DNA of 64,000 nt from positions 2,294,001 to 2,358,000 of the forward strand of contig NZ_CP028158.1 in the NCBI RefSeq assembly GCF_003030345.1, written 5' to 3'. Source of the DNA: Plantactinospora sp. BC1. Its GTDB lineage: Bacteria; Actinomycetota; Actinomycetes; Mycobacteriales; Micromonosporaceae. Below are positions 1 through 64,000 of this stretch, piece after piece. The notes beneath the pieces were generated by a model, which saw only the letters and a list, made by a program, of their open reading frames with translations, was not told the origin of the DNA and ran no database searches. The first letter of the stretch is position 1, and every line of letters starts with the position of its first letter. The position numbers and the translations under genes are program-made.

Positions 1-1
1 C

Positions 2-517
2 CGGTCGGTCGAGCAGTCGGTCGAGGCGGTGCAGGCGGTACTCGGTGCCACCGCCAACCCGGAGGCGCCGAACGAGGTCAAGGTGTCCCGGCCGTCCGAC
101 GCGCTGGAGGCGCAGCAGGCCACCGACGAGGCGTTCACCGGGCTGCTGCTCGGGCTCGGCGCGGTCGCGCTGCTGGTCGGCGGGGTCGGGGTGGCGAACA
201 CGATGGTGATCTCGGTACTCGAACGGCGGGCCGAGATCGGGTTGCGCCGCTCGCTCGGCGCGACCCGTGGCCAGGTACGCACCCAGTTCCTCGCCGAGTC
301 GCTGCTGCTCTCCGCCCTCGGCGGCGTCGGCGGAGTGCTGATCGGCATCGGGGTGACCTCGGGCTACGCCCTGTCCCGGGACTGGCCGACGGTCGTGCCG
401 AGCTGGGCGATGGTCGGCGGCGTCGGTGCGACGCTGCTGATCGGCGCCTTCGCCGGCCTCTACCCGGCGATCCGGGCTGCCCGGCTGGCCCCGACCGAGG
501 CACTCGCCACCCCGTGA
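2..517 (+). CDS. ABC transporter permease, FtsX/MacB type (C-terminal part, cut by window edge)
   Basis: The reading frame is open through the left edge, so only the last 171 codons of this permease are present and its start lies outside. What remains is the end of the extracytoplasmic domain followed by three hydrophobic segments (about nt 140-210, 290-365 and 400-475). Between the first two is the cytoplasmic stretch containing 'EIGLRRSLGA', the hallmark of the FtsX domain of MacB/LolE-like permeases. The ending 'AARLAPTEAL' is also typical. Such permeases work with a LolD/MacB-like ATPase in exporting or extracting lipoproteins, peptides or drugs. The ATPase would be expected upstream, and the substrate cannot be told from this fragment. 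Confidence 0.88.
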   Translation, partial: RSVEQSVEAVQAVLGATANPEAPNEVKVSRPSDALEAQQATDEAFTGLLLGLGAVALLVGGVGVANTMVISVLERRAEIGLRRSLGATRGQVRTQFLAESLLLSALGGVGGVLIGIGVTSGYALSRDWPTVVPSWAMVGGVGATLLIGAFAGLYPAIRAARLAPTEALATP

Positions 518-528
518 CGGGGGTGCGG

Positions 529-574
529 GGAGGGGCCCCTTCTTGTCGCGTTCTGTGAAAGAAGGGGCCCCTCC
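529..574. terminator. Bidirectional hairpin terminator between permease and deoD
   Basis: Arms 529-544 and 559-574 are perfectly complementary (16 bp, core GGGGCCCC) around a 14-nt loop. The hairpin lies just between the two convergent stop codons, and the arms end in CTTCTT/AAGAAG, which gives a short U stretch on either strand. I infer a shared terminator. Confidence 0.75.
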
Positions 575-586
575 CTGTGTTGTCGA

Positions 587-1294
587 TCAGGCGACGATGG
601 TGTCGAGGGCGATCTCGACCATCTGGCTGAAGGTCTGCTCGCGCTCCTGCGCGGTGGTCTGCTCGCCCCGCTTGATGTGGTCGCTGACGGTCAGCAGGGT
701 CAACGCCCGCGCCCTGAACCGGGCCGCGATCGTGTAGAGCGCCGCCGACTCCATCTCCACCGCCAGTACGCCATAGTCGGCGAGGGTGTCGTAGAGGTCC
801 GGACGGTCGGTGTAGAAGGCGTCGGCGGCCAGGATCGGCCCGACCCGCATCGCGATGCCGCGCCGCTCCGCCACCTCCACCGAGGTACGCAGCAGCCCGA
901 AGTCGGCGACCGGGGCGTAGTCGATCAACCCGTCGAACCGCATCCGGTTCATGTTCGAGTCGGTCGACGAGCCGCTGGCCGCGATCACGTCCCGGAGTTG
1001 GAGGTCCTCGCTGAGGGCGCCGCACGAGCCGACCCGGATCAGCGACTTCACGCCGTAGTCGTTGATCAGCTCGTGCGCGTAGATGGAGGCGGACGGCATG
1101 CCCATGCCGGAACCCTGGATCGAAACCTCGGTGCCGGACCAGCGGCCGGTGAAGCCGAGCATGCCGCGCACCGTCGAGTAGCACTTGGCGTCCTCGAGGT
1201 AGGTCTCCGCGATCCACTTGGCCCGCAGCGGGTCACCCGGCATCAGGACCCGCTCGGCGATCTCGCCAGGCTTGGCGCCAATGTGCGTACTCAT
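587..1294 (-). CDS. deoD: Purine-nucleoside phosphorylase, DeoD type
   Basis: A 235-aa protein, the normal length of hexameric bacterial PNP. It uses phosphate to split purine ribo- and deoxyribonucleosides into base and pentose-1-phosphate in cytosolic salvage. Visible family motifs are 'MPGDPLRAK' (phosphate site), 'GSGMGMPSA', 'RVGSCGAL', '[10 protein letters not shown]' (nucleoside site) and the catalytic Asp in 'LTVSDH'. I place the start at 1294 because '[13 protein letters not shown]' is the usual DeoD N-terminus; the frame is open further upstream, but those codons do not resemble the family. It is a single gene with no pyrimidine salvage partners beside it, converging on the upstream permease across the 529-574 hairpin. 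Confidence 0.95.
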
Positions 1295-1370
1295 GTGAGG
1301 TGATCCTGCCAGGTCGCTCCGGCCGATACCGCCGCGACGTCGCACCGGGGCGTCGGGTACCCTTCTCGGC

Positions 1371-1460
1371 GGTGGTGTGTCCGAGTGGCCTAAGGAGCAC
1401 GCCTCGAAAGCGTGTGAGGGTTTACGCCCTCCGCGGGTTCAAATCCCGCCGCCACCGCCA
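1371..1460 (+). tRNA. tRNA-Ser(CGA)
   Basis: The acceptor stem GGTGGTG (1371-1377) pairs with CGCCACC (1450-1456), followed by discriminator G and an encoded CCA (1458-1460). The anticodon stem is 1398-1402/1410-1414 with a 7-nt loop holding CGA at 1405-1407, which reads UCG. A long variable arm and the T-loop 'GGTTCAAATCC' confirm a class II serine tRNA. Confidence 0.97.
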
Positions 1461-1472
1461 CTGAACAGGCAA

Positions 1473-1508
1473 AACGCCCGGCAGGTCGGAAACGACCTAC
1501 CGGGCGTT
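1473..1508. terminator. Hairpin terminator after tRNA-Ser(CGA)
   Basis: Arms 1473-1488 and 1493-1508 (AACGCCCGG...CCGGGCGTT) pair over 16 bp with one C/A mismatch and a GAAA loop. The hairpin lies 12 nt after the tRNA CCA end and before the stop of the convergent chitinase, so it probably serves both. The same 'AAACGCCCGGCAG' arm recurs at 19456, beside the duplicated tRNA-Ser fragment. Confidence 0.8.
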
Positions 1509-1550
1509 CGGCTTGTGGGCCCGGTCCGTCGTGCGGCGACGGGTGGCCGG

Positions 1551-2921
1551 TTACGGCGTCCAGAGGCCGAGGTCGATGGTCCGGGTCAGGGTCGCCTGCT
1601 CGTCGTCGCCGTCCAGCGACCAGATCATCGCGCCACCCAACCGCTCCGCGCGGATGAACAGCGTCTTCTGGAGTACGACGGCCGGGTCGTCGTACGTCCA
1701 GAAGGTCGTACCGTCGTAGAGCCATGCCGTTCCGGCGCGGAGGTCGCGGTAGACCCGGTAGCCGTCCTTGCCGGCCCTGGTCTTCAGCACCTTGTAGTCC
1801 TCGTAGCCGGGCTCGAAGGTGGCCGGGGCGGCGCCGCCGGTGGAGGTGCCGAACAGGCCGTTGCGCCCGCCGGTCACCCCGGTCCAGCCGCGCCCGTAGT
1901 AGGGGATGCCCAGCACCAGCTTGCGGCGCTCGGCGCCCCGGTCGAGCCAGGCGTCGATGGTGCGGTCGACGGCGAAGTCCGGCTCGGTGGCCCCGGCCGG
2001 TACCCGCAGCGCGGACTGCTGGTTGGCGACCGGCTCCCAGGTGCCGTGGAAGTCATAGCCCTGCACGGTGGCGAAGTCCAGGTTCTTGAAGACCTTCCGG
2101 ACCTCGAAGCCGGCGTCGATCGCGGCCGGGTTCGCCGGTACGAACGCGGTCAGCTCGTAGTGCTTCCGGGCCGGCTTGCCGAGCGCGTCGAGCTGGCGGC
2201 GGAACTCGGCGACGAGCGCGGTGAAGTTCTGCTTGTCCTCGGGCCGGTAGACCGTGTCGACGTCACCGGCCGAGCCGGGCCACTCCCAGTCCAGGTCGAT
2301 GCCGTCGAAGACTCCGGCGAGCGAGCCGGGTCCACCGGCGCTGCCGTCCGGGTTGGGCAGGTTGCCCCTGAGGTAGAGGTCGATGCAGGAGGCGACGAAC
2401 TTCCGCCGCGACTCGGGGGTCAGCGCCGCGTCGGAGAAGTGTGTCGACCAGCTCCATCCGCCCAGCGAGATCAGCACCTTCAGGTCGGGGTGGATCGCCT
2501 TGAGCTTCTGGAGCTGCCCGAAGTTGCCGTTCAGCGGTTCACCCCAGGTGTCGGCGACGCCGTCCACGCTCTCCTCGGCCGGTACCGGTCGCTGGTAGTC
2601 GGCCCAGGCGTCGCCCTCGCCCGGCCCGCCGTCGACGTAGCAGCGGCCGTCCGGGCTGACGTTGCCGAAGGCGTAGTTGAGGTGGGTCAGCCGGCTGGCC
2701 GCGCCCGAGTCGTGCAGCTTCTTGACGGTGAAGGCCCGGCCGTAGATGCCCCACTGGGTGAAGTATCCGACCTTGACGAAGTCGCCGCGCTGGCCGCCAT
2801 CGTGCCGGGACGGTGCGCCGGGAGCGGCCGAGGCCGGGGGTACGGCGACGCCGGCGAGCAGGGCGGTGACGGCGGTGGCCGCGGTGAGGGTACTGAGTCG
2901 ACGGAGAACGGATCCGCGCAT
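1551..2921 (-). CDS. Secreted GH18 chitinase
   Basis: A 456-aa secreted glycoside hydrolase family 18 enzyme that cleaves beta-1,4 bonds in chitin by substrate-assisted retention. It has an N-terminal signal peptide (basic MRGSVLRR, hydrophobic core, cleavage near 'ASA' at about residue 33), then a single catalytic barrel to the C-terminus. 'SLGGW' (152-156) is the SxGG strand. 'DGIDLDWEW' carries the catalytic DxDxE set, with D209, D211 and the proton donor E213. 'MIWSLDGDD' near the end supplies the active-site tryptophan. No chitin-binding or fibronectin domain is present. The ATG at 2921 has AGGAG five bases upstream; a GTG two codons earlier would overlap that ribosome binding site. Chitin utilisation is usually induced, and an upstream quasi-palindrome (2964-2974) could be an operator. 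Confidence 0.95.
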   Translation of the reverse strand: MRGSVLRRLSTLTAATAVTALLAGVAVPPASAAPGAPSRHDGGQRGDFVKVGYFTQWGIYGRAFTVKKLHDSGAASRLTHLNYAFGNVSPDGRCYVDGGPGEGDAWADYQRPVPAEESVDGVADTWGEPLNGNFGQLQKLKAIHPDLKVLISLGGWSWSTHFSDAALTPESRRKFVASCIDLYLRGNLPNPDGSAGGPGSLAGVFDGIDLDWEWPGSAGDVDTVYRPEDKQNFTALVAEFRRQLDALGKPARKHYELTAFVPANPAAIDAGFEVRKVFKNLDFATVQGYDFHGTWEPVANQQSALRVPAGATEPDFAVDRTIDAWLDRGAERRKLVLGIPYYGRGWTGVTGGRNGLFGTSTGGAAPATFEPGYEDYKVLKTRAGKDGYRVYRDLRAGTAWLYDGTTFWTYDDPAVVLQKTLFIRAERLGGAMIWSLDGDDEQATLTRTIDLGLWTP

Positions 2922-2963
2922 ATGCACTCCTGAACGGGGGATGGAGCGTCGGCAGAACAGTTA

Positions 2964-2974
2964 GGAAACTTTCC
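2964..2974. promoter_or_regulatory. Quasi-palindrome upstream of chitinase
   Basis: GGAAA-C-TTTCC lies 43 nt upstream of the chitinase start, preceded by TTA. A related half site TTTAGGAAT lies near 3070, and the region is A/T-rich for this genome. It does not match the DasR operator that controls many actinomycete chitinases. A role as a regulator site is inferred from position and symmetry only. Confidence 0.35.
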
Positions 2975-3158
2975 GGTGCCTGCCCTGCAAGGTAGGGCGG
3001 TCGATGTCGGGTGGTCAAGTGCGCCGCGCCGGATCGCACCGAAGGTGTAGCGGTGGGTAGTTAAAGAACATTTAGGAATCTGAACTGATCCACTTCGTAC
3101 CGTCCGCCGTACCCATCGGTAGCTGCAACCGGGCAGCGGACCATCGAGGGAGCGGTGT

Positions 3159-3842
3159 ATGTACAGGCGACGCAGGACGACCAGCCGGGCGCGCAAGGTG
3201 TTCCTGGGCGTGGCGGCGGCGGCCCTGCTCGGCGGTGCGCTGGCCGTCGGCACCGGACTCGGCAACGCGGGTGAGAGCTGCGCCGGCCTGGACACCGCAC
3301 TGCGCAACAACCTGAACTTCATCGCCGGCCAGCAGGCCAACCCGGACGCTCAGTCCGAGGCCCGGATCGCCAACCGGCAGGCCGTGGTCGACCTGATCCA
3401 GCAGCGTCGGGCCACCGCCGGCTGCACCGCCGACGTACGCGCGGACGCGTCCGCGCCGCCCGCCGCCCCGCCGGCGGCCGAGCCGACCAGGACCCCGGCG
3501 AAGCCCCCGGCCCAGCCGCCCAAGGCACCCGCCCGGCCGCCGGCCAACCCCGGCGGCGGCACCGGCTCCAACGGCGGTGGTGCCACCGGCGCGGGTGAGG
3601 TGGTCTGCAAGGGTTCGACGGTCACGCTCTTCAACGAGGACGCCGGCCCGGCGGCGTCCAGCGGCACCTTCCCGATCGGTACCACGTTGAAGGTCACCAA
3701 CCTGGACAACAACAAGAGCGTCACGGTCAGGGTGACCAGCCCGTCCGGCAGTTGCGTACTGCTCAACAACGCCGCGTTCGAGCAGGTACGGGAGCCGGGC
3801 AAGTTCCTGATCCGGCGACCGGTGATCGAGCGGATCGGCTGA
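3159..3842 (+). CDS. Secreted protein with C-terminal RlpA/expansin-like (DPBB) domain
   Basis: A 227-aa exported protein. Residues 1-40 are a strongly basic start (MYRRRRTTSRAR) plus a hydrophobic segment, read as a signal peptide or anchor. Residues 40-95 contain two cysteines, and 95-145 are a Pro/Ala/Gly linker likely to span cell wall. The last 80 residues include 'TLKVTNLDNNKSVTVRV' and 'AAFEQ...GKFLIRRPVIERI', which resemble the double-psi beta-barrel of RlpA-like proteins. The usual RlpA catalytic Asp cannot be placed with certainty, so enzymatic activity is open and a wall-binding role is possible. A GGGAG sits upstream of the ATG. It is divergent from the chitinase, sharing a 237-bp control region. 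Confidence 0.7.
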   Translation: MYRRRRTTSRARKVFLGVAAAALLGGALAVGTGLGNAGESCAGLDTALRNNLNFIAGQQANPDAQSEARIANRQAVVDLIQQRRATAGCTADVRADASAPPAAPPAAEPTRTPAKPPAQPPKAPARPPANPGGGTGSNGGGATGAGEVVCKGSTVTLFNEDAGPAASSGTFPIGTTLKVTNLDNNKSVTVRVTSPSGSCVLLNNAAFEQVREPGKFLIRRPVIERIG

Positions 3843-4108
3843 CACCCGGGCTCGGGTGGCCCGGCCCGCACCGCCGACCGGTCCGGGCCACCCTTCCGGA
3901 CAGTCCTTCACCGCTCCGCGTACGATCACGCCTGCCGAAGATATCTGACACGATCTAACGTTTTCGGCGCCGATTGCCACGAGGTCGTCAGCCACAAGGC
4001 TCCTACCAGGCGCAATACGGCATTCTGCGGCCTCCGCCGTGCTATGTTCCATCGGCCGACGGGTCCTTGGCAGGCATGGCTCTTCAGGTCAGTGAGGAAA
4101 GGGAAACG

Positions 4109-4330
4109 GTGGGCTCCGACCGGACGGTTTCTGATCAGCCAACGTGGCGGCGCAGTTCGCGGTGCGTCACCGAACACCATTGTGTCGAGTTCACCCTGAT
4201 GGGTGACGGTGTCGCGCTGCGGAATTCCCAGCGGCCGATGGACATGCTCCTGATCCGGCGCAGCAGGTGGTCTGCTCTCGTTGCCGCGATCAGGGCTGGT
4301 GCCTTCGACGCGCCGGCTGCCGACGCATAG
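4109..4330 (+). CDS. DUF397 domain protein
   Basis: A 73-aa protein that is almost entirely one DUF397 domain: 'WRRSSRC' and 'HHCVEFTLMGDGVALRNS', then a Trp-containing helix ending 'AIRAGAFD'. DUF397 proteins are abundant in actinomycetes and are normally encoded next to an XRE-type regulator, forming toxin-antitoxin-like or developmental switches. No XRE gene adjoins this copy (the nearest is at 17595-18839), which makes it solitary. The GTG at 4109 is chosen because GAGGAAAGGG (4094-4103) is a good ribosome binding site. An in-frame ATG at 4076 lacks one and would add 11 residues unlike the family. Confidence 0.85.
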   Translation: MGSDRTVSDQPTWRRSSRCVTEHHCVEFTLMGDGVALRNSQRPMDMLLIRRSRWSALVAAIRAGAFDAPAADA

Positions 4331-4344
4331 ATAACCTCGCCGTC

Positions 4345-5097
4345 CTATTCCGTGGCCCGCGACTCCCGACGTCGCTGCGGTCGTACGACCTTGTCGCCGA
4401 GTCGGGTCGACTTGGCGAAGCCGTTCCAGGGCGGGTTGACCGGGAACCCGGGTGGTTCGTACGGGCGTGACGGCGGGCCGACCTTGACGGCGCGGAGGTA
4501 TTCCTCGTTCACCAGGGCCATGAAACGGGCGGCCCGGGTACGTGGCTTGCGGTAGAGGTGCCAGTCGCCGTGCCGCTGCCAGAACAGCCGGGGAACCTCG
4601 CTGTCGAAGAACTGTGCCAGGAAGTTGCGGGCCTCGGGGGCGGTCAGACCGCCCCGCTCCCAGGCCCGGGTCCAGGACTTGATGATCAGGCTGCAGTAGT
4701 AGAACAATCGTTCGTCGACGTGTTCCGGTGAGACCCGAGAGCCCCAGCACTGGCAGTATTCTGGATTTTCGATGGCGAGCTTGACGAGGTCCTCGGTACG
4801 TTGGTGGATCGCCTGTATCCGTTCGTATCTGAACTGGCCGTACTGAACGGCCAGCGAGGCGGAGACGACCAGCAGAGCGAGCGCGGCCAGGAGGGCTGAG
4901 GCGGCCCCGTACGCCTGCCCGATGTCGCTGGCTCGCGAGTAGTCGTCACCACTGGTATAGAGACGATTGAGGATTGCCGGCGACACCGTCGCGACGAGTA
5001 GCGTGCCGCCCATCAGGAACGTTGACACGACGAGCAGTGCGCGTCGACTGAGTGTGCGCCCCAGTTCACCCAGAGGGTAGGGCTCGCGAACCGCCAT
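4345..5097 (-). CDS. Two-helix membrane protein, DUF6082-like
   Basis: A 250-aa protein with two membrane helices in its first third (about residues 20-45 and 68-88), then a cytoplasmic helical domain. That domain contains 'FRYERIQAIHQRTEDLVKLA', a 'YCQCW' cysteine pair, and 'FYYCSLIIKSWTRAWERG'. The layout and the Gln/Arg-rich helix after the second membrane segment fit the uncharacterised actinobacterial DUF6082 group, an assignment from memory and not firm. The start ATG has GGAGG eight bases upstream. It converges on the DUF397 gene with only 14 bp between stops. Function is unknown. Confidence 0.75.
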   Translation of the reverse strand: MAVREPYPLGELGRTLSRRALLVVSTFLMGGTLLVATVSPAILNRLYTSGDDYSRASDIGQAYGAASALLAALALLVVSASLAVQYGQFRYERIQAIHQRTEDLVKLAIENPEYCQCWGSRVSPEHVDERLFYYCSLIIKSWTRAWERGGLTAPEARNFLAQFFDSEVPRLFWQRHGDWHLYRKPRTRAARFMALVNEEYLRAVKVGPPSRPYEPPGFPVNPPWNGFAKSTRLGDKVVRPQRRRESRATE

Positions 5098-5332
5098 CCG
5101 TGACTCCTCCGTCGGCCGGGGTCAGATAGCAATTCTGCGGGTTGCCCTCCGATGACTTCTCCTGTCATGCATGTTCATTCACAATCCAACGGGAGGCCTG
5201 GGGATTTGCCCGGTATCATGCCCCGTCAATCCGTGGAAGTTCCATTCCCGCCGACGTGCCGATCTTAGTTCGTGCCGCGACCGCCGGAAATGCCGTTGTC
5301 GCCTCCGATATCCGATGGCCGTTGTTCGATCA

Positions 5333-5983
5333 TTATCGAGGCTTCGGCGTCGACAGCGCCGGGAGCCGGTGTGGCAGCTGCCAGCCGTCGGCGAGCCTCG
5401 ACGGATGCACATTGCGGCCGCCGCCGAAGAACTCGCAGAACTTCATGATCAGTGGATCCCAGCCCAGCGGGTCGACGTGGTGCGTACCGGGGATGACCAG
5501 GGACTCGTCGACGTGCGCGCGGAGTACCTCGACCTGGAAGGCGGTGCAGTCCGGCGTCGGCTCGGCCATCGGCAGCACCGAGACGACCCGGCACTCCAAC
5601 TGGATCGGGCACTGCGCGACCCGGGGCGCCCGGACCAGCTCGGACGGCTGCTCGGTCAGCCCGGCGAGAGCGAACTTCTCCGGCTCGTACCGGTAGCCCT
5701 GCGCCAGCTTGTGCTCCGGCACGTCCCGCTTCCCGGTGGTGAGCGCGATCCGGTCCACCGCTCCGACCAATGTCGACGACGGCAGGTTGAGTACGCACTC
5801 CCGCTCCCGCCGCAGGTTCGCCGTCGTCTGACCGCTGTTGCCCAGCCCCAGCATGCCGGACTGCCCCAGCCACCAGGCCGAGGACATCGGTGCGAGATTG
5901 GCGCTGCCGTCCTCGTTGCGGGAACTGATCAACACCACCGGGGTGCCGAAGTACAGCACCCTGAGCCCGGGAACGATGTGCAT
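5333..5983 (-). CDS. Flavin reductase-like (FMN split-barrel) protein
   Basis: A 216-aa protein with the flavin-reductase-like split-barrel fold. 'GTPVVLISSRNEDGSANLAP' followed by 'SSAWWLG' is the strand-loop that cradles FMN phosphate, and 'RECVLNLPSS' and 'ALTTGKRDVP' follow in family order. Members either pass electrons from NAD(P)H to free flavin or act as FMN-binding oxidoreductases with unknown substrates. The C-terminal 'HVDPLGWDPLIMKFCEFFGGG' belongs to a subgroup common in actinomycetes and proteobacteria. It stands alone, with no monooxygenase partner next to it. The start is the first ATG of the frame. Confidence 0.82.
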   Translation of the reverse strand: MHIVPGLRVLYFGTPVVLISSRNEDGSANLAPMSSAWWLGQSGMLGLGNSGQTTANLRRERECVLNLPSSTLVGAVDRIALTTGKRDVPEHKLAQGYRYEPEKFALAGLTEQPSELVRAPRVAQCPIQLECRVVSVLPMAEPTPDCTAFQVEVLRAHVDESLVIPGTHHVDPLGWDPLIMKFCEFFGGGRNVHPSRLADGWQLPHRLPALSTPKPR

Positions 5984-6088
5984 GCGGCAACCCTCGCCCT
6001 CCCGGCCGGTGGTTGCTGGCGGTCATCGGACGTCGCGCTCCGGCAGCTCAGTCACGTAAGTCCGGGACCGTGGAACCGGGAAGGCGGG

Positions 6089-6625
6089 TCAGCAGGTGCC
6101 GAAGCCCTCGTCGAAGAGGCGCCTCGCGTAGTCGGTGTAGCCGGCGACGGTCTTGCGGACCGTCCGCCCGTCGTGCAGGAACAGGTAGGCCCGGTCGCCC
6201 TGCATCGCCAGCAGCCCGTCGTAGCGGTAGCTGCCGGGTGGTGCGGTCAGCCGGGTGGCGGCCGGGTAGGCGGCCTCGACCTGGTCGACCGGGGTGCCGG
6301 CGGTGACACCCTCCGGGGTACGCACCGGAGGGCTGGCCCAGAGCAGCACCAGTCGGTCGTCGGCGAAGACCGGACTGACCGTGGTCGGATCGGTCAGGCT
6401 GGGACCGCAGGCCAGCGCCGGTTCGGCGTCGAGTTCACCGCGTCGGAGCAACTCCTGCTCGGTGTCGCCGAACCTGATGTCGCGGACGCCCGTGAGGTGG
6501 AGGACGTCCGGCCCGTAGGCGGGTGTCGTCGCCGGCTCGTCCGAGACCGTCCGGTACGCATGGCAGAGCGCCACCGCGCCCGCCACGAGTACGGCCACGA
6601 GACGTACGACTTTTCGTGCCTCCAT
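6089..6625 (-). CDS. Membrane-anchored or secreted protein of unknown function
   Basis: A 178-aa protein with one N-terminal hydrophobic segment (residues 5-22), read as a signal anchor. The rest is extracytoplasmic, with two cysteines ('ALACGPS' and the C-terminal 'GFGTC') that could form a disulfide. 'LTGVRDIRFGDTEQELLRRG' followed by repeated 'TAGTPVDQVEAAYP' resembles the paired short repeats of exported proteins that begin 'G.R.G.T..EV.A..G'. No enzymatic motif is seen. ATG 6625 is preceded by GGAGG five bases upstream, which decides the start. It diverges from the acetyltransferase gene at 6770 over a 144-bp spacer with a perfect inverted repeat. Confidence 0.7.
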   Translation of the reverse strand: MEARKVVRLVAVLVAGAVALCHAYRTVSDEPATTPAYGPDVLHLTGVRDIRFGDTEQELLRRGELDAEPALACGPSLTDPTTVSPVFADDRLVLLWASPPVRTPEGVTAGTPVDQVEAAYPAATRLTAPPGSYRYDGLLAMQGDRAYLFLHDGRTVRKTVAGYTDYARRLFDEGFGTC

Positions 6626-6678
6626 GTAACCCTCCGGTGGCACAGCGTAGTTTACCCCTGATTTGTCCAGTTCGCCGG

Positions 6679-6700
6679 GGTGTGGATCCGCATCCACACC
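6679..6700. promoter_or_regulatory. Inverted repeat in a divergent promoter region
   Basis: GGTGTGGAT (6679-6687) and ATCCACACC (6692-6700) are perfect 9-bp arms around CCGC, followed by CTGTGGATAG. The site sits 54 nt before one gene and 70 nt before the other. A regulator operator is plausible. The TGTGGAT units also resemble DnaA boxes, but there is no origin context. Confidence 0.4.
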
Positions 6701-6769
6701 CTGTGGATAGCACATGTGTACGAGCAAAACCGGTTACCTTCCGCTGGCCACGCCGGCACAATCCCGGTG

Positions 6770-7549
6770 ATGGTGATCATCGCGGAGCCGCTGCACGCGC
6801 GGCCTCGACCGGCGGAAAATCTGGCCTGGCTCGGCGACGGCTGGCCGGAGTTCGTCTTCCACGACCAGGAGACCGGCCGGCACATCGGGCGGATCCGCGA
6901 ACTCTTCGCCAATCTGGAACTCGTCCTCCTCGACGACGACGTCGACCGGCCCGCCGGAGGTGCCGACGTCGACCGGCACGTCAGGGGTGACGGCGAGATC
7001 GTGGCCGCCGGCTGGGCGGTACCGCTGCGCTGGACCGGCGCCGTCGACGACCTACCGACCGGCTACACCGACTCGCTGGCCCGTGCGCTGGAGGCGTACG
7101 ACGCCGGTGAGCCGCCGGACACGCTCGCGATTCTCGCCGCACAGGTAAGGCCCGATCGGCAGGGGCGAGGGCTGGCCGGGAAGTTGCTGCGGGCACTCGG
7201 CGACCTCGCCCCCGCGCACCACCGCGTGATCTGCCCGGTCCGGCCGACCCGCAAGGCCCGCTATCCGCTCACTCCGATCGACCGGTACGCCGGCTGGACC
7301 CGGCCGGACGGGACGCCGTTCGACCCGTGGCTGCGTACCCACGTCCGGTTGGGTGGGCGGGTCCTGACGACGGCGCCCAGTTCGCAGGTGATCACGGGCA
7401 CCGTAACGGAGTGGCAGCGCTGGACCGGTATGGAGTTTCCCGACTCCGGCGAGTTCGTCATCCCGGACGGCCTGAGCACGCTGCACGTCGACCTGGCCAC
7501 CGACTCGGCCACCTACGTCGAACCCAACATCTGGGTCCGGCATCGCTGA
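6770..7549 (+). CDS. GNAT-family N-acetyltransferase
   Basis: A 259-aa protein with a GNAT acetyl-CoA binding core: 'ILAAQVRPDRQGRGLAGKLL' (about residues 125-145) is motif A, with the R/Q-x-x-G-x-G/A pyrophosphate loop. N- and C-terminal extensions, ending in 'HVDLATDSATYVEPNIWVRH', form the presumed acceptor pocket. The acceptor is not predictable. Similar long GNATs are common as single genes in Streptomyces and Micromonospora. The start is uncertain: ATG 6770 directly follows an in-frame GTG at 6767, neither has a clear ribosome binding site, and upstream codons do not look coding. Confidence 0.8.
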   Translation: MVIIAEPLHARPRPAENLAWLGDGWPEFVFHDQETGRHIGRIRELFANLELVLLDDDVDRPAGGADVDRHVRGDGEIVAAGWAVPLRWTGAVDDLPTGYTDSLARALEAYDAGEPPDTLAILAAQVRPDRQGRGLAGKLLRALGDLAPAHHRVICPVRPTRKARYPLTPIDRYAGWTRPDGTPFDPWLRTHVRLGGRVLTTAPSSQVITGTVTEWQRWTGMEFPDSGEFVIPDGLSTLHVDLATDSATYVEPNIWVRHR

Positions 7550-7631
7550 CCTCGACACGCCCCGGACTCGTACGCCGCCGCCCCGGTCAGCATCGAGTCC
7601 TGCTCCGGGATAGCGGTCCAGGCGGCCCGGG

Positions 7632-9338
7632 TTACGGGGCCGGGAGCAGGTCCTTCGCCACCAGTTTGCCGTGCGCGGCGCAGACCCGGTAGACGTCCAG
7701 CCGAGGCTGGAGCACATCCCCGTGCGAGCGGTAGTACCGGCAGTCGGCGCCGGCCGGACTCGACAGTGGATCCGGATCCGGCGGCTCCAGCATCTCGCGG
7801 CGGGGCAGCAGCGGGAGCGCGCTGGCCCAGTCCTGCCCGACCCGCAGTTCGGCGTACCGGTCGGGGCTGAGTACCGAGTTGCTGGTCGCGTAGAGGTAGT
7901 AGCCAAGGGCGGCACCGCCGAGCGTTCCGGCGAACGCGGCCAGCACCATCGTCGCCGCGACCAGTCCCCGCCGGGCCTCCCGGTGCACCCGGCGCCGCCG
8001 GTCGGCGGCCGACCCGACCGGCGGGACCACGCCGGACGGCACCGGATCCGGCAGCGCCGCCGCCCGGGAGCCGCCGACCTGACCGGGCGGTCGGGCTTGG
8101 CCAGGCGGTAGGGGCTGACCGGACAGTCGGGCCACCACCTCGAAACCGCCGTCCCGCGCGCCGGTGTGCAGCGTGCCGCCGGCGAGCCGTACCCGCTCGC
8201 GGAGCCCGACCAGGCCGCGCCCACCCCCGACCGGGACCGGAGCGGGCCGCTGTGCCGTCGGCGGCCGGGCATTCGTCACGGCCACCAGCACCGTCCCGGT
8301 GTCGTCGACGTCGAGCCGTACGCTCACCGCCGCGCCGGGCGCGTACTTGTTGGCGTTGGTCAGCGACTCCCGCACCACCCGGTAGACGGTCCGCCCCACC
8401 AGCGGCGGAAGCGGTTCGGCCGGGCGCCTGTCGTGCAGTTCCACCGGCATACCGGCCGCCCGCGCCCGGTGCACCATATCGGCGACATCTCCGGTCTCGG
8501 CCCGCAACGCCGAACGGGCCGTCGACCCCGCCCCCGACCCCCGCCCCGGCTCCAGTCCCGACTCCGGTTCCGCCGGGGAAGAGGCACCCGTCGGGTCGGC
8601 GTCGTCCCGGAGGACGTCGATGATGTCCCGCAACTGCCCGGTGGCGGCGGCCGCGCCGGCCCGGAGCTGGCCGGCCACCGCCCGGGTCCGCTCGTCCAGG
8701 TCGGCCGACACCTCCAGGGCGCCGGCCCGGAGCGCGAGCAGGCTCAGCTCGTGGCCGAGCGAGTCGTGCATCTCCTCGGCGATCCGGGCCCGCTCGCGCA
8801 GCCGTACCTCGCGGGTCAGCATCCGCTGTTCGCGTTCGAGCTGCTCGGCCTGCTCCCAACCTGCGGCGACCAGCGCGCGCTGCTGCCGCCGGTACCGTCC
8901 GACCAGCCAGGGGAAGAGTCCGGCGTAGACCAGTGCGCCGGCCATCGTCGCCCAGTCCACGAAGCCGGACCAGCTCAACACCAGCGGGGTGCCGAAGACC
9001 GCCAGCGCGGAGTAGCTCGCCGCCGCCGGCCAGGTGCTGTCCGTACGCCGGCCGAGCAGATAGCTGACCAGCGGCAGGCCGAGGGAGTAGTTTCCGTCCA
9101 GCGCGCAGAGCAGCACCACCGCGAAGAGCGGGACCAGCGGCAGCCGGCGCCCCGCCGCGACCGCGCCGCCCCAGACCGCCAGGCCGCCGAGCAGCAGCCC
9201 CAGCGGGTACGCCCGGTGCCCGGTCCAGGACCAGCCGACCGGTGCCGCCAGCGACGCCCAGAGCAGCACGTCCAGCAGGAGAGCCCGGTAACGCCACCGC
9301 CCGCTCCCGAACCGGTCTGCCTGGGCCACGGGTCGCAC
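7632..9338 (-). CDS. Sensor histidine kinase (HisKA_3) with C-terminal membrane segment, orphan
   Basis: About 568 aa. Residues 15-150 hold five to six hydrophobic segments, followed by a coiled linker ('EQAEQLEREQRMLTREVRLR'). The NarL/DesK-type dimerisation box 'ARIAEEMHDSLGHELSLLAL' carries the phospho-accepting His (about residue 191). The HATPase domain has an N box ('RESLTNANKYAPGA') and a G box ('GRGLVGLRERV'). Unusually, the kinase core is followed by a Pro-rich linker, another membrane helix (about 472-500) and about 80 extracytoplasmic residues with two cysteines. No response regulator gene adjoins it. The start is uncertain: GTG 9338 is chosen because the longer frame would run through the promoter zone of the divergent ATPase, and GTG 9329 is also possible. 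Confidence 0.85.
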   Translation of the reverse strand: MRPVAQADRFGSGRWRYRALLLDVLLWASLAAPVGWSWTGHRAYPLGLLLGGLAVWGGAVAAGRRLPLVPLFAVVLLCALDGNYSLGLPLVSYLLGRRTDSTWPAAASYSALAVFGTPLVLSWSGFVDWATMAGALVYAGLFPWLVGRYRRQQRALVAAGWEQAEQLEREQRMLTREVRLRERARIAEEMHDSLGHELSLLALRAGALEVSADLDERTRAVAGQLRAGAAAATGQLRDIIDVLRDDADPTGASSPAEPESGLEPGRGSGAGSTARSALRAETGDVADMVHRARAAGMPVELHDRRPAEPLPPLVGRTVYRVVRESLTNANKYAPGAAVSVRLDVDDTGTVLVAVTNARPPTAQRPAPVPVGGGRGLVGLRERVRLAGGTLHTGARDGGFEVVARLSGQPLPPGQARPPGQVGGSRAAALPDPVPSGVVPPVGSAADRRRRVHREARRGLVAATMVLAAFAGTLGGAALGYYLYATSNSVLSPDRYAELRVGQDWASALPLLPRREMLEPPDPDPLSSPAGADCRYYRSHGDVLQPRLDVYRVCAAHGKLVAKDLLPAP

Positions 9339-9493
9339 CGTTCCGACGGTACGCAGCGAAGCGCCGCCCGACGATCCGGGACCTCGCCCGGCCGACCCGG
9401 AAATGCCGGCGTCATCGACCCTGAGAAAGGTCAGGGTCGGCAGGTGACCATCGGGTGCAGCCGACCTGCGGCCCGGCTTCGTAGCTTCGAGCC

Positions 9494-11848
9494 ATGCTGA
9501 CAACCGAGGCCGGGCTGAGTACCGCCCAGGTCGCCGAACGGATCGCGGCGGGACAGGTCAACGACGTACCGGTGCGGTCGGGGCGGAGCGTCGGGGAGAT
9601 CGTCAAGGCGAACCTCTTCACCCGGATCAACGCGATCATGGGTGTGCTGTTCGGGGTGATCCTCGCGGTGGGACCGATCCAGGACGCCCTCTTCGGCGGG
9701 GTGATCATCGCCAACACCCTGATCGGGGTGGTGCAGGAGCTGCGGGCCAAGCGCACCCTGGACCGGCTGGCGATCGTCGGCGCGGCCCGTCCGGTGGTAC
9801 GCCGGGACGGCCACGCCGTCGAGGTGACCTCCGCCGACCTGGTCCTGGACGACCTGATCGAGATGGGACCCGGCGACCAGATCGCGGTCGACGGGGTGGT
9901 GGTCGAGGCGGAGCAACTGGAGGTCGACGAGTCGTTGCTGACCGGCGAGGCCGACCCGGTGGTGAAGCAGCCCGGCGACCCGCTGCTCTCCGGCAGTTTC
10001 GTCACGGCCGGTGTCGGGGCGATGCGGGCCACCAAGGTCGGCCGGGCGGCGTACGCGGCCCGGCTCGCCGAGGAGGCCAGCAGGTTCACCCTGGTCAACT
10101 CGGAGCTGCGCGGCGGACTCAACACCATTCTGCGGTTCGTCACCTGGCTGATCGTCCCGACCGGACTGGCCCTGATCGTCAGCCAGTACCTGGTCAACTC
10201 CGACGACCTGCCGGAGGCGGTACGCCGGATGGTCGCCGGGCTGGTCCCGATGGTGCCGGAGGGGCTGGTCCTGCTCACCTCGGTCGCGTTCGCGGTCGGG
10301 GTGATCCGGCTCGGCCGGCGGCGCTGCCTGGTGCAGGAGTTGCCGGCGATCGAGGGACTGGCCCGGGTCAGCGTGGTCTGCCTGGACAAGACCGGCACCC
10401 TCACCGACGCGGCGATGACGGTGGCCGAGGTACGCCGGCTCGACCCGACCGCCCCGGTTCCGGAGGTACTGGGTCTGCTCGGCGCGGCCGACGAGCGGCC
10501 GAACGCCAGCCTGCGGGCGGTCGCCGAGGCGTACCCGGCGCCGCCGCACGGCACCGGGGCGAGGGCGGGGTGGCGGATCGGGGAGCGGATCCCGTTCTCG
10601 TCCGCCCGGAAGTGGGGCGGGGCCACCCTCACCGACCCGGACGGGATCAGCCGGCAGTGGCGGCTCGGCGCTCCGGACGTACTGCTGCCGGCCGGCCATC
10701 CGGCGCTGGCCGAGGCGGACGCGTACGGTGCCCGGGGTTTGCGGGTACTGCTGCTGGCCAGGGCCACCGCCGACGGGTCGGGGCGCGATCCGGTGCACGC
10801 GGTCGCGCTGGTGGTACTCGCCCAGCGGCTGCGGTCGGAGGCGCCGGACACGCTGCGCTACTTCGCCGAGCAGGGGGTGGCGGTCAAGGTCCTCTCCGGC
10901 GACAACGCGCTCTCGGTGGGCGCGGTCGCCCGCAGCCTCGGACTGCCCGGCGCCGAGCACCCGGTCGACGCCCGCGAACTGCCGACCGATCCGGCGGCAC
11001 TCGCCGAGGTGCTGGGCCGGCACACCGTGTTCGGCCGGGTCGGGCCGCAGCAGAAGCGGGACATGGTGGCGGCGCTCCAGGGCGCCGGGCACACCGTGGC
11101 GATGACCGGGGACGGGGTCAACGACGTACTCGCGCTCAAGGACGCGGACATCGGGGTGGCGATGGGCTCGGGCAGCCCGGCCAGCCGGGCGGTGGCGCAG
11201 ATCGTGTTGCTGGACAACAACTTCGGCGCGCTGCCGGCGGTGGTCGCGCAGGGGCGGCGGGTGATCGGCAACATCGAGCGGGTCGCGAACCTGTTCCTGA
11301 CCAAGACGGTCTACTCGGTGCTGCTCGCCGTGATCGTGGTGTTGAGCCAGGTGCCGTACCCGTTCCTGCCCCGGCACCTGACCATCATCTCGTCGCTGAC
11401 CATCGGCATCCCGGCGTTCTTCCTGGCGCTCGCGCCGAACTCGGAGCGGGCCCGGCCCGGTTTCGTGGGCCGGGTGCTGCGGTTCGCCGTACCGTCCGGG
11501 TTGGTGGCGATGGCGGCGACGATCACCTCGTACCTCTTCGCCCGGAGCGTCTACGGCGGTGACCTGGCCGCGGAGACCTCGGCCGCGACGCTGACCCTCT
11601 TCCTGGTCGGGCTCTGGGCGGTGGCGATCATCGCCCGGCCGTACACCTGGTGGCGGATCCTGCTGGTGCTCGCCCTCGGCCTGGCCTTCGTGACCATCCT
11701 GGTGGTGCCGTTCCTCCAGGAGTTCTTCCAGTTGAGCCTGGTCGGCACGACGGCGCCGGGTGTGGCGGTGGGCCTCGCGGTCGCCGCCGGGGCGCTGCTG
11801 GAACTGGTCCGGGTCGCCGTGCGCCGGACGGTACGCCATTCCTCGTGA
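9494..11848 (+). CDS. ctpE: P-type cation ATPase, CtpE-like (probable Ca2+ transport)
   Basis: A 784-aa P-type ATPase. 'LLTGEADPV' is the actuator-domain TGE loop, '[11 protein letters not shown]' is the membrane M4 motif, '[10 protein letters not shown]' holds the phosphorylated Asp, and '[18 protein letters not shown]' is the hinge. There are paired helices at the N-terminus and a six-helix C-terminal block. There is no heavy-metal CxxC domain, and the PEGL (not CPC/SPC) motif excludes heavy-metal pumps. The sequence around M4 closely matches mycobacterial CtpE, reported as a calcium importer needed for envelope integrity; the ion here is inferred. The ATG at 9494 lacks a strong ribosome binding site. 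It is divergent from the histidine kinase. Confidence 0.9.
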
Positions 11849-12033
11849 CTACTCGGCAGGGCGGCACGAATTGGTGAGTCGGGTGTGGACTCCTCTCCCG
11901 TAATCTCGTTCTCGGCCGGGAAAAACCCAGGTCGGAGACGGGTCGGACCCGAAAGAAACGGGTTCGGGAAACTGTCGGGGAATTGACAGTCCGGGCGACC
12001 CGAACAGCGGCGAGAAATGAGGAGAGCTGCCCC

Positions 12034-12906
12034 ATGTACGTACGACGGAATGGCGCTGGGCGTACCCGACGGATCGTCACCACGGCGGGCCTGGCGTCCG
12101 CCGCGCTGCTGGCGACCCAGTTGGCGCTGGTCGCGCCGGCCAGCGCCGTGCCCGGCCTGGTGTTGAAGGTGACGGGCGGCCCCAGCAACAGCGGCTGGAA
12201 GACGACGAACGCGCAGTGTCCGCCCGGCACGACGGTGCTCGGCGGCGGCGGCCGGATCGTGAACGGCGACGGCCAGGTGACCATGGACACCATGCTGCCG
12301 CTGGTCGGCGGCGAGGCGTACTCGGTGACCGGGCGCGAGGACGGCGACGGCTACGGCAACTCCTGGTCGATCACCACCAGCGCGCTCTGCGCCCCGGCCC
12401 CGGCCGGCCTGGAGACCCGGACGCAGTTCTCCGACCACGACTCGAATGTCGGCAAGACGATGGAGGTCGAGTGCCCGCCCGGCAAGAAGGTCCTCGGGCT
12501 CGGTGCGGAGATGTCCGGCGGTCTGGGGCGGGTGGTCATCGACGACCTGCGGCCGAGCGCCGACCTGACCGGGATGACGGTGACCGGCATGGAGGACGGC
12601 GGCCCCGACCACCTCGGGAAGTGGACGATGGTCGGCAAGGCGATCTGCGCGACCCCGCCGGCCGGACTGGTCCGGGTGACCGGCTTCGGGATCCTGGACT
12701 CGCAGACCCCGAAGACCGCGACCGCGCGCTGCCCGGAGGGCAAGCGGGTGCACGGCGTCGGCGGTGAGATCGACAACGGCCAGGGCGAGGTACGGATGAC
12801 CGCGATGTGGGCGAACTCGTCGACCACGGTCACGGTGACCGGTGCCGAGGAGGAGGGTGGCTACGGCAACTCCTGGGCCGTCAAGGCGTACGCGATCTGC
12901 GCCTGA
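12034..12906 (+). CDS. Secreted protein with three tandem ~85-aa repeats
   Basis: A 290-aa exported protein. A signal peptide (residues 1-38) ends at 'APASA'. The mature part is three consecutive copies of one module (about 41-125, 126-210 and 211-290). Each has 'A/E-x-CPPG/EG-K/T-x-V-x-G-x-GG/A' early, a 'GY/LGN/KSW' motif and a terminal 'ALCA/AICA' cysteine, so each module probably closes with one disulfide between its two cysteines. The beta-rich, Gly-rich repeat looks like an adhesive or structural surface domain; no catalytic motif is visible. GAGGAG lies 9 bases before ATG 12034. It is alone between the ATPase and a DHFR-like gene. Confidence 0.8.
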   Translation: MYVRRNGAGRTRRIVTTAGLASAALLATQLALVAPASAVPGLVLKVTGGPSNSGWKTTNAQCPPGTTVLGGGGRIVNGDGQVTMDTMLPLVGGEAYSVTGREDGDGYGNSWSITTSALCAPAPAGLETRTQFSDHDSNVGKTMEVECPPGKKVLGLGAEMSGGLGRVVIDDLRPSADLTGMTVTGMEDGGPDHLGKWTMVGKAICATPPAGLVRVTGFGILDSQTPKTATARCPEGKRVHGVGGEIDNGQGEVRMTAMWANSSTTVTVTGAEEEGGYGNSWAVKAYAICA

Positions 12907-13057
12907 CCGTTCCCGTATCCCGGATCCCCGTACGCCCGCGCAGGGCGGTACGGGGACCCGGGTCGCCCGTGCTCCGGCCAGCTGGTCGAGGCGCATGTCG
13001 AGAATCGGGAGTGGCCGACGACCTGTCAGTAGAGATCCGAACGAAGGGAACAGTGAA

Positions 13058-13657
13058 ATGGGAAAGGTCATCACCGGCGGCACGATGTCGCTCGACGGCT
13101 ACATCGCCGGCCCGGACGAGAGCGGCTTCGACCTGCTGTTCCGGTGGTACGGCAACGGTGACGTCGAGATACCGACCGCCAGCCCGGACGTGCCGCCACT
13201 GCGGCTGTCGGCGGCGAGCGCGGAACTCCTCCAGGAAGAGTGGGGGAAGACCGGAGCCCTGGTCGTCGGCCGGCACCTCTACGACATGACCAACGCGTGG
13301 GGCGGCCGGCACCCGATGGATGTCACGGTGGTCGTGCTCACCCACCGCCTGCCGGAGGACCGGCCGGTGGCGGACGAGAACTTCGTGTTCGTCACCGAGG
13401 GCATCGAGGCCGCCGTCGCGAAGGCACAGGAGATCGCCGGCGACCGGACCGTTGTCGTCAACGGTGGCCAGATGGCCCGGCAGTGCCTCGAAGCCGGGCT
13501 GCTCGACGAGATCGGCGTCGAACTCGTACCGGTGGTGCTCGGCGGCGGCACACGTCTCTTTGCCGACCTCGGCGCCGTACCAGCGCAGTTCGACGGCCCG
13601 ATCAAGGTGGTCGAGGGCGCGGGCGTCACCCATCTCCGGTACCGCGTGAAGAAGTGA
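13058..13657 (+). CDS. Dihydrofolate reductase-like (RibD C-terminal domain) protein
   Basis: A 199-aa protein of the RibD_C/DHFR-like fold. 'GGTMSLDGYIAGPDESGFD' at the N-terminus, 'ALVVGRHLYDMTNAWGG', 'TVVVNGGQMARQCLEAGLLDEI' and 'PVVLGGGTRLFADL' appear in family order; the last two form the NADPH-binding half. Stand-alone members in actinomycetes are NADPH-dependent reductases of unknown substrate and are not dihydrofolate reductase itself. There is no deaminase domain and no riboflavin genes nearby, so a role in riboflavin synthesis is unlikely. The ATG at 13058 is preceded by a GAAGGGAA tract. Confidence 0.87.
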   Translation: MGKVITGGTMSLDGYIAGPDESGFDLLFRWYGNGDVEIPTASPDVPPLRLSAASAELLQEEWGKTGALVVGRHLYDMTNAWGGRHPMDVTVVVLTHRLPEDRPVADENFVFVTEGIEAAVAKAQEIAGDRTVVVNGGQMARQCLEAGLLDEIGVELVPVVLGGGTRLFADLGAVPAQFDGPIKVVEGAGVTHLRYRVKK

Positions 13658-13670
13658 GCCGACGCGGGTG

Positions 13671-13703
13671 ACTGGCGGCCGGGCCGGCGTCCGGCCGGCC
13701 AGT
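13671..13703. terminator. Hairpin between convergent genes
   Basis: ACTGGC-GGCCGG (13671-13682) pairs with CCGGCC-GGCCAGT (13691-13703), with one bulged base and an 8-nt loop. It lies between the stops of the DHFR-like and FG-GAP genes. A three-copy 10-bp tandem run of CCGGTCCGA follows at about 13711-13740. Confidence 0.6.
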
Positions 13704-13737
13704 CAACCCCGAACCGGTCCGAGCCGGTCCGATCCGG

Positions 13738-15372
13738 TCAGCGATGCAGGAGCGTGTGGCCGATGTTGTACACCCCGAGATCCGAGCCGGTCCAGACGTC
13801 GGACACGGTCAGGCCGGCGAGGGTCCGGCTGTCGGTGGGGCGGCGCTTCACCGTGTACCAGAGGTCCAGTTCGGCCACCAGCCCGCTGCCGCCGACCTGG
13901 CTCCCCGCGGCGAGCATGTCGAGCGGGCCGGTGCCGTCGAGGTTGAGGATCGAGGTCGACTCGCCGAAGTAGTCCCCCTCGGCAGGCGACCCGAGGAGGT
14001 TCGGCTGCTGGTCGTGCAGCGGTCCGTTCGGGCCACCCGGAATCAGCATGACCGAGCCGGCGCCGGTCAGCCCCTGGGCGGTACCGGGGATGAGCAGCAC
14101 CGCTCCGGCGTCCCGCACCGTACCGACGTCGTACGCCATCGCCCCGGTGAGTACGTCGGCGCGTCCGTCGCCGGTCACGTCCCCGGTCGACAGTGCGTGG
14201 CCGAAGGAGACGTGCGGCGAGCCACCCTCCAGGTAGGCGTGCGGGTCGCCGGGGACTCCCGGCGTGTCCATGCTGATCACCGTTGCCTTCGCGACGTCCA
14301 TGCCGGCAGGCACGCCGGGAGCGTAGGCGATGTAGCCGACCCAGCTCCTTGGGGCACTCGCGACCACGTCGCCGTCCCCGTCCCCGTCGATGTCGGCGAT
14401 CGCCGTCTCGTCGCCGAGAGCGCTTACGCCGAGATCGGTACCGAGCAGGGTGGTGGCTCCGGTGGTCGTGATCCCGCCGGGACCGCCGCGCAGCAGCCTG
14501 ACGAACCCGCCCCGGTACGGGCTCCCGTAGTTGTCGCCGTGCACCGGAGCGCCGACGGCAAGTTCGGCGTACCCGTCCCCGGTGGTGTCGCCGATCGCCA
14601 CCGATTCGCCGAATCCGGCGATGGGGACGGCGACCGGGTCCGGGGTGGTGAAGAGTTGGACGTTCACCGTCGTGAGTCCCGTCGGGCTGCCGTAGAACAG
14701 CGTGACGGTGCCGGCGCTGCGCGATCCGTTGATCGTCTCACCGGGAGCGCCGACCGCGAGATCGTCCCGGCCGTCGCCGTTGACGTCACCGGCGGCGAGC
14801 GCGGCACCGAACTGGTTGTAGTAGCTCATCTCGCCCGGCACTCCGGCCGTGTCCTGGTTCAGATGCTGGGGACGGTCGATGTCGAGTCCGGTGGCGCTGC
14901 CGTAGAAGATCCAGGCCGCACCGCCGAAGGCATCGCCGGTGGCGGTGAACTCTCCCGGGTTGGCGACCACGAGATCCGCGTACCCGTCGCCGTTGAAGTC
15001 ACCGGAGGTCATCGAGTCGCCGAAGTTCGGCCGGGTGGGCGAGGTGATCGGTGCGGTGATGTGGTCGCGGTACGGCAGGCCGGAGTAGGTGACGACGACG
15101 CCGTAGCCGCGCAGCAGGAAGCCACCGGCGACGACCTCGTCCCTACCGTCCCGATCGATGTCGAGCCGGGAGGTCGTGGCGGCGGCGGCGAGTTTCGGGG
15201 CGGTCGTGCCCGAGGTCCGTACCCGCTGGACGTCGATCCCCGGGTTGTCCCGGGTGATGGTGGTGCCGGGCCGTGGTTTGACGGGTGCTCCGGCGGCGGT
15301 GGTGGGCAGCAGTCCCACCAGGAGCGTGACGACACATGTCGCTCCGGCGAACGAGCGCAGCCGAGTACCCAT
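13738..15372 (-). CDS. Secreted FG-GAP (integrin-like) beta-propeller protein
   Basis: A 544-aa exported protein. A signal peptide (residues 1-30) ends near 'TTAAGA'. The body is a run of FG-GAP repeats, each with 'FG..ATGDVNGDGRDDLAVGAPG'-like cores. At least seven 'D-x-N/D-G-D-G' calcium loops are visible, for example 'DIDRDGRDEVVAG', 'GDFNGDGYADLVV', 'GDTTGDGYAELAV' and 'ADIDGDGDGDVVA'. These fold into a calcium-binding seven-bladed propeller as in integrin alpha chains. Bacterial forms bind surfaces or carry fused enzymes; none is fused here. GGGGAGA precedes ATG 15372. Confidence 0.92.
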   Translation of the reverse strand: MGTRLRSFAGATCVVTLLVGLLPTTAAGAPVKPRPGTTITRDNPGIDVQRVRTSGTTAPKLAAAATTSRLDIDRDGRDEVVAGGFLLRGYGVVVTYSGLPYRDHITAPITSPTRPNFGDSMTSGDFNGDGYADLVVANPGEFTATGDAFGGAAWIFYGSATGLDIDRPQHLNQDTAGVPGEMSYYNQFGAALAAGDVNGDGRDDLAVGAPGETINGSRSAGTVTLFYGSPTGLTTVNVQLFTTPDPVAVPIAGFGESVAIGDTTGDGYAELAVGAPVHGDNYGSPYRGGFVRLLRGGPGGITTTGATTLLGTDLGVSALGDETAIADIDGDGDGDVVASAPRSWVGYIAYAPGVPAGMDVAKATVISMDTPGVPGDPHAYLEGGSPHVSFGHALSTGDVTGDGRADVLTGAMAYDVGTVRDAGAVLLIPGTAQGLTGAGSVMLIPGGPNGPLHDQQPNLLGSPAEGDYFGESTSILNLDGTGPLDMLAAGSQVGGSGLVAELDLWYTVKRRPTDSRTLAGLTVSDVWTGSDLGVYNIGHTLLHR

Positions 15373-15508
15373 GGAATTTTCTCCCCGTGATTAGCAGTGG
15401 GCACATGATGCCAGGCCCGTCCCCGGATCGGCTCCGCCGTTCGGAGGACGACCGGACGCTGTGCCGCCACCGTGACTCCACACAGGACTGTTCACGGCAC
15501 AGGTGCGG

Positions 15509-15811
15509 TCAGCCCTGCTGGTAGCGCTCGTTCTGCCGCAGGGCCTCGGCTAGCTGGTCCTCGAGGATGATGATGCGGCAGGCGGACGCCATGTCGGTGC
15601 CCTGGTCGCACATCTCCCGCGCCCGCGCGGCCAGCCGCAGTTGGTAGCGGGAGTAGCGGCGGTGCCCGCCACCGGAGCGGTACGGGTCGATCAGTTTCGC
15701 TTCGCCGAGCCGGCGCAGGAAATCCGGTGTGCAGCCCACGATCTCCGCTGCGCGGCCCATCGTGTATGCCGGGTAGTCCTCGTCGTCGAGCATGTCGTCG
15801 GGTTGGGCCAT
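15509..15811 (-). CDS. MerR-like winged-helix DNA-binding protein
   Basis: A 100-aa protein. 'YTMGRAAEIVGCTPDFLRRL' followed by 'DPYRSGGGHRRYSRYQL' is a MerR-type helix-turn-helix and wing (residues 14-55), and the rest is a helical tail ('ASACRIIILEDQLAEAL') likely to dimerise. The organisation resembles HspR and short actinomycete MerR proteins that lack a ligand-sensing domain; an internal cysteine and an absent metal site argue against classic metal sensing. GGAGG four bases before ATG 15811 fixes the start. A strong hairpin (15828-15857) lies directly upstream in the leader. Confidence 0.85.
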   Translation of the reverse strand: MAQPDDMLDDEDYPAYTMGRAAEIVGCTPDFLRRLGEAKLIDPYRSGGGHRRYSRYQLRLAARAREMCDQGTDMASACRIIILEDQLAEALRQNERYQQG

Positions 15812-16455
15812 GAAACCTCCATCACGAGGGCCCCGGCGCTCGAAAGCGCCGGGGCCCAAGGGTTAACGGGTCTGAAACACCATCTACCGGCAGAATCGCC
15901 GGCTTGTCGTATCCGCACCACCCGTGCGTGACGGGTTCTGGTGCGAGGATCGCATAAGCGTGACCGGAGACCACCTCTCGTTCGATGGAAGCTGCGGTGT
16001 CCGCGCCCAGCCCGGAACTGCGGCCGGCAGCGGGCGATCCAACGGTGTAAGAGCCCTCCCTTTCCTCTGACTTCCTCTGTCGTACTCCGTGCTGTCCGCC
16101 GGTGTCGGAGCCCACGCGACTTCATGGCCCCGCACACGTGCGGCGGACGTACTCGTACCTACTGCTACTCGTGCGTACTGCTCAACTGCGATGGATCTTT
16201 ACTTCGGTGGATCTCTGTTGCCTAGCCGAGCGGAGCCGGAACGAGCCTCGGCCCCTGCTCCTCCGCCCTCGGGTGGGGCGGTTGCGTCAGCGTCTTTTCT
16301 TCACCCTTGACCTGAGGAAGATTAGCCGACGACGGCGAGAATATCTAGTACTTCGCACATAGATTTCCTCGCAGGACGCGGACAGCTCTCCGGCCGCTCA
16401 GGGATCGTCGGGGCAGCTCGTCCGACACCGCCCGCGTGCCGCGAGGGCATGCCGG
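15812..16455. other. 644-bp stretch without a confident gene
   Basis: No reading frame here has convincing codon use or a recognisable product. On the minus strand one frame, ending at 15822 only 11 nt before the MerR start, contains 'AYAILAPEPVTHGWCGYDKP' and could be a small upstream gene, but it would read through the hairpin and has no clear start. Around 16140-16185 there are repeated GTACT/TACTCGT units. The composition is visibly richer in A/T than the neighbours. Confidence 0.45.
15828..15857. terminator. Strong hairpin in MerR leader
   Basis: Arms 15828-15840 and 15845-15857 pair perfectly over 13 bp (GGGCCCCGGCGCT/AGCGCCGGGGCCC) with a CGAA loop. It lies 17 nt upstream of the MerR start on the minus strand. 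It could end an upstream transcript or attenuate the MerR mRNA. Confidence 0.6.
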
Positions 16456-16854
16456 CTAGGCCGGCGACCGTCCGTCTGTCGCCGCGACAAGAGCGTCGAC
16501 CCGCACAATGACCTGTAGGCACGGTGGGTGCGGGTCGACATCCGCCCAGGTGCAGGCAGGATGCTTGTGCCCGACCACCCAGACCCAGAGCCCCGCCGGG
16601 GCCGTGCGGACGGCGTTGCGGTGGATTCGAGACAAGGTCATCTCCAGGTACGTGCCGAGCGGCACCGTGGCGCAGTGCGACCACTCGCCGGGGCCGAGCC
16701 GGAGCAGGGTGCCGACCGGCAGCTCCGGGATCTCGACGGCGGGGGTGACGGTTGGGCGCGGCCCGGTCACCGCCACTCCCGGTACCGGCGCCAGCGGCGA
16801 CCATCCCAGCGGTAGTCGAGTACATAGCCCGGCAGACGCCGCAGCCACCACCAC
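16456..16854 (-). CDS. Hypothetical protein
   Basis: About 133 aa, not recognised. The frame reads 'LLRLGPGEWSHCATVPLGTYLEM', 'RTAPAGLWVWVVGH' and 'HPPCLQVIVRVDAL', a compact beta-rich domain with several Cys and Trp residues. It looks like a genuine protein, while the two other frames of this stretch give arginine-rich nonsense. The start is uncertain: three consecutive GTG codons occur at 16854-16846 without a clear ribosome binding site, and the gene begins 11 nt after the stop of the upstream small gene (16865), so it may be translationally coupled. No function is inferred. Confidence 0.5.
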   Translation of the reverse strand: MVVAAASAGLCTRLPLGWSPLAPVPGVAVTGPRPTVTPAVEIPELPVGTLLRLGPGEWSHCATVPLGTYLEMTLSRIHRNAVRTAPAGLWVWVVGHKHPACTWADVDPHPPCLQVIVRVDALVAATDGRSPA

Positions 16855-16864
16855 CGGAGCCAGC

Positions 16865-17104
16865 TCAGCACTGCTGTCCTGCCCTTTGCGGCAGTTGCAG
16901 GCCGAGGAGGAGGATCTGATCACACGAGGCCCGGGCCGGCTGGGCGGCGTCGGAGTCGTTCCCGTGGCCCAAATCGTCGCGCTGCCGGCGAGCCATTTCG
17001 AGCACCCGCTGACGCGCGGCCTCCGCTTCAGCCGCGTCGTGCTCCCGCGCTGCCCGCTCGACCGCTGCGATCCGGCGCTCTTTCCACCGTCCCAATATGT
17101 CCAC
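16865..17104 (-). CDS. Small hypothetical protein, charged helical
   Basis: A 79-aa protein starting 'VDILGRWKERRIAAVERAAR' and continuing as one long, charged Ala/Glu/Arg helix, probably a coiled coil, with a divergent tail. The GTG at 17104 is preceded by a very good GGAAGGAG at a suitable distance, which is the main evidence that it is translated. The frame is open upstream, but those codons are not needed. It probably forms an operon with the next gene (16456-16854). Confidence 0.55.
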   Translation of the reverse strand: MDILGRWKERRIAAVERAAREHDAAEAEAARQRVLEMARRQRDDLGHGNDSDAAQPARASCDQILLLGLQLPQRAGQQC

Positions 17105-17324
17105 CGCTCGCGCTCCTTCCGGATCGGAAAGCGCCGGCCCGGGGCTCGGCGGGGGATTGGCCCCGGGCGGGCGGGGCGCTCGGGTTGCGACCTCTGACAC
17201 CGTGAAGACACCGGTCGCGCGCCCCGCTCGTAGCCTCGCCGTAGCCGTGGGTGAGGGACAGGGTCGGCGCGTCCTCCGGCCGTCCGCCACTGATTCGATG
17301 TGCGTCCGCAGACGGTGGGACCAC

Positions 17325-17330
17325 TACGCT
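17325..17330 (+). promoter_or_regulatory. Candidate -10 box of cutA (leaderless)
   Basis: TACGCT ends 8 nt before the GTG start of cutA, a spacing that would place the first transcribed base at or next to the start codon. No ribosome binding site is present. A -35 box is not clear. Confidence 0.45.
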
Positions 17331-17338
17331 CTTCCCAC

Positions 17339-17671
17339 GTGACGGACTATCTCCAGGTGGCTACCGCGACCGAGACGCGCGACGCGGCGGTTGATCTCGC
17401 CCAATATGTCGTTGGCGCCCGGCTGGCTGGCAATGCTCAGATCGTCGGACCCGTGACCAGCGTCTTCTGGCATCTTGGTCAGCAGGGCACCGGGGAGGAG
17501 TGGCGACTGTTGCTCTATACGACAAGAGACCGATACGCAGAGCTTGAGGCCGCCCTAATAGCCCGGCACCCCTGGGACAATCCGCAGATAACCGCTACTC
17601 AGATTGTGGCTGGCTCTGCGGAGTGTCTGCGCTGGTTGCGGGAGTCCGTTGCCGAGCAAGCTGGGCGATGA
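17339..17671 (+). CDS. cutA: CutA1-like divalent ion tolerance protein
   Basis: A 110-aa protein of CutA1 length and fold. The C-terminal two thirds shows 'VFWHLGQ', 'EEWRLLLYTTRDRYAELEAAL' and 'RHPWDNPQITATQIVAGSAECLRWL', which match the family pattern (HPY/W-D-x-P-x-I, then a final Trp/Leu helix). CutA1 forms very stable trimers related to PII proteins and has been linked to copper tolerance, although its real function is unsettled. Its 3' end overlaps the 3' end of the convergent XRE gene by 77 bp. GTG 17339 is chosen because it begins the family homology and follows a -10 box in leaderless fashion. Confidence 0.85.
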   Translation: MTDYLQVATATETRDAAVDLAQYVVGARLAGNAQIVGPVTSVFWHLGQQGTGEEWRLLLYTTRDRYAELEAALIARHPWDNPQITATQIVAGSAECLRWLRESVAEQAGR

Positions 17672-18839
17672 CCATCTCCCGGAGATCCGCGACACAGCCC
17701 AGCCTCGCGTACGGGTCGAGTCGTCTGAGTAGGGATTCGATCCGCTGACGGGGTCGAACGGAGGCGACATCGGCGGAGAGCCGGAGCGCCTTCGCCGCAG
17801 TCGTGCAACACTGCTCGACCTCGTTGGCGTCCAGGTAGGCGTCAGCCAGCCAGGACAGGTACAGGGCCTTGTCCCGTGCGTGAGTGTCGTCATAGCGGTT
17901 GAGTACCGATTCCAGGATGGGAATCGCGCGCAGCGGCCGGTGCAGGACTGTCCAGCACCGTCCGGTCATGATCTCCGCTTCCTCATGGTCGACCCAGTAC
18001 ACCCAGTCGGGATCGGGTCGTTCATCCTGCTCGGTCAGGCAGGTCACGCCGATGCCGAGATGCCGTTCGGCTTCGTGATGCTGCTGGTCAACCGCGTGTA
18101 TCCAGGCACGGCGCATGTGCAGTAGGGCGCGGACGCCGGGCGTGGCAGTCGGCTCGGCAGTGTCACAAGCCGCGGTGATGGTCGGCGTGGCGGGCCGGCC
18201 CAGCGTCAGGTCCTGATAGGCGAGGAAGGCCATGGCGTTGCCGGCCAGCGGCGGGTCGTCGGCATCGCGAGCTGCGGAAAGGCTCGTGCGGTAAAGCTGC
18301 TCGGCGTCGCCGTACCGCCCTGCGTCAAATGCTGCCCAACCGGCCATCTGTGCCTGCTCGGCGCAGACTGAGAGCAGCGCGCGACCGGTGGTGTCCGCGT
18401 AGTCGCCCTGTTCGATGAGACGGACGGTAGAACGCAACTCGGCGGTGTACATCTCGTAGGTGTCGGCGCCGCCGAGGTAGTCGTCGATCCGTCGGAGCCG
18501 GGCGGTGCGTTCGGCGATCTGTCGGGGCACTTCAGGGCCGACGCGGCGCCCGTAGTCGAGCATTGTCTGGGGCAGAGCGACTGCCATCCCCGCGCGTGCT
18601 ATCACCTCCCGGCGCCGGATGCCGGTTGTGGCCAGAGCCGTCAACTCGCCACGTGCGCCGAGCGCGTCGTCGATCCGTTGAGCCGCCTGCTGCGTCGGCT
18701 CCTTTGCTCCGGTCTCCAGCTCGTGCAGATAACTCTTGCCATAGAAGGCGACCCGGGCGAGTTCGCGGAGAGATATCCCGCGCTCGGCGCGTAGCTGCCG
18801 CATCCGAGCCCCGAACCCCGGCGTGGAAGTTGCGAACAT
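17595..18839 (-). CDS. XRE-family regulator with TPR-like C-terminus
   Basis: A 414-aa protein. Residues 8-62 form a helix-turn-helix of the XRE/lambda-repressor type ('GARMRQLRAERGISLRELARVAF...SYLHELETGAKEPT'). The remaining 340 residues are helical repeats of TPR character ('AGWAAFDAGRYGDAEQLYRTSL', 'ERHLGIGVTCL', 'ALYLSWLADAYLDANEVEQC'). Such proteins are widespread in actinomycetes, act as sensors of small peptides or proteins, and often control a neighbouring mobile or developmental locus. GAGAGG lies 5 bases before ATG 18839. It could control the CutA gene or the small genes to its left; this is inference. Confidence 0.88.
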   Translation of the reverse strand: MFATSTPGFGARMRQLRAERGISLRELARVAFYGKSYLHELETGAKEPTQQAAQRIDDALGARGELTALATTGIRRREVIARAGMAVALPQTMLDYGRRVGPEVPRQIAERTARLRRIDDYLGGADTYEMYTAELRSTVRLIEQGDYADTTGRALLSVCAEQAQMAGWAAFDAGRYGDAEQLYRTSLSAARDADDPPLAGNAMAFLAYQDLTLGRPATPTITAACDTAEPTATPGVRALLHMRRAWIHAVDQQHHEAERHLGIGVTCLTEQDERPDPDWVYWVDHEEAEIMTGRCWTVLHRPLRAIPILESVLNRYDDTHARDKALYLSWLADAYLDANEVEQCCTTAAKALRLSADVASVRPRQRIESLLRRLDPYARLGCVADLREMVIAQLARQRTPATSADTPQSQPQSE

Positions 18840-19006
18840 TGGCGCCTCTCATGTTGAGGACCCAGCCGTTGACCTCTGCTTTTCGACAGCGGTCGTTGTG
18901 GACGATACCGGGTAGAGACATGCGCCGACACCGATTGCCACGAGGATTTCGGCCCGAGGTTGTGCGGGCAGGCGTCCTCGTGCTTCCGGAGCCACCTGCG
19001 GTGGAG

Positions 19007-19219
19007 CTAGTCGAACCACACGACCAGGCGTACCCCGTCAACCTCGAAGCGCTGACTGACGGCGCGCCTCACGGCGATGACGTGTTCCCAACCGCTGTCC
19101 GGCCCGAGAAGGTCGTGCCGTGTCATGGGGGCGTGCTCGAATCTGGCCTCGACAGTGGTCCAACGATCCGGCCGCGCCTCCGCTGGGGACGCGCCCGGCG
19201 GGGGATTTGATACGTCCAC
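19007..19219 (-). CDS. Small hypothetical protein
   Basis: About 70 aa, not recognised. The C-terminal half 'SGWEHVIAVRRAVSQRFEVDGVRLVVWFD' has the alternation of a beta hairpin domain and sensible codon use, so I keep it as a probable gene. The GTG start at 19219 has no strong ribosome binding site and could be replaced by the internal ATG at about residue 32. It lies upstream of the XRE gene in the same direction with a 167-bp gap. Confidence 0.4.
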   Translation of the reverse strand: MDVSNPPPGASPAEARPDRWTTVEARFEHAPMTRHDLLGPDSGWEHVIAVRRAVSQRFEVDGVRLVVWFD

Positions 19220-19253
19220 CGGCAGGCCAAGAGAGCGGGGTTAACGGCATCGA

Positions 19254-19333
19254 ACATTTACACGGCTCCCCTGAGTACCGATTTTCTTCGACAAAGGGGT
19301 TTCGGACTTCAATAGAGCCAGAGCCGTAAATGT
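19254..19333. repeat. Inverted repeat with nested hairpin
   Basis: ACATTTAC-ac-GGCTC (19254-19268) and GAGCCGTAAATGT (19321-19333) pair over 13 bp with a 2-nt bulge. Inside, CCCCT and AAGGGG form a second stem. The 80-bp unit is A/T-richer than its surroundings. It could be a regulatory RNA structure or the remains of a miniature mobile element. Confidence 0.4.
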
Positions 19334-19455
19334 CGGACGGCGCGCAGTGCTCATCTCGTCAGCGTCGCCACGAGGAAGTCGTCGGGGCGTCGAGCAGGAC
19401 TGCCTGTCGACGTCCCAACGGCGGTCGTCCGGCGAACCAACTCGTACGACACGAG

Positions 19456-19492
19456 AAACGCCCGGCAGATCCGTGCGGTCTGCCGGGCGTTT
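19456..19492. terminator. Hairpin flanking the duplicated tRNA-Ser fragment
   Basis: AAACGCCCGGCAGA (19456-19469) pairs with TCTGCCGGGCGTTT (19479-19492). It carries the same arm sequence as the terminator behind tRNA-Ser(CGA) at 1473-1508. I infer that this is the original chromosomal terminator of tRNA-Ser(GGA), displaced by the insertion. Confidence 0.65.
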
Positions 19493-19500
19493 GCGCTGCT

Positions 19501-19562
19501 CAGGTGAGCGGAGGATACGAGATTCGAACTCGTGAGGGTGTGAACCCAACACGCTTTCCAAG
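19501..19562 (-). repeat. Duplicated 3' part of tRNA-Ser(GGA) (att repeat)
   Basis: 62 bp identical, apart from two bases, to 21331-21392, in the same orientation. It covers the whole 3' part of tRNA-Ser from the anticodon loop to the acceptor 3' end plus 8 flanking bases. The match stops at the first base beyond the anticodon loop. It lacks the 5' half, so it is not a functional tRNA. This is the classical attachment-site duplication of a tyrosine-recombinase element. Confidence 0.88.
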
Positions 19563-19810
19563 TCTGCCAGGCCCTGTCCGGTGTGCGGGACGGCCGGCTA
19601 CACGATGCCCGGCATACTGCCGCAACCGCGCTCCTGGTCCTGGGCGTCTCCGGCCGCGCTGTGATGGGCATCATGGGCTGGTCGAACTCGGCCATGGCGG
19701 TTCGCTACCAGCACATGACCAACCAGGTACGGCGGGACATTGCCCAGCAACTCGGCATACTGCTCTGGGGAGAGCCGTCGGCGGATCAGGCAGGAAGTAC
19801 GATTGGGTAA
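19563..19810 (+). pseudogene. Tyrosine recombinase (integrase), C-terminal remnant
   Basis: Only the last ~80 residues of a phage-type integrase survive. 'GRLHDARHTAATALLVLGV' carries the H-x-x-R box, 'IMGWSNSAMAVRYQHMT' carries the second His/Trp position and the nucleophile Tyr, and then comes the tail 'RRDIAQQLGILLW'. The first catalytic Arg and the whole core-binding domain are missing. The homology begins within a few bases of the edge of the tRNA-derived repeat (19562), so the truncation point coincides with the att border. The stop at 19810 is intact. The preserved segment is typical of integrases from actinomycete integrative elements. Confidence 0.85.
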
Positions 19811-19908
19811 CGACAGTTTTGCCTGGTCAAGCGGTTGAAGTGAATGCGTTAGCGGCATCTGCGACTGATCTTGAACAGGTTGATCGTAGCGGTGTCGCAC
19901 CCTTCCGG

Positions 19909-19914
19909 CATAAT
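19909..19914 (+). promoter_or_regulatory. Candidate -10 box of the Shedu gene
   Basis: CATAAT ends 7 nt before ATG 19922, and no ribosome binding site is visible. The spacing fits leaderless transcription. A TTGATC at 19880-19885 is too far (23 nt) to be a normal -35 box. Confidence 0.45.
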
Positions 19915-19921
19915 CAGCGCC

Positions 19922-21154
19922 ATGGAAGTTAGATCCGACTGGGCACTTGAGCTGCAGTTGCGGCAAATCGAAAAGGTAGCGGAGCGGCAAGAGGTCAAGA
20001 CTGCCCTTTCGGCGGTGTTAGCGCACATTGCTGGTGGAGGCCGGAATCGCCGAGGCGGGCGGCAGTTGCTAACACTTCTAGGAGAGGCTCGTGACGAGGC
20101 GGCTGCTGCTGCCGAATGGCAGGTGGTACGGCTGGTTCTAGACTCAATCGATTACGCGGAAGGGCGGATCCTGAAGCCTGAGTTCGAGGAACGATATCGA
20201 CTCTTTCAGGATGGAGCGGACCGCGATAGGCATCTCCGAGATGCATTGGGGGGATCTTTGAGGGGGGCATTTCAAATTGCCGCAGATGAAGGCGCGAATT
20301 ATCTGAGCAAGAATCCTGAGGCTAGTGTGGAGGAGGTGATAGAGCACATGCGGGGCATAGGGAAGGATGCTCAATTCCTTCATGCGCCAGTCGATCGGCC
20401 AGGCCGTTATCGCATTGTTCGTGGACAAGCGGAGCTGTCTTTGTGGCTAGAGCAGGTCCTCCGAGGTAAAAGGATCGATGTAGAGGACGTCGAGATAATT
20501 GCCCGAGAGCTAGCCATGTCTCCTGAAGCCCTGGCGGTACTTGCCGCAGATAGGAACGGGCAGCTGATATTTGGTGCCGCAGAACTTCAGCGGCGTGCGT
20601 CTGACCTGAGAGGCTTGCGTAGGGTTGTTGAGGACCGGCGCGCTTCCGAGCTTGACCTTCAACGAGCCCTCGAAGGGCAGCACTGGATTTTCGGTGGGAG
20701 ATTTATTGGGGAGGCCGCACACCGTAGGCTGGTACCCGGTGACGAAGTCGATATACCGCTGATTCGCGGTGACGGTGCCCTGCATGTGGTTGAACTGAAG
20801 CTGTCGATGAATTTGAGCGGTCCATTAGTGAAGCGGCATCGGAACGCGTGGGTGCCGTCGGGGAAGGTGCACGACGCTGTCGGGCAGGCAGTGAACTACC
20901 TGGTCGGCTTGGATGAGAATCGGGAACGTATCCGTCGTGATTTTGGGGTAGAGACTCGCCGGGCGAGCGCGCTGGTGCTGATCGGGCATCCGGCGTTGCA
21001 GTCGGAGGTGCCGGAAGACGAGATTAACGAGACGCTACGGACTCTCAACACGCATCTGAGCCGTGTGGAGGTCCTCACCTACAAGGAGCTTGTCGACAAT
21101 GCCGAGCGCAGCCTTGGCGGGTCCGTCGGGGTGGCCTCTGTGCCGTCCCCCTGA
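19922..21154 (+). CDS. Shedu-type (DUF4263) nuclease, probable anti-phage protein
   Basis: 410 aa. The C-terminal ~170 residues match the Shedu/DUF4263 domain, a PD-(D/E)xK nuclease. 'ASELDLQRALEGQHWIFGG' with E243 is followed by D277 in 'GDEVDIPL', E291-x-K293 in 'VVELKLS' and Q322 in 'AVGQAVNYL'. All expected acidic, Lys and Gln positions are present, so it should be active. The N-terminal ~240 residues are helical and probably sense the phage signal; they resemble no domain I can name. Shedu is a single-gene defence system that cuts DNA during infection. The gene is the only intact one in the tRNA-Ser element. ATG 19922 is chosen because a -10 box lies 7 nt upstream; an alternative TTG at 19871 would precede that box. 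The gene has clearly more A/T in third positions than its neighbours, suggesting recent acquisition. Confidence 0.83.
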   Translation: MEVRSDWALELQLRQIEKVAERQEVKTALSAVLAHIAGGGRNRRGGRQLLTLLGEARDEAAAAAEWQVVRLVLDSIDYAEGRILKPEFEERYRLFQDGADRDRHLRDALGGSLRGAFQIAADEGANYLSKNPEASVEEVIEHMRGIGKDAQFLHAPVDRPGRYRIVRGQAELSLWLEQVLRGKRIDVEDVEIIARELAMSPEALAVLAADRNGQLIFGAAELQRRASDLRGLRRVVEDRRASELDLQRALEGQHWIFGGRFIGEAAHRRLVPGDEVDIPLIRGDGALHVVELKLSMNLSGPLVKRHRNAWVPSGKVHDAVGQAVNYLVGLDENRERIRRDFGVETRRASALVLIGHPALQSEVPEDEINETLRTLNTHLSRVEVLTYKELVDNAERSLGGSVGVASVPSP

Positions 21155-21282
21155 CGTTGGCACCGTTCGGCGGAGATCCACTCTCCTGGGCGCTTGTCTC
21201 CTGGGATGCCAGACCAAGCAGGCGGTCGACTGACTCGAACCGGACAACTGAGACGGAAATTGAGACGAGAGTGCTCAGAGTG

Positions 21283-21320
21283 ACGTCGAGGCCGGTCCCG
21301 TGCGGGGCCGGCCTCGACGT
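21283..21320. terminator. Hairpin between Shedu gene and tRNA-Ser(GGA)
   Basis: ACGTCGAGGCCGG (21283-21295) pairs with CCGGCCTCGACGT (21308-21320), extended by CCC/GGG inside and followed by TTTCT on the plus strand. It can terminate the Shedu transcript and, from the other side, the tRNA. Confidence 0.7.
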
Positions 21321-21330
21321 TTCTGCTGCT

Positions 21331-21392
21331 CAGGCGAGCGGAGGATACGAGATTCGAACTCGTGAGGGTGTTAACCCAACACGCTTTCCAAG
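21331..21392 (-). repeat. att repeat, copy within the intact tRNA-Ser(GGA)
   Basis: The partner of the 19501-19562 repeat (60 of 62 bases identical). It spans from 8 bases outside the tRNA 3' end through the anticodon loop. Similarity in the form GCTGCTCAGG extends about 7 bases further out in both copies. Confidence 0.88.
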
Positions 21393-21423
21393 CGTGCGCC
21401 CTAGGCCTCTAGGCGAATCCTCC
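21339..21423 (-). tRNA. tRNA-Ser(GGA)
   Basis: On the minus strand GGAGGAT (21423-21417) pairs with ATCCTCC (21346-21340), discriminator G at 21339, CCA not encoded. The anticodon GGA is at 21389-21387 in a normal 7-nt loop, with a long variable arm and the T-loop GTTCGAATC. It reads UCC/UCU. It is the insertion site of the adjacent element. Confidence 0.96.
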
Positions 21424-21496
21424 GTCCGACAGGATACAGGCTGCCCGCCGCCTGCCCACCCCGCCGGTCCCCCCGAAGATCCCGGAGCGGGCCGGG

Positions 21497-21502
21497 TACA
21501 CT
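21497..21502 (+). promoter_or_regulatory. -10 box of the SRP RNA gene
   Basis: TACACT lies 5 nt before the inferred 5' end of the SRP RNA, the normal distance for a sigma-70-type -10 element. The -35 is not obvious. Confidence 0.5.
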
Positions 21503-21506
21503 TGGC

Positions 21507-21595
21507 GGCACCCCCCGTGTGGCGTCACCTCGTGAACCTCCCCAGGGCCGGAAGGCAGCAAGGATAAGCGAGCTCTGGCGGGTGCACGGGGGGCC
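21507..21595 (+). ncRNA. ffs: Signal recognition particle RNA, small (4.5S) type
   Basis: The conserved SRP domain IV is plain: 'GTGAACC' before, then 'CCCAGGGCCGGAAGGCAGCA', whose GGAA tetraloop and symmetric and asymmetric loops bind Ffh. Long-range pairing of CCCCCCGTG (21511-21519) with CACGGGGGG (21585-21593) closes a single ~90-nt hairpin. A short pyrimidine run follows. Position between a serine tRNA and dnaX is common in actinobacteria. Confidence 0.95.
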
Positions 21596-21809
21596 TTGTC
21601 TTCCCCCCCACGAGTGGTCCCTGACCAGCCCGGGACCGCCGCCTCGGTCCGACCGGCCGGTCGAGACGCCACCTGCCTCCCGTGATTGCCCGCCGCTCAA
21701 CCGTCCGGTGGCCGGTGGCGGTGGAAATCGTCGGGCGCGCGTGACAACCTTGGCACTCGGCAGCGCGGCGGCGGGTGGAGAATGGCCCGGTCGAGAGGAG
21801 GCGGGACGA

Positions 21810-24425
21810 GTGGCACTGGCGCTCTACCGCAAGTACCGGCCCCGCACGTTCGCCGAGGTGATCGGCCAGGAGCACGTCACCGAGCCGCTGTCCCAGGCGC
21901 TGCGTACCGGTCGGTTGAACCACGCCTACCTCTTCTCCGGTCCCCGTGGCTGCGGCAAGACCTCCAGCGCCCGGATCCTGGCCCGTTCGCTCAACTGCGA
22001 GCAGGGGCCGACCCCGGAGCCCTGTGGCGTCTGCGACTCGTGCAAGAGCCTGGCCGCCGACGGGGCCGGCTCGATCGACGTGATCGAGATCGACGCGGCC
22101 AGCCACGGCGGTGTCGACGATGCCCGTGAACTGCGCGAACGTGCCTTTTTCGCCCCGGCCAGCAGCCGCTTCAAGATCTATGTGATCGACGAGGCGCACA
22201 TGGTCTCGACCCAGGGCTTCAACGCCCTGCTGAAGCTGGTCGAGGAGCCGCCGGAGTACGTCAAGTTCATCTTCGCCACCACCGAGCCGGAGAAGGTCCT
22301 CGGCACGATCAAGTCGCGGACCCACCACTACCCGTTCCGGCTGATTCCTCCGGGCGTGCTCCGGCCGTACCTGGAGCAGCTCGCCTCGGCCGAGGGCGTC
22401 AAGATCGAGCCGGCGGTCTTCCCGCTCGTCGTCCGGGCCGGCGGCGGGAGCGCCCGGGACTCGCTCTCGGTGCTCGACCAACTTATCGCCGGTGCCGGCC
22501 CCGAGGGGGTCAGCTACGCCCGCGCGGTCGCCCTGCTCGGGGTGACCGACGCGGCCCTGATCGACGAGATGTGCGACGCGCTCGCCGCCGGGGACGGTGC
22601 CGCCGCGTACGCCACCATCGACCGGGTCGCCGAGGCCGGGCACGACCCCCGCCGGTTCGCCTCCGACCTGCTCGAACGGCTCCGCGACCTGATCGTCATG
22701 CGCCAGGTGCCGGACGCGGTCGCCAAGGGCCTGATCGACGGCCCGGCCGACCAGATCGAGCGGATGGCCGCCCAGGCCGAACGGCTCGGCCCCGCCACAC
22801 TGTCCCGCTGCGCCGACATCGTGCACAACGGCCTGGTCGAGATGCGCGGCACCACCGCCCCCCGGCTGCTGCTCGAACTGATCTGCGCCCGGATGCTGCT
22901 GCCCGGCGCCGAGGACTCCACCGGCAGCCTGCTGCAACGCCTCGAACGCATGGAGCGCCGGCTCACCCTCTCCGGTGACGCGGCCCCGGCCGCCGCCCCG
23001 ATCCGCCCGCCGGCCGCCGCCGCAGACCCGGGCACGCCCCCCGCGCCCACTCCCGCACCGCCGGCCGCCGCCAGCGCCGCGCCGGTCGCTCCCCCTCCGC
23101 AGGTACGCGAAACCACCGCATCCGGGCCCAGCCAGGCGCCCGCCGTTCCGGCTGAGGAGCGGCCGGAGCCACCGGCCCGGCGGCCGGTCCCGCCGGAGGC
23201 GGTGATGCCCGACCCGGCCACCCCGGATCCGATGCCGGCCGGTGCCGAGCCGACGGGCGAACTCGACGCCGCCGCCGTACGCCGGGTCTGGGGCGAGGTC
23301 GTCGGCATGGTCAACCGGAGCAACAAGCGGATCGCCGCCCTGATGCGCGACGCGGTCGTACGCGACCTCGACGGTGACACCCTGGTGTTGACCGTCAAGT
23401 CTCCGGTACTCGCCCAGATGCTCGCCAACTCCGCCAGTGTGCTCACCGACGCCCTCTACGAGGAGTTGGGCGGGCGTTGGCAGATCCGGTGCGAGGTGGC
23501 CGGCGAGCAGCGCGGGCCGGCGCCGACCGCCCCGCCCCGCCAGTCGACCGGCAGCGGACCGGCCGCGAACGGCACCCCGCCCCGGGGCGGCAACGGCTCG
23601 GCCCCGTCCGGTGGTGGCCGGGGCGCGAGCGGCGGCCGGGAGCGCACGACCGGACCCTCCGGCGCGGGCGGTTCGACGCCGTCCAGCGCCGATGACGACG
23701 ACTGGCCGGAGCCGGCCCGACCCGGTGGTGTCGCACCCGGTGCGGCGGCCGACGACGACTGGCCCGAGCCGACGCCGCCGGGCGGCACCGCTGCCGCCGC
23801 CACGACAGGCGCGACACCCGCAGCGGCGTCGTCCCCCGGTGGCACCGGCACGCCGGCCGTCGGCGGTGGCTCGACCGGCGGCGCCGGCAGCCGTACCAAC
23901 GGCAGCACCGCACCGGGCGGTGGCCCCGGGGCCACGGGCGCCGGCAACAGCGCCTCCGCCGGTAAGAGCGCGTCCGTCGGTAAGAGCGCGTCCGTCGGTA
24001 AGAGCGCGTCCGCCGGCAACAGCGCCGCCGTCGGTAGCGGAGTGTCGGGCGGTCATGGCTCGGGCGGCAGCGGCGTCGGTGTGCCGAACGGTGGGCGTAC
24101 CGGTGCGGGACCCGGCGGTGGCGCGGTCAGTTCCGGGCTCGCGGCGGCCCGGGCGGCGGCGGCCGGCCGTGGACCGAAACCGGCCCCGGCGCCGGAGCGG
24201 ACGGCGGACCGGGACTGGGCCGGCGAGCCGCCCTACGACCCCGACTACGACAGCCCGCGCCCGTCGACGGCGACGATCGGCTACGAGGGCTTCGACCCCG
24301 GGGACGAGCCCCTCGACGAGGTGATCGACGAGCGGACCGCCCGGCAGACCAGTGAGCAGCAGGCGGTGCAGTTGTTGCAGCAGACCCTCGGCGCGGAGCG
24401 GATCGGCGAGGTCGACCTCAAGTAG
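21810..24425 (+). CDS. dnaX: DNA polymerase III subunit gamma/tau
   Basis: 871 aa, the clamp-loader motor of the replicase. The first ~370 residues are the AAA+ module: 'GPRGCGKTSS' (Walker A, about residue 45), a zinc site C-x8-C-x2-C-x2-C in 'CEQGPTPEPCGVCDSC', 'VIDEAHM' (Walker B), 'NALLKLVEEPP' and the 'SRTHHY' sensor. From ~390 comes a Pro/Ala linker, then the conserved 'VRRVWGEVVGMVNRSNKRIAAL' polymerase-binding domain III/V (about 490-570). A very long low-complexity Gly/Ser/Pro tail (570-830) contains an 18-bp tandem repeat, with a conserved acidic end 'GAERIGEVDLK'. There is no sign of a frameshift site for a short gamma form. GTG 21810 follows AGGAGG and begins the 'ALALYRKYRP' homology; the frame is open upstream into ffs and must not be used. 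Confidence 0.96.
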   Translation: MALALYRKYRPRTFAEVIGQEHVTEPLSQALRTGRLNHAYLFSGPRGCGKTSSARILARSLNCEQGPTPEPCGVCDSCKSLAADGAGSIDVIEIDAASHGGVDDARELRERAFFAPASSRFKIYVIDEAHMVSTQGFNALLKLVEEPPEYVKFIFATTEPEKVLGTIKSRTHHYPFRLIPPGVLRPYLEQLASAEGVKIEPAVFPLVVRAGGGSARDSLSVLDQLIAGAGPEGVSYARAVALLGVTDAALIDEMCDALAAGDGAAAYATIDRVAEAGHDPRRFASDLLERLRDLIVMRQVPDAVAKGLIDGPADQIERMAAQAERLGPATLSRCADIVHNGLVEMRGTTAPRLLLELICARMLLPGAEDSTGSLLQRLERMERRLTLSGDAAPAAAPIRPPAAAADPGTPPAPTPAPPAAASAAPVAPPPQVRETTASGPSQAPAVPAEERPEPPARRPVPPEAVMPDPATPDPMPAGAEPTGELDAAAVRRVWGEVVGMVNRSNKRIAALMRDAVVRDLDGDTLVLTVKSPVLAQMLANSASVLTDALYEELGGRWQIRCEVAGEQRGPAPTAPPRQSTGSGPAANGTPPRGGNGSAPSGGGRGASGGRERTTGPSGAGGSTPSSADDDDWPEPARPGGVAPGAAADDDWPEPTPPGGTAAAATTGATPAAASSPGGTGTPAVGGGSTGGAGSRTNGSTAPGGGPGATGAGNSASAGKSASVGKSASVGKSASAGNSAAVGSGVSGGHGSGGSGVGVPNGGRTGAGPGGGAVSSGLAAARAAAAGRGPKPAPAPERTADRDWAGEPPYDPDYDSPRPSTATIGYEGFDPGDEPLDEVIDERTARQTSEQQAVQLLQQTLGAERIGEVDLK
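23943..24032 (+). repeat. 18-bp tandem repeat inside dnaX
   Basis: Five consecutive 18-bp units of the form GGTAAGAGCGCGTCCGTC (the first and last more diverged) encode the hexapeptide G-K/N-S-A-S/A-V/A. The middle three are nearly identical, so the array is young or kept homogeneous. It lies in the disordered tail, where length variation should be tolerated. Confidence 0.9.
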
Positions 24426-24569
24426 CGACGCCCCCCTTCGGCCGACCGGCCACCGGAACTCGACCGTCGGCTCCCGGCACCCGCCGGAAAACCGGACGCC
24501 GTCATGATCGACGATCTCCTACCATCGGTCGCCCGTCCCGGTTTTCTGTGATTCTGCTGTGAGTGTGGT

Positions 24570-24815
24570 GTGCGCGAGTTCTCGGTACCCGAGCGGCTCG
24601 GCGTGTTCGGTCTGGGCGTGGCGGCCAACCCGCTGATCGTCGGCCTGGCGGTGCTCACCGCCGCCGTGCCGCCGTTGCTCCTCCTGCGGGCGTCCGGCGT
24701 ACTGCCGCCGCCGGTGGGTTGGTCCGACCGGGCACGGCGGCGTACGGGATGGGGCGCCGGCCTGCTCGCCGGCGCGAGTTGGCTGTCCCAGCTACACCGG
24801 CTCGGCCTGGGCTGA
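24570..24815 (+). CDS. Small hypothetical protein with hydrophobic segment
   Basis: 81 aa, not recognised. It has one strong membrane helix in the middle ('PLIVGLAVLTAAVPPLLLL') flanked by a short N-terminal and a basic C-terminal part ('RARRRTGWGAGLLAG'). Located between dnaX and the RDD gene, same direction. GTG at 24570 is one of several possible starts in a GTG-rich stretch, and none has a good ribosome binding site. It may be a membrane protein of the dnaX-recR neighbourhood; no function is inferred. Confidence 0.5.
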   Translation: MREFSVPERLGVFGLGVAANPLIVGLAVLTAAVPPLLLLRASGVLPPPVGWSDRARRRTGWGAGLLAGASWLSQLHRLGLG

Positions 24816-24825
24816 GCCACGACCC

Positions 24826-24861
24826 TTCTTCCACACCCTTCGTTTCTTCCACACCCTTCGT
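24826..24861 (+). repeat. 18-bp direct duplication upstream of the RDD gene
   Basis: TTCTTCCACACCCTTCGT occurs twice in perfect tandem (24826-24843 and 24844-24861), directly before the GAGGAG of the RDD gene. It is a simple duplication in the leader with no clear secondary structure. Confidence 0.85.
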
Positions 24862-24876
24862 TTCGAGGAGCACTAC

Positions 24877-25296
24877 TTGAAGTACGCCACCTGGGGGCCG
24901 CGGTTCGGCGCCCACATCATCGACCAGCTCGTGGTCCTGCCGCTCTACATCGTCGCCGCGGTCTTCGACCGCTCGGGCGTGGACGCGGAGACGGGCGAGG
25001 TCACCGGTGAGGGCCCGCTCTACTGGGTCTTCGTGGCGCTGGCGCTCGCGCTCTGGGGTTACAACCGGTGGTACATGACCGGCAGGACCGGGCAGAGCTG
25101 GGGCAAGCGGGCGCTGGCCATCCGGCTGATCGACGCGACGGCCGGGGAACCGATCGGTGCCGGCAAGGCGTTCCTGCGGGACCTGGCGCACTTCGTCGAC
25201 GGCATCATCTGCTACATCGGCTACCTCTTCCCGCTCTGGGACGCCAAGCGGCAGACCATCGCCGACAAGATCATGAGGACCGTGGTCGTCGGCTGA
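24877..25296 (+). CDS. RDD-family membrane protein
   Basis: 139 aa with the RDD domain: 'GPRFGAHIIDQLVVLPLYIV' contains the R...D pair near the first helix, 'GQSWGKRALAIRLID' is the conserved loop after helix 2, and 'FLRDLAHFVDGIICYIGYLF' is the final R-D and helix. Three to four membrane helices in all. RDD proteins are poorly understood; some are implicated in ion exchange. TTG at 24877 is the start because GAGGAG lies six bases upstream, and no ATG or GTG fits. It precedes ybaB-recR and may belong to the same transcript. Confidence 0.87.
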   Translation: MKYATWGPRFGAHIIDQLVVLPLYIVAAVFDRSGVDAETGEVTGEGPLYWVFVALALALWGYNRWYMTGRTGQSWGKRALAIRLIDATAGEPIGAGKAFLRDLAHFVDGIICYIGYLFPLWDAKRQTIADKIMRTVVVG

Positions 25297-25388
25297 GACG
25301 ACGCGCCGGCCGGTCGCGGGCCGTCGAAGCGCCCGCGGCCGGCCGGACTAGGCTGGACGCGACCAGTTTCCGCAACCGAGGAGTCGCC

Positions 25389-25721
25389 GTGCGCCCGGGT
25401 GGACAGCCCAACCTGCAGCAGATGATGAAGCAGGCGCAGAAGATGCAGCAGCAGCTCGCCGCCGCGCAGGCGGAGCTGGCCGAGGCGGAACTCACCGGTA
25501 CGGCCGGGGGTGGGCTGGTCACCGTGACCATCTCCGGTGCCGGCGAGGTCAAGGCCATCAAGATCGATCCGAAGGCGGTCGACCCGGAGGACGTGGAGAC
25601 CCTGGAGGATCTCGTACTCGCGGCCGTGCACAACGCCCACGACGAGGTACGCAGGCTGACCGAGGAGAAGATGGGCCCGGTCACCGGCGGCATGGGCGGC
25701 CTCGGCCTGCCCGGTTTCTGA
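25389..25721 (+). CDS. ybaB: YbaB/EbfC nucleoid-associated protein
   Basis: 110 aa, with the YbaB fold: an N-terminal helix rich in Gln/Met ('[20 protein letters not shown]'), the strand '[20 protein letters not shown]' and the C-terminal helix '[19 protein letters not shown]', then a Gly/Met-rich tail. YbaB dimers bind DNA with little sequence preference and are nearly always encoded beside recR, as here (12 bp apart). GTG 25389 is chosen from homology; the frame is open upstream into the previous gene. Confidence 0.94.
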
Positions 25722-25732
25722 GCCACCCCGCG

Positions 25733-26326
25733 ATGTACGAGGGTGCGATCCAGGATCTGATCGACGAGTTGGGGCGCCTGCCGGGGGTCGGTCCGAAGAG
25801 TGCCCAGCGGATCGCGTTCCACGTGCTCTCGGCCGATCCGGCCGACGTCACCCGGCTGGCGACCGCGCTGCGCCGGGTCAAGGAGCTGGTGCGGTTCTGC
25901 ACCGTCTGCTACAACGTCGCCGAGTCCGAGCAGTGCCGGGTCTGCCGTGATCCACGCCGTACCGAAGAGGTGCTCTGCGTGGTCGAGGAGCCCAAGGACG
26001 TGGTGGCGATCGAGCGGACCGGCGAGTTCCGGGGCCGCTACCACGTGCTCGGCGGCGCGATCAATCCGCTGGAGGGTGTCGGCCCCGACAACCTGCGGAT
26101 CCGCGAACTGCTGGTCCGGCTCGGCACAGGCTCGGTCCGCGAGCTGATCCTGGCCACGGATCCGAACACCGAGGGTGAGGCCACCGCGACCTACCTGGCC
26201 CTGATGGTCAAGCCGATGGGCATCTCGGTGACCCGGCTCGCCAGCGGCCTGCCGGTCGGCGGCGACCTGGAGTACGCCGACGAGATCACCCTGGGCCGGG
26301 CCTTCGAGGGCCGCCGCGCCGTCTGA
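25733..26326 (+). CDS. recR: Recombination mediator RecR
   Basis: 197 aa, full length. An N-terminal helix-hairpin-helix ('[20 protein letters not shown]', residues 11-30) is followed by a Cys4 zinc finger ('CTVCYN...CRVC', about 58-74). The Toprim domain has '[15 protein letters not shown]' and '[15 protein letters not shown]', and a C-terminal Walker B-like stretch closes the protein. RecR with RecO loads RecA at gaps in the RecF pathway. It forms an operon with ybaB; the ATG lies 12 bp after the ybaB stop with only a weak ribosome binding site, suggesting translational coupling. Confidence 0.97.
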
Positions 26327-26711
26327 CCGGCCGTCCGGCATTCCGCCGAGCCGTCCGCCGTCCGCCGTCCAGCTTTCTCGGATCCCCGTCCCGGCTGGGG
26401 CCGGCCTCGTGCTGCCTTCGACCGGCTTCGTCCGGGCGCGGTTCCGGGCCGTCGGAGACCGCCGTATCTCTGACATCGGTGGGGATCAACCCGACGGACG
26501 ATGTAACAAATTCGCATAGCCAGATCCGGACAAACGCCACGATTGTCGACCATGCGCGACGCTCTGTCGCCGGTGTCATGACGCTTAAGACACGATCCGG
26601 TACCAACCCATTCGCGGCCCGTTTCCGCCCGGTCCGCCCGGCGGCTAATGTCTCGCCATCGGTGGCCCCCGTCACCGCGTTTGTCGTATCCACAGGACGA
26701 GGTGAAGCACC
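26327..26711. other. 385-bp intergenic region upstream of the peptide importer operon
   Basis: No gene is supported. The left half has CGTCCG-type simple repetition after recR. The right half is A/T-richer (around 26500-26620, with GTAACAAATTCGCATA) and should contain the operon promoter, but I cannot assign -35/-10 boxes. GAGGTGA precedes the first gene. Confidence 0.5.
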
Positions 26712-28379
26712 ATGCGTGCACCAAGACCGAAGGTCGCCATCGCGGCCGTAGCGGTCGCGGCCCTCGCGGTAGCCGGCTGTGCCGAGAGCGACCGCGGCGA
26801 TTCGGGCGCAAGCCAGAAGGACACCCTGGTCTTCGGCGTGGCCGGTGACCCGAAGGTGCTCGACCCCAGCCTGGCCAGTGACGGCGAGTCACTGCGGGTC
26901 GCCCGTCAGGTCTTCGAGACGCTGGTCCGCCCCGAGGAGGGTGGCACCAAGATCACGCCGGGTCTGGCCGAGAGCTGGACCCCGGACGCGACCGGCACGG
27001 TCTGGACCTTCAAGCTCCGCTCGGGTGTGAAGTTCCACGACGGCACCGACTTCAACGCCGAAGCGGTCTGCGTCAACTTCAACCGCTGGTACAACGCCAA
27101 GGGCCTGATGCAGAGCCCCGACGTCACGCCGTACTGGCAGGACGTGATGGGTGGCTTCGCCGCCAACGAGCGCAAGGACCTGCCGGAGAGCCTCTTCAAG
27201 TCCTGCACGGCGAAGGACGCGACCACCGTCGACCTCGCCTTCAGCCGCGTCTCCAGCAAGATCCCGGCCGCGCTGATGCTGCCGTCGTTCTCCATCCACA
27301 GCCCGAAGGCGCTGGAGCAGTACCAGGCCAGCACCATCGGCGGCAGCGCCGACAACATCCAGTACCCGTCGTACGCGATGGAGCACCCGACCGGCACCGG
27401 GCCGTTCAAGTTCAAGTCCTGGGACGTCGCGAACAAGACGCTGACCCTGGAGCGGAACGAGGAATACAGCGGCGCGCAGAAGGCCAAGCTGAAGACCCTC
27501 ATCTTCAAGACCATCTCGGACGAGAACGCCCGCAAGCAGGCGCTGCGCTCCGGGGACATCCAGGGCTACGACCTGGTCGGTCCGGCGGACGTGGAGCCGT
27601 TGAAGAACGAGGGCTTCAACATGCTGACCCGCCCGGCGTTCAACGTCCTCTACCTGGCGATGAACCAGACCGGCGGCAACCCGAAGCTCGCCGACATCCG
27701 GGTCCGGCAGGCGATCGCGCACGCCCTGAACCGGCAGGCGCTGGTCGACTCGAAGCTGCCTCCGGGCGCCAAGGTCGCCACCCAGTTCATGCCGGACACG
27801 GTCGAGGGCTGGAACCCGCAGGTTCCCACGTACGACTACAACGTGGAGAAGGCCAAGCAGCTCCTCGCCGAGGCCGGCGCCAGCAACCTGACGCTGCGGT
27901 TCCACTACCCGACCGAGGTCACCCGGCCGTACATGCCGAACCCGAAGGACCTCTTCGAGCTTCTCTCGGCGGACCTCCAGGCGGTCGGCATCAAGATTCA
28001 GCCGATTCCGCTGAAGTGGACCCCGGACTACCTCAACGCCACCGGTACGGGCACCGCGCACGACCTGCACTTCCTGGGTTGGACCGGTGACTACGGCGAC
28101 GGCTACAACTTCATCGGCACCTTCTTCGACCGGCCGAAGCCGGAGTGGGGCTTCAACAACCAGGCGCTGTTCGACCTGTTCAAGAAGGCCGACACCACCG
28201 CGGACGCCGCCGCCCGGTACGAGCTCTACAAGGAGCTCAACACCGAGATCATGAAGTTCCTGCCGGGTGTGCCGATCTCGCACTCGCCGCCGGCGATCGT
28301 GTTCGGTAAGGACGTGACCGGCGTCAAGGCGAGCCCGCTCACCGACGAGCGGTTCGCCACCGCCGAGTTCAAGTCCTGA
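26712..28379 (+). CDS. Peptide ABC transporter substrate-binding lipoprotein (family 5)
   Basis: 555 aa. A lipoprotein signal with lipobox 'LAVAGC' (Cys at about residue 23) anchors it on the outer face of the membrane. The mature protein has the SBP_bac_5 layout: 'DTLVFGVAGDPKVLDPSLA' at the start, 'GLAESWTPDATGTVWTFKLR', 'GVKFHDGTDFNAEAVCVNFNRW', 'GTGPFKFKSW' and 'IRQAIAHALNRQALV'-like conserved blocks. It captures di- or oligopeptides (or other amphipathic solutes) for the permease pair encoded next. First gene of a five-gene operon (26712-32927). Confidence 0.94.
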   Translation: MRAPRPKVAIAAVAVAALAVAGCAESDRGDSGASQKDTLVFGVAGDPKVLDPSLASDGESLRVARQVFETLVRPEEGGTKITPGLAESWTPDATGTVWTFKLRSGVKFHDGTDFNAEAVCVNFNRWYNAKGLMQSPDVTPYWQDVMGGFAANERKDLPESLFKSCTAKDATTVDLAFSRVSSKIPAALMLPSFSIHSPKALEQYQASTIGGSADNIQYPSYAMEHPTGTGPFKFKSWDVANKTLTLERNEEYSGAQKAKLKTLIFKTISDENARKQALRSGDIQGYDLVGPADVEPLKNEGFNMLTRPAFNVLYLAMNQTGGNPKLADIRVRQAIAHALNRQALVDSKLPPGAKVATQFMPDTVEGWNPQVPTYDYNVEKAKQLLAEAGASNLTLRFHYPTEVTRPYMPNPKDLFELLSADLQAVGIKIQPIPLKWTPDYLNATGTGTAHDLHFLGWTGDYGDGYNFIGTFFDRPKPEWGFNNQALFDLFKKADTTADAAARYELYKELNTEIMKFLPGVPISHSPPAIVFGKDVTGVKASPLTDERFATAEFKS

Positions 28380-28493
28380 CATAGAGAAAAGGGATCGCGG
28401 GCGGGCGCGCCCTGATCCCGGCCGGTAGACCCCGGTCGGAGATCAGCCGAGCGCCCGCCCGCGCGACCCTCCGCACCCCGCCAGAGGCCGCCA

Positions 28494-29498
28494 GTGTTCC
28501 GGTTCATCGTCAGACGCCTGTTGCAGCTGATACCCGCGCTCTTCGGGCTCTCCATCCTGTTGTTCATCTGGCTGCACCGGCTGCCCGGCGGCCCGGAGAC
28601 CGCGATCCTCGGTGAGCGCGGCACCCCGGAGATGCGCGCCGCGATCCGGGACAACCTCGGACTGGACGAGCCGATCCTGGTGCAGTACGGCCGGTTCATG
28701 CAGCGCATGTTCCGGCTCGACCTGGGCACCTCGATCTCGACCAAGCGCGAGGTGACCACCGAGTTCCTGCAACGCTTTCCGGGTACCGTCGAACTGGCCG
28801 TCACCGCGTTGATCATCGCGATCGCGGTCGGCATCCCGCTCGGCTACCTCGCCGCCCGCCGTCGCGGCCGGCTCCTCGACCACGTCTCGGTGGCCGGATC
28901 GCTGATCGGGGTCTGCATCCCGGTCTTCTTCCTGGCGTACGTGCTGAAGGCGATCTTCGCGGAGAACCTGCACCTCTTCCCGGCCAGCGGCCGGCAGGAT
29001 CCGACCATCGACGCGACCCGGATCACCAACTTCTTCGTCCTGGACGGACTACTCACCCGCGAGTGGGACGCCGCCGCCGACGCGCTCTGGCACCTCGTGC
29101 TGCCGGGTCTCGCCCTGGCCAGCATCCCGTTGGCGATCATCGTCCGGATCACCCGGGCGAGCGTGCTGGAGGTGCTCGGCGAGGACTTCGTCCGGACCGC
29201 CGAGGCCAAGGGCCTGACCGAGCGGGTGGTACGCCGCCGGCACGTGCTGCGCAACGCCATGCTGCCGGTGGCCACCACGATCGGCCTGCTCACCGGCGGC
29301 CTGCTCTCCGGCGCGGTACTCACCGAGACCGTCTTCGCGTTCAGCGGCATCGGGGCGTTCATCGCCGACTCGATCAGCCAGCGGGACTATCCGGTGCTGA
29401 TGGGCTTCATCATGATCATTGCCGTGCTCTTCGTACTGGTGAACCTGCTGGTCGACCTCTCCTACAGCCTGATCGACCCGAGAGTGAGGGTCCGGTGA
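28494..29498 (+). CDS. Peptide ABC transporter permease, DppB type
   Basis: 334 aa with six membrane helices. It begins 'MFRFIVRRLLQLIPALFGLS', the usual DppB start, and ends with the EAA loop 'DFVRTAEAKGLTERVVRRRHVLRNAML' that docks the ATPase. 'GLDEPILVQYGRFM' and 'RLDLGTSI' are conserved extracytoplasmic segments of the family. GTG start at 28494 without a strong ribosome binding site. The gene is followed by a 57-bp tandem repeat that begins inside its stop codon region and separates it from the second permease. Confidence 0.93.
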   Translation: MFRFIVRRLLQLIPALFGLSILLFIWLHRLPGGPETAILGERGTPEMRAAIRDNLGLDEPILVQYGRFMQRMFRLDLGTSISTKREVTTEFLQRFPGTVELAVTALIIAIAVGIPLGYLAARRRGRLLDHVSVAGSLIGVCIPVFFLAYVLKAIFAENLHLFPASGRQDPTIDATRITNFFVLDGLLTREWDAAADALWHLVLPGLALASIPLAIIVRITRASVLEVLGEDFVRTAEAKGLTERVVRRRHVLRNAMLPVATTIGLLTGGLLSGAVLTETVFAFSGIGAFIADSISQRDYPVLMGFIMIIAVLFVLVNLLVDLSYSLIDPRVRVR

Positions 29499-29633
29499 GC
29501 GCGAGGAGTGAGCTTGCGAGCCCCGCAGTCGCGAGCAGAGGGCAAGCTCCGGTGAGCGCGAGGAGTGAGCTTGCGAGCCCCGCAGTCGCGAGCAGAGGGC
29601 AAGCTCCGGTGAGCGCGAGGAGTGAGCTTGCTC
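29494..29633 (+). repeat. 57-bp tandem repeat (2.4 copies) between the permease genes
   Basis: Two full 57-bp units (29494-29550, 29551-29607) and a 26-bp partial third (29608-29633), essentially identical. Each full unit contains GAGCTTGC and, 23 bases later, GCAAGCTC, able to fold into a hairpin. The first unit starts in the last codons of the DppB gene and supplies its TGA. Similar GCGAGGAGTGAGC-type intergenic repeats are, to my recollection, scattered in Micromonospora genomes. Confidence 0.9.
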
Positions 29634-29691
29634 CCATGAGGACATTGACGCAGCGCGTGAGCACGGCAGCCGCGAACGGATGGTGGGCCCG

Positions 29692-30669
29692 ATGACGATC
29701 ACCGAACGGGCCAGGAAAAAGGCCGAGAAGCTCGACCGGCTCGGCGAACTCTCCGCCGCCCGGGACGAGGAGCGCGGTGTCAGCCTCTGGCAGGAGGCGT
29801 TCCGCCGGCTCCGGCGCAACCCGGCCGCGATCGTCGGCACTGTCGTACTCGGCATCTTCCTGCTGGTCGCGATCGTCGGGCCGTTCTTCGTGCCGTACGG
29901 GCCGACCGACACCGTCGGGATCCGGGAAGGTCTGGTCAAGTCGGGGCAGGGCATCATCCCCGGCCCGACCGGTGACCACTGGCTCGGCTTCGACCACCAG
30001 GGCCGGGACGAGTTCAGCCGGCTGATCGTCGGAGCCCGGCAGACCCTGCTGGTCGGCGTCGTCTCCACGCTGATCGGTCTGGCGATCGGCGCCCTGGTCG
30101 GCGGCGTGGCCGGTGCCGCCGCCGGGCTCGGCGGGCGTTGGGGGCGCTGGGTCGACACCACCCTGATGCGGATCGTCGACATGATGCTGGCGCTGCCCAG
30201 CCTGCTGCTCGCGGTCAGCATCGCGGCGCTGCTCGGCGCCAGCCTCACCACCGTGATGATCGCGGTCGGTGTGGTCTCGGTTCCGGTCTTCGCCCGGCTG
30301 CTGCGCGGCGCGATGATCGCCCAGGCGAACAGCGACTACGTGCTCGCCGCGACCTCGCTCGGGGTACGCCGATCCAAGATCGCACTCGGCCACGTGCTGC
30401 CGAACTCGCTGGCCCCGGTCATCGTGCAGGCGACGCTGACCCTGGCCACCGCGATCATCGAGGCGGCCGCGCTCTCCTTCCTCGGTCTCGGCAACCCGGA
30501 CACGGCGATTCCCGAGTGGGGCGTGATGCTCGCCGACGCGCAGCCGTACCTGGGCATCCGGCCGGCGCTGGCGATCTATCCGGCGGTGGCGATCATCATC
30601 ACCGCGCTGGGCTTCACCCTGCTCGGTGAGGCGATGCGTGAGGCCCTCGACCCGAAGCTGCGGAAGTGA
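29692..30669 (+). CDS. Peptide ABC transporter permease, DppC type
   Basis: 325 aa. A cytoplasmic start 'SLWQEAFRRLRRNPAAIVG' precedes the first helix, as in DppC/OppC. 'HWLGFDHQGRDEFSRLIVGA' is the family hallmark, and the EAA loop 'SDYVLAATSLGVRRSKIALGHVLPNS' is near the C-terminus, followed by 'IIEAAALSFLGLGNP' and 'PEWGVMLADAQ'. Six helices. The start may be ATG 29692 or an in-frame ATG four codons upstream; the ribosome binding site is poor after the tandem repeat, so expression may depend on read-through from upstream. Confidence 0.93.
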   Translation: MTITERARKKAEKLDRLGELSAARDEERGVSLWQEAFRRLRRNPAAIVGTVVLGIFLLVAIVGPFFVPYGPTDTVGIREGLVKSGQGIIPGPTGDHWLGFDHQGRDEFSRLIVGARQTLLVGVVSTLIGLAIGALVGGVAGAAAGLGGRWGRWVDTTLMRIVDMMLALPSLLLAVSIAALLGASLTTVMIAVGVVSVPVFARLLRGAMIAQANSDYVLAATSLGVRRSKIALGHVLPNSLAPVIVQATLTLATAIIEAAALSFLGLGNPDTAIPEWGVMLADAQPYLGIRPALAIYPAVAIIITALGFTLLGEAMREALDPKLRK

Positions 30670-30675
30670 TCTGTC

Positions 30676-32927
<2,252 letters not shown>

Positions 32928-32975
32928 ACACGACAACCCCGGCCCGGGGTAGCTGGCGGGCCGGGGCTGTCGTGT
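32928..32975. terminator. Bidirectional hairpin terminator after the importer operon
   Basis: ACACGACA-a-CCCCGGCCC (32928-32945) pairs with GGGCCGGGG-c-TGTCGTGT (32958-32975), with a single mismatch and a 12-nt loop. It starts at the base after the operon stop and ends 7 nt before the stop of the convergent SRPBCC gene. Confidence 0.8.
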
Positions 32976-32982
32976 CGCGCTG

Positions 32983-33855
32983 TCAGCTTTCCGCGTGGGC
33001 CTCGGCCGGCACGTTGTCGGTCGGGTCGTAGACCCAGATCGGCCGCCAGTCGGCCAGCTCGTGATAGCGGCGCAGCTCGGCGAGGCCGCTGAGCCACCCG
33101 GTCCAGGCCGCGTACGGCGGCTGGTCGAAGCCGCTCTGCACGAAGGAGAGCTTGGTCTTTCCTCCGCTGCCCTCCAGCTCCCAGCTCACCACCCCGGCCG
33201 GGCCCCAGTCGACGGTCATCGCCCGGCCGGGGGTCAGGTCGAGCACCTTGGCCGGGTTGGGGTTGTTGTCGAAGCCGCCCATCGCGTAGCGGCCACCGAC
33301 GAAGGGCTCGATCCCGATCGGGTAGCCGAACCACTCGCTGGCCTTGGCCGAGTCGGTCAGCGACTCGTAGACCGCCTCGGGGGAGGCGTCGATGACGATC
33401 TCCTCGCGGAGCGTCGCCGAGGTGAAGTCGGTCCTCGGGGTGAGCGGCCGCCCCTCGACGTGGTCGACGAGGTTGGCGATCGCCAGTGACCAGTACGTCT
33501 GGAGCACGCCCCGGATGCTCGCGCCGGTCATCACGTCCTGGAAGCTCCAGTGCGTCTGGGAGAGCGAGATGATCGTGGAGTCCGGGCTCTCCTCGGTCAG
33601 GGTGATCTCGGTGCTGGTCTCCTCGCCGTCCAGCAGCCAGTCGAACCGGAGACTCTGCTCGCCGACGTGGCGCAGCCGCTGGTGTGGCGCGTCGCCCTCG
33701 GGCACGTCCCGGCCCCAGAACTCGTACCGGTGCGGCAGCTCGACCTCGGCGTGCTCGGCGAGCCAGACGCGCAGCTCGGCGGCGTCGGTCAGCGCCTGCC
33801 AGACGGTCTTCACCGGGGCGGCGGCGCGGGCGCGGAGGTTCAGCGGTGCGGTCAT
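32983..33855 (-). CDS. SRPBCC (AHSA1-like) protein with two domains
   Basis: 290 aa holding two START/AHSA1 helix-grip domains. The first (about 1-145) begins 'LRARAAAPVKTVWQALTDAAELRVWLAEHAEVEL', the second (about 148-265) begins 'EEIVIDASPEAVYESLTDSAKASEWFG'. Each has the family's 'P-x-x-V-W/Y-x-x-L-T' start and central cavity strands. AHSA1-like proteins in operons with an ArsR regulator bind small hydrophobic ligands, role unknown. The ATG overlaps the stop of the upstream ArsR gene (ATGA), so the pair is coupled. Confidence 0.88.
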   Translation of the reverse strand: MTAPLNLRARAAAPVKTVWQALTDAAELRVWLAEHAEVELPHRYEFWGRDVPEGDAPHQRLRHVGEQSLRFDWLLDGEETSTEITLTEESPDSTIISLSQTHWSFQDVMTGASIRGVLQTYWSLAIANLVDHVEGRPLTPRTDFTSATLREEIVIDASPEAVYESLTDSAKASEWFGYPIGIEPFVGGRYAMGGFDNNPNPAKVLDLTPGRAMTVDWGPAGVVSWELEGSGGKTKLSFVQSGFDQPPYAAWTGWLSGLAELRRYHELADWRPIWVYDPTDNVPAEAHAES

Positions 33856-34406
33856 GTGGTGCCTCCATGTGGGTAGCAGGCGACGGCGAGCTTGAAGGCG
33901 TCGCCCTCGGCTCCGCCGTAGCGGGTGAACAGCTCTTGCAGTGCGGTCTGTAGGTCGGTGAGGAACTGTTGGCGTTGTTCCGCCGGCACCCGGATCTCGC
34001 CGGAGACGCCGATCGACGGCAGCTCCGGGGCGGTCCGGTCGAGGGCGGCGATGTCGGCCTGGACCTCCTCCATCAGGTTGAGCAGGTAGCCGAGGCTCAT
34101 CTCGTCCTGCGCCTTGCGCAGTCCGAGCCGGCCGACCAGCCGGGGGGAGAGCCAGTAGGAGCGGGCGCTCGCCTGGTAGATCCCCTCGGAGATGCCCCGC
34201 ACCTTGCGCTCGGAGACCTGGTCGACGAGGCCGGCCTCGACCAGGCGCTTGACGTGGTAGTAGACCCGCTGCGGGGTCTGGCCGAGTTGGTTCGCCACCT
34301 CGGTGCAGGTGCGCGGCTCGGCCAGTTGCCGCAGCACCTCGATGCGCTGCGGCTTGAGCAGGGTCTCGGCCTGCTCGATCTGCTCCAGGTACATCACGTC
34401 TCTCAT
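33852..34406 (-). CDS. ArsR-family transcriptional regulator
   Basis: 184 aa. The winged helix spans residues ~5-85: 'ETLLKPQRIEVLRQLAEPRTCTEVANQLGQTPQRVYYHVKRLVEAGLVDQV' is a standard ArsR/HTH_20 reading head. The C-terminal half is helical, probably for dimerisation and ligand sensing; no Cys metal site is present. Co-transcribed with the AHSA1-like gene, the usual arrangement in actinomycetes. I choose ATG 34406: the promoter -10 box ends 11 nt upstream, so an ATG at 34418 would sit inside it. Probably autoregulated through the inverted repeat in its promoter. Confidence 0.88.
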   Translation of the reverse strand: MRDVMYLEQIEQAETLLKPQRIEVLRQLAEPRTCTEVANQLGQTPQRVYYHVKRLVEAGLVDQVSERKVRGISEGIYQASARSYWLSPRLVGRLGLRKAQDEMSLGYLLNLMEEVQADIAALDRTAPELPSIGVSGEIRVPAEQRQQFLTDLQTALQELFTRYGGAEGDAFKLAVACYPHGGTT

Positions 34407-34411
34407 GGCAA

Positions 34412-34445
34412 AAATCATCCTGTACGTAAAAACTGATTTTGTCAA
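34412..34445 (-). promoter_or_regulatory. Promoter and candidate operator of the ArsR gene
   Basis: TTGACA (34445-34440), 17-nt spacer, CAGGAT (34422-34417). An imperfect inverted repeat CAAAATCA/TGATTTTTG with TACGTA in the middle covers the spacer and the -10 box, where a repressor would block RNA polymerase. The segment is strikingly A/T-rich for this DNA. Confidence 0.55.
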
Positions 34446-34492
34446 TCGGGCACGCGAAAGCCGATCGGGGGTCCGATCGTGGCGGTGGAGGG

Positions 34493-34756
34493 TCAGCCCT
34501 CGGGGCGGTTGAGCAGGCCGACCGCGACGGTGTGCACCGCGACCAGGTCGGCCGGGTCGGCCAGCGCCGCCCGCCCGCCGGTGACCGCGTACCACTCGGC
34601 GGCGTCCTTGTACTGCACCCGCAGGACGGCGTCCTTCCCGTCCAGCTCGGTGCGGAGCGTCAACTCGCCGGTGATCACCCCGACCTCGTCGGTCATCACC
34701 CCACCGGGGCCGGCGGTGATGTCGGTGCTCTGCGCGGCGGTTCCCGTCTCGCCCAT
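34493..34756 (-). CDS. Small hypothetical protein coupled to the HNH gene
   Basis: 87 aa, not recognised. 'GVITGELTLRTELDGKDAVLRVQYKDAAEWYAVTGG' looks like a small beta domain, followed by the helix 'DPADLVAVHTVAVGLL'. Its ATG overlaps the stop of the HNH lipoprotein gene by one base (TGATG), so the two are translated together. The N-terminus is polar, without a signal peptide, so the product should be cytoplasmic. Similar small proteins with 'Y.D..EWY.VTG' are common as single-domain actinomycete unknowns. Function not inferred. Confidence 0.65.
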   Translation of the reverse strand: MGETGTAAQSTDITAGPGGVMTDEVGVITGELTLRTELDGKDAVLRVQYKDAAEWYAVTGGRAALADPADLVAVHTVAVGLLNRPEG

Positions 34757-35400
34757 CAGCAGCTCCCCAGCATGTCGTCGAGCGCGGCCTTCTCGCCGGA
34801 GGTCACCGAGAGTCGCCAGTAGTGCTTGACCGCGATCCAGTCCTCCGCGTACTGGCACCAGTCGTCCCGGTTCGACGGCTTCCACTGGGACGGGTCCTGG
34901 TCACCCTTCGCCCGGTTGGAGCTCGCCGAGACCGCCACCAACTGCGGCCGGTCCAGGTCGTTGGCGAAGTCGCCCCGCTTGTCGTCGTCCCACTCGTCGG
35001 CACCCGACCGCCAGGCGTTGGCCAGCGGCACCATGTGGTCGATGTCCACGTCCGAGGGGTCGGCGAGGGTTCGCTTGTCGTACCGGCTCGACCAGCGCCC
35101 ACCGACCACGTTGCACCCGGAGAGCTTGATGCCGGTGCCGTCCCGCTGGAGCACGGTGTCCCGGACGTCGCAGTTCTTGCCCGCGTTGCGCCAGTGCGGG
35201 AAACGCTCCCGGCTGTAGCCCCGCATCGACCCCGCGCTCGCCACGGTGAGCTGGTCGAGCTGGGCCTGGGTGTCGGCCGGCCCGGACGGCTCCGGTGCCG
35301 GGCTCTCGACCGGGGCGCAGGCGGCGGCGGCCGCGAGCAGGCCGACGAGCACGGCCGCTGTTCCCGACCGTGCTAGTGATCTGGTACGGATGAACGGCAC
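34756..35400 (-). CDS. Lipoprotein with HNH/DUF1524 nuclease domain
   Basis: About 214 aa. A signal with lipobox-like 'LLAAAAAC' predicts an exported, membrane-anchored protein. The C-terminal domain is of the DUF1524/HNH type: 'CDVRDTVLQRD', 'DVDIDHMVPLANAWRSGADEW' (the D-H-x-x-P catalytic core), 'NDLDRPQLVAVSASSNRAKGDQDP' and 'WCQYAEDWIAVKHYW'. Family members of this size are secreted nucleases common in actinomycetes, probably used for nutrient DNA or competition. The start is uncertain: GTG 35400 is preferred because it begins a normal signal peptide, but the frame is open 23 codons further. Confidence 0.88.
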   Translation of the reverse strand: MPFIRTRSLARSGTAAVLVGLLAAAAACAPVESPAPEPSGPADTQAQLDQLTVASAGSMRGYSRERFPHWRNAGKNCDVRDTVLQRDGTGIKLSGCNVVGGRWSSRYDKRTLADPSDVDIDHMVPLANAWRSGADEWDDDKRGDFANDLDRPQLVAVSASSNRAKGDQDPSQWKPSNRDDWCQYAEDWIAVKHYWRLSVTSGEKAALDDMLGSC

Positions 35401-35499
35401 GCTTTCAGCTCGCGAGGTGTGTAGACCGGCGCCGGGGCAGCCGACGCAGGTTCCGGCGTTTCGCGGCATCTTACGACACAGGCAGGGCAGATTGACACC

Positions 35500-37014
35500 G
35501 TGAGTGACTCGTCAGCCCCATTGCGGATGTCCAGTACGGCCGGCCGGGGCACCCTGCTCGCCGCCGTCGTCGCCTCCGGCATGGTCTTCCTGGACGCCAC
35601 CGTGGTCAACGTGGCCCTGCCACACCTCGGCGCCGAACTGCACGCCAGCACCGCCGGCCTACAGTGGACGCTCAACGGCTACCTGCTGACCCTGGCCGCC
35701 TTCGTGCTGCTCGGCGGGGCGCTCGGCGACCGGGTCGGGCGACGGAGGGTCTTCCTCGCCGGAGTGCTCGCCTTCACCGCCGCCTCCGTACTCTGCGGCG
35801 CGGCGCAGAGCGTCGAGTGGCTGGTCGTGGCCCGCCTCCTCCAGGGACTCGGCGGTGCGCTGCTGACCCCCGGCTCGCTCGCCCTGCTCCAGTCCAGCTT
35901 CCACCCGGACGAGCGGGGCCGGGTGATCGGCGCATGGTCCGGCCTGGCCGGCGTGTCGACCGCGCTCGGCCCGTTCCTCGGCGGCTGGCTGATCGACACG
36001 CTCTCCTGGCGGGCGATCTTCTTCCTCAACCTCCCGCTCGCGGTGATCGTGATCCTCGCCGCGCTGCGCTGGACCCCGGAGAGCCGGGCCGAGGGCGCCC
36101 CGGCGGCCCGGTTCGACGTGACCGGCTCGCTGCTCGGCGCGCTCGGCCTGGCCGGCGTCACGTACGCGCTGATCGAGGCGCAGCAGCTCGGCCCCGGTTC
36201 CGGGCAGGTGGTCGGCGCCGCCGTACTCGGAGTCGCCGCAGCCGTCGGGTTCGTGCTGCTCGAACGGCACCGGGGCGAGCGGGCGATGCTCCCGCCGACC
36301 CTCTTCGCCAGCCGGCTCTTCGGGGTGCTCAACGTCTACACCGTGCTGGTCTACGCCGCGCTGACCGGGCTCACCTTCTTCTTCTCCGTCTATCTCCAGA
36401 ACGTCGTCGGCTACTCCGCCCTGGAAACCGGCCTGGCGACCCTGCCGATGACCGTACTGCTGCTGGTCGGCTCGGCCCGCTCCGGCGCGCTCGCCTCCCG
36501 GATCGGCCCACGGCCACAGCTCACCGTCGGCCCGCTGGTCGCCGCCGCCGGGCTCTTCCTGCTGCACGGGGTGAGCCGGGGCGAGGCGTACTGGACCGGC
36601 ATCCTGCCCGGGATCACCCTCTTCGGGCTCGGCATGACCCTGGTGGTGGCCCCGCTGACCGCCTCCGTGCTCGCCGCCGCCCCGGACCGGCTGGCCGGCG
36701 CGGCCAGCGGCTTCAACAACGCGGCGTCCCGGGTCGGCGGACTGGTCGCCGTCTCCGCACTGCCGCTGGTGGTCGGCCTCTCCGGCGGCGGATACGCCCG
36801 CTCCGGCCAGCTCACCCCGGCGTACCGGCAGGCGGTGCTCTGGTCCGCCGGGCTGATGGTGCTCGGCGCGCTGCTCGCCGCCGTGGCGGTGCGCCGGCCG
36901 GAGCGGGAGCCGAAGAAGTCCCGCCCCTGCCCGTCCCTGCCGCCGCCCCCGACCCACCAGCACGAACCGGACCGGAATGCGGACCGGTCGGCGGCGGGAC
37001 GGCGTCGCTCGTAG
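35500..37014 (+). CDS. MFS transporter, DHA2 (EmrB/QacA) family
   Basis: 504 aa with 14 predicted membrane helices. 'MVFLDATVVNVALPHLGAEL' (motif D1) in helix 1, 'GALGDRVGRRRVFL' (motif A) in loop 2-3, 'RLLQGLGGALLTPGSLALL' (motif B with the conserved Arg) and 'GAWSGLAGVSTALGPFLGGWL' (motif C, antiporter signature) are all intact. These proteins exchange protons for drugs or metabolites. No regulator or biosynthetic gene adjoins it. The basic Pro-rich tail after helix 14 is not conserved. GTG 35500 is the likely start, divergent from the HNH gene. Confidence 0.93.
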   Translation: MSDSSAPLRMSSTAGRGTLLAAVVASGMVFLDATVVNVALPHLGAELHASTAGLQWTLNGYLLTLAAFVLLGGALGDRVGRRRVFLAGVLAFTAASVLCGAAQSVEWLVVARLLQGLGGALLTPGSLALLQSSFHPDERGRVIGAWSGLAGVSTALGPFLGGWLIDTLSWRAIFFLNLPLAVIVILAALRWTPESRAEGAPAARFDVTGSLLGALGLAGVTYALIEAQQLGPGSGQVVGAAVLGVAAAVGFVLLERHRGERAMLPPTLFASRLFGVLNVYTVLVYAALTGLTFFFSVYLQNVVGYSALETGLATLPMTVLLLVGSARSGALASRIGPRPQLTVGPLVAAAGLFLLHGVSRGEAYWTGILPGITLFGLGMTLVVAPLTASVLAAAPDRLAGAASGFNNAASRVGGLVAVSALPLVVGLSGGGYARSGQLTPAYRQAVLWSAGLMVLGALLAAVAVRRPEREPKKSRPCPSLPPPPTHQHEPDRNADRSAAGRRRS

Positions 37015-37072
37015 CGGTGCCGACAGGCGTGCCCCCCGGATCGGGCGGGCACGTCGGCGGCGGCGTGCCGGA

Positions 37073-37112
37073 TCGTGCGGGCCGGCCGGGATCACCGGTC
37101 CGGCCCGCACGA
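37073..37112. terminator. Hairpin terminator between MFS and leuA genes
   Basis: TCGTGCGGGCCGG (37073-37085) pairs perfectly with CCGGCCCGCACGA (37100-37112), with an extra CCGG/CCGG stem inside the loop. It lies between the two convergent stops. Confidence 0.75.
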
Positions 37113-37162
37113 CGCGGCTGTTCAGGGCAGGGCGTGACCCCTGGCTCGGTGGGTCGGGTGGC

Positions 37163-38935
<1,773 letters not shown>

Positions 38936-39070
38936 TCATGTGGCGTGAGCGCCGAGTGTCAGATCGAGATGTCAGATCTTCGAGCCGGATCCGGGTGTCG
39001 GACCGGCGCGTCGGATCTTGGAAAGAGGCTGGCCGCAACGGGGTCCGGCCGGAATGCAGGACGGCGCGCT

Positions 39071-39139
39071 TCAACTCCGCGACGAGGTGCCGGCCTGGGA
39101 AGCCTCGTCGCGGCAGCGAAGGAGCAGGGCCTGCCACAT
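39071..39139 (-). CDS. Probable leucine leader peptide of leuA
   Basis: A 22-codon frame beginning M-W-Q-A-L-L-L-R, with three consecutive leucine codons (CTG CTC CTT, 39127-39119), ending TGA at 39071. AAGGTGA sits seven bases before the ATG, a strong ribosome binding site for an otherwise meaningless peptide. Directly after the leucine codons an 11-bp hairpin (39077-39113) overlaps the rest of the frame, so the position of a stalled ribosome would decide its folding. This is the arrangement of amino-acid attenuators; leuA leaders of this kind have been predicted in other actinobacteria. It lies 154 nt upstream of leuA. Confidence 0.65.
   Translation of the reverse strand: MWQALLLRCRDEASQAGTSSRS
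39077..39113 (-). promoter_or_regulatory. Hairpin in the leuA leader
   Basis: CCGCGACGAGG (39113-39103 on the minus strand) pairs perfectly with CCTCGTCGCGG (39087-39077), loop 15 nt. It begins six bases after the third leucine codon of the leader peptide. No U-run follows it, so if it regulates, it would act through alternative pairing with downstream leader sequence or through Rho or translation. Confidence 0.6.
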
Positions 39140-39231
39140 GACAAAGTCACCTTAAGCGCTCGACGAGCGATCGGGTAAGCGTAGTCCGCAATTTGAGAAA
39201 GGCCCAGGTGGTGAGGGGTGCGCCGGGCGGG

Positions 39232-39777
39232 TCAGCGCAGCATCAGCTCGGCCAGCGGGCGGCGCTGGCGCAGGCCGATCTCCCGGGCCCGCAGGTCCTC
39301 GGGGAGGGAGTACGGGTCACCGAGCCGGCCGACCGCGACCACCACGTGCGGGCGTACCTCGGCGGAGAGTTCCAGGTCGACCCGGAGCCCGGCGGCGTCG
39401 AAGCCGGAGATCTGCCGTACGTAGAGGCGCAGCGCGGTGGCCTGGACCGTGAGATGTGCCACCGCCTGACCGAGGTCGTACGCGGCGTGCGGGAGCGGCC
39501 CGCCGGTCGGCCCGGTGGTGGCGTGCGCGCCGAGCAGCAGCGCGGAGGCCCGTCCCGCCCAGCGCTGGTTGCCGACGGAGAGGTTGGTCAGGATCCGCTT
39601 GAACGCCTCGTCGTCGCGGCGGCCCACCAGGAAGCGCCAGGGCTGGGTGTTGTCGGCGGACGGGGCCCAGCGGGCCGCCTCCAGCAGGGACGCGACCTCG
39701 GCGTCGGTGAGGTCGGCGACCGGATCGAAGGCGTGCGGGCTCCACCGGGTCGCCAGTAACGGGGAGAGCTGGGCCAT
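39232..39777 (-). CDS. Nitroreductase-family protein
   Basis: 181 aa, FMN-dependent nitroreductase fold. 'LLATRWSPHAFDPVADLTDAEVASLLEAARWAPSADNTQPWRFLV' is the classical N-terminus (R-S-x-R/H-x-F...A-P-S-x-x-N-x-Q-P-W), the Arg/Ser/Asn residues binding FMN phosphate and ring. 'AAYDLGQAVAHLTVQATALRLYV' is the dimer helix. It reduces nitro or quinone compounds with NAD(P)H; the physiological substrate is unknown. The start at ATG 39777 begins the homology; an upstream start would add 16 residues without similarity. Confidence 0.88.
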   Translation of the reverse strand: MAQLSPLLATRWSPHAFDPVADLTDAEVASLLEAARWAPSADNTQPWRFLVGRRDDEAFKRILTNLSVGNQRWAGRASALLLGAHATTGPTGGPLPHAAYDLGQAVAHLTVQATALRLYVRQISGFDAAGLRVDLELSAEVRPHVVVAVGRLGDPYSLPEDLRAREIGLRQRRPLAELMLR

Positions 39778-39862
39778 GGTGCCGAGTGTGCCGTATCGGG
39801 CGCTCTGTCCCCACACCGGGGTCACCTGACGTGACCAAGCGCACCCATAACGTGAGTGAAGA

Positions 39863-40723
39863 TCATCCGCCGTCGCCCGGCGATGTTGCCGTCCCGCCGT
39901 TCTCTCCGGTCCCGCCGCCCTGCTCTTCCGGGCTCCCGTCCTCCCCGGTCCCGCCGCTGTCGGTTCCGCCGTTGTCGGCCGGGTCGCCGGGTGGCGGTCC
40001 GGCGACCGGCAGCGGCTCCCGGTCGACCAGCGGGCCGGGCAACGCGACGGTGGCCGGGGCGGCGGTCGGCGTACCGGCCAGGGTCAGGGTGCCGGCGGGC
40101 AGCCGGGCCGCCGTCAGGGTGCCGTCGGGGGCGTAGCAGTAGATGCCGGGATCCAGCGGCGGGCTGACCGACGCCGAGGTCGACTCGACCGCGAAACACC
40201 TGCCCTTGGCGCCCGGCAGCGCGGCGACGGAGACCGAGAGCGGGGCCTGCCGGTCGGTGAAGACCTCCGGCCAGTCGGTGAACGGGTGCCGCAGCCGGGG
40301 ATCGATGGCCGGGTCGAGCGGCTGGTCCGGCCCGGCCACCCGTACACATCCCGAGTCCGGCTGCCCGGCCGAGGGGAGCGCGCACTGGAAGAGGCCGGAG
40401 CCGTTCTGCGCGAGCGAGACGTCGGCGCTGCCGCCGAGCGCACCACCCGGGACGTCCACCCGCCAGGAGCCGTCCGCCGCCCGCACCACCGAGAGCGACC
40501 GGTCCGGCTGACCGGGTGCGGTGAGCGTGTAGACGGCGGTCAGGTGGCGGTCCTGCGCGGCGGCGGCGAGCGCCGCGAGTTCGTCCCGCGCCTCGGCCGG
40601 CTGGCTCGCCACCGGGGCGGGGGTGGTCGCGGCCGGCGCCGGGTCCGCCGTGCCGCAGCCGGCGAGCAACACCGACCCGGCCAGCAGGAGCGTGCCGAAC
40701 AGGGGGGCTACGCCGGAATGCAC
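39863..40723 (-). CDS. Lipoprotein of unknown function
   Basis: 286 aa. Lipobox 'LLAGC' (Cys at about residue 23) after a clear signal peptide, then a Pro/Ala linker. The folded domain (about 45-235) starts '[54 protein letters not shown]' and contains two Cys pairs ('[15 protein letters not shown]', 'GRCFAVES...IYCYAPDG'). This resembles the LolA/LppX-like lipoprotein pattern of actinomycetes ('tatyrv...g....rv.rap..wRvDv.g') but is not close enough to name. The last ~45 residues are a disordered Gly/Glu/Asp-rich tail. It ends close to the nitroreductase gene. Confidence 0.7.
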
Positions 40724-40937
40724 CTCGCCATTCTCGGGGTATACCCCGGGAACGGGCGGTCAGTCCAGCTACCCTCGCGTGTCGCGGCGGGTCGGATGGT
40801 GGGAACGCCTGGTCGGGGCGACGACGCGGGCCGGTACCCTGAGTTGGTCTCACACGGCGCCGCCGGTCTCGACCCGGCGGCGTCGGCACGCTCAGGGCCG
40901 TGCGCCTCGCCCGGCCCAGGGGAAGGAGAGCACCGTC

Positions 40938-42203
40938 GTGGCACTGGTCGTGCAGAAGTACGGCGGATCGTCGGTCGCCGACGCCGAGCGGATCAAGCGG
41001 GTGGCCGAGCGGATAGTCGCCGCCCGCAAGGCCGGCGACGACGTGGTGGTCGTGGTCAGCGCGATGGGTGACACCACCGACGAGCTGCTCGACCTGGCCA
41101 ACCAGGTCAGCCCGTTGCCGCCCGGCCGCGAACTCGACATGCTGCTCACCGCCGGTGAACGCATCTCGATGGCGCTGGTGGCGATGGCGATCCACAACCT
41201 CGGCTACGAGGCGCGCTCCTACACCGGGTCGCAGGCGGGTGTGCTGACCACCTCGGTGCACGGCCGGGCCCGGATCATCGACGTCACGCCCGGCCGGCTG
41301 CGGGCGGCCCTCAACGAGGGTGCGGTGGTGATCGTCGCCGGTTTCCAGGGCGTCTCCCAGGACACCAAGGACATCACCACGCTGGGCCGGGGCGGCTCGG
41401 ACACCACCGCGGTGGCCCTGGCGGCGGCCCTCGGCGCGGACGTCTGCGAGATCTACACGGACGTCGACGGGGTCTTCACCGCCGACCCGCGGATCGTGCC
41501 GAACGCCCGGCACATCAGGACCATCACCTACGAGGAGATGCTCGAACTGGCCGCCTGCGGCGCGAAGGTGCTGCACCTGCGGAGCGTGGAGTACGCCCGA
41601 AGGGCCGGGTTGCCGATCCGGGTACGTTCGTCATACTCGACCAACACCGGCACGATGGTGACCGGATCGACGGAGGACCTGCCCGTGGAGCAAGCACTTA
41701 TCACCGGGGTCGCCCACGACCGGAGCGAGGCGAAGATCACGGCGGTCGGCGTACCGGACGAGCCGGGCGCGGCGGCCCGGATCTTCGAGACCGTCGCGGC
41801 GGCCGAGATCAACCTCGACATGATCGTGCAGAACGTCTCGACCGAGGGCACCGGCCGGACCGACATCTCCTTCACCCTGCCCAAGACCGACGGCCCGACC
41901 GCGATGGCGGCGCTGAGCAAGGTGCAGGAGCAGGTCAAGTTCAAGGGCCTGCTCTACGACGACCACGTCGGCAAGGTGTCCCTGATCGGCGCCGGCATGC
42001 GCTCGCACCCGGGCGTGGCGGCCAGCTTCTTCGCCGCGCTGGCCGAGGCCGGGGTGAACATCGAGATGATCTCCACGTCGGAGATCCGGGTCTCGGTGGT
42101 CTGCCGGGACACCGACCTCGACGCCGCGGTGCGGGCCGTGCACGAGGCGTTCGACCTGGGCGGCAGCGAGGAAGCGGTGGTGTACGCCGGGACCGGGAGG
42201 TAG
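40938..42203 (+). CDS. lysC: Aspartate kinase (alpha subunit)
   Basis: 421 aa. It phosphorylates aspartate, opening the pathway to lysine, threonine, methionine and diaminopimelate for the wall. The kinase domain (1-245) has '[19 protein letters not shown]' (ATP/substrate), '[16 protein letters not shown]', '[15 protein letters not shown]' and '[16 protein letters not shown]'. Two ACT domains follow (about 265-340 and 345-415), which bind the feedback inhibitors threonine and lysine. Length and architecture match the LysC alpha subunit of Corynebacterium. GGAAGGAG precedes GTG 40938. An internal start gives the beta subunit. Coupled to asd, 6 bp downstream. Confidence 0.97.
41685..42203 (+). 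CDS. lysC: Aspartate kinase beta subunit (internal in-frame start)
   Basis: GTG at 41685 is in frame with lysC and has GGAGG (41672-41676) eight bases upstream. The product would be 172 aa, just the two ACT regulatory domains, starting '[20 protein letters not shown]'. This is exactly the start point (codon 250) and length of the LysC beta subunit made from within lysC in Corynebacterium glutamicum, where alpha2beta2 enzyme is feedback-inhibited by lysine plus threonine. The same enzyme structure is inferred here. Confidence 0.75.
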
Positions 42204-42209
42204 CCCGCG

Positions 42210-43274
42210 ATGACGACCCTCCCCACGCTCGCGGTGGTAGGGGCGACCGGTGCGGTCGGCACGGTCATGTGCGACCTGCTCTCCTCCCGGAAGAACGTCT
42301 GGGGTGAGATCAGGCTGATCGCCTCGGCGCGCTCGGCCGGGCAGACGCGGATGTGCCGGGGCGAGGAGCTGACCGTACGGGAGCTGACCGCCGAGGCGTT
42401 CGACGGGGTGGACGTCGCCATGTTCGACGTGCCGGACGAGGTTTCCGCGCAGTGGGCGCCGGTCGCGGTCTCCCGGGGTGCGGTGGCGGTGGACAACTCC
42501 GCCGCGTTCCGGGGCGACCGGGACGTGCCGCTGGTGGTGCCGGAGATCAACCCCGAGCAGGTACGCAACCGTCCCAAGGGCATCATCGCGAACGCCAACT
42601 GCACCACCCTGACGATGATCATCGCGGTCGCGCCGCTGCACCGCGAGTACGGGCTGCGTGAGCTGGTGCTCTCGTCGTACCAGGCGGTCTCCGGGGCCGG
42701 GCAGGTCGGGGTGGACGTGCTGCACGACCAGCTCTCCAAGATCGCCGGTGATCGGGCGCTCGGCTCCCGACCGGGCAACGTGCGGCAGGCGGTCGGCGAC
42801 GACCTCGGCCCGTTTCCGGCCCCGGTGGCGCTCAACGTGGTGCCCTGGGCCGGATCACTGCGGGACGGCGGCTGGTCGTCGGAGGAGCTGAAGCTGCGCA
42901 ACGAGTCGCGCAAGATCCTCGGCCTGCCCGACCTGAAGGTCTCGGCCACCTGCGTACGGGTGCCGGTGGTCACCGGGCACTCGGTGGCCGTACACGCGGT
43001 CTTCGGCACCGAGGTGGACGCGGAGGGCGCCCGGGAGGCGCTGCGCAACGCCCCCGGGGTGATCCTGGTCGACGACCCGGCGGCGGGCGAGTTCCCGATG
43101 CCGATCGACGCGGTCGGCACCGACCCGTCCTGGGTGGGCCGGATCCGCCGTGCGGTGGACGACCCCCGCGCCCTCGACCTCTTCGTGACCGGCGACAACC
43201 TCCGCAAGGGCGCCGCCCTCAACACCGCCCAGATCGCCGAACTCCTCGCCGCGGAGTTCTCCGCCGCTCGGTGA
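42210..43274 (+). CDS. asd: Aspartate-semialdehyde dehydrogenase
   Basis: 354 aa. It reduces aspartyl phosphate to the semialdehyde with NADPH, the second step of the aspartate pathway. 'LAVVGATGAVGTVMCDLLSSR' is the NADP Rossmann start, 'VDNSAAFRGDRDVPLVVPEIN' the conserved loop, 'IIANANCTTLTM' carries the catalytic Cys, and 'VPVVTGHSVAVHAVF' the catalytic His. GGGAGG of the ribosome binding site lies within the end of lysC. Together with lysC it forms the ask-asd operon known from mycobacteria and streptomycetes. Confidence 0.97.
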   Translation: MTTLPTLAVVGATGAVGTVMCDLLSSRKNVWGEIRLIASARSAGQTRMCRGEELTVRELTAEAFDGVDVAMFDVPDEVSAQWAPVAVSRGAVAVDNSAAFRGDRDVPLVVPEINPEQVRNRPKGIIANANCTTLTMIIAVAPLHREYGLRELVLSSYQAVSGAGQVGVDVLHDQLSKIAGDRALGSRPGNVRQAVGDDLGPFPAPVALNVVPWAGSLRDGGWSSEELKLRNESRKILGLPDLKVSATCVRVPVVTGHSVAVHAVFGTEVDAEGAREALRNAPGVILVDDPAAGEFPMPIDAVGTDPSWVGRIRRAVDDPRALDLFVTGDNLRKGAALNTAQIAELLAAEFSAAR

Positions 43275-43310
43275 GCGCGGGGCCCACTTTCCGGGCGGCG
43301 GCGGTGGGGG

Positions 43311-44741
43311 TCAGGCGGCGGCCAGCCGGACGCCGTCGCGGCCGTCGCGCTTGACGCTGTAGAGGGCCTCGTCGGCGCGGCGCAGGGTGAGGTCGGGCGG
43401 CTCGCCGGTCTGCTGTACCGCCACCCCGATGCTCACCGTCCGGCCGGTACGCCGGGCCGCCTCCACCAGACGCTGGGCGATCCCGACCGCCTCCTCCGGG
43501 CGGAGCACCTCGACCACGGCCACGAACTCGTCACCGCCGATCCGGTACAACTCGTCACCGTGCCGCAGCGCGCCCTGGAGGGCCCGGGCGAGATCGACCA
43601 ACACCCGGTCGCCGGCCTGGTGCCCGTAGGTGTCGTTCACGGCCTTGAAGTCGTCGACGTCGACCGCGAGCAGAGCCGTCCGGCCCGGGTGCGACTCGGC
43701 GATCCGCTCGCCGAACGAACCGTGGTGGCGCAGCCCGGTCAACGGGTCCGAGCTGGCCCGCTCACGCAGCCGGGCCAGTCCGCTCAGCCGTTCCAGGCAG
43801 ATCCACGACTGGGCGGCGAGCAGCTCGATCAGGTTCACCGTGGTCGGGTCCGGGCGCAGGCTCCGGGTGTCGCCGACCAGCAGTACCCCGCAGAACTCGG
43901 TCGGGCCGAGCGGCACCGAGATCAGGGTGCGCACCCCGGCGGCGATCAGCACGTCCTGGTCCGGCGTGGTCGGATGGTGCCCCTCGCCGAGCGTGTAGGA
44001 GGCGCCGTAGACGTGCGCGTGCGCCCGGAGCCGTTCCAGCACCGATCGGCCGGCGCCGGCCAGCGCGGCGTGCACCCGGGACTCGAGATCGTCGGGTACC
44101 AGGTTCGGGGTCGCCACCCGGGGGCCGGCCGTTCCGTCCAGGACGAAGACCGCCGAGCTGAGCCCGGAGACGTCCCGGGCCGCGGAGACGGCGGCGGTCA
44201 TCAGGTCGGACTCGGTGGCGGCGGCGGTCAGCGCGGAGGCGTGCCGGAGCAGCTTCTCGCTCCGGGTCTCGGCGGGCGGGCCGCCGAGCTGCCCGATCCG
44301 GGTACCGAGCAGCGCGGCGACCCGCTCGACGGTGTGCCGCCAGGCGTCCAGGTCGACCTCGGTGGTGGGCCACTCCAGGTCGAGTACCCCGATCGGCTGG
44401 CCCGTCCGGTCGAGGATCGGGGCACAGATCTCGGCCCGTACGTCGGGACGTAACGGTACGTAGTCGGGCTCCTTCGTCACGTCCGGCACGGTCTCGGTCT
44501 TGCCCGAGGCGTACACCCGGCCGGGCGTACCGGCACCGGCCGGTACCGAGGCGAAGACCTGCCACGATCCGGTCGCGGCGACACAGCGGAGCCGATCGCG
44601 GACCCAGAGCAGCACGGCGACCCGTCCCGGAGTGTGTCGGCCCAGCGTGGCGACTGTCACCTGGCCCGCCTCGACGGCGGTGGACGCCGTGGGCAGCCGG
44701 GCGGTCACGTCGCGGACGACGCGGGAGTGGTCGTGGGACAC
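43311..44741 (-). CDS. GAF-GAF-GGDEF protein, probable diguanylate cyclase
   Basis: 476 aa. Two GAF sensor domains (about 10-150 and 160-310: 'EICAPILDRTGQPIGVLDLEWP' and 'TLISVPLGPTEFCGVLLVGDTRS') are followed by a GGDEF domain (about 330-475). The catalytic 'RIGGDEF' is intact, with the product-inhibition I site R-H-G-D five residues before it and 'DVDDFKAVNDTYGHQAGDRVL' for metal and substrate. It should make cyclic di-GMP in response to a ligand bound by GAF; soluble, no membrane helix. GTG 44741 is preferred over an upstream TTG because the added residues do not look coding; TAATCT near 44790 could be its -10 box. Confidence 0.92.
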   Translation of the reverse strand: MSHDHSRVVRDVTARLPTASTAVEAGQVTVATLGRHTPGRVAVLLWVRDRLRCVAATGSWQVFASVPAGAGTPGRVYASGKTETVPDVTKEPDYVPLRPDVRAEICAPILDRTGQPIGVLDLEWPTTEVDLDAWRHTVERVAALLGTRIGQLGGPPAETRSEKLLRHASALTAAATESDLMTAAVSAARDVSGLSSAVFVLDGTAGPRVATPNLVPDDLESRVHAALAGAGRSVLERLRAHAHVYGASYTLGEGHHPTTPDQDVLIAAGVRTLISVPLGPTEFCGVLLVGDTRSLRPDPTTVNLIELLAAQSWICLERLSGLARLRERASSDPLTGLRHHGSFGERIAESHPGRTALLAVDVDDFKAVNDTYGHQAGDRVLVDLARALQGALRHGDELYRIGGDEFVAVVEVLRPEEAVGIAQRLVEAARRTGRTVSIGVAVQQTGEPPDLTLRRADEALYSVKRDGRDGVRLAAA

Positions 44742-44850
44742 CGTTTCCGATCCGGGGAGGAGGGGTCGAGGGGGCCCGACCAAGATTACTCAGGGTGCTG
44801 GGAATTCGCTGGGTGCGAGTGACCCCCGCCTCCTCCCCGGGGCGCTCGGG

Positions 44851-45474
44851 TCAGTGGATCAGCGCCAGGGCCGCCTCGCGGAGCGGGGCCGGCGCCTTCG
44901 CCGGGGAACCGGCGTCGAACGGCGGCTCCGGGTCGTACTCGATGGCGAGCTGGACGGCGTGCGCGGTCGGCGCGTCGGTCGCCTCGGCCAGCAGGGTCAG
45001 CGCCATGTCGATGCCGGCCGAGACGCCGGCCGAGGTGACGATCCGGTCGTCCCGGACCACCCGCTCCCGGACCGGCTCGGCGTCGAAGAGCCGCAACTCG
45101 TCGAGCCAGCCCCAGTGGCTGGTCGCCCGCCGCCCGGTCAGCAACCCGGCCGCGCCGAGCAGGAAGGAGCCGGCGCAGACCGAGGCGGTCCACCGGGTGT
45201 ACTGGTGCGCGAGGGCGATCCAGCCGACCAGCGCGGCGTCGGCGAGCGCGGCCCGGGTGCCGGCCCCGCCCGGTACGACGACGACGTCCGGGCGGGACAG
45301 TTCGGCGTAACTCGCGGTGGCGGTGATCGCCATCGTGCCCCGGTCGTCGACGACCGGACCGGGTTCGGCGGCCACCATGGTGACCGTGACACCGGGGGCG
45401 AAGGCCAGCACCGTGTACGGCCCCACGACGTCGAGGGCGGTGTATCGCGGATAGAGCGGAATGGCGACGTGCAT
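44851..45474 (-). CDS. DJ-1/PfpI-family protein
   Basis: 207 aa glutamine-amidotransferase-like fold. 'ALVGWIALAHQYTRWTASVCAGSFLLGAAGLLTGRRATSHWGWLDEL' carries the nucleophile-elbow Cys ('SVCAGS') and the following His-Trp typical of the AraC-associated DJ-1 subgroup. 'FAPGVTVTMVAAEPGPVVDD' is the second strand pair. No AraC domain is attached, but a DJ-1-AraC regulator is encoded next in the same direction. Similar proteins include isonitrile hydratase (InhA), so that activity is possible but not shown. Confidence 0.88.
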   Translation of the reverse strand: MHVAIPLYPRYTALDVVGPYTVLAFAPGVTVTMVAAEPGPVVDDRGTMAITATASYAELSRPDVVVVPGGAGTRAALADAALVGWIALAHQYTRWTASVCAGSFLLGAAGLLTGRRATSHWGWLDELRLFDAEPVRERVVRDDRIVTSAGVSAGIDMALTLLAEATDAPTAHAVQLAIEYDPEPPFDAGSPAKAPAPLREAALALIH

Positions 45475-45640
45475 GCTCGGTTCCTCCTCGTCGGAACGAA
45501 CGGACTGGATCGGCTGTCCGGAGGTGCTCCCGGCGGGAGCCCTCCCCCGGGCGGGTGTCGGGACGTGCGGGATCGACTCCGGTGCCGGTGGTGACGGCTG
45601 CTGTCGGAGGGGTGGCGAGTAACGGAGATAAGCGGTGTGG

Positions 45641-46609
45641 TCAGCTCTGTTTGGTGCGGAAGCGGCGGCGGTAGTCGCCGGGCGCGACCCGCCAGTGCCG
45701 GCGGAAGACCCGGTAGAGGGTTTCGGCGGCGCCGAGACCGGACTCCCGGGCCACCCGGTCCAGCGGATGGCCGGTGCGTTCCAGCAGCCGGCGTGCCGCG
45801 TCGGCCCGGCTGCGTTCGACGTACCGGCCGGGGGAGACGCCGGTCTGCTCGGTGAAGAGTCGGGAGAAGTGCCGTTCGCTCATTCCGGCGCGCCGGGCCA
45901 GCGCCGGCACGCTGAGATCCTCGGCCGGGTTGGCGTCGATGAAGGTCTGTAGTTCGCGCAGCGGGTCGCTGCGGGGCACCGGGGTCCGCATCGCCGTGCT
46001 GAACTGGCTCTGCCCGCCCGGCCGGTGCAGATAGACCACCAGGCCCCGGGCGACGTGCCGGGCGATCTCGTGGCCGTGGTCCTCGGTCACCAGCGCGAGC
46101 GCGAGGTCGATGCCGGCGGTGACTCCGGCCGAGGTCCAGACGTGCCCGTCCCGGACGTAGATGCGGTCGGCGTCCACCTCGACCGCCGGATAGCGGTCGC
46201 GCAACTCCTGGGCCGCCAGCCAGTGCGTGGTGGCCCGCCGGCCGTCGAGCAGGCCGGCCTCGCCGAGCAGGAGCGCACCGTTGCAGACCGAGCTGACCCG
46301 GTCGGCGATGCCGGCCAGCCGGGAGATCCCGGCGACCAGTTGCCGGTCGGCGAGATGCGCCGGTGCGGCGAGCCCGCCGACCACGAGCAGGGTGTCGATC
46401 GGCCCGGTGACCTGGTCGAGGGCGAGTGGCGCCAGCGTGGTGACGCCGTTGCCGCCCGTCACCGGGCCGGGGCGTACCGCCGCGACCTCCAGCCGGTAGC
46501 CCCGGTGATCGCCGACGATCAGACTCGCCAGCGCGAACACGTCGGCCGGGCCGGCGAGGTCGAGGTTCTGGAAACCCTCGAAGGTCACTGCCACCACCCG
46601 TCGTTGCAT
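45641..46609 (-). CDS. GlxA-family regulator (DJ-1 domain plus AraC HTH)
   Basis: 322 aa. The N-terminal ~190 residues form a DJ-1/PfpI domain ('VAVTFEGFQNLDLAGPADVFALAS', 'VSSVCNGALLLGEAGLLDGRRATTHW'), the C-terminal ~100 an AraC/XylS double helix-turn-helix ('LSVPALARRAGMSERHFSRLFTEQTGVSPGRYVE...RVARESGLGAAETLYRVFRRHWRVAPGDYR'). GlxA regulators control catabolic genes, and the DJ-1 domain probably binds a small molecule. It likely controls the neighbouring DJ-1 gene 166 bp downstream. The ATG at 46609 starts the homology; no ribosome binding site is obvious, so it may be leaderless. Confidence 0.92.
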   Translation of the reverse strand: MQRRVVAVTFEGFQNLDLAGPADVFALASLIVGDHRGYRLEVAAVRPGPVTGGNGVTTLAPLALDQVTGPIDTLLVVGGLAAPAHLADRQLVAGISRLAGIADRVSSVCNGALLLGEAGLLDGRRATTHWLAAQELRDRYPAVEVDADRIYVRDGHVWTSAGVTAGIDLALALVTEDHGHEIARHVARGLVVYLHRPGGQSQFSTAMRTPVPRSDPLRELQTFIDANPAEDLSVPALARRAGMSERHFSRLFTEQTGVSPGRYVERSRADAARRLLERTGHPLDRVARESGLGAAETLYRVFRRHWRVAPGDYRRRFRTKQS

Positions 46610-46812
46610 GTATTCATGCTGCTCGCGGCGGAGTCGTGGCGTCAATGACACAGGTATTGCAGATTACGCCAGCGGCGTCCGGCATCGTCGGACCGACCCG
46701 GCGGTCGGCCAACACGCCGGGCCGAAGGCCGTACGCCGCTTCGTGCTTGGCTAGGATCGGCCACAGTCTTTGTGATCATGGCGGCGGGAAACCGGAGGAC
46801 GGAGAGCCCGAC

Positions 46813-47262
46813 ATGGCGAGGTTGCCCGACGAGGTGGTGGCCGCGATCGGCCGGATCACGATCGCCGCCGGCGACCTGGAACTCATCCTGGCCTGGATCG
46901 GCGCCGACCAGGCGGGCGGCAACGCGTTCGAGGTGCTCGCCAGACCCGGTGAGCCGGTACGCGCCGCCCGGGGCTCGGTCGAGTTCGCCACCCCGGAGTA
47001 CCGCCAGGCGTACCTGCCGGTCGTCGAGATCGCGGCGAAGCTGCTCGCCAAGCGGCACGCGGTCGTCTCCGCGATGTGGGTCAGCGAGGCACCGGACGAG
47101 TCGGAACGGCGCTGGGAGCTGCTCGACGACAAGACGCACGTACGCCAGCTCGTCGACCCGCGCGCCCTCGACGAGCTGTCCCGGCAACTCCTGGAGGCGC
47201 GCAACCGGCTGGTCGCGATCGTGACCGCCCAGCTCAACAACGATCCGGTACCCGCTCCCTGA
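46813..47262 (+). CDS. Conserved hypothetical protein
   Basis: 149 aa, not recognised as a named family. It is soluble and mostly helical: 'LPDEVVAAIGRITIAAGDLELILAWIGADQAGG', 'YLPVVEIAAKLLAKRHAVVSAMWV', 'ALDELSRQLLEARNRLVAIV'. The regular spacing suggests a four-helix bundle similar to small actinomycete proteins annotated only as unknown. GGAGAG precedes ATG 46813, and TAGGAT at 46749 could be the -10 box. It converges on a lipoprotein gene 21 bp away. Confidence 0.7.
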   Translation: MARLPDEVVAAIGRITIAAGDLELILAWIGADQAGGNAFEVLARPGEPVRAARGSVEFATPEYRQAYLPVVEIAAKLLAKRHAVVSAMWVSEAPDESERRWELLDDKTHVRQLVDPRALDELSRQLLEARNRLVAIVTAQLNNDPVPAP

Positions 47263-47283
47263 GCCGAGTGCGTGCGGCCGGGG

Positions 47284-47799
47284 TCAGCTGTCCTCGCACG
47301 CCTGCCGGGCGTTCCGTTCGAAGCTGGCCCTGGTCATGACCTCCTGCTTGCGGTGGCTGACCGGAGCCAGCACGTGCTCGCCGTCGAGCTTGGTGAAGGC
47401 GTCGGTCTCGAACCTGACGGTGAATGCGTCCCGGTGCCCGTACGCGGAAATGCCGTACCAGACGCCGGGCTCGATCCGCTGCAAACTCGACCTGTTCACG
47501 GTCCAGTTGGCCGGCGGTGTCGGGTCGAGCAGCGGGATCTCGTTGACCGGCTCGGCCCGATCGGTGCGGACCGACCACTCCGGACGGTCGGCAGTGGCGC
47601 CGGTCGACGGGCTGGCGGAGGCCGTCTCGGAGTCCTCGTACAGGTGGATCGAGGCGCCGGCCGATCCGCAGCCGACCAGCAGGACCGTCGGCTCGCCGTC
47701 CCGGAGCGCCAACGCCGCCAGCGGCTCGTTCGCGGGCGTGCAGCCGGCGAGGGATGCCAGGAGCAGCGACAGCAGCAGAACAGCACGGAAGGGGCGCAT
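47284..47799 (-). CDS. Lipoprotein of unknown function
   Basis: 171 aa. 'MRPFRAVLLLSLLLASLAGC' is a perfect lipoprotein signal with Cys at residue 20, fixing the start at 47799 rather than 9 codons upstream. The mature domain is beta-rich with two further cysteines ('VGCGSAGASIHLYEDS', 'RQACEDS'), a Trp/Tyr cluster in 'EPGVWYGISAYGHRDAFTVRFETD', and no catalytic motif. Probably a surface protein on the outer face of the membrane. Single gene. Confidence 0.72.
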   Translation of the reverse strand: MRPFRAVLLLSLLLASLAGCTPANEPLAALALRDGEPTVLLVGCGSAGASIHLYEDSETASASPSTGATADRPEWSVRTDRAEPVNEIPLLDPTPPANWTVNRSSLQRIEPGVWYGISAYGHRDAFTVRFETDAFTKLDGEHVLAPVSHRKQEVMTRASFERNARQACEDS

Positions 47800-48029
47800 G
47801 GTTCCACCGTGCCGGCGAAGGATCACCGTTCAGGCTCGGGACGGCCACGATCGGTGGACGGCTGGTGCACGGAATTGAGCCACCTGAGCCGCTGAGGGAG
47901 CAGGCCCTGGTCTTCCTCGGCTTCGTACCGATCGCCGTCAACCTCGCCCCGCTGGCCCGGCGGCCCGGGTCTCCGGCGCGGCCAGCCGAGGAGGCGCGGG
48001 TGTAACGGGTTTTTTCCTACACTCGGAGG

Positions 48030-48314
48030 GTGCCGCGTACCGGTTCCTTCCGTTACCGGGTACACGCGCGCTGCGAGCCGAGCGACGCGATGCGGCTGCT
48101 CGGGGACGTGCGGCGGCAGGGCGAGCTGCATCCGTTGATCGTCCGGGTACGTCCCCGACCGGCCGGGCCGGGGGCGCTCCGCACCGACCTGGTCACCGAC
48201 CGGCTGCGCTGGCCGCCGCCGACGGGCGCTGATCCTCCGGTCCTCTCACCAGGTCGCGAGAGCTTCGTGGCACTGCTGTCGCTGGCGGAACGCGGTCGGG
48301 CCGGTGTCGGGTAG
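48030..48314 (+). CDS. Short SRPBCC-like protein, possibly internally deleted
   Basis: 94 aa. The first 60 residues ('FRYRVHARCEPSDAMRLLGDVRRQGELHPLIVRVR...LRTDLVTDRLRW') look like the N-terminal half of an SRPBCC/polyketide-cyclase-like domain, normally about 150 residues. The end 'FVALLSLAERGRAG' resembles the C-terminal helix of such domains, while the central strands are missing. TACACT at 48018-48023 places transcription start at or next to GTG 48030, so it appears expressed from a leaderless message. It may be a shortened gene or a distinct small family. Confidence 0.5.
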   Translation: MPRTGSFRYRVHARCEPSDAMRLLGDVRRQGELHPLIVRVRPRPAGPGALRTDLVTDRLRWPPPTGADPPVLSPGRESFVALLSLAERGRAGVG

Positions 48315-48322
48315 TTCTTCAC

Positions 48323-48366
48323 GCGAGGTGCCTGTGTGTCACCAAGGTGACACACAGGCACCTCGC
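48323..48366. repeat. 44-bp perfect palindrome
   Basis: Arms 48323-48343 and 48346-48366 are fully complementary over 21 bp with only AA between them. The centre reads TGTGTCACC-AA-GGTGACACA. It begins 8 nt after the stop of the small SRPBCC-like gene. It can form a very stable cruciform or hairpin and probably terminates transcription, though there is no T run. Confidence 0.85.
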
Positions 48367-48559
48367 CGAGTCGACACATCGGTCCGGCAAGGGTGCTCCG
48401 GGAGGACGTAGCCGGGCCGCGAAGGTGTCAGCCGGGCGTCAGGGTGTGCCGGCCGGGTGGCAGTTCGTACATCATGGACGGAGAGGAGATCCGGCGGCGA
48501 TCGGTCGGAGCGCGATGTCCATCGATCGTGGGACGATGGCGACAAGCGATGGGGGCTCG

Positions 48560-50020
48560 ATGAGTGACGATCAGACGAATCCCGTGCCGGAGCCGGAGCC
48601 GGAGCCGAAGCCGGAGCCGAAGTCGGTAGTTCCGTCCCATGACCCGCTGGCCGCCGCTCTCGGCAACGCCTCCCTGGTCGGCGTCGGCTACCTGATGCTC
48701 GGCCGGCTCAGGCTGGCCGTGGCCGCCACACTGGTCAGCGCCGTACTCGTCGCCTTCCTCGTCTGGGGCAGCCGGTCGGTGTGGGCCGAGGTCGTCGTAC
48801 TTCTTTGGTGGTTGGCGCTCGTCGGGCACGCCTGGTTCCTGGCCGGCGGGCGCGGTCAGGGCGCCGTACAGCGTGACCAACGGCTGATCGCGCTCGCCGT
48901 GACGGTGCCGGTGCTGCTGGCCGTGGGGATCCTGCGGTTCGACGCGGCGAGGATCGAACGGACCGTCACCGAGGCCCGGGAGGGCGGCGACTGCGCGCGG
49001 GCGTTGACCGCCCTGGACCGGGTGTCGTTCGGCCATCGGGTGGCCGACGCCCCGCTGACCGTCCGTGGCGAGCGGAGCGCCGAAGCCTGCCAACGACTGC
49101 GGACCGCCGAGGAGAAGCTCGACACCGGGCTGACCGGAGACACCGACGGGTTGAAGGCGGGCTTCGATGGGCTCGCCTCGGTCCTCGTGGAGCTGCCCGG
49201 CCACGAGAAGATGGTGGACACCACCCTGGAGAGGTTCTTCGGCGGGCTGCCAACCAGAGACCCCTGCCAGACGGTCGCGGTCACCGACTGGCTTCGCCAG
49301 CGGCAGCCGACCAACAACGCACTGGACCGGTCCGCCGAGGCCGTGGCGCGGACCGCGCCGGCCGCGCTCGTCGGCTGCGCCGACAACCTGATGGCCGCCA
49401 GCAACTGGGAGGCCGCCCGGACGCGTTACCAGCAGCTTCTCGACCAGTACCCCGGGCAGGAGTTGAACGCCCGGGCCGTCGAGGGGGTCAAGCGGGCCGG
49501 CCTGGCCATCGAGCTGGCGAACGTGCGCCGCCTGCTCGAAGGACCGACCAGCACCCGACCGGAGTACTGCACCAAGCCGGCGCCCTACAGCGCCGCCGCC
49601 CCGTACACCAGGGGCAGGACGAACCGTGCCCTCTTCTACGGCGACGAGGAGTACACGAGGAAGCTCCCCGCCGCCTGGCGGGCCACCGACGTCACCACCG
49701 CGGTGCTGGTGGTCTGCGTGAGCCAGAAGGAGTACGGGACCACAGTCCGGACCTGCCCCTACGAGAACAAGATCTCTTCGCGGTTCCCGACGTACGTGGC
49801 CTTCCGCAAGATCGCGATTCCGGTGCAGGCATACGAACTCCGGACCGGGAAGCTCGTGGTCAACGCGAAGGTGGAGATCAGCGGTTCGAGTTGCCCGAGG
49901 GTTCTCACCTACACCCGATACACCGGCCTCATCGACATCGGCCCGCCGTCGGAGGTGTACGTCACCGCCTCCGACGCCAACGTCCGGTCCGCCTTCCGCT
50001 CCCTGATCAGCCGAGGCTAG
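48560..50020 (+). CDS. Membrane protein with TPR-like extracytoplasmic part
   Basis: About 486 aa, not recognised. A cytoplasmic N-terminus with an acidic Pro-Glu/Lys repeat is followed by three hydrophobic segments (about residues 30-120: 'LGNASLVGVGYLMLGRLRLAVAATLVSAVLVAFLV', 'VVVLLWWLALVGHAWFLA', 'LIALAVTVPVLLAVGIL'). Then come ~200 residues of helices with TPR character ('NWEAARTRYQQLLDQYPGQELNARAVEG') and a C-terminal beta domain with Cys residues ('STRPEYCTKPAPY...GSSCPRVLTYTRY'). The layout suits a membrane-tethered surface protein. Starts at 48515, 48536 and 48560 are all possible; GGGGG before 48560 is the best ribosome binding site. Confidence 0.7.
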   Translation: MSDDQTNPVPEPEPEPKPEPKSVVPSHDPLAAALGNASLVGVGYLMLGRLRLAVAATLVSAVLVAFLVWGSRSVWAEVVVLLWWLALVGHAWFLAGGRGQGAVQRDQRLIALAVTVPVLLAVGILRFDAARIERTVTEAREGGDCARALTALDRVSFGHRVADAPLTVRGERSAEACQRLRTAEEKLDTGLTGDTDGLKAGFDGLASVLVELPGHEKMVDTTLERFFGGLPTRDPCQTVAVTDWLRQRQPTNNALDRSAEAVARTAPAALVGCADNLMAASNWEAARTRYQQLLDQYPGQELNARAVEGVKRAGLAIELANVRRLLEGPTSTRPEYCTKPAPYSAAAPYTRGRTNRALFYGDEEYTRKLPAAWRATDVTTAVLVVCVSQKEYGTTVRTCPYENKISSRFPTYVAFRKIAIPVQAYELRTGKLVVNAKVEISGSSCPRVLTYTRYTGLIDIGPPSEVYVTASDANVRSAFRSLISRG

Positions 50021-50050
50021 GGCGTAGCGGGGAGTGACCCGGGAGACGGG

Positions 50051-50087
50051 TCAGGCCCGGTATCACTTGTCGTGATACCGGGCCTGA
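50051..50087. terminator. Hairpin terminator between membrane protein gene and tRNA-Pro
   Basis: TCAGGCCCGGTATCAC (50051-50066) pairs perfectly with GTGATACCGGGCCTGA (50072-50087), loop TTGTC. Lies between the convergent ends of the TPR-like membrane gene and tRNA-Pro, and probably terminates both. Confidence 0.8.
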
Positions 50088-50100
50088 ACTGCACTTACTC

Positions 50101-50177
<77 letters not shown>

Positions 50178-50275
50178 AGGCGTGCCGAGCAATAGTAGCC
50201 CACCCGCCCCGTCGGGCAAATTCGGTATCCCGCCCGGTGCGTCCCGGCCCGCACCGGCTGCCGAACGGCGGCAGG

Positions 50276-51169
50276 TCAGCGCGGGATCAGGGTCAACAGC
50301 GACGCCTCCGGCCGGCAGGCGAACCGTACCGGGGCGGTGGGGTGGGTGCCGAGGCCGGCGGAGACGTGCAGCCAGGCGTCCGTCTCGGGCCAGCGGTGCA
50401 GCCCCCGGGCCATCGACCGGGGCAGGCCGCAGTTGGTGGTCAGCGCGCCGACCAGCGGGACCCGGACCTGGCCGCCGTGGGTGTGGCCGGCGAGCAGCAG
50501 GGTGAAGCCGTCGGCGGCCATCTCGTCGAGTACCCGGGGCTCGGGCGAGTGGGTGACTCCGATGGCGAGGTCGGCCTGCGCCGGTACCGGTCCGGCGACC
50601 GAGGCATAGTCGTCCCGCTCGATGTGCGGGTCGTCGACGCCGACCAGCTCGATCTGCCGGCCGCCGGCCTTGATCGACGTCCGGGCGTTGTTCAGGTCCG
50701 CCCAGCCGGCGCCGACCAGCACCTCCCGCAGATCCTCGGCGGGCAGCTCGACACCCTGCACGTACTCCCGATCCGGCAGCAGGTAGCTGAACGGATTTTT
50801 CCAGACCGGTCCCCGGTAGTCGTTGGAGCCGAACACGAAGGCACCGGGGTAGTCGAGCATCGGTTGCAGCGCCCGCAGCGCCCCGGGTACGGCGTCGGGG
50901 TGCGCCAGGTTGTCCCCGGTCACCACCACCAGATCCGGGTCGGTCGCGGCCAGCGACGCCACCCAGGCCTGCTTGCGGCGCTGGTCCGGCATCATGTGCA
51001 GGTCCGACAGGTGCAGGATGCGCAGCGGCTCGGCGTCGGTGGCGAGCACGGGTACGTCGTACCGGCGCAGCGTGAACAGGTTGCGTTCGACGAGCGAGGC
51101 GTACGCCAGGGCGGCACCGCCCGCGACGACGGTACCGGCGGCCAACCGGAATACTGTGCGCTTCTGCAT
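50276..51169 (-). CDS. Metallophosphoesterase (YkuE-like), membrane-anchored
   Basis: 297 aa. An N-terminal hydrophobic segment ('[19 protein letters not shown]') anchors it, and the catalytic domain faces the outside. The calcineurin-type metal ligands are intact: 'ILHLSDLHM' (D-x-H), 'LVVVTGDN' (GD), 'FVFGSNDY' (GN-D), 'IGVTHSPE' and '[12 protein letters not shown]' (GHxH). Related proteins hydrolyse phosphoesters of lipids or nucleotides. The frame continues upstream of 51169, but a start there would run into the divergent yqeY gene, so ATG 51169 is used. Orthologous in position to Rv3683 beside ponA2 in M. tuberculosis (from memory). Confidence 0.92.
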
Positions 51170-51194
51170 GCCGCTCAGGGTAGTTTGACCGTCC

Positions 51195-51653
51195 ATGGGC
51201 ACCTTGAAGGACCTCCTGACCACGGACATGCGTACCGCGCTGAAGGCTCGTGACGAGCTGACCACCTCGACGCTGCGGATGGCGTTGGCGGCGATCGGCA
51301 CCGCCGAGGTCGCCGGCAAGGAGAAGCGGGAACTCTCCGACCCCGAGGTGCTGGCGGTGCTGACCAAGGAAGCCAAGAAGCGCCGGGAGGCGGCTGCCGC
51401 CTTCGGCGACGCCGGGCGGGCCGAGCAGGCGGAGCGGGAGCGGGCCGAGGGCGAGGTGCTCGACCGGTACCTGCCGAAGCAGCTCGCCGACGAGGAGCTG
51501 GCCGAGCTGGTCGCGGGGGCGCTGGCCGCCGGTGGGTTCACCGAGCGCGGTCAGATGGGCCCGGCGATGAAGGCGGCCCAGGCCGCGGTGGCGGGCCGGG
51601 CCGAGGGCGGTCGGGTCGCCGCCGAGGTACGCCGGCAGCTCGGCGCCGGCTGA
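51195..51653 (+). CDS. GatB/YqeY domain protein
   Basis: 152 aa, full-length YqeY. 'LKDLLTTDMRTALKARDELTTSTLRMALAAI' begins the helical domain, 'EVLAVLTKEAKKRREAAAAFGDAGRAEQAERERAE' follows, and 'VLDRYLPKQLADEELAELV' leads to the small C-terminal helical domain with 'GQMGPAMKAAQAAVAGRAEGGRVAAEVRRQL'. This C-terminal part resembles the tRNA-binding tail of GatB, but the protein has no amidotransferase site; its role is unknown. TAGTTT at 51181-51186 and the lack of a ribosome binding site suggest a leaderless message from ATG 51195. Confidence 0.93.
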   Translation: MGTLKDLLTTDMRTALKARDELTTSTLRMALAAIGTAEVAGKEKRELSDPEVLAVLTKEAKKRREAAAAFGDAGRAEQAERERAEGEVLDRYLPKQLADEELAELVAGALAAGGFTERGQMGPAMKAAQAAVAGRAEGGRVAAEVRRQLGAG

Positions 51654-51665
51654 CGGCGAACGCGT

Positions 51666-51703
51666 GACGGGCGGGCATCCCTGGTGGGGGATGCCCGCCC
51701 GTC
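51666..51703. terminator. Hairpin terminator between yqeY and ponA2
   Basis: GACGGGCGGGCATCCC (51666-51681) pairs perfectly with GGGATGCCCGCCCGTC (51688-51703), 6-nt loop, between two convergent stops. Bidirectional. Confidence 0.8.
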
Positions 51704-51724
51704 GTCGTCGTGACGTGTGTCGGC

Positions 51725-54139
51725 TCAGCGGCGGCCGGGTGGCCGGGGGCCGCCCGGTCCGGCCGGAGCGTTCGCGCCGGCCGGGGCCTTGCCGTTGCTG
51801 ACCTCGATGGTCACCGCCCCACCCTTGATCGTCCGACCCTCGGGGCTGGTGCCGGCGGCGGTGCCGGCGGGACAGGTCGAGTCCACCTGACCGCCCAGCT
51901 CGGCCTCGAAGCCGGCACCCCGGACCCGGGAGAGGGCGGACTGGACCGGCTGGCACTTGACGTTCGGGATGCTCCGCTGGTCCCCATTGACGATCTTGCC
52001 GCCTGGCGGGGTGAACTGGATCGAGGGTTTCCCCTTCATCGCGTCCCGGAGCGTCTGGTAGACGGCGTGGTTGACGCCGCCGGGCTCGTTGTGGCCCATG
52101 TTCTGGGTGGTCTCGGCCCAGTCCGGGTCGGCGAGGATGCCGGCGACCGCGAGCTGCTTGGTCATCACGACCAGCGAGGCGGTCTTCTCGCTGTCGGTGG
52201 TGCCGCTCTTGCCGGCGACCGGCTTGCCGACGATGCCCCGGACGTTCCCGGCGGTACGCCCCTTGCAGCGCGAGGTGGACGAGTTGTCGCCGACCGGGCA
52301 GCGGGCCGCGTCGACGGCCGCCCGCGCGACCTCGGCTTTGATCGTCTGCGAGCACTGCGGGTTGGCGATGTCGAGCTTGTTGCCGTCCTGGTCCCGGATC
52401 AACTGCACCGGGATCGGCTTGCAGTACTTGCCGTCGGCGGCGAGCGTGGCGTACGCGTTGGCCAGCTCCAGCGGGGTCGTCTGGGAGACACCGAGGGTGA
52501 AGGCGCCCCAGCCGTTCGCCGACTGCTTGGTGGCGGCGAAGTTCGCGTCGTTGCTGGCCCGGAAGGTGATGCCCATCCGCTTAGCCGCGTCGACCACCTT
52601 GGCCGCGCCGACCCGCTCCTGGAGCGGCACGAAGTAGGTGTTCACCGACGACCCGAAGGCGCTCCACATGTTGTGCACGCCGGCCATGCTCGCGCTGGCG
52701 TTCTGCGGGCAGTACTTGTTGGTCCCCGGACAGGCGGCCGGGGAGTTGTGTTCGACGATGTACTTCGTCTGGGCGACCGGCTTGGCGTTCATGCTCCACT
52801 CCAGCGGGTAGCCGTTCTCCAGCGCCGCCACCACCGTGAAGATCTTGAAGGTCGAGCCGGCCTGGTAACCCGTGATGTCACCACCGCCGGTCAGCAGCGG
52901 GTTGGTGGTGTTCGGGTACGTACCCCGAATCTTCTTCCGCTTCTTCGCCGGGTTCGTGCTGATCTTGTTCTGCGGGTTGTTCGGGTCGTCGAGCTTGTAA
53001 TTGCGGTTCACCGCCAGCGCGCGGACCCGCCCGGTGCCGGGCTCGACCGCCGCCACCATCATGGCTTCCTTCTTGCCCGTCTTGACGTTGCGCTCGACGG
53101 CCTTCTTGGCCGCGTCCTGCGTCTTGGCGTCGAGGGTGGTGACCACGGTGTAGCCGCCGCTCTTGAGCCGCCGCTCCCGGTCGTACTTGGTGCGGCCGAA
53201 GGTCTCCTGATCCATCCACCAGCGGTAGAAGAAGTCGCAGAAGAAGCCCCAGTCGTTCTTGCCGACGTCGACGCAGCCGTTCGGGGTGCGCTTGTCCTTG
53301 ACCACCAGCCTGACCGCCTTGGCCTTCTCGGCCTCCTCCGCGGTGATCGCCTTGGTCTCGACCATCTGGTCGAGGACCCAGTTGCGCCGCTCGACCGCGG
53401 CCGGGTAGCCGGCCTTGGTGGTCGGGTCGTTGTCCGACGGTGCCTTGACCATCCCGGCCAGCATCGCCGCCTCTTCGAGCTTCAGGTTCTTCGGGTGCTT
53501 GCCGAAGTACACCTGGCTGGCGGCGAAGATGCCGTACGCGCCGTTGCCGAACGGGGCGATGTTGAGGTAGCCCTCCAGGATCTCGTCCTTGCTCAGGTCC
53601 GCGTCGAGTTGCAGGGCGTACCGCATCTCGCGCAGCTTCCGGGCGCTGGTGTCCTCAGTGGCCGCCACGACGTCCTGCGGGTGCGTCGCCGAGTAGGCGA
53701 TGGTGAGCCGGACGTACTGCATGGTGAGCGTGGAGGCACCCTGGGTGGTGACCCCGGCCTGGTTGTTCGCCACGAACGCCCGGGCGACGCCGTTGACGTC
53801 GACGCCGTTGTGCTCGTAGAAGCGCTTGTCCTCGGCGGCGACCAGCGCCTGCCCGACGACCGGTGCGACGTCCTTGAGCGGTACGTCGCGACGGTTCTCG
53901 TCGTACATGGTGGCGAGCGGGGTCTTGCCGTCGGAGGCGTAGAGGTAGCTGATCTGCGGCGCCTTCTTGACGGTCAGTTCGGTGGGCAGCTTGTCGAACG
54001 TCTCCGCGCCGGCCTTGGCGGCCAGCCCGGACATCGCCACTGCGGGGAACGCGGCCGCGGCAACCACCACGCCGGCCAGCAGCCCACAGATCAGCAGCGA
54101 CGCGGCGTTGGTGAAGACATTGTGGTCACGCTTCCGCAT
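51725..54139 (-). CDS. Bifunctional penicillin-binding protein, PonA2-like
   Basis: 804 aa class A PBP that polymerises and cross-links peptidoglycan. One N-terminal membrane helix (about 10-35). The GT51 transglycosylase (about 60-250) has 'AAEDKRFYEHNGVDVNGVARAF' with the catalytic Glu, and 'GASTLTMQYVR'. The transpeptidase (about 340-640) has S-T-F-K in 'GYQAGSTFKIF', S-V-N in 'SSVNTYF' and K-S-G-T in 'VAGKSGTTDSEK'. One PASTA domain (about 685-765: 'IPNVKCQPVQSALSRVRGAGF') and a Gly/Pro/Arg tail follow. The PASTA domain and the whiB4 neighbour make it the PonA2 type, needed in mycobacteria for survival of stress and dormancy. ATG 54139 follows GAGGTGA. Confidence 0.95.
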   Translation of the reverse strand: MRKRDHNVFTNAASLLICGLLAGVVVAAAAFPAVAMSGLAAKAGAETFDKLPTELTVKKAPQISYLYASDGKTPLATMYDENRRDVPLKDVAPVVGQALVAAEDKRFYEHNGVDVNGVARAFVANNQAGVTTQGASTLTMQYVRLTIAYSATHPQDVVAATEDTSARKLREMRYALQLDADLSKDEILEGYLNIAPFGNGAYGIFAASQVYFGKHPKNLKLEEAAMLAGMVKAPSDNDPTTKAGYPAAVERRNWVLDQMVETKAITAEEAEKAKAVRLVVKDKRTPNGCVDVGKNDWGFFCDFFYRWWMDQETFGRTKYDRERRLKSGGYTVVTTLDAKTQDAAKKAVERNVKTGKKEAMMVAAVEPGTGRVRALAVNRNYKLDDPNNPQNKISTNPAKKRKKIRGTYPNTTNPLLTGGGDITGYQAGSTFKIFTVVAALENGYPLEWSMNAKPVAQTKYIVEHNSPAACPGTNKYCPQNASASMAGVHNMWSAFGSSVNTYFVPLQERVGAAKVVDAAKRMGITFRASNDANFAATKQSANGWGAFTLGVSQTTPLELANAYATLAADGKYCKPIPVQLIRDQDGNKLDIANPQCSQTIKAEVARAAVDAARCPVGDNSSTSRCKGRTAGNVRGIVGKPVAGKSGTTDSEKTASLVVMTKQLAVAGILADPDWAETTQNMGHNEPGGVNHAVYQTLRDAMKGKPSIQFTPPGGKIVNGDQRSIPNVKCQPVQSALSRVRGAGFEAELGGQVDSTCPAGTAAGTSPEGRTIKGGAVTIEVSNGKAPAGANAPAGPGGPRPPGRR

Positions 54140-54547
54140 CCAGGTCACCTCGACAGGGTACGTGAATCGACACAGAGGTCGCGCCCTGCGTACTTTCCCC
54201 ATTTCCTGCGGGCGCTGGCCTCGTTGTGTTAAACGCACGACCCCTGGTGCGCGGTTGCGGGCTCCTTGCTGCCGAGTCTCCTCCCTCCGGGAAGTCTCCG
54301 CAGCGTTTTCGCTGATCGCCGCCGGGTAGTCAGGGCCGGATTGCCGGACGAAGGGCCAGGAAATGTCCGGGTTGACGGATTTGGCTGACAACGTTGCGTA
54401 ATCAGTTGACTACAGAGCATGATGGTCGAGCGAGAGAAACGCATGTCGTCCGTGGTGCCCGGGGGAGGGCGTCACGGGTGGCCGGGGGGTTATCGCCGGC
54501 TGACCGGCTCTGGTCGGTAGCGGGACTGCAAGGGGGGACAGGAGCAG
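54140..54547. promoter_or_regulatory. 408-bp divergent control region of ponA2-like gene and whiB4
   Basis: No gene is supported here. On the plus strand TTGACG (54372-54377) and CGTAAT (54397-54402, 19-nt spacing) are a reasonable promoter for whiB4 with a leader of about 140 nt. A second TTGACT lies at 54405. The stretch around 54330-54420 is A/T-richer than the surroundings. I see no convincing operator symmetry. Confidence 0.45.
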
Positions 54548-54844
54548 ATGGGCATGATCACAGATTGGCCCACGTTGGCGGCGTGTCAGAACGGGGATCC
54601 TGACGCGCTGTTCGTGCAGGGCGCCGAACAGAACGTGGCGAAGCGGATCTGCCGCAGCTGCCCGGTGCGGTACGAGTGCCTGGCCGACGCGCTCGACAAC
54701 CGCATCGAGTTCGGCGTGTGGGGTGGCATGACCGAGCGGGAACGCCGGGCGCTGTTGCGTCGTCACCCGCAGGTGGCGAGCTGGCGCAAGATGTTCGAGG
54801 CGGCCTTGAAGAACAAGGACAAGGTCCTGGTCAACGCCGGCTGA
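54548..54844 (+). CDS. whiB4: WhiB-family iron-sulfur regulator, WhiB4 type
   Basis: 98 aa. Four cysteines C13, C35, C38 and C44 (C-x21-C-x2-C-x5-C) hold a [4Fe-4S] cluster, and 'FGVWGGMTERERRALLRR' is the G[V/I]WGG turn plus basic DNA-binding helix. WhiB proteins bind sigma factor region 4 and tune transcription; WhiB4 of mycobacteria is a redox sensor acting in oxidative stress. The assignment to WhiB4 rests on its place between a PonA2-like PBP and the ArsA pair. AGGAG lies just before ATG 54548 (a second ATG at 54554 is possible). Its 3' end overlaps the convergent ArsA gene by 14 bp. Confidence 0.93.
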   Translation: MGMITDWPTLAACQNGDPDALFVQGAEQNVAKRICRSCPVRYECLADALDNRIEFGVWGGMTERERRALLRRHPQVASWRKMFEAALKNKDKVLVNAG

Positions 54845-55979
54845 TCGCGGCACCGATCGTGCGCAGCCCGTCGACGTCGTGTACGTCGGCGGGCTGAGCC
54901 GTCACCGCCACCGTCGGTACCGCCGGGAAGGCGTCGGTGAAGACCCGGGCGACCCGCCGCTCCCGCGCCGCCTGCTGACTGAGCGCGGCATGCGCCAACA
55001 GGGTCTCCACGGTCGCCTCGTGCCCGCCCAGCTCCACCAGCCGCTCGGCCGCGGCCAGGCTCTCGGCGGCGGTCGGCCGCTCCACGACGGGCCGGTGCAC
55101 CCGGTTGAGCACCAGGCCGGCCAGCGGCATCCGCTCCTGGCTGAGCCGGCCCGCGAAGTACGCCGCCTCCCGGACCGCGTCCGGCTCCGGGACCGCGACC
55201 AGCAGGAACGCCGTCTCCCGTGCCTGGAGCACCCGGTACGTCTGCTCGGCGCGCTGCCGGAAGCCGCCGAACATCGAGTCCAGCGCCGCCACGAAACCGG
55301 ACAGGTCAGTGAGCAACTGGGCGCCGAGCACCTTCTGCACCACCCGGGAGAACATCCCGAACGAGGCGGTCACCAGGCTGAACATGCTCCGACCACCACT
55401 GCGGGCCGGTGCCAGCAGCAGCCGCAGCATCCGCCCGTCCAGAAACCGGGAGAGCCGGGCCGGCGCGTCGAGGAAGTCCAGGGCGGACCGGGACGGCGGG
55501 GTGTCGACCACGATCAGGTCCCACTCGCCCCGGGCGTGCAACTGGCCCAGCTTCTCCATCGCCATGTATTCCTGGGTACCGGCGAAGGTGGAACTCATCG
55601 CCTGGTAGAACGGGTTGGCGAAGATCTCCGCCGCCTTCGCCGGATCGGTGTGCGCGAGCACCACGTCGTCGAAGGTCCGCTTCATGTCCAGCATCATGGC
55701 GTGCAGCTCGCCGCCGCTGGTCTCGACGTCGATCCCCTTGACCTGCCGGGGGGTGTTGTCCAGCTCGTTGAGCCCGAGCGACTGGGCCAGCCGCCGGGCC
55801 GGGTCGATGGTCAACACCACCGTGCGCCGGCCGTGCCGCTCGGCGGCCCGGAGCGCGAGGGCGGCGGCAGTGGTGGTCTTGCCCACCCCGCCCGAACCGC
55901 AGCAGACCACGATCCGCACGCCGGGATCGGCGAGGATCTGGTCGATGTCCAGCTCCGGTGCTGGTTGATCGGGACGCAC
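54831..55979 (-). CDS. ArsA/Get3-like ATPase (Rv3680 type)
   Basis: 382 aa. 'VVCCGSGGVGKTTTAAALALRAA' is the deviant Walker A with the signature Lys (GKGGVGKT-like), 'LTIDPARRLAQSLG' the switch I, and 'LIVVDTPPSRSALDFLDAP' the switch II region. No arsenite Cys triad is seen, so it is not a classical arsenic pump. The paired mycobacterial proteins Rv3679-Rv3680 form a heteromeric ATPase active in envelope stress and metabolism. GTG 55979 is chosen over a TTG one codon earlier. Second gene of a pair with 56111-57100, 131 bp apart. Confidence 0.92.
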   Translation of the reverse strand: MRPDQPAPELDIDQILADPGVRIVVCCGSGGVGKTTTAAALALRAAERHGRRTVVLTIDPARRLAQSLGLNELDNTPRQVKGIDVETSGGELHAMMLDMKRTFDDVVLAHTDPAKAAEIFANPFYQAMSSTFAGTQEYMAMEKLGQLHARGEWDLIVVDTPPSRSALDFLDAPARLSRFLDGRMLRLLLAPARSGGRSMFSLVTASFGMFSRVVQKVLGAQLLTDLSGFVAALDSMFGGFRQRAEQTYRVLQARETAFLLVAVPEPDAVREAAYFAGRLSQERMPLAGLVLNRVHRPVVERPTAAESLAAAERLVELGGHEATVETLLAHAALSQQAARERRVARVFTDAFPAVPTVAVTAQPADVHDVDGLRTIGAAISRR

Positions 55980-56110
55980 CAACCGAGCGTATCGGCACAG
56001 TGCCGCGCGGGCGGCGTGGTGGCGCTCAGGTGTGAGTCAATCGGCGCCGAGGTGTGCGGGCGGGGCCCTGGTTATCGCTCTTTGTCGTGGAAGGGGCCCT
56101 TCCCTACACC

Positions 56111-57100
56111 TCAGCCGGCGCCGAGCAGTGTGTCGGCGATCAGGTCCAGACCGGTGCGGTCCACCCCTTCGGCGAGCAGCGGCAGCTCCACCAGGGGCAG
56201 CCCCAGCTCGACCAGGTCGGCCCGGAGCGACTCCTCCAGCTCCCGCCGGATGAGCTGGTCGCGGGCCTCGGCGTGCAGGCCGGCGACGGTCGCCCGGTCG
56301 GTCGGCAGGCCGGCGGCCGCCAGCCCCCGGCGCAGCTCGGCCTGGGTCACCCGGCCGGCCAGCAGCGGCGGACGGGTCGCGTTCAGGATCAGCCGCCCGA
56401 CCGGGATCCGCAGGCTGTTCAGGTCCGCGATCGCGTCGATGGTCTCCTGGACCGGCATCTCCTCCAGCAGCGTGACCACGTGCACGGCGGTCATCGGGGA
56501 GCGGAGCAGCGCCGCCACCCCCTCGCTCTGGGTCTTGATCGGGCCGACCTTGGCCAGCCGGGCCGTCTCGGCGGTGACGTTCAGGAACCGGCCGATCCGA
56601 CCGGTCGGCGGCGCGTCCAGCACCACCGCGTCGTACACCCGGCGCTTGTCGGCCGTCCGGGTGGTCGCCTCCTTGACCTTGCCGGTGAGCAGTACGTCCC
56701 GCAGCCCCGGTGCGATCGTGGTGGCGAAGTCGATCGCCCCGAGCTTGCGCAGGGCCCGGCCGGCCGCACCGAGCTTGTAGAACATGTCGAGGTACTCGAG
56801 GAGCGCCTCCTCGGAGTCGACGGCCAGGGCGCGCACCTCGCCGCCGCCGCGCGCGGTGGCGATCGACCGCTCCTCGTACGGCAGGGGATCGGTGCCGAAG
56901 AGCTGGGCGATGCCCTGCCGACTCTCCACCTCGACCAGCAGGGTACGACGACCGCCGCTGGCCAGCGCCAGGGCCAGCGCGGCGGCGACCGTGGTCTTGC
57001 CGGTCCCGCCCTTACCGGTGATCACGTGTAGCCGGGCCGGCCACCGGGCACTCGCCCGGTCGGCGTCCACCCGGTCGCCCGACTCCTCGCCCGCTCGCAC
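56111..57100 (-). CDS. ArsA/Get3-like ATPase (Rv3679 type)
   Basis: 329 aa. 'LHVITGKGGTGKTTVAAALALALA' (deviant Walker A), 'LLVEVESRQGIAQLFGTDPL', 'AVVLDAPPTGRIGRFL' (switch II) and 'LILNATRPPLL' are visible. It is shorter than its partner and lacks the same regions, consistent with two non-identical subunits of one complex. TAGGCT six bases before GTG 57100 suggests a leaderless start; a GGAGG abuts the GTG too closely to serve as a ribosome binding site. Transcribed toward the partner gene at 54831-55979. Confidence 0.92.
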   Translation of the reverse strand: MRAGEESGDRVDADRASARWPARLHVITGKGGTGKTTVAAALALALASGGRRTLLVEVESRQGIAQLFGTDPLPYEERSIATARGGGEVRALAVDSEEALLEYLDMFYKLGAAGRALRKLGAIDFATTIAPGLRDVLLTGKVKEATTRTADKRRVYDAVVLDAPPTGRIGRFLNVTAETARLAKVGPIKTQSEGVAALLRSPMTAVHVVTLLEEMPVQETIDAIADLNSLRIPVGRLILNATRPPLLAGRVTQAELRRGLAAAGLPTDRATVAGLHAEARDQLIRRELEESLRADLVELGLPLVELPLLAEGVDRTGLDLIADTLLGAG

Positions 57101-57141
57101 CCTCCGAGCCTAACCAGCCCGGAGCCCGAGCAGCCCGCCGG

Positions 57142-58251
57142 TCAGATCACGTCACAGACCCACCAGCCGGCCTCGCGTACCACCACGAAGGTCAACTGCT
57201 GGTCCACCGACCGCTCGTCGCCGGTGGTCATGGTGAGTTCGGTCGACACCAGGGCCCGCGCCTCGGTCTGCTCGTCGACCTTCGGGGTGGCCCAGCGGAA
57301 CCGTGCGGTGTCGTACCGCCCGGCGGCCTCGGCCACCTCCTCGATCTTCGCGGCGATCTTGTCGCTGTCCCGGGCGGCCGAGCAGACCAGGCCGTTCGCC
57401 CGGTCGGCGTCCCGCTCGCTGTAGACCGCCGTCAGGAACTCGTCCACGGCGACGACCGGATCGGCGGCTCCCTCGCCCCGCTCCGCGCCCCGGAGCACCA
57501 GGAAGGCGGTGACCCCGCCGAGTACGCAGAGCAGCAGCGTCACGGCCAGCGCGATCGACGCGATGACCAGGCCGCGCCGCTTCTTCGGCGGTACGGTGGG
57601 GCCGGCCACCGGATAGCCGGGAGGGGCCGGATGACCGGGTACGCCGGGACCGGGTACGCCGGGACCGGAACCGAGCTGGTCGGGGTGCTGGCCGCCCGGA
57701 CCGGGCTGTCCCGGGATCGGCTGCCCCGGCCCGGGCGGCCCGTAACCGGGCGCCGCCGACACGGGCGGGCCGGACATGGGCGGCCCGGACATGGACGGCC
57801 CGGAGGTCGGTGGTGCCGGGGTCGGTGGCGGCCCGTATGGCGGTGATCCGGCCGGTGCTGGTGCCGGTGCTGGTGCTGACGGGGCGGCGGTCGGCTGGGT
57901 CGGGGTCTCCGGGGAGTCCGGAAGGACCGGGGGCTGCGGGGTGAGTCGTCGGGTGGGGGTCTCCGGCAGGTCCGGGACGGCCGAGGACGCGGGGGAGAGC
58001 CGTTGGGTCGGCGGCTCCGGGGCGTCCTCCGGCGCGTCCTCCGGGGCATCGGAATCGGCGGCACTCGCCACCGGCGGCGCGGCCTCGGTCGAAGGGGGCG
58101 CCGCGCCCGGCTCGTCGTCGCCGCTCGTCGTCGCCGCCTCGGACGAGGACTCGGCTGGTGTCGAGGACTCAGCCGGTGTCGAGGGTTCGGCGGGTGTCGA
58201 GGGCTCGGCCGGCGGGCGGTCGGATTCGTCGCCGTCGGACGGTTGCCTCAT
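57142..58251 (-). CDS. Pro-rich membrane protein with extracytoplasmic DUF4878-like domain
   Basis: 369 aa. Residues 1-225 are a disordered cytoplasmic tail of Pro/Ala/Ser/Glu with short duplications (P-A-E-P-S-T, A-P-E-D-A and S-G-P-P-M). One membrane helix (about 228-252, 'GLVIASIALAVTLLLCVLGGVTAFLVL') follows. The last ~110 residues form a small alpha+beta domain ('VVAVDEFLTAVYSERDADRANGLVCSAARDSDKIAAKIEEV...STELTMTTGDERSVDQQLTFVVVREAGWWVCDVI') with two cysteines, of the NTF2/DUF4878 type common in actinomycete envelope proteins. It lies between the ArsA pair and the DUF4177-RidA operon. GGGGAGA precedes the ATG. Confidence 0.8.
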   Translation of the reverse strand: MRQPSDGDESDRPPAEPSTPAEPSTPAESSTPAESSSEAATTSGDDEPGAAPPSTEAAPPVASAADSDAPEDAPEDAPEPPTQRLSPASSAVPDLPETPTRRLTPQPPVLPDSPETPTQPTAAPSAPAPAPAPAGSPPYGPPPTPAPPTSGPSMSGPPMSGPPVSAAPGYGPPGPGQPIPGQPGPGGQHPDQLGSGPGVPGPGVPGHPAPPGYPVAGPTVPPKKRRGLVIASIALAVTLLLCVLGGVTAFLVLRGAERGEGAADPVVAVDEFLTAVYSERDADRANGLVCSAARDSDKIAAKIEEVAEAAGRYDTARFRWATPKVDEQTEARALVSTELTMTTGDERSVDQQLTFVVVREAGWWVCDVI

Positions 58252-58515
58252 GGTCTCCCCAATCCCCGCAGGGCCCCGATGCGGTGGTCAAGGCGCCGGC
58301 CGGCGGGTCGGGAGGGCTGGCATGGTCGGTGGTGTGGCGGCAGAGCTGTGGCGACCCGCCCGGCGAGGGTATCCCGCCCCGCCCAACCGGGGCAGCCGCG
58401 GTACGGGGGCGGGATCGAGCCGCTCCACCGCACGGATCGGGAGGCGTACGCGTACCGGCGTGGCCGCAGCCCGTAGGCTGTCGCCGACAAGCCCGAGACG
58501 AGGAGACCTCTAGCG

Positions 58516-58671
58516 ATGCAGAAGTGGGAGTACGCCACGGTGCCGCTGCTCACGCACGCCACCAAGCAGATTCTCGACAACTGGGGCGAGGACGGCTGGG
58601 AACTGGTGGCGGTGATACCCGGCCCGAACCCGGAGCAGCTCGTCGCGTACCTCAAGCGGGCCAAGCCGTGA
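58516..58671 (+). CDS. DUF4177 small protein (Rv3678A-like)
   Basis: 51 aa, shorter than usual gene-finding limits. 'MQKWEYATVPLLTHATKQIL' and 'WGEDGWELVAVIPGP' are the DUF4177 pattern (W-E-Y...G-x-x-G-W-E-L-V). Small size and position before a RidA gene match Rv3678A of M. tuberculosis (from memory). GAGGAGA lies upstream of ATG 58516 and TAGGCT (58474-58479) may be the promoter -10. Its TGA overlaps the GTG of the next gene (GTGA), so the two are coupled. Function unknown. Confidence 0.88.
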   Translation: MQKWEYATVPLLTHATKQILDNWGEDGWELVAVIPGPNPEQLVAYLKRAKP

Positions 58672-59129
58672 CGGCTGGGCCACACGCCAAGCTTGCCGAG
58701 TTGGGCCTCGTACTGCCCGACGTGGTGCCGCCGCTGGCCGCGTACGTGCCGGCCGTCCAGTCGGGCCGCCAGGTGTACGTCTCCGGTCAGTTGCCGTTGC
58801 GGGACGGCAAGCTGCTGGCCACCGGCAGGGTCGGTGGTGGGGTGTCGGCCGAGCAGGCGAAGGACCTGGCCGCGCAGTGTGCGCTCAACGCGCTCGCCGC
58901 GATCGACGCGCTGGTGGGTCTGGAGAGCGTCGTCAAGATCGTCAAGGTGACCGGTTTCGTGGCCTCCGCCGACGGGTTCACCGGGCAGCCCGGCGTGCTC
59001 AACGGCGCCTCGGAACTCTTCGGCACCGTCTTCGGCGAGGCCGGCCGGCACGCCCGCAGCGCGGTCGGGGTCGCCGAACTGCCGCTCGGTGCGCCGGTCG
59101 AGGTCGAGGTCATCGTCGAGGTGGCCTGA
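58668..59129 (+). CDS. RidA/YjgF family protein
   Basis: 153 aa RidA-like trimeric fold. 'AAYVPAVQSGRQVYVSGQLPLRDGKLLATGRVGGGVSAEQAKDLAAQCALNALAAIDALVG' and 'VKIVKVTGFVASADGFTGQPGVLNGASELFGTVFGEAGRHARSAVGVAELPLGAPVEVEVIVEV' follow the family closely, including the conserved Arg (in 'RSAVGV') that binds the imine carboxylate. RidA proteins destroy reactive 2-aminoacrylate-type imines; divergent subfamilies such as this one may have other substrates. Coupled to DUF4177 by a 4-bp overlap. Confidence 0.93.
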   Translation: MTAGPHAKLAELGLVLPDVVPPLAAYVPAVQSGRQVYVSGQLPLRDGKLLATGRVGGGVSAEQAKDLAAQCALNALAAIDALVGLESVVKIVKVTGFVASADGFTGQPGVLNGASELFGTVFGEAGRHARSAVGVAELPLGAPVEVEVIVEVA

Positions 59130-59298
59130 GCTTCCGGGCGCCTCGGGTTTCCGGCCGTCCGGCGGAGCTTCCGCCCGCCCGCCGCACCGCTGCGGGCGGC
59201 GCCGGAAACGGACGCGCAGGCAGTCGGGGGACGGCCCGTCGGACGGGCGACACCGGCAGGTCACGCCGCTGTCGCCCGCGGGTCGTACCATCTCAGCC

Positions 59299-60099
59299 AT
59301 GACGGGGCATGTGACCGCGCCGGTGGCGGCGCTGGCCGACCAGCTACCGGGCTGGGCGACGCTGGTCCGTGCCCCCAACCCCGGGCCGATGACCCTGGAC
59401 GGCACCAACACCTGGGTGCTGGGCGCCCCGGGCGCGGGTGAGGTGGTCGTGATCGACCCGGGGCCGCTCGACGAGGGTCACCTGGCCGCCGTCGCCGAAC
59501 GCGGGCCGGTCGCCGGGGTGCTGGTCACGCACGGCCACCCGGACCACACCGAGGGGCTGGAGCGGTTTCTGGAGCTGACCGGCGCCGAGCCGGTGACCTT
59601 CCGCTGCGCCTGGTCGACGGTCGAGCTGGCCGGGCTGCGGATCCGGCTGCTGGTCACCCCGGGGCACACCGCCGACTCGCTCTGCTTCCTCGTCGAGGGG
59701 GGCGACGAGCAGGCCGTCTTCACCGGCGACACCATCCTCGGCCGGGGCACCACGGTCGTCGCGCATCCCGACGGAGACCTCGGGGACTACCTTGCCAGCC
59801 TGGAGACGCTGACCGAGTTCGCCGGGGTCCCGGCGCTGCCCGGGCACGGCCCGCCGCTGGCCGACTGCGCCGCCGCGGCCCGGTTCTACCTGGCCCACCG
59901 GCAGGCCCGGCTCGACCAGGTCCGCACCGCGCGCAGCCGGGGGGCACGCACCGCCGCCGAGGTGGTGGCGATGGTCTACGCGGACGTGGACCGGTCGCTC
60001 TGGCCGGCGGCCGAATGGTCCGTTCGGGCCCAGCTCGCCTATCTCGATCACGAGAACCGGGAATCCGGCCCGGGGGCCGGTGGGTTGGAAAGTCCGTGA
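59299..60099 (+). CDS. Metallo-beta-lactamase fold hydrolase
   Basis: 266 aa. 'LVTHGHPDHTEGL' is the H-x-H-x-D-H metal motif; 'LVTPGHTADSLCFLV', 'VFTGDTILGRGTTVV' and 'LPGHGPPLADC' provide the remaining metal ligands. The 'NPGPMTLDGTNTWVLG' start is the hallmark of the LACTB2-like endoribonuclease group, and the C-terminal helix region binds nucleic acid in that group. The mycobacterial counterpart is Rv3677c. TACCAT at 59286-59291 is a -10 box that makes ATG 59299 a leaderless start. The stop overlaps the start of the next gene (GTGA). Confidence 0.93.
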   Translation: MTGHVTAPVAALADQLPGWATLVRAPNPGPMTLDGTNTWVLGAPGAGEVVVIDPGPLDEGHLAAVAERGPVAGVLVTHGHPDHTEGLERFLELTGAEPVTFRCAWSTVELAGLRIRLLVTPGHTADSLCFLVEGGDEQAVFTGDTILGRGTTVVAHPDGDLGDYLASLETLTEFAGVPALPGHGPPLADCAAAARFYLAHRQARLDQVRTARSRGARTAAEVVAMVYADVDRSLWPAAEWSVRAQLAYLDHENRESGPGAGGLESP

Positions 60100-63000
60100 C
60101 CTGCCCGGTGTGTGGAACCGTTGCCGTACCCGGTGCGCGGTTCTGCCACAACTGTGGAGTCGCGCTGCCGGCTGCCGCGACCCTTCCGGAAGCGGAGCGC
60201 CGGGTGGTAACGGTGCTCTTCGGCGATCTGTCCGATTTTACCTCCTGGTCCGAAGACCTTGATCCAGAGCGGGTCAGCACGGTCACCGACCGGGTGCTCG
60301 CCGCGCTCGCCGGTGCGGTCAAGACCTTCGGCGGGCACGTCGACAAGCTCACCGGCGACGGGATCATGGCCGTCTTCGGCGCCCCCGTCGCACACGAGGA
60401 CGACGCCGAGCGCGCCGTCCGGGCGGCCCTGTCCATGCAGCGGGCCGTGCGCCGGGTGCTCGACGACGAGCAGGGCGGCGGAGCGCCGCTCGGGCTCCGG
60501 GTCGGGCTCAACACCGGTGACGTGGTCGCCGGCATCCAGGCGTCGATCGAATACACCGTCATCGGCGACACCGTGAACACCGCCGCCCGGCTGGCCGACG
60601 CCGCCGCGATCGGGGCCGTCTACGCCGGTGCCCGGACGGCGGCGGCGACCCGCCGGGTCGCCTCCTGGCGACAGCTCCGGCCGCTGCGGCTCAAGGGCAA
60701 GCGGGAGCCGGTCGAGGCGTACGAGCTGCTGGGCCTGCTCGACGCCCCCGGTACCCGGTCCGGGCTCGGTGACGAGGCGCCCTTCGTCGGTCGGGAGACC
60801 GAGATCGGCCGGGTCGCCGGTCGGCTCGCCGAGGTCGTCGACCAGGGCCAGCCCCGGGTGCTGCTGATGACCGCCGAGGCGGGGATCGGCAAGTCCCGGT
60901 TCGCCGCCGAGGTGGAACGGCTGGCCGCCGGATACGACGTCGGCGCCGGCCGGTACGCGACGCACACCGGCGCCCGGGTGCTCTCGGTGAAGTGCGCGGC
61001 GTTCGGGGAGCGCCGTCGGCTCGCCCCGCTCGCCGACCTGGTCCGGGCCGCGGTCGGCCTGCCGGACGGCCCGGCCACCGCCGTCACCCGGCCGGTGGTC
61101 GAGGAGCGGCTGCGCCGGCTCGGCCAGCGGCTGTCCCGGTACCGGCCCGATCCGCCGCCGGTCGCCGTCGACCTCCTGCTCGCCCTGCTCGGCTACGCCG
61201 AGCTGCCGGCGGCGCACGGCACCGTGCCGGCCGGCCCGGCCGAGTGGTCGGCCGGCGACACCGGCCCGGACGCCGACGCGATCCCCGCCGCCGTCGCGGA
61301 GCTGCTCAGCGCGCTCGCCGCCGAGAGGCCGCTCGCGGTCATCGTCGACGACCTGCACGACGCCACCCCGGAGACCACCGACGCGCTCGGCGTGACCCTC
61401 TCCCGGCTGACCGGGCCGGTGCTGGTGTTGCTGCTCGGCCGCCCCGAACTGGTCCGCACCGCCGGTGCGCTGACCCGGTTGGCCGACGCCGAGGTGCACG
61501 CCCTGCCACCGCTGCGCGGTGCCGACGCCGCCCGGCTGCTGACCGCCTATCTCGGCGGGGGGCGGCTGCCGCAGGCGGACGTGGACCGGCTGCTCGCCAC
61601 CGCCCAGGGCAACCCCTTCTACCTCGCCGAGCTGGTCACCCTGCTGATGGAGCGGGGTGCGCTGACCACCGTGCTGGGCCGGGCACCGGCCCGATCCCCC
61701 GCCGGTCCGGCCGCCGACCCGGGTGCCGGCTCCGCCGGGCGGGCGGCCGCGACCGGCACCGCCGTCCCGGGGCAGCGGCGCAACGGCGGACCGGCCGGTC
61801 CGGAGGAGGGCCGGGGAGCCAACCCGGCATCCGGCACCGCGGTGCCGAGTCCGGGACCCGCCAGCACCGGGGCCAGCGTCATCTGGCGGCTGGCGCCCGG
61901 TTCGCTGGGCAGCCGGCTGCTCTCCCGGGACCTCGCCGCCGTGCTGGCGGCCCGGATCGACGCGTTGCCGCCCGACGCCAGGGCAGCACTTCGGGACGCC
62001 GCGGTGGTCGGGGACACGGTGCCGGCCGGTGCGCTGGAGGCACTGCGCGAGCGCCGGGCCGGGCGCGACGGACGGCCGACCGCGGTCCTCGCCGTCGAGC
62101 TGGAGCGGGCCGTCGAGGAGCTGCTCCAGCGCCGGATGCTGCACCGCAACCGGGACGGCTACATCTTCGCCACCCCGCTGATGCGGGAGGCCGTCTACGC
62201 CGGCATCGGCAAGGCCGACCTCGCCGACCGGCACGCCGCCCTCGCCGAGTGGGCCGCGCCGCCGGACCCGGGCACCGGCCCGGGCGAGCCGGGCCGGACC
62301 GGTACCGGCGTCAGCGGACTGCCGGTCGCCGAACGCGACGCCTTCATCGCCGAGCACGCCGAGCGGGCCAGCGCGCTCGCCGACGTGGTCAGCCTGCGCC
62401 CCGACGCGACCGCCCGGAACGTGGCGCCGCTCGGCATGGCCGCGCTGGGCCGCTCCGCCCGCCGGGCACTCGCCGCCGGAGAGCCGGCACAGGCCGTCGA
62501 GTACGCCGAGCGGGCCGCCCGGCTCGCCGGAGAGTCGGTACCCGGCGGCGACCGGCTGGTGCACGCCCGCGCCCTGCTCCAGGTGGGGCGGATCGCCGAG
62601 GCGCTCGCCTTCGCCGAGAAGATCGGGGCGAACGCCGGGGACGACGTCGCCGTACGGGCCGGGGCACTGCTCGTGGTCGGTCAGGCGTACCAGGCCCTGG
62701 GCGACCAGGCGCGGGCGGTGAACTCCTGGCAGGAGGCGTTGCAGGTGGCCACCCGGGCCGATCTGCCGGGGCCGCGCGCCTCGGCGATGCGGCGGCTCGG
62801 GATGGCCGACTTCGTCAGCGGCCGGTTGAGTCAGGCCAGCAGCCGGTTCGCCGGGGCCTACCAGGTCAACCTGGATGCCGACGATCCCCGGGGGCAGGCC
62901 TGGTCACTCCAGAACCTGGCCTGGGTCACCACCACCCGGGGCGACTTCGCCGGCACCGACGCGGTGCTGGGCAGGGCGGCCCGGCTCTTCGCCCAGATCG

Positions 63001-63992
63001 ACGATCCGGTGGGTCGGGCCTGGCTGCGCGGTACCACCGCGTTCGCCCGGTTGCTCGCCGGCCGGCTCGGTGAGGCGCGCCGGCTGGCCCAGGTCTTCCT
63101 GCCCTTCGGCGAGCGGGTCAGCGAGGCGTGGGCGGTGGGCACGCTGCGCGCCGTGGAGGCGTTCGCCGCCGCCGAACTCGGTGAACTCGCCGACGCCGAC
63201 CGCGAGGCGCGGCGGGCGTACCGGGACTTCGTCGCCGCCTCCGACGACTGGGGCCGGGGCTTCGCCCTGGTCGTACGCGGTGCGGTGGCGCGCGGTGTCG
63301 GCGAGCCGGAGCACGCCACCGACCTGCTCACCGACGCGCTCGGGTACGGCCGGCGCACCTCGCACCCGCTGCTGACCGGGCTCGCCGGCACGCTGCGCGG
63401 GTTCGTGGCGCTGGACCGGGGCGACGTCGCGGCGGCGGAACGGGACGCCGAGGCGGTGCTGGCGGCGGTGGAGCCGCACAACCCGCTGGCGCCGACCCAG
63501 CTCGGTCCCCGGATGCTGCTCGCCGCGAGCCGGCTGGCCGACGGTGACGCGGCGACCGCGGTGAGCCTGCTCGAACCGATCGCGGCGGCCGGTGCGGTGC
63601 CGTCGGTGCTGTTCAGCCGCCGCCAGGCTCTCGCCCGATACGCTTCCGCGCTGCTCGCCGACGGGCAGACAGCGGCCGCGCTCGACTGGGCCCGGCAGGC
63701 GGTGGAGGCTCCGGGCGAGGACATCCGCAGTCGGGTGATCGCCGCGCGGGTACTCGCCGAGGCGCTGGCCGGGGCGGGGCAGCCGGCGGAGGCTTTCGAG
63801 GTCGCCGAGGAGGCGGTCCGGTTGGCGTACTCGACGCAGCAGACCAGCGAGCGGGCCGCGGCGGAGGAGTTGCGGGACCGGCTGGCCCGGTCGTCGACGG
63901 GTACCGCCCCGGAGCGGCTGCTGGTGGTCCGGCAGCGGCTCGCCGGGGAGGTTCCGGCGCCGACGGCGCTCGCCGGAGACACTCCGGCATAG
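60096..63992 (+). CDS. Zinc ribbon - class III nucleotidyl cyclase - STAND ATPase - TPR protein
   Basis: 1298 aa, complete, soluble. Residues 3-20 are a zinc ribbon (C3-x2-C6...C17-x2-C20). 35-200 is a class III cyclase domain with metal Asp D44 and D88, base-contacting K84 and T154 (Thr as in class IIIb), and N161/R165, all as expected for an active adenylate cyclase. 225-600 is an AAA/STAND ATPase ('TAEAGIGKSRFAAEV' Walker A, 'LAVIVDDLHDATPETTDAL' Walker B). From ~790 onward TPR-like helical repeats form the sensor. Such proteins are thought to couple ligand or partner binding to cAMP production. GTG 60096 overlaps the MBL stop by 4 bp. Confidence 0.93.
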   Translation: MTCPVCGTVAVPGARFCHNCGVALPAAATLPEAERRVVTVLFGDLSDFTSWSEDLDPERVSTVTDRVLAALAGAVKTFGGHVDKLTGDGIMAVFGAPVAHEDDAERAVRAALSMQRAVRRVLDDEQGGGAPLGLRVGLNTGDVVAGIQASIEYTVIGDTVNTAARLADAAAIGAVYAGARTAAATRRVASWRQLRPLRLKGKREPVEAYELLGLLDAPGTRSGLGDEAPFVGRETEIGRVAGRLAEVVDQGQPRVLLMTAEAGIGKSRFAAEVERLAAGYDVGAGRYATHTGARVLSVKCAAFGERRRLAPLADLVRAAVGLPDGPATAVTRPVVEERLRRLGQRLSRYRPDPPPVAVDLLLALLGYAELPAAHGTVPAGPAEWSAGDTGPDADAIPAAVAELLSALAAERPLAVIVDDLHDATPETTDALGVTLSRLTGPVLVLLLGRPELVRTAGALTRLADAEVHALPPLRGADAARLLTAYLGGGRLPQADVDRLLATAQGNPFYLAELVTLLMERGALTTVLGRAPARSPAGPAADPGAGSAGRAAATGTAVPGQRRNGGPAGPEEGRGANPASGTAVPSPGPASTGASVIWRLAPGSLGSRLLSRDLAAVLAARIDALPPDARAALRDAAVVGDTVPAGALEALRERRAGRDGRPTAVLAVELERAVEELLQRRMLHRNRDGYIFATPLMREAVYAGIGKADLADRHAALAEWAAPPDPGTGPGEPGRTGTGVSGLPVAERDAFIAEHAERASALADVVSLRPDATARNVAPLGMAALGRSARRALAAGEPAQAVEYAERAARLAGESVPGGDRLVHARALLQVGRIAEALAFAEKIGANAGDDVAVRAGALLVVGQAYQALGDQARAVNSWQEALQVATRADLPGPRASAMRRLGMADFVSGRLSQASSRFAGAYQVNLDADDPRGQAWSLQNLAWVTTTRGDFAGTDAVLGRAARLFAQIDDPVGRAWLRGTTAFARLLAGRLGEARRLAQVFLPFGERVSEAWAVGTLRAVEAFAAAELGELADADREARRAYRDFVAASDDWGRGFALVVRGAVARGVGEPEHATDLLTDALGYGRRTSHPLLTGLAGTLRGFVALDRGDVAAAERDAEAVLAAVEPHNPLAPTQLGPRMLLAASRLADGDAATAVSLLEPIAAAGAVPSVLFSRRQALARYASALLADGQTAAALDWARQAVEAPGEDIRSRVIAARVLAEALAGAGQPAEAFEVAEEAVRLAYSTQQTSERAAAEELRDRLARSSTGTAPERLLVVRQRLAGEVPAPTALAGDTPA

Positions 63993-64000
63993 CGCGGCGG

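Follow-up and report, generated by a model that had tools for sequence, protein, structure and literature searches.

The 64,000-nucleotide stretch of Plantactinospora sp. BC1 DNA analyzed here (the window) very probably harbors the decayed remnant of an AICE-type element at a tRNA-Ser(GGA) gene, in which one cargo gene, sduA, was stranded and would act as a Shedu nuclease; this is the explanation that best accounts for the locus as a whole. The family of the protein, the conservation of its active site, the anatomy of the element, the deletion within it, and the patchy distribution of the gene were all read directly from the sequences compared. In the scenario that we propose, an AICE-type integrative element would have integrated at the 3′ end of tRNA-Ser(GGA) with sduA as its cargo, placed between the tRNA and the integrase gene. 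The replication, transfer, and excision genes and the attL-side repeats would then have been removed by a deletion that begins some 15 bp inside attL and ends within the integrase gene, leaving sduA stranded. A defense gene outliving its carrier can be followed here through the relatives, as complete integrases, the remnant form, the lost attL repeats, and the kept cargo are comparable at a single tRNA site.

The element is bounded by a duplication of the 3′ part of tRNA-Ser(GGA), the two copies lying 1.83 kb apart (Table 1). The 62-bp direct repeats described in the initial annotation were thus found to be real, and when extended without gaps they cover 80 nt (19488-19567 and 21318-21397) with 93% identity. 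Apart from these two copies, no third site matching the 30-nt repeat core with at most two mismatches was found in the 8.33-Mb chromosome, and the pair therefore goes beyond what chance would give. The left copy terminates in CCAAG-TCTGC, an ending shared with the attL of three elements of relatives (L072, L073, and L076), and the bases immediately inside attL, CCAAGTCTGC, also agree with the attL of these three elements. Between the repeats, coding potential was assigned to two ORFs only, a 75-aa integrase end (19583-19810) and the 410-aa sduA gene, and the gene calls bore out the earlier claim of one intact gene in this interval, as expected for a single-gene system such as Shedu. The inverted repeat beside the tRNA 3′ end is, judging from its sequence, the probable terminator of the tRNA; a consensus terminator scan returned none at the locus. 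The gene that follows at 21810 is presumably dnaX, judging from its N-terminal sequence. The tRNA-dnaX stretch is 85-92% identical in the same-genus and same-family loci L052 and L054-L061.

Table 1. Features of the tRNA-Ser(GGA) remnant and its flanking markers (window coordinates).
Feature	Position	Strand	Basis
attL, displaced tRNA-Ser(GGA) 3′ part	19501..19562		60/62 identity with 21331-21392
Internal-deletion junction, attL fused to integrase gene	19563..19577		Onset of integrase homology and missing attL-side pair
Tyrosine integrase C-terminal remnant	19578..19810	+	PF00589; first listed ORF start 19583
sduA, Shedu nuclease (predicted anti-phage), 410 aa	19922..21154	+	PF14082, PDLC00401, active-site residues
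Paired AACTGAGAC/AATTGAGAC repeats, 12 bp apart	21246..21266	+	Likely attR integrase arm sites (putative role)
Inverted repeat beside tRNA 3′ end, 18-nt arms, 94% complementary	21283..21320	+	
tRNA-Ser(GGA), 3′ part = attR core	21338..21423	-	ARAGORN
Small SRP RNA (ffs), flanking marker	21509..21598	+	Rfam RF00169, 66.8 bits
dnaX, flanking marker	21810..24425	+	Gene call; presumed from N-terminal sequence

The integrase C-terminal remnant noticed earlier was confirmed by a match of the ORF to positions 129-170 of 172 of PF00589 (E 1.4e-08) and by a local model built from the three complete integrases of L037, L062, and L063, which was matched at positions 339-405 of 412 (E 2e-30). Over 196-197 bp, the remnant is 88% identical at the nucleotide level to the complete integrase gene of L076 (196 bp), 87% to that of L077, and 86% to that of L074, and the elements carrying these three genes all occupy the tRNA-Ser(GGA) site adjoining dnaX. 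Homology to complete integrase genes begins at 19578 (L037, L062, L072, L073, L075, L076, and L077) or at 19580 (L063 and L074), and the deletion has one end some 15 bp inside attL and the other within the integrase gene, so that mobility of the element has probably been lost, as far as its sequence can tell. No replication, transfer, or excision gene was called between the repeats, and the window element is thus to be regarded as a remnant and not as an AICE.

The attR side of the remnant carries a pair of TGAGAC repeats near the tRNA, whose exact form occurs at this one place in the chromosome. A AACTGAGAC-type 9-mer was found at most 100 bp from the tRNA 3′ end in all nine complete-integrase elements, six of which have two copies 12 bp apart; since L072, L073, L076, and L077 served, with the window, to define the motif, five of these nine elements are independent of its definition. 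In a wider flank test of 31 rows, chosen from the available loci rather than comprising all loci (30 distinct sites, G009 being present twice), the 9-mer was near the tRNA in 17 rows and missing in 14, including the mini-element L071. Across 150 family genomes, the exact pair was matched 53 times, in 39 of them, versus a single match for the reversed control, and 15 of these 53 matches, in 12 genomes, were at most 150 bp from a tRNA-Ser core copy. All nine complete-integrase elements also carry the pair on their attL side, where it has 0-2 mismatches and begins 85-114 bp inward of the core, and the same holds for three of the four other integrase-less elements (L056, L069, and L070), L071 having half of it only. 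The best attL-side site in the window has seven mismatches, a value that was also the most frequent one among 2000 random 260-bp stretches of the window, and the attL-side repeats were therefore lost with the deletion. The paired repeats are likely integrase arm sites of the attR side; the accessible text on pACPL describes similar repeats flanking the att segment (PMC3364876). The earlier suggestion that the element lost its mobility and the defense gene was kept is supported, as the integrase and the attL-side repeats are gone and sduA is intact.

The assignment of the 410-aa protein to Shedu/DUF4263 was upheld by profile searches. Pfam placed SduA_C (PF14082) at residues 242-390 (E 3.6e-12; 47.2 bits versus a cut-off of 27), and the PADLOC SduA model PDLC00401 matched residues 1-401 over positions 1-400 of 404 (E 4.1e-176, 584 bits). 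The latter match lies within the 2021 PADLOC rule for Shedu (E 1e-25 and at least 50% coverage, as given in the available part of PMC8565338). Seven further PADLOC SduA models match the window protein, all from residue 220 onward only. The residues D277, E291, K293, and Q322 are as first described, the upstream Glu is E243, and all five are invariant in the 18 sequences of an alignment in which SduA_C was detected by Pfam in every member. This alignment comprises the window protein, 14 of the 16 loci named in a scan of close relatives, two of four relatives from the genome set, and the second SduA of L043; L046 and L050 (match without the first part), L003 (broken frame), and L005 (C-terminal match only) were left out. 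The window SduA shares 59-64% amino-acid identity with the 14 named aligned homologs, none of which has an internal stop. An hmmsearch with the 18-row profile reached the solved Shedu chain 8ps4 (E 0.0089) through the D...ExK...Q stretch only. On the basis of these sequence comparisons, the protein is classified as a further member of the known Shedu defense family and not as a new type of system. A second, divergent SduA-type gene was observed in Streptomyces lushanensis (L043:971-2188), about 6 kb from the first and 33% identical to the window protein.

The less G/C-biased codon use attributed to sduA was likewise confirmed. When genes were called without regard to GC3, sduA ranked last in GC3 among the 41 window genes of at least 150 aa (0.605; mean 0.916, sd 0.063), and the second-lowest value in this set (0.771) is that of an NsdA-family gene left of the repeat. 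This regulator lies with a CutA1-like gene (GC3 0.669) at 17300-18839, left of attL, and the block 16494-18847 is retained in genome G003. As GC3 is also low left of attL, several acquisition events may have contributed to the wider region.

The distribution of sduA is patchy. Matches were found in five of 61 genomes, its own included, one of them (G024) being a weak C-terminal match, and in none of the six same-genus genomes. In a phylum sample, three of 296 genomes matched, again including its own and one weak C-terminal match. The 16 named loci are all actinobacterial according to their record titles. No SduA homolog was found in the phage collection, and plasmids gave two partial matches, restricted to the C-terminal half. 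Three of 17 sduA loci (the window and the 16 named, six of which end early at contig ends) are near tRNA-Ser(GGA) and dnaX, namely the window, L037, and L051; the available DNA of L051 showed no second copy of the tRNA core and no paired-repeat motif. The sduA locus of L047 ends at its contig end. In Nonomuraea antri (L044:7664-9686), an sduA homolog lies between a partial tRNA-Gly(CCC) repeat and the tRNA-Gly gene, with two additional partial tRNA-Gly repeats further left, a layout similar to that of the window at another tRNA. Small ORFs near sduA in L044 and L039 look like integrase ends on inspection but were discarded as remnants, the match of L039 to the model being weak (E 0.0032) and no integrase domain being detected by Pfam in either.

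The survey of the interval in relatives, which the initial annotation had called for, showed that sduA is absent from 6/6 same-genus genomes and that the interval varies rather than being conserved in all relatives; its contents differ within the genus, with, for example, NACHT/TIR genes in G003. The tRNA 3′ flanks of nine other genomes were aligned in a search for empty sites. In G004 (87% over 45 bp), G016, and G003, the tRNA flank is similar to the terminator-like attL flank; these were not accepted as clean empty-site alleles of the genus, as the attL-like flanks of all three themselves carry the arm motif. In five genomes, G001, G005, and G006 of the same genus and G007 and G009 of the same family, the core is present once, with no exact motif at 250 bp or less; these may be empty sites (G001 on a 4.5-kb contig).

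Use of the tRNA-Ser(GGA)/dnaX site by related elements is recurrent. Of 150 family genomes, 122 contain the 30-nt core, and in 11 it occurs twice on the same strand within 20 kb. A complete integrase is present at six of these double-core sites (L072-L077); four of the five others (the window, L056, L069, and L070) retain only the C-terminal end of the integrase, and one (L071) has neither. The gap between integrase and tRNA measures 78-96 bp in five of nine complete-integrase elements and 1237-2323 bp in the other four. In L073 this gap encodes a cytosine methylase together with an EcoRV-like endonuclease, and in the window the same space is occupied by sduA; among the gap ORFs tested in L075 and L077, no recognizable defense gene was found. 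Further cargo at the site includes a GmrSD-type protein with a HipA-like protein in L071 and a NACHT-LRR protein in L073. In a Streptomyces relative (L037), sduA, RepSA, and a full-length integrase lie between an exact 86-bp repeat and tRNA-Ser(GGA), followed by dnaX. This locus also encodes an Xis-like HTH protein beside RepSA (E 6.7e-139), and its transfer gene is apparently truncated, with a short FtsK match only. Its sduA lies on the opposite side of the replication and integrase genes, a cargo position unlike that of the window. These observations make the tRNA-Ser(GGA)/dnaX site a practical hunting ground for actinobacterial defense genes. Two other arrangements were noted at such sites. 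In G003, of the same genus, DUF4062-NACHT and STAND/TIR-type proteins are encoded beside the arm motif (L052:8485-11885), and this DUF4062-NACHT/TIR gene pair is a candidate two-gene defense system. In G048 (L063:3422-4637), 1.1 kb between two tRNA-Ser cores contain a PIN-domain (VapC-like) gene preceded by a small ORF.

The same anatomy could be read in the opposite sense, with the unit being a cis-mobilizable element (CIME) moved by the integrase and excisionase of a related AICE, so that a short repeat-flanked Shedu cassette would have been selected and would represent no dead end. The attL core, the attR core, and the attR repeats are indeed retained, and, in the available text of PMC5704250, such elements are said to lack integration and transfer genes yet to retain attL and attR; a Frankia AICE with a truncated integrase was still excised, according to the portion of PMC3218068 at hand. 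Moreover, the integrase-less L056, L069, and L070 have repeats on both sides at the same site, and the Nonomuraea sduA (L044) sits between a partial tRNA-Gly repeat and tRNA-Gly. We nevertheless consider this reading improbable, since the window is devoid of the attL-side repeats, which are whole in 12 of the 13 elements compared and half present in L071, and no second integrase of the subfamily of the remnant was found in the chromosome, the other seven integrase matches being 24-46% identical.

A decayed AICE-type remnant with a functional cargo gene would also have to be distinguished from one in which sduA itself is decaying like the integrase and is open only because the deletion is recent. 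The element is broken, and no sigma-70-like promoter consensus was found for sduA, both of which would fit such decay; the reading frame of 410 codons is nonetheless unbroken and encodes all the listed active-site residues, and the 59-64% identity of its product to 14 named homologs, all without internal stops, makes ongoing decay a very doubtful account. It is also unlikely that the DUF4263 nuclease has a role unrelated to phages, for instance in maintaining the element or in keeping out incoming AICEs. Two lineages (the window and L037) have sduA on elements at the tRNA-Ser(GGA) site, which is compatible with such a role, and the domain alone is insufficient proof of defense, but the protein matched the PADLOC SduA model and other elements at the site carry defense-like restriction-modification, GmrSD-type, and NACHT genes. 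The decayed remnant with a retained Shedu nuclease thus remains the preferred reading.

Much of the initial annotation held for this reading, namely the Shedu assignment, the tRNA-Ser element, the loss of mobility, and the retention of the gene. Its proposal of a new Shedu subtype, made for an N-terminal region unlike any domain it could name, was not borne out: because PDLC00401 spans the whole protein, the N-terminus lies inside a catalogued family, and its status as a new sequence family was ruled out in the same way. Beyond SduA_C, the best Pfam match in the 18 members had an E of 0.023, each other family appearing in one to three members, and even at E up to 1 they gave no match to a GHKL ATPase domain. 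When the single sequence was searched against the PDB, the N-terminus was reached by 3fn2 alone (E 1.4, not significant).

By homology with other Shedu proteins, the window SduA should most likely be a sensor-gated DNA nuclease. The C-terminal PD-(D/E)xK nuclease (E243, D277, E291, K293, and Q322) would be kept inactive at rest; binding of a feature of phage DNA, for example an end, by the N-terminal region (about residues 1-220) would release it, and the activated protein would nick or cut the invading DNA. In this scheme we infer that sduA is expressed, that its product oligomerizes and acts against phages, and what the N-terminus senses. It is conceivable, and proposed here only tentatively, that the N-terminus of this clade (1-220) is a type of sensor that may respond to a new phage trigger, as it has no solved or Pfam-named relative, and that the gene has spread as a swappable defense cargo of an AICE family in tRNA-Ser(GGA)/dnaX whose members repeatedly decay to short, repeat-flanked, cargo-keeping remnants. 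The N-terminus of this Shedu clade is in any case a clear target for structural study.

Regarding known mobile elements, insertion at a tRNA 3′ end, att repeats, and a tyrosine integrase, here as a C-terminal remnant, are common to the window element and to AICEs such as pSAM2 and pACPL, as these are presented in the available text of PMC3364876 and PMC3218068, and the RepSA/Xis-like/integrase layout of L037 is that described there for AICEs. The AICE genes RepSA (L037) and Xis-like HTH are present in relatives of the window element, whereas in the window nothing of such an element is left but the att cores, the repeats on the attR side, and the C-terminus of the integrase. With CIMEs, as characterized in the accessible part of PMC5704250, it shares retained attL and attR cores and lost integration and transfer genes. 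It differs from them in the loss of the attL-side repeats, which makes its mobilization in trans doubtful. In the portion of PMC11706625 available, a Shedu gene appears among phage-defense systems near diDNase genes, some of them in AICEs, so that the proximity of defense genes to AICE genes is in itself no novelty. Judged by titles, the literature search found no Shedu/Streptomyces paper on this clade, and nothing was found that combines AICE, tRNA-Ser, and defense.

Among Shedu proteins, the window SduA corresponds most closely to PDLC00401, with the same full-length match (1-401), SduA_C nuclease, and single-gene organization, and it adds nothing beyond that model. The solved Shedu chain 8ps4, which may be EcSduA, has 411 residues versus 410 in the window SduA, and the D...ExK...Q nuclease cores of the two were aligned by profile. 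EcSduA, a type I Shedu (Loeff et al. 2025), is described in the accessible text of PMC12904381 as a tetramer whose N-terminal clamp holds DNA ends and which nicks at a fixed distance; this N-terminal part has no detectable sequence similarity to the window SduA. In VcSduA, of type I-D, both a GHKL ATPase N-terminus and the nuclease are required, according to the available part of PMC12137116. The window clade differs from VcSduA in giving no GHKL ATPase match and resembles it in its C-terminal PD-(D/E)xK domain.
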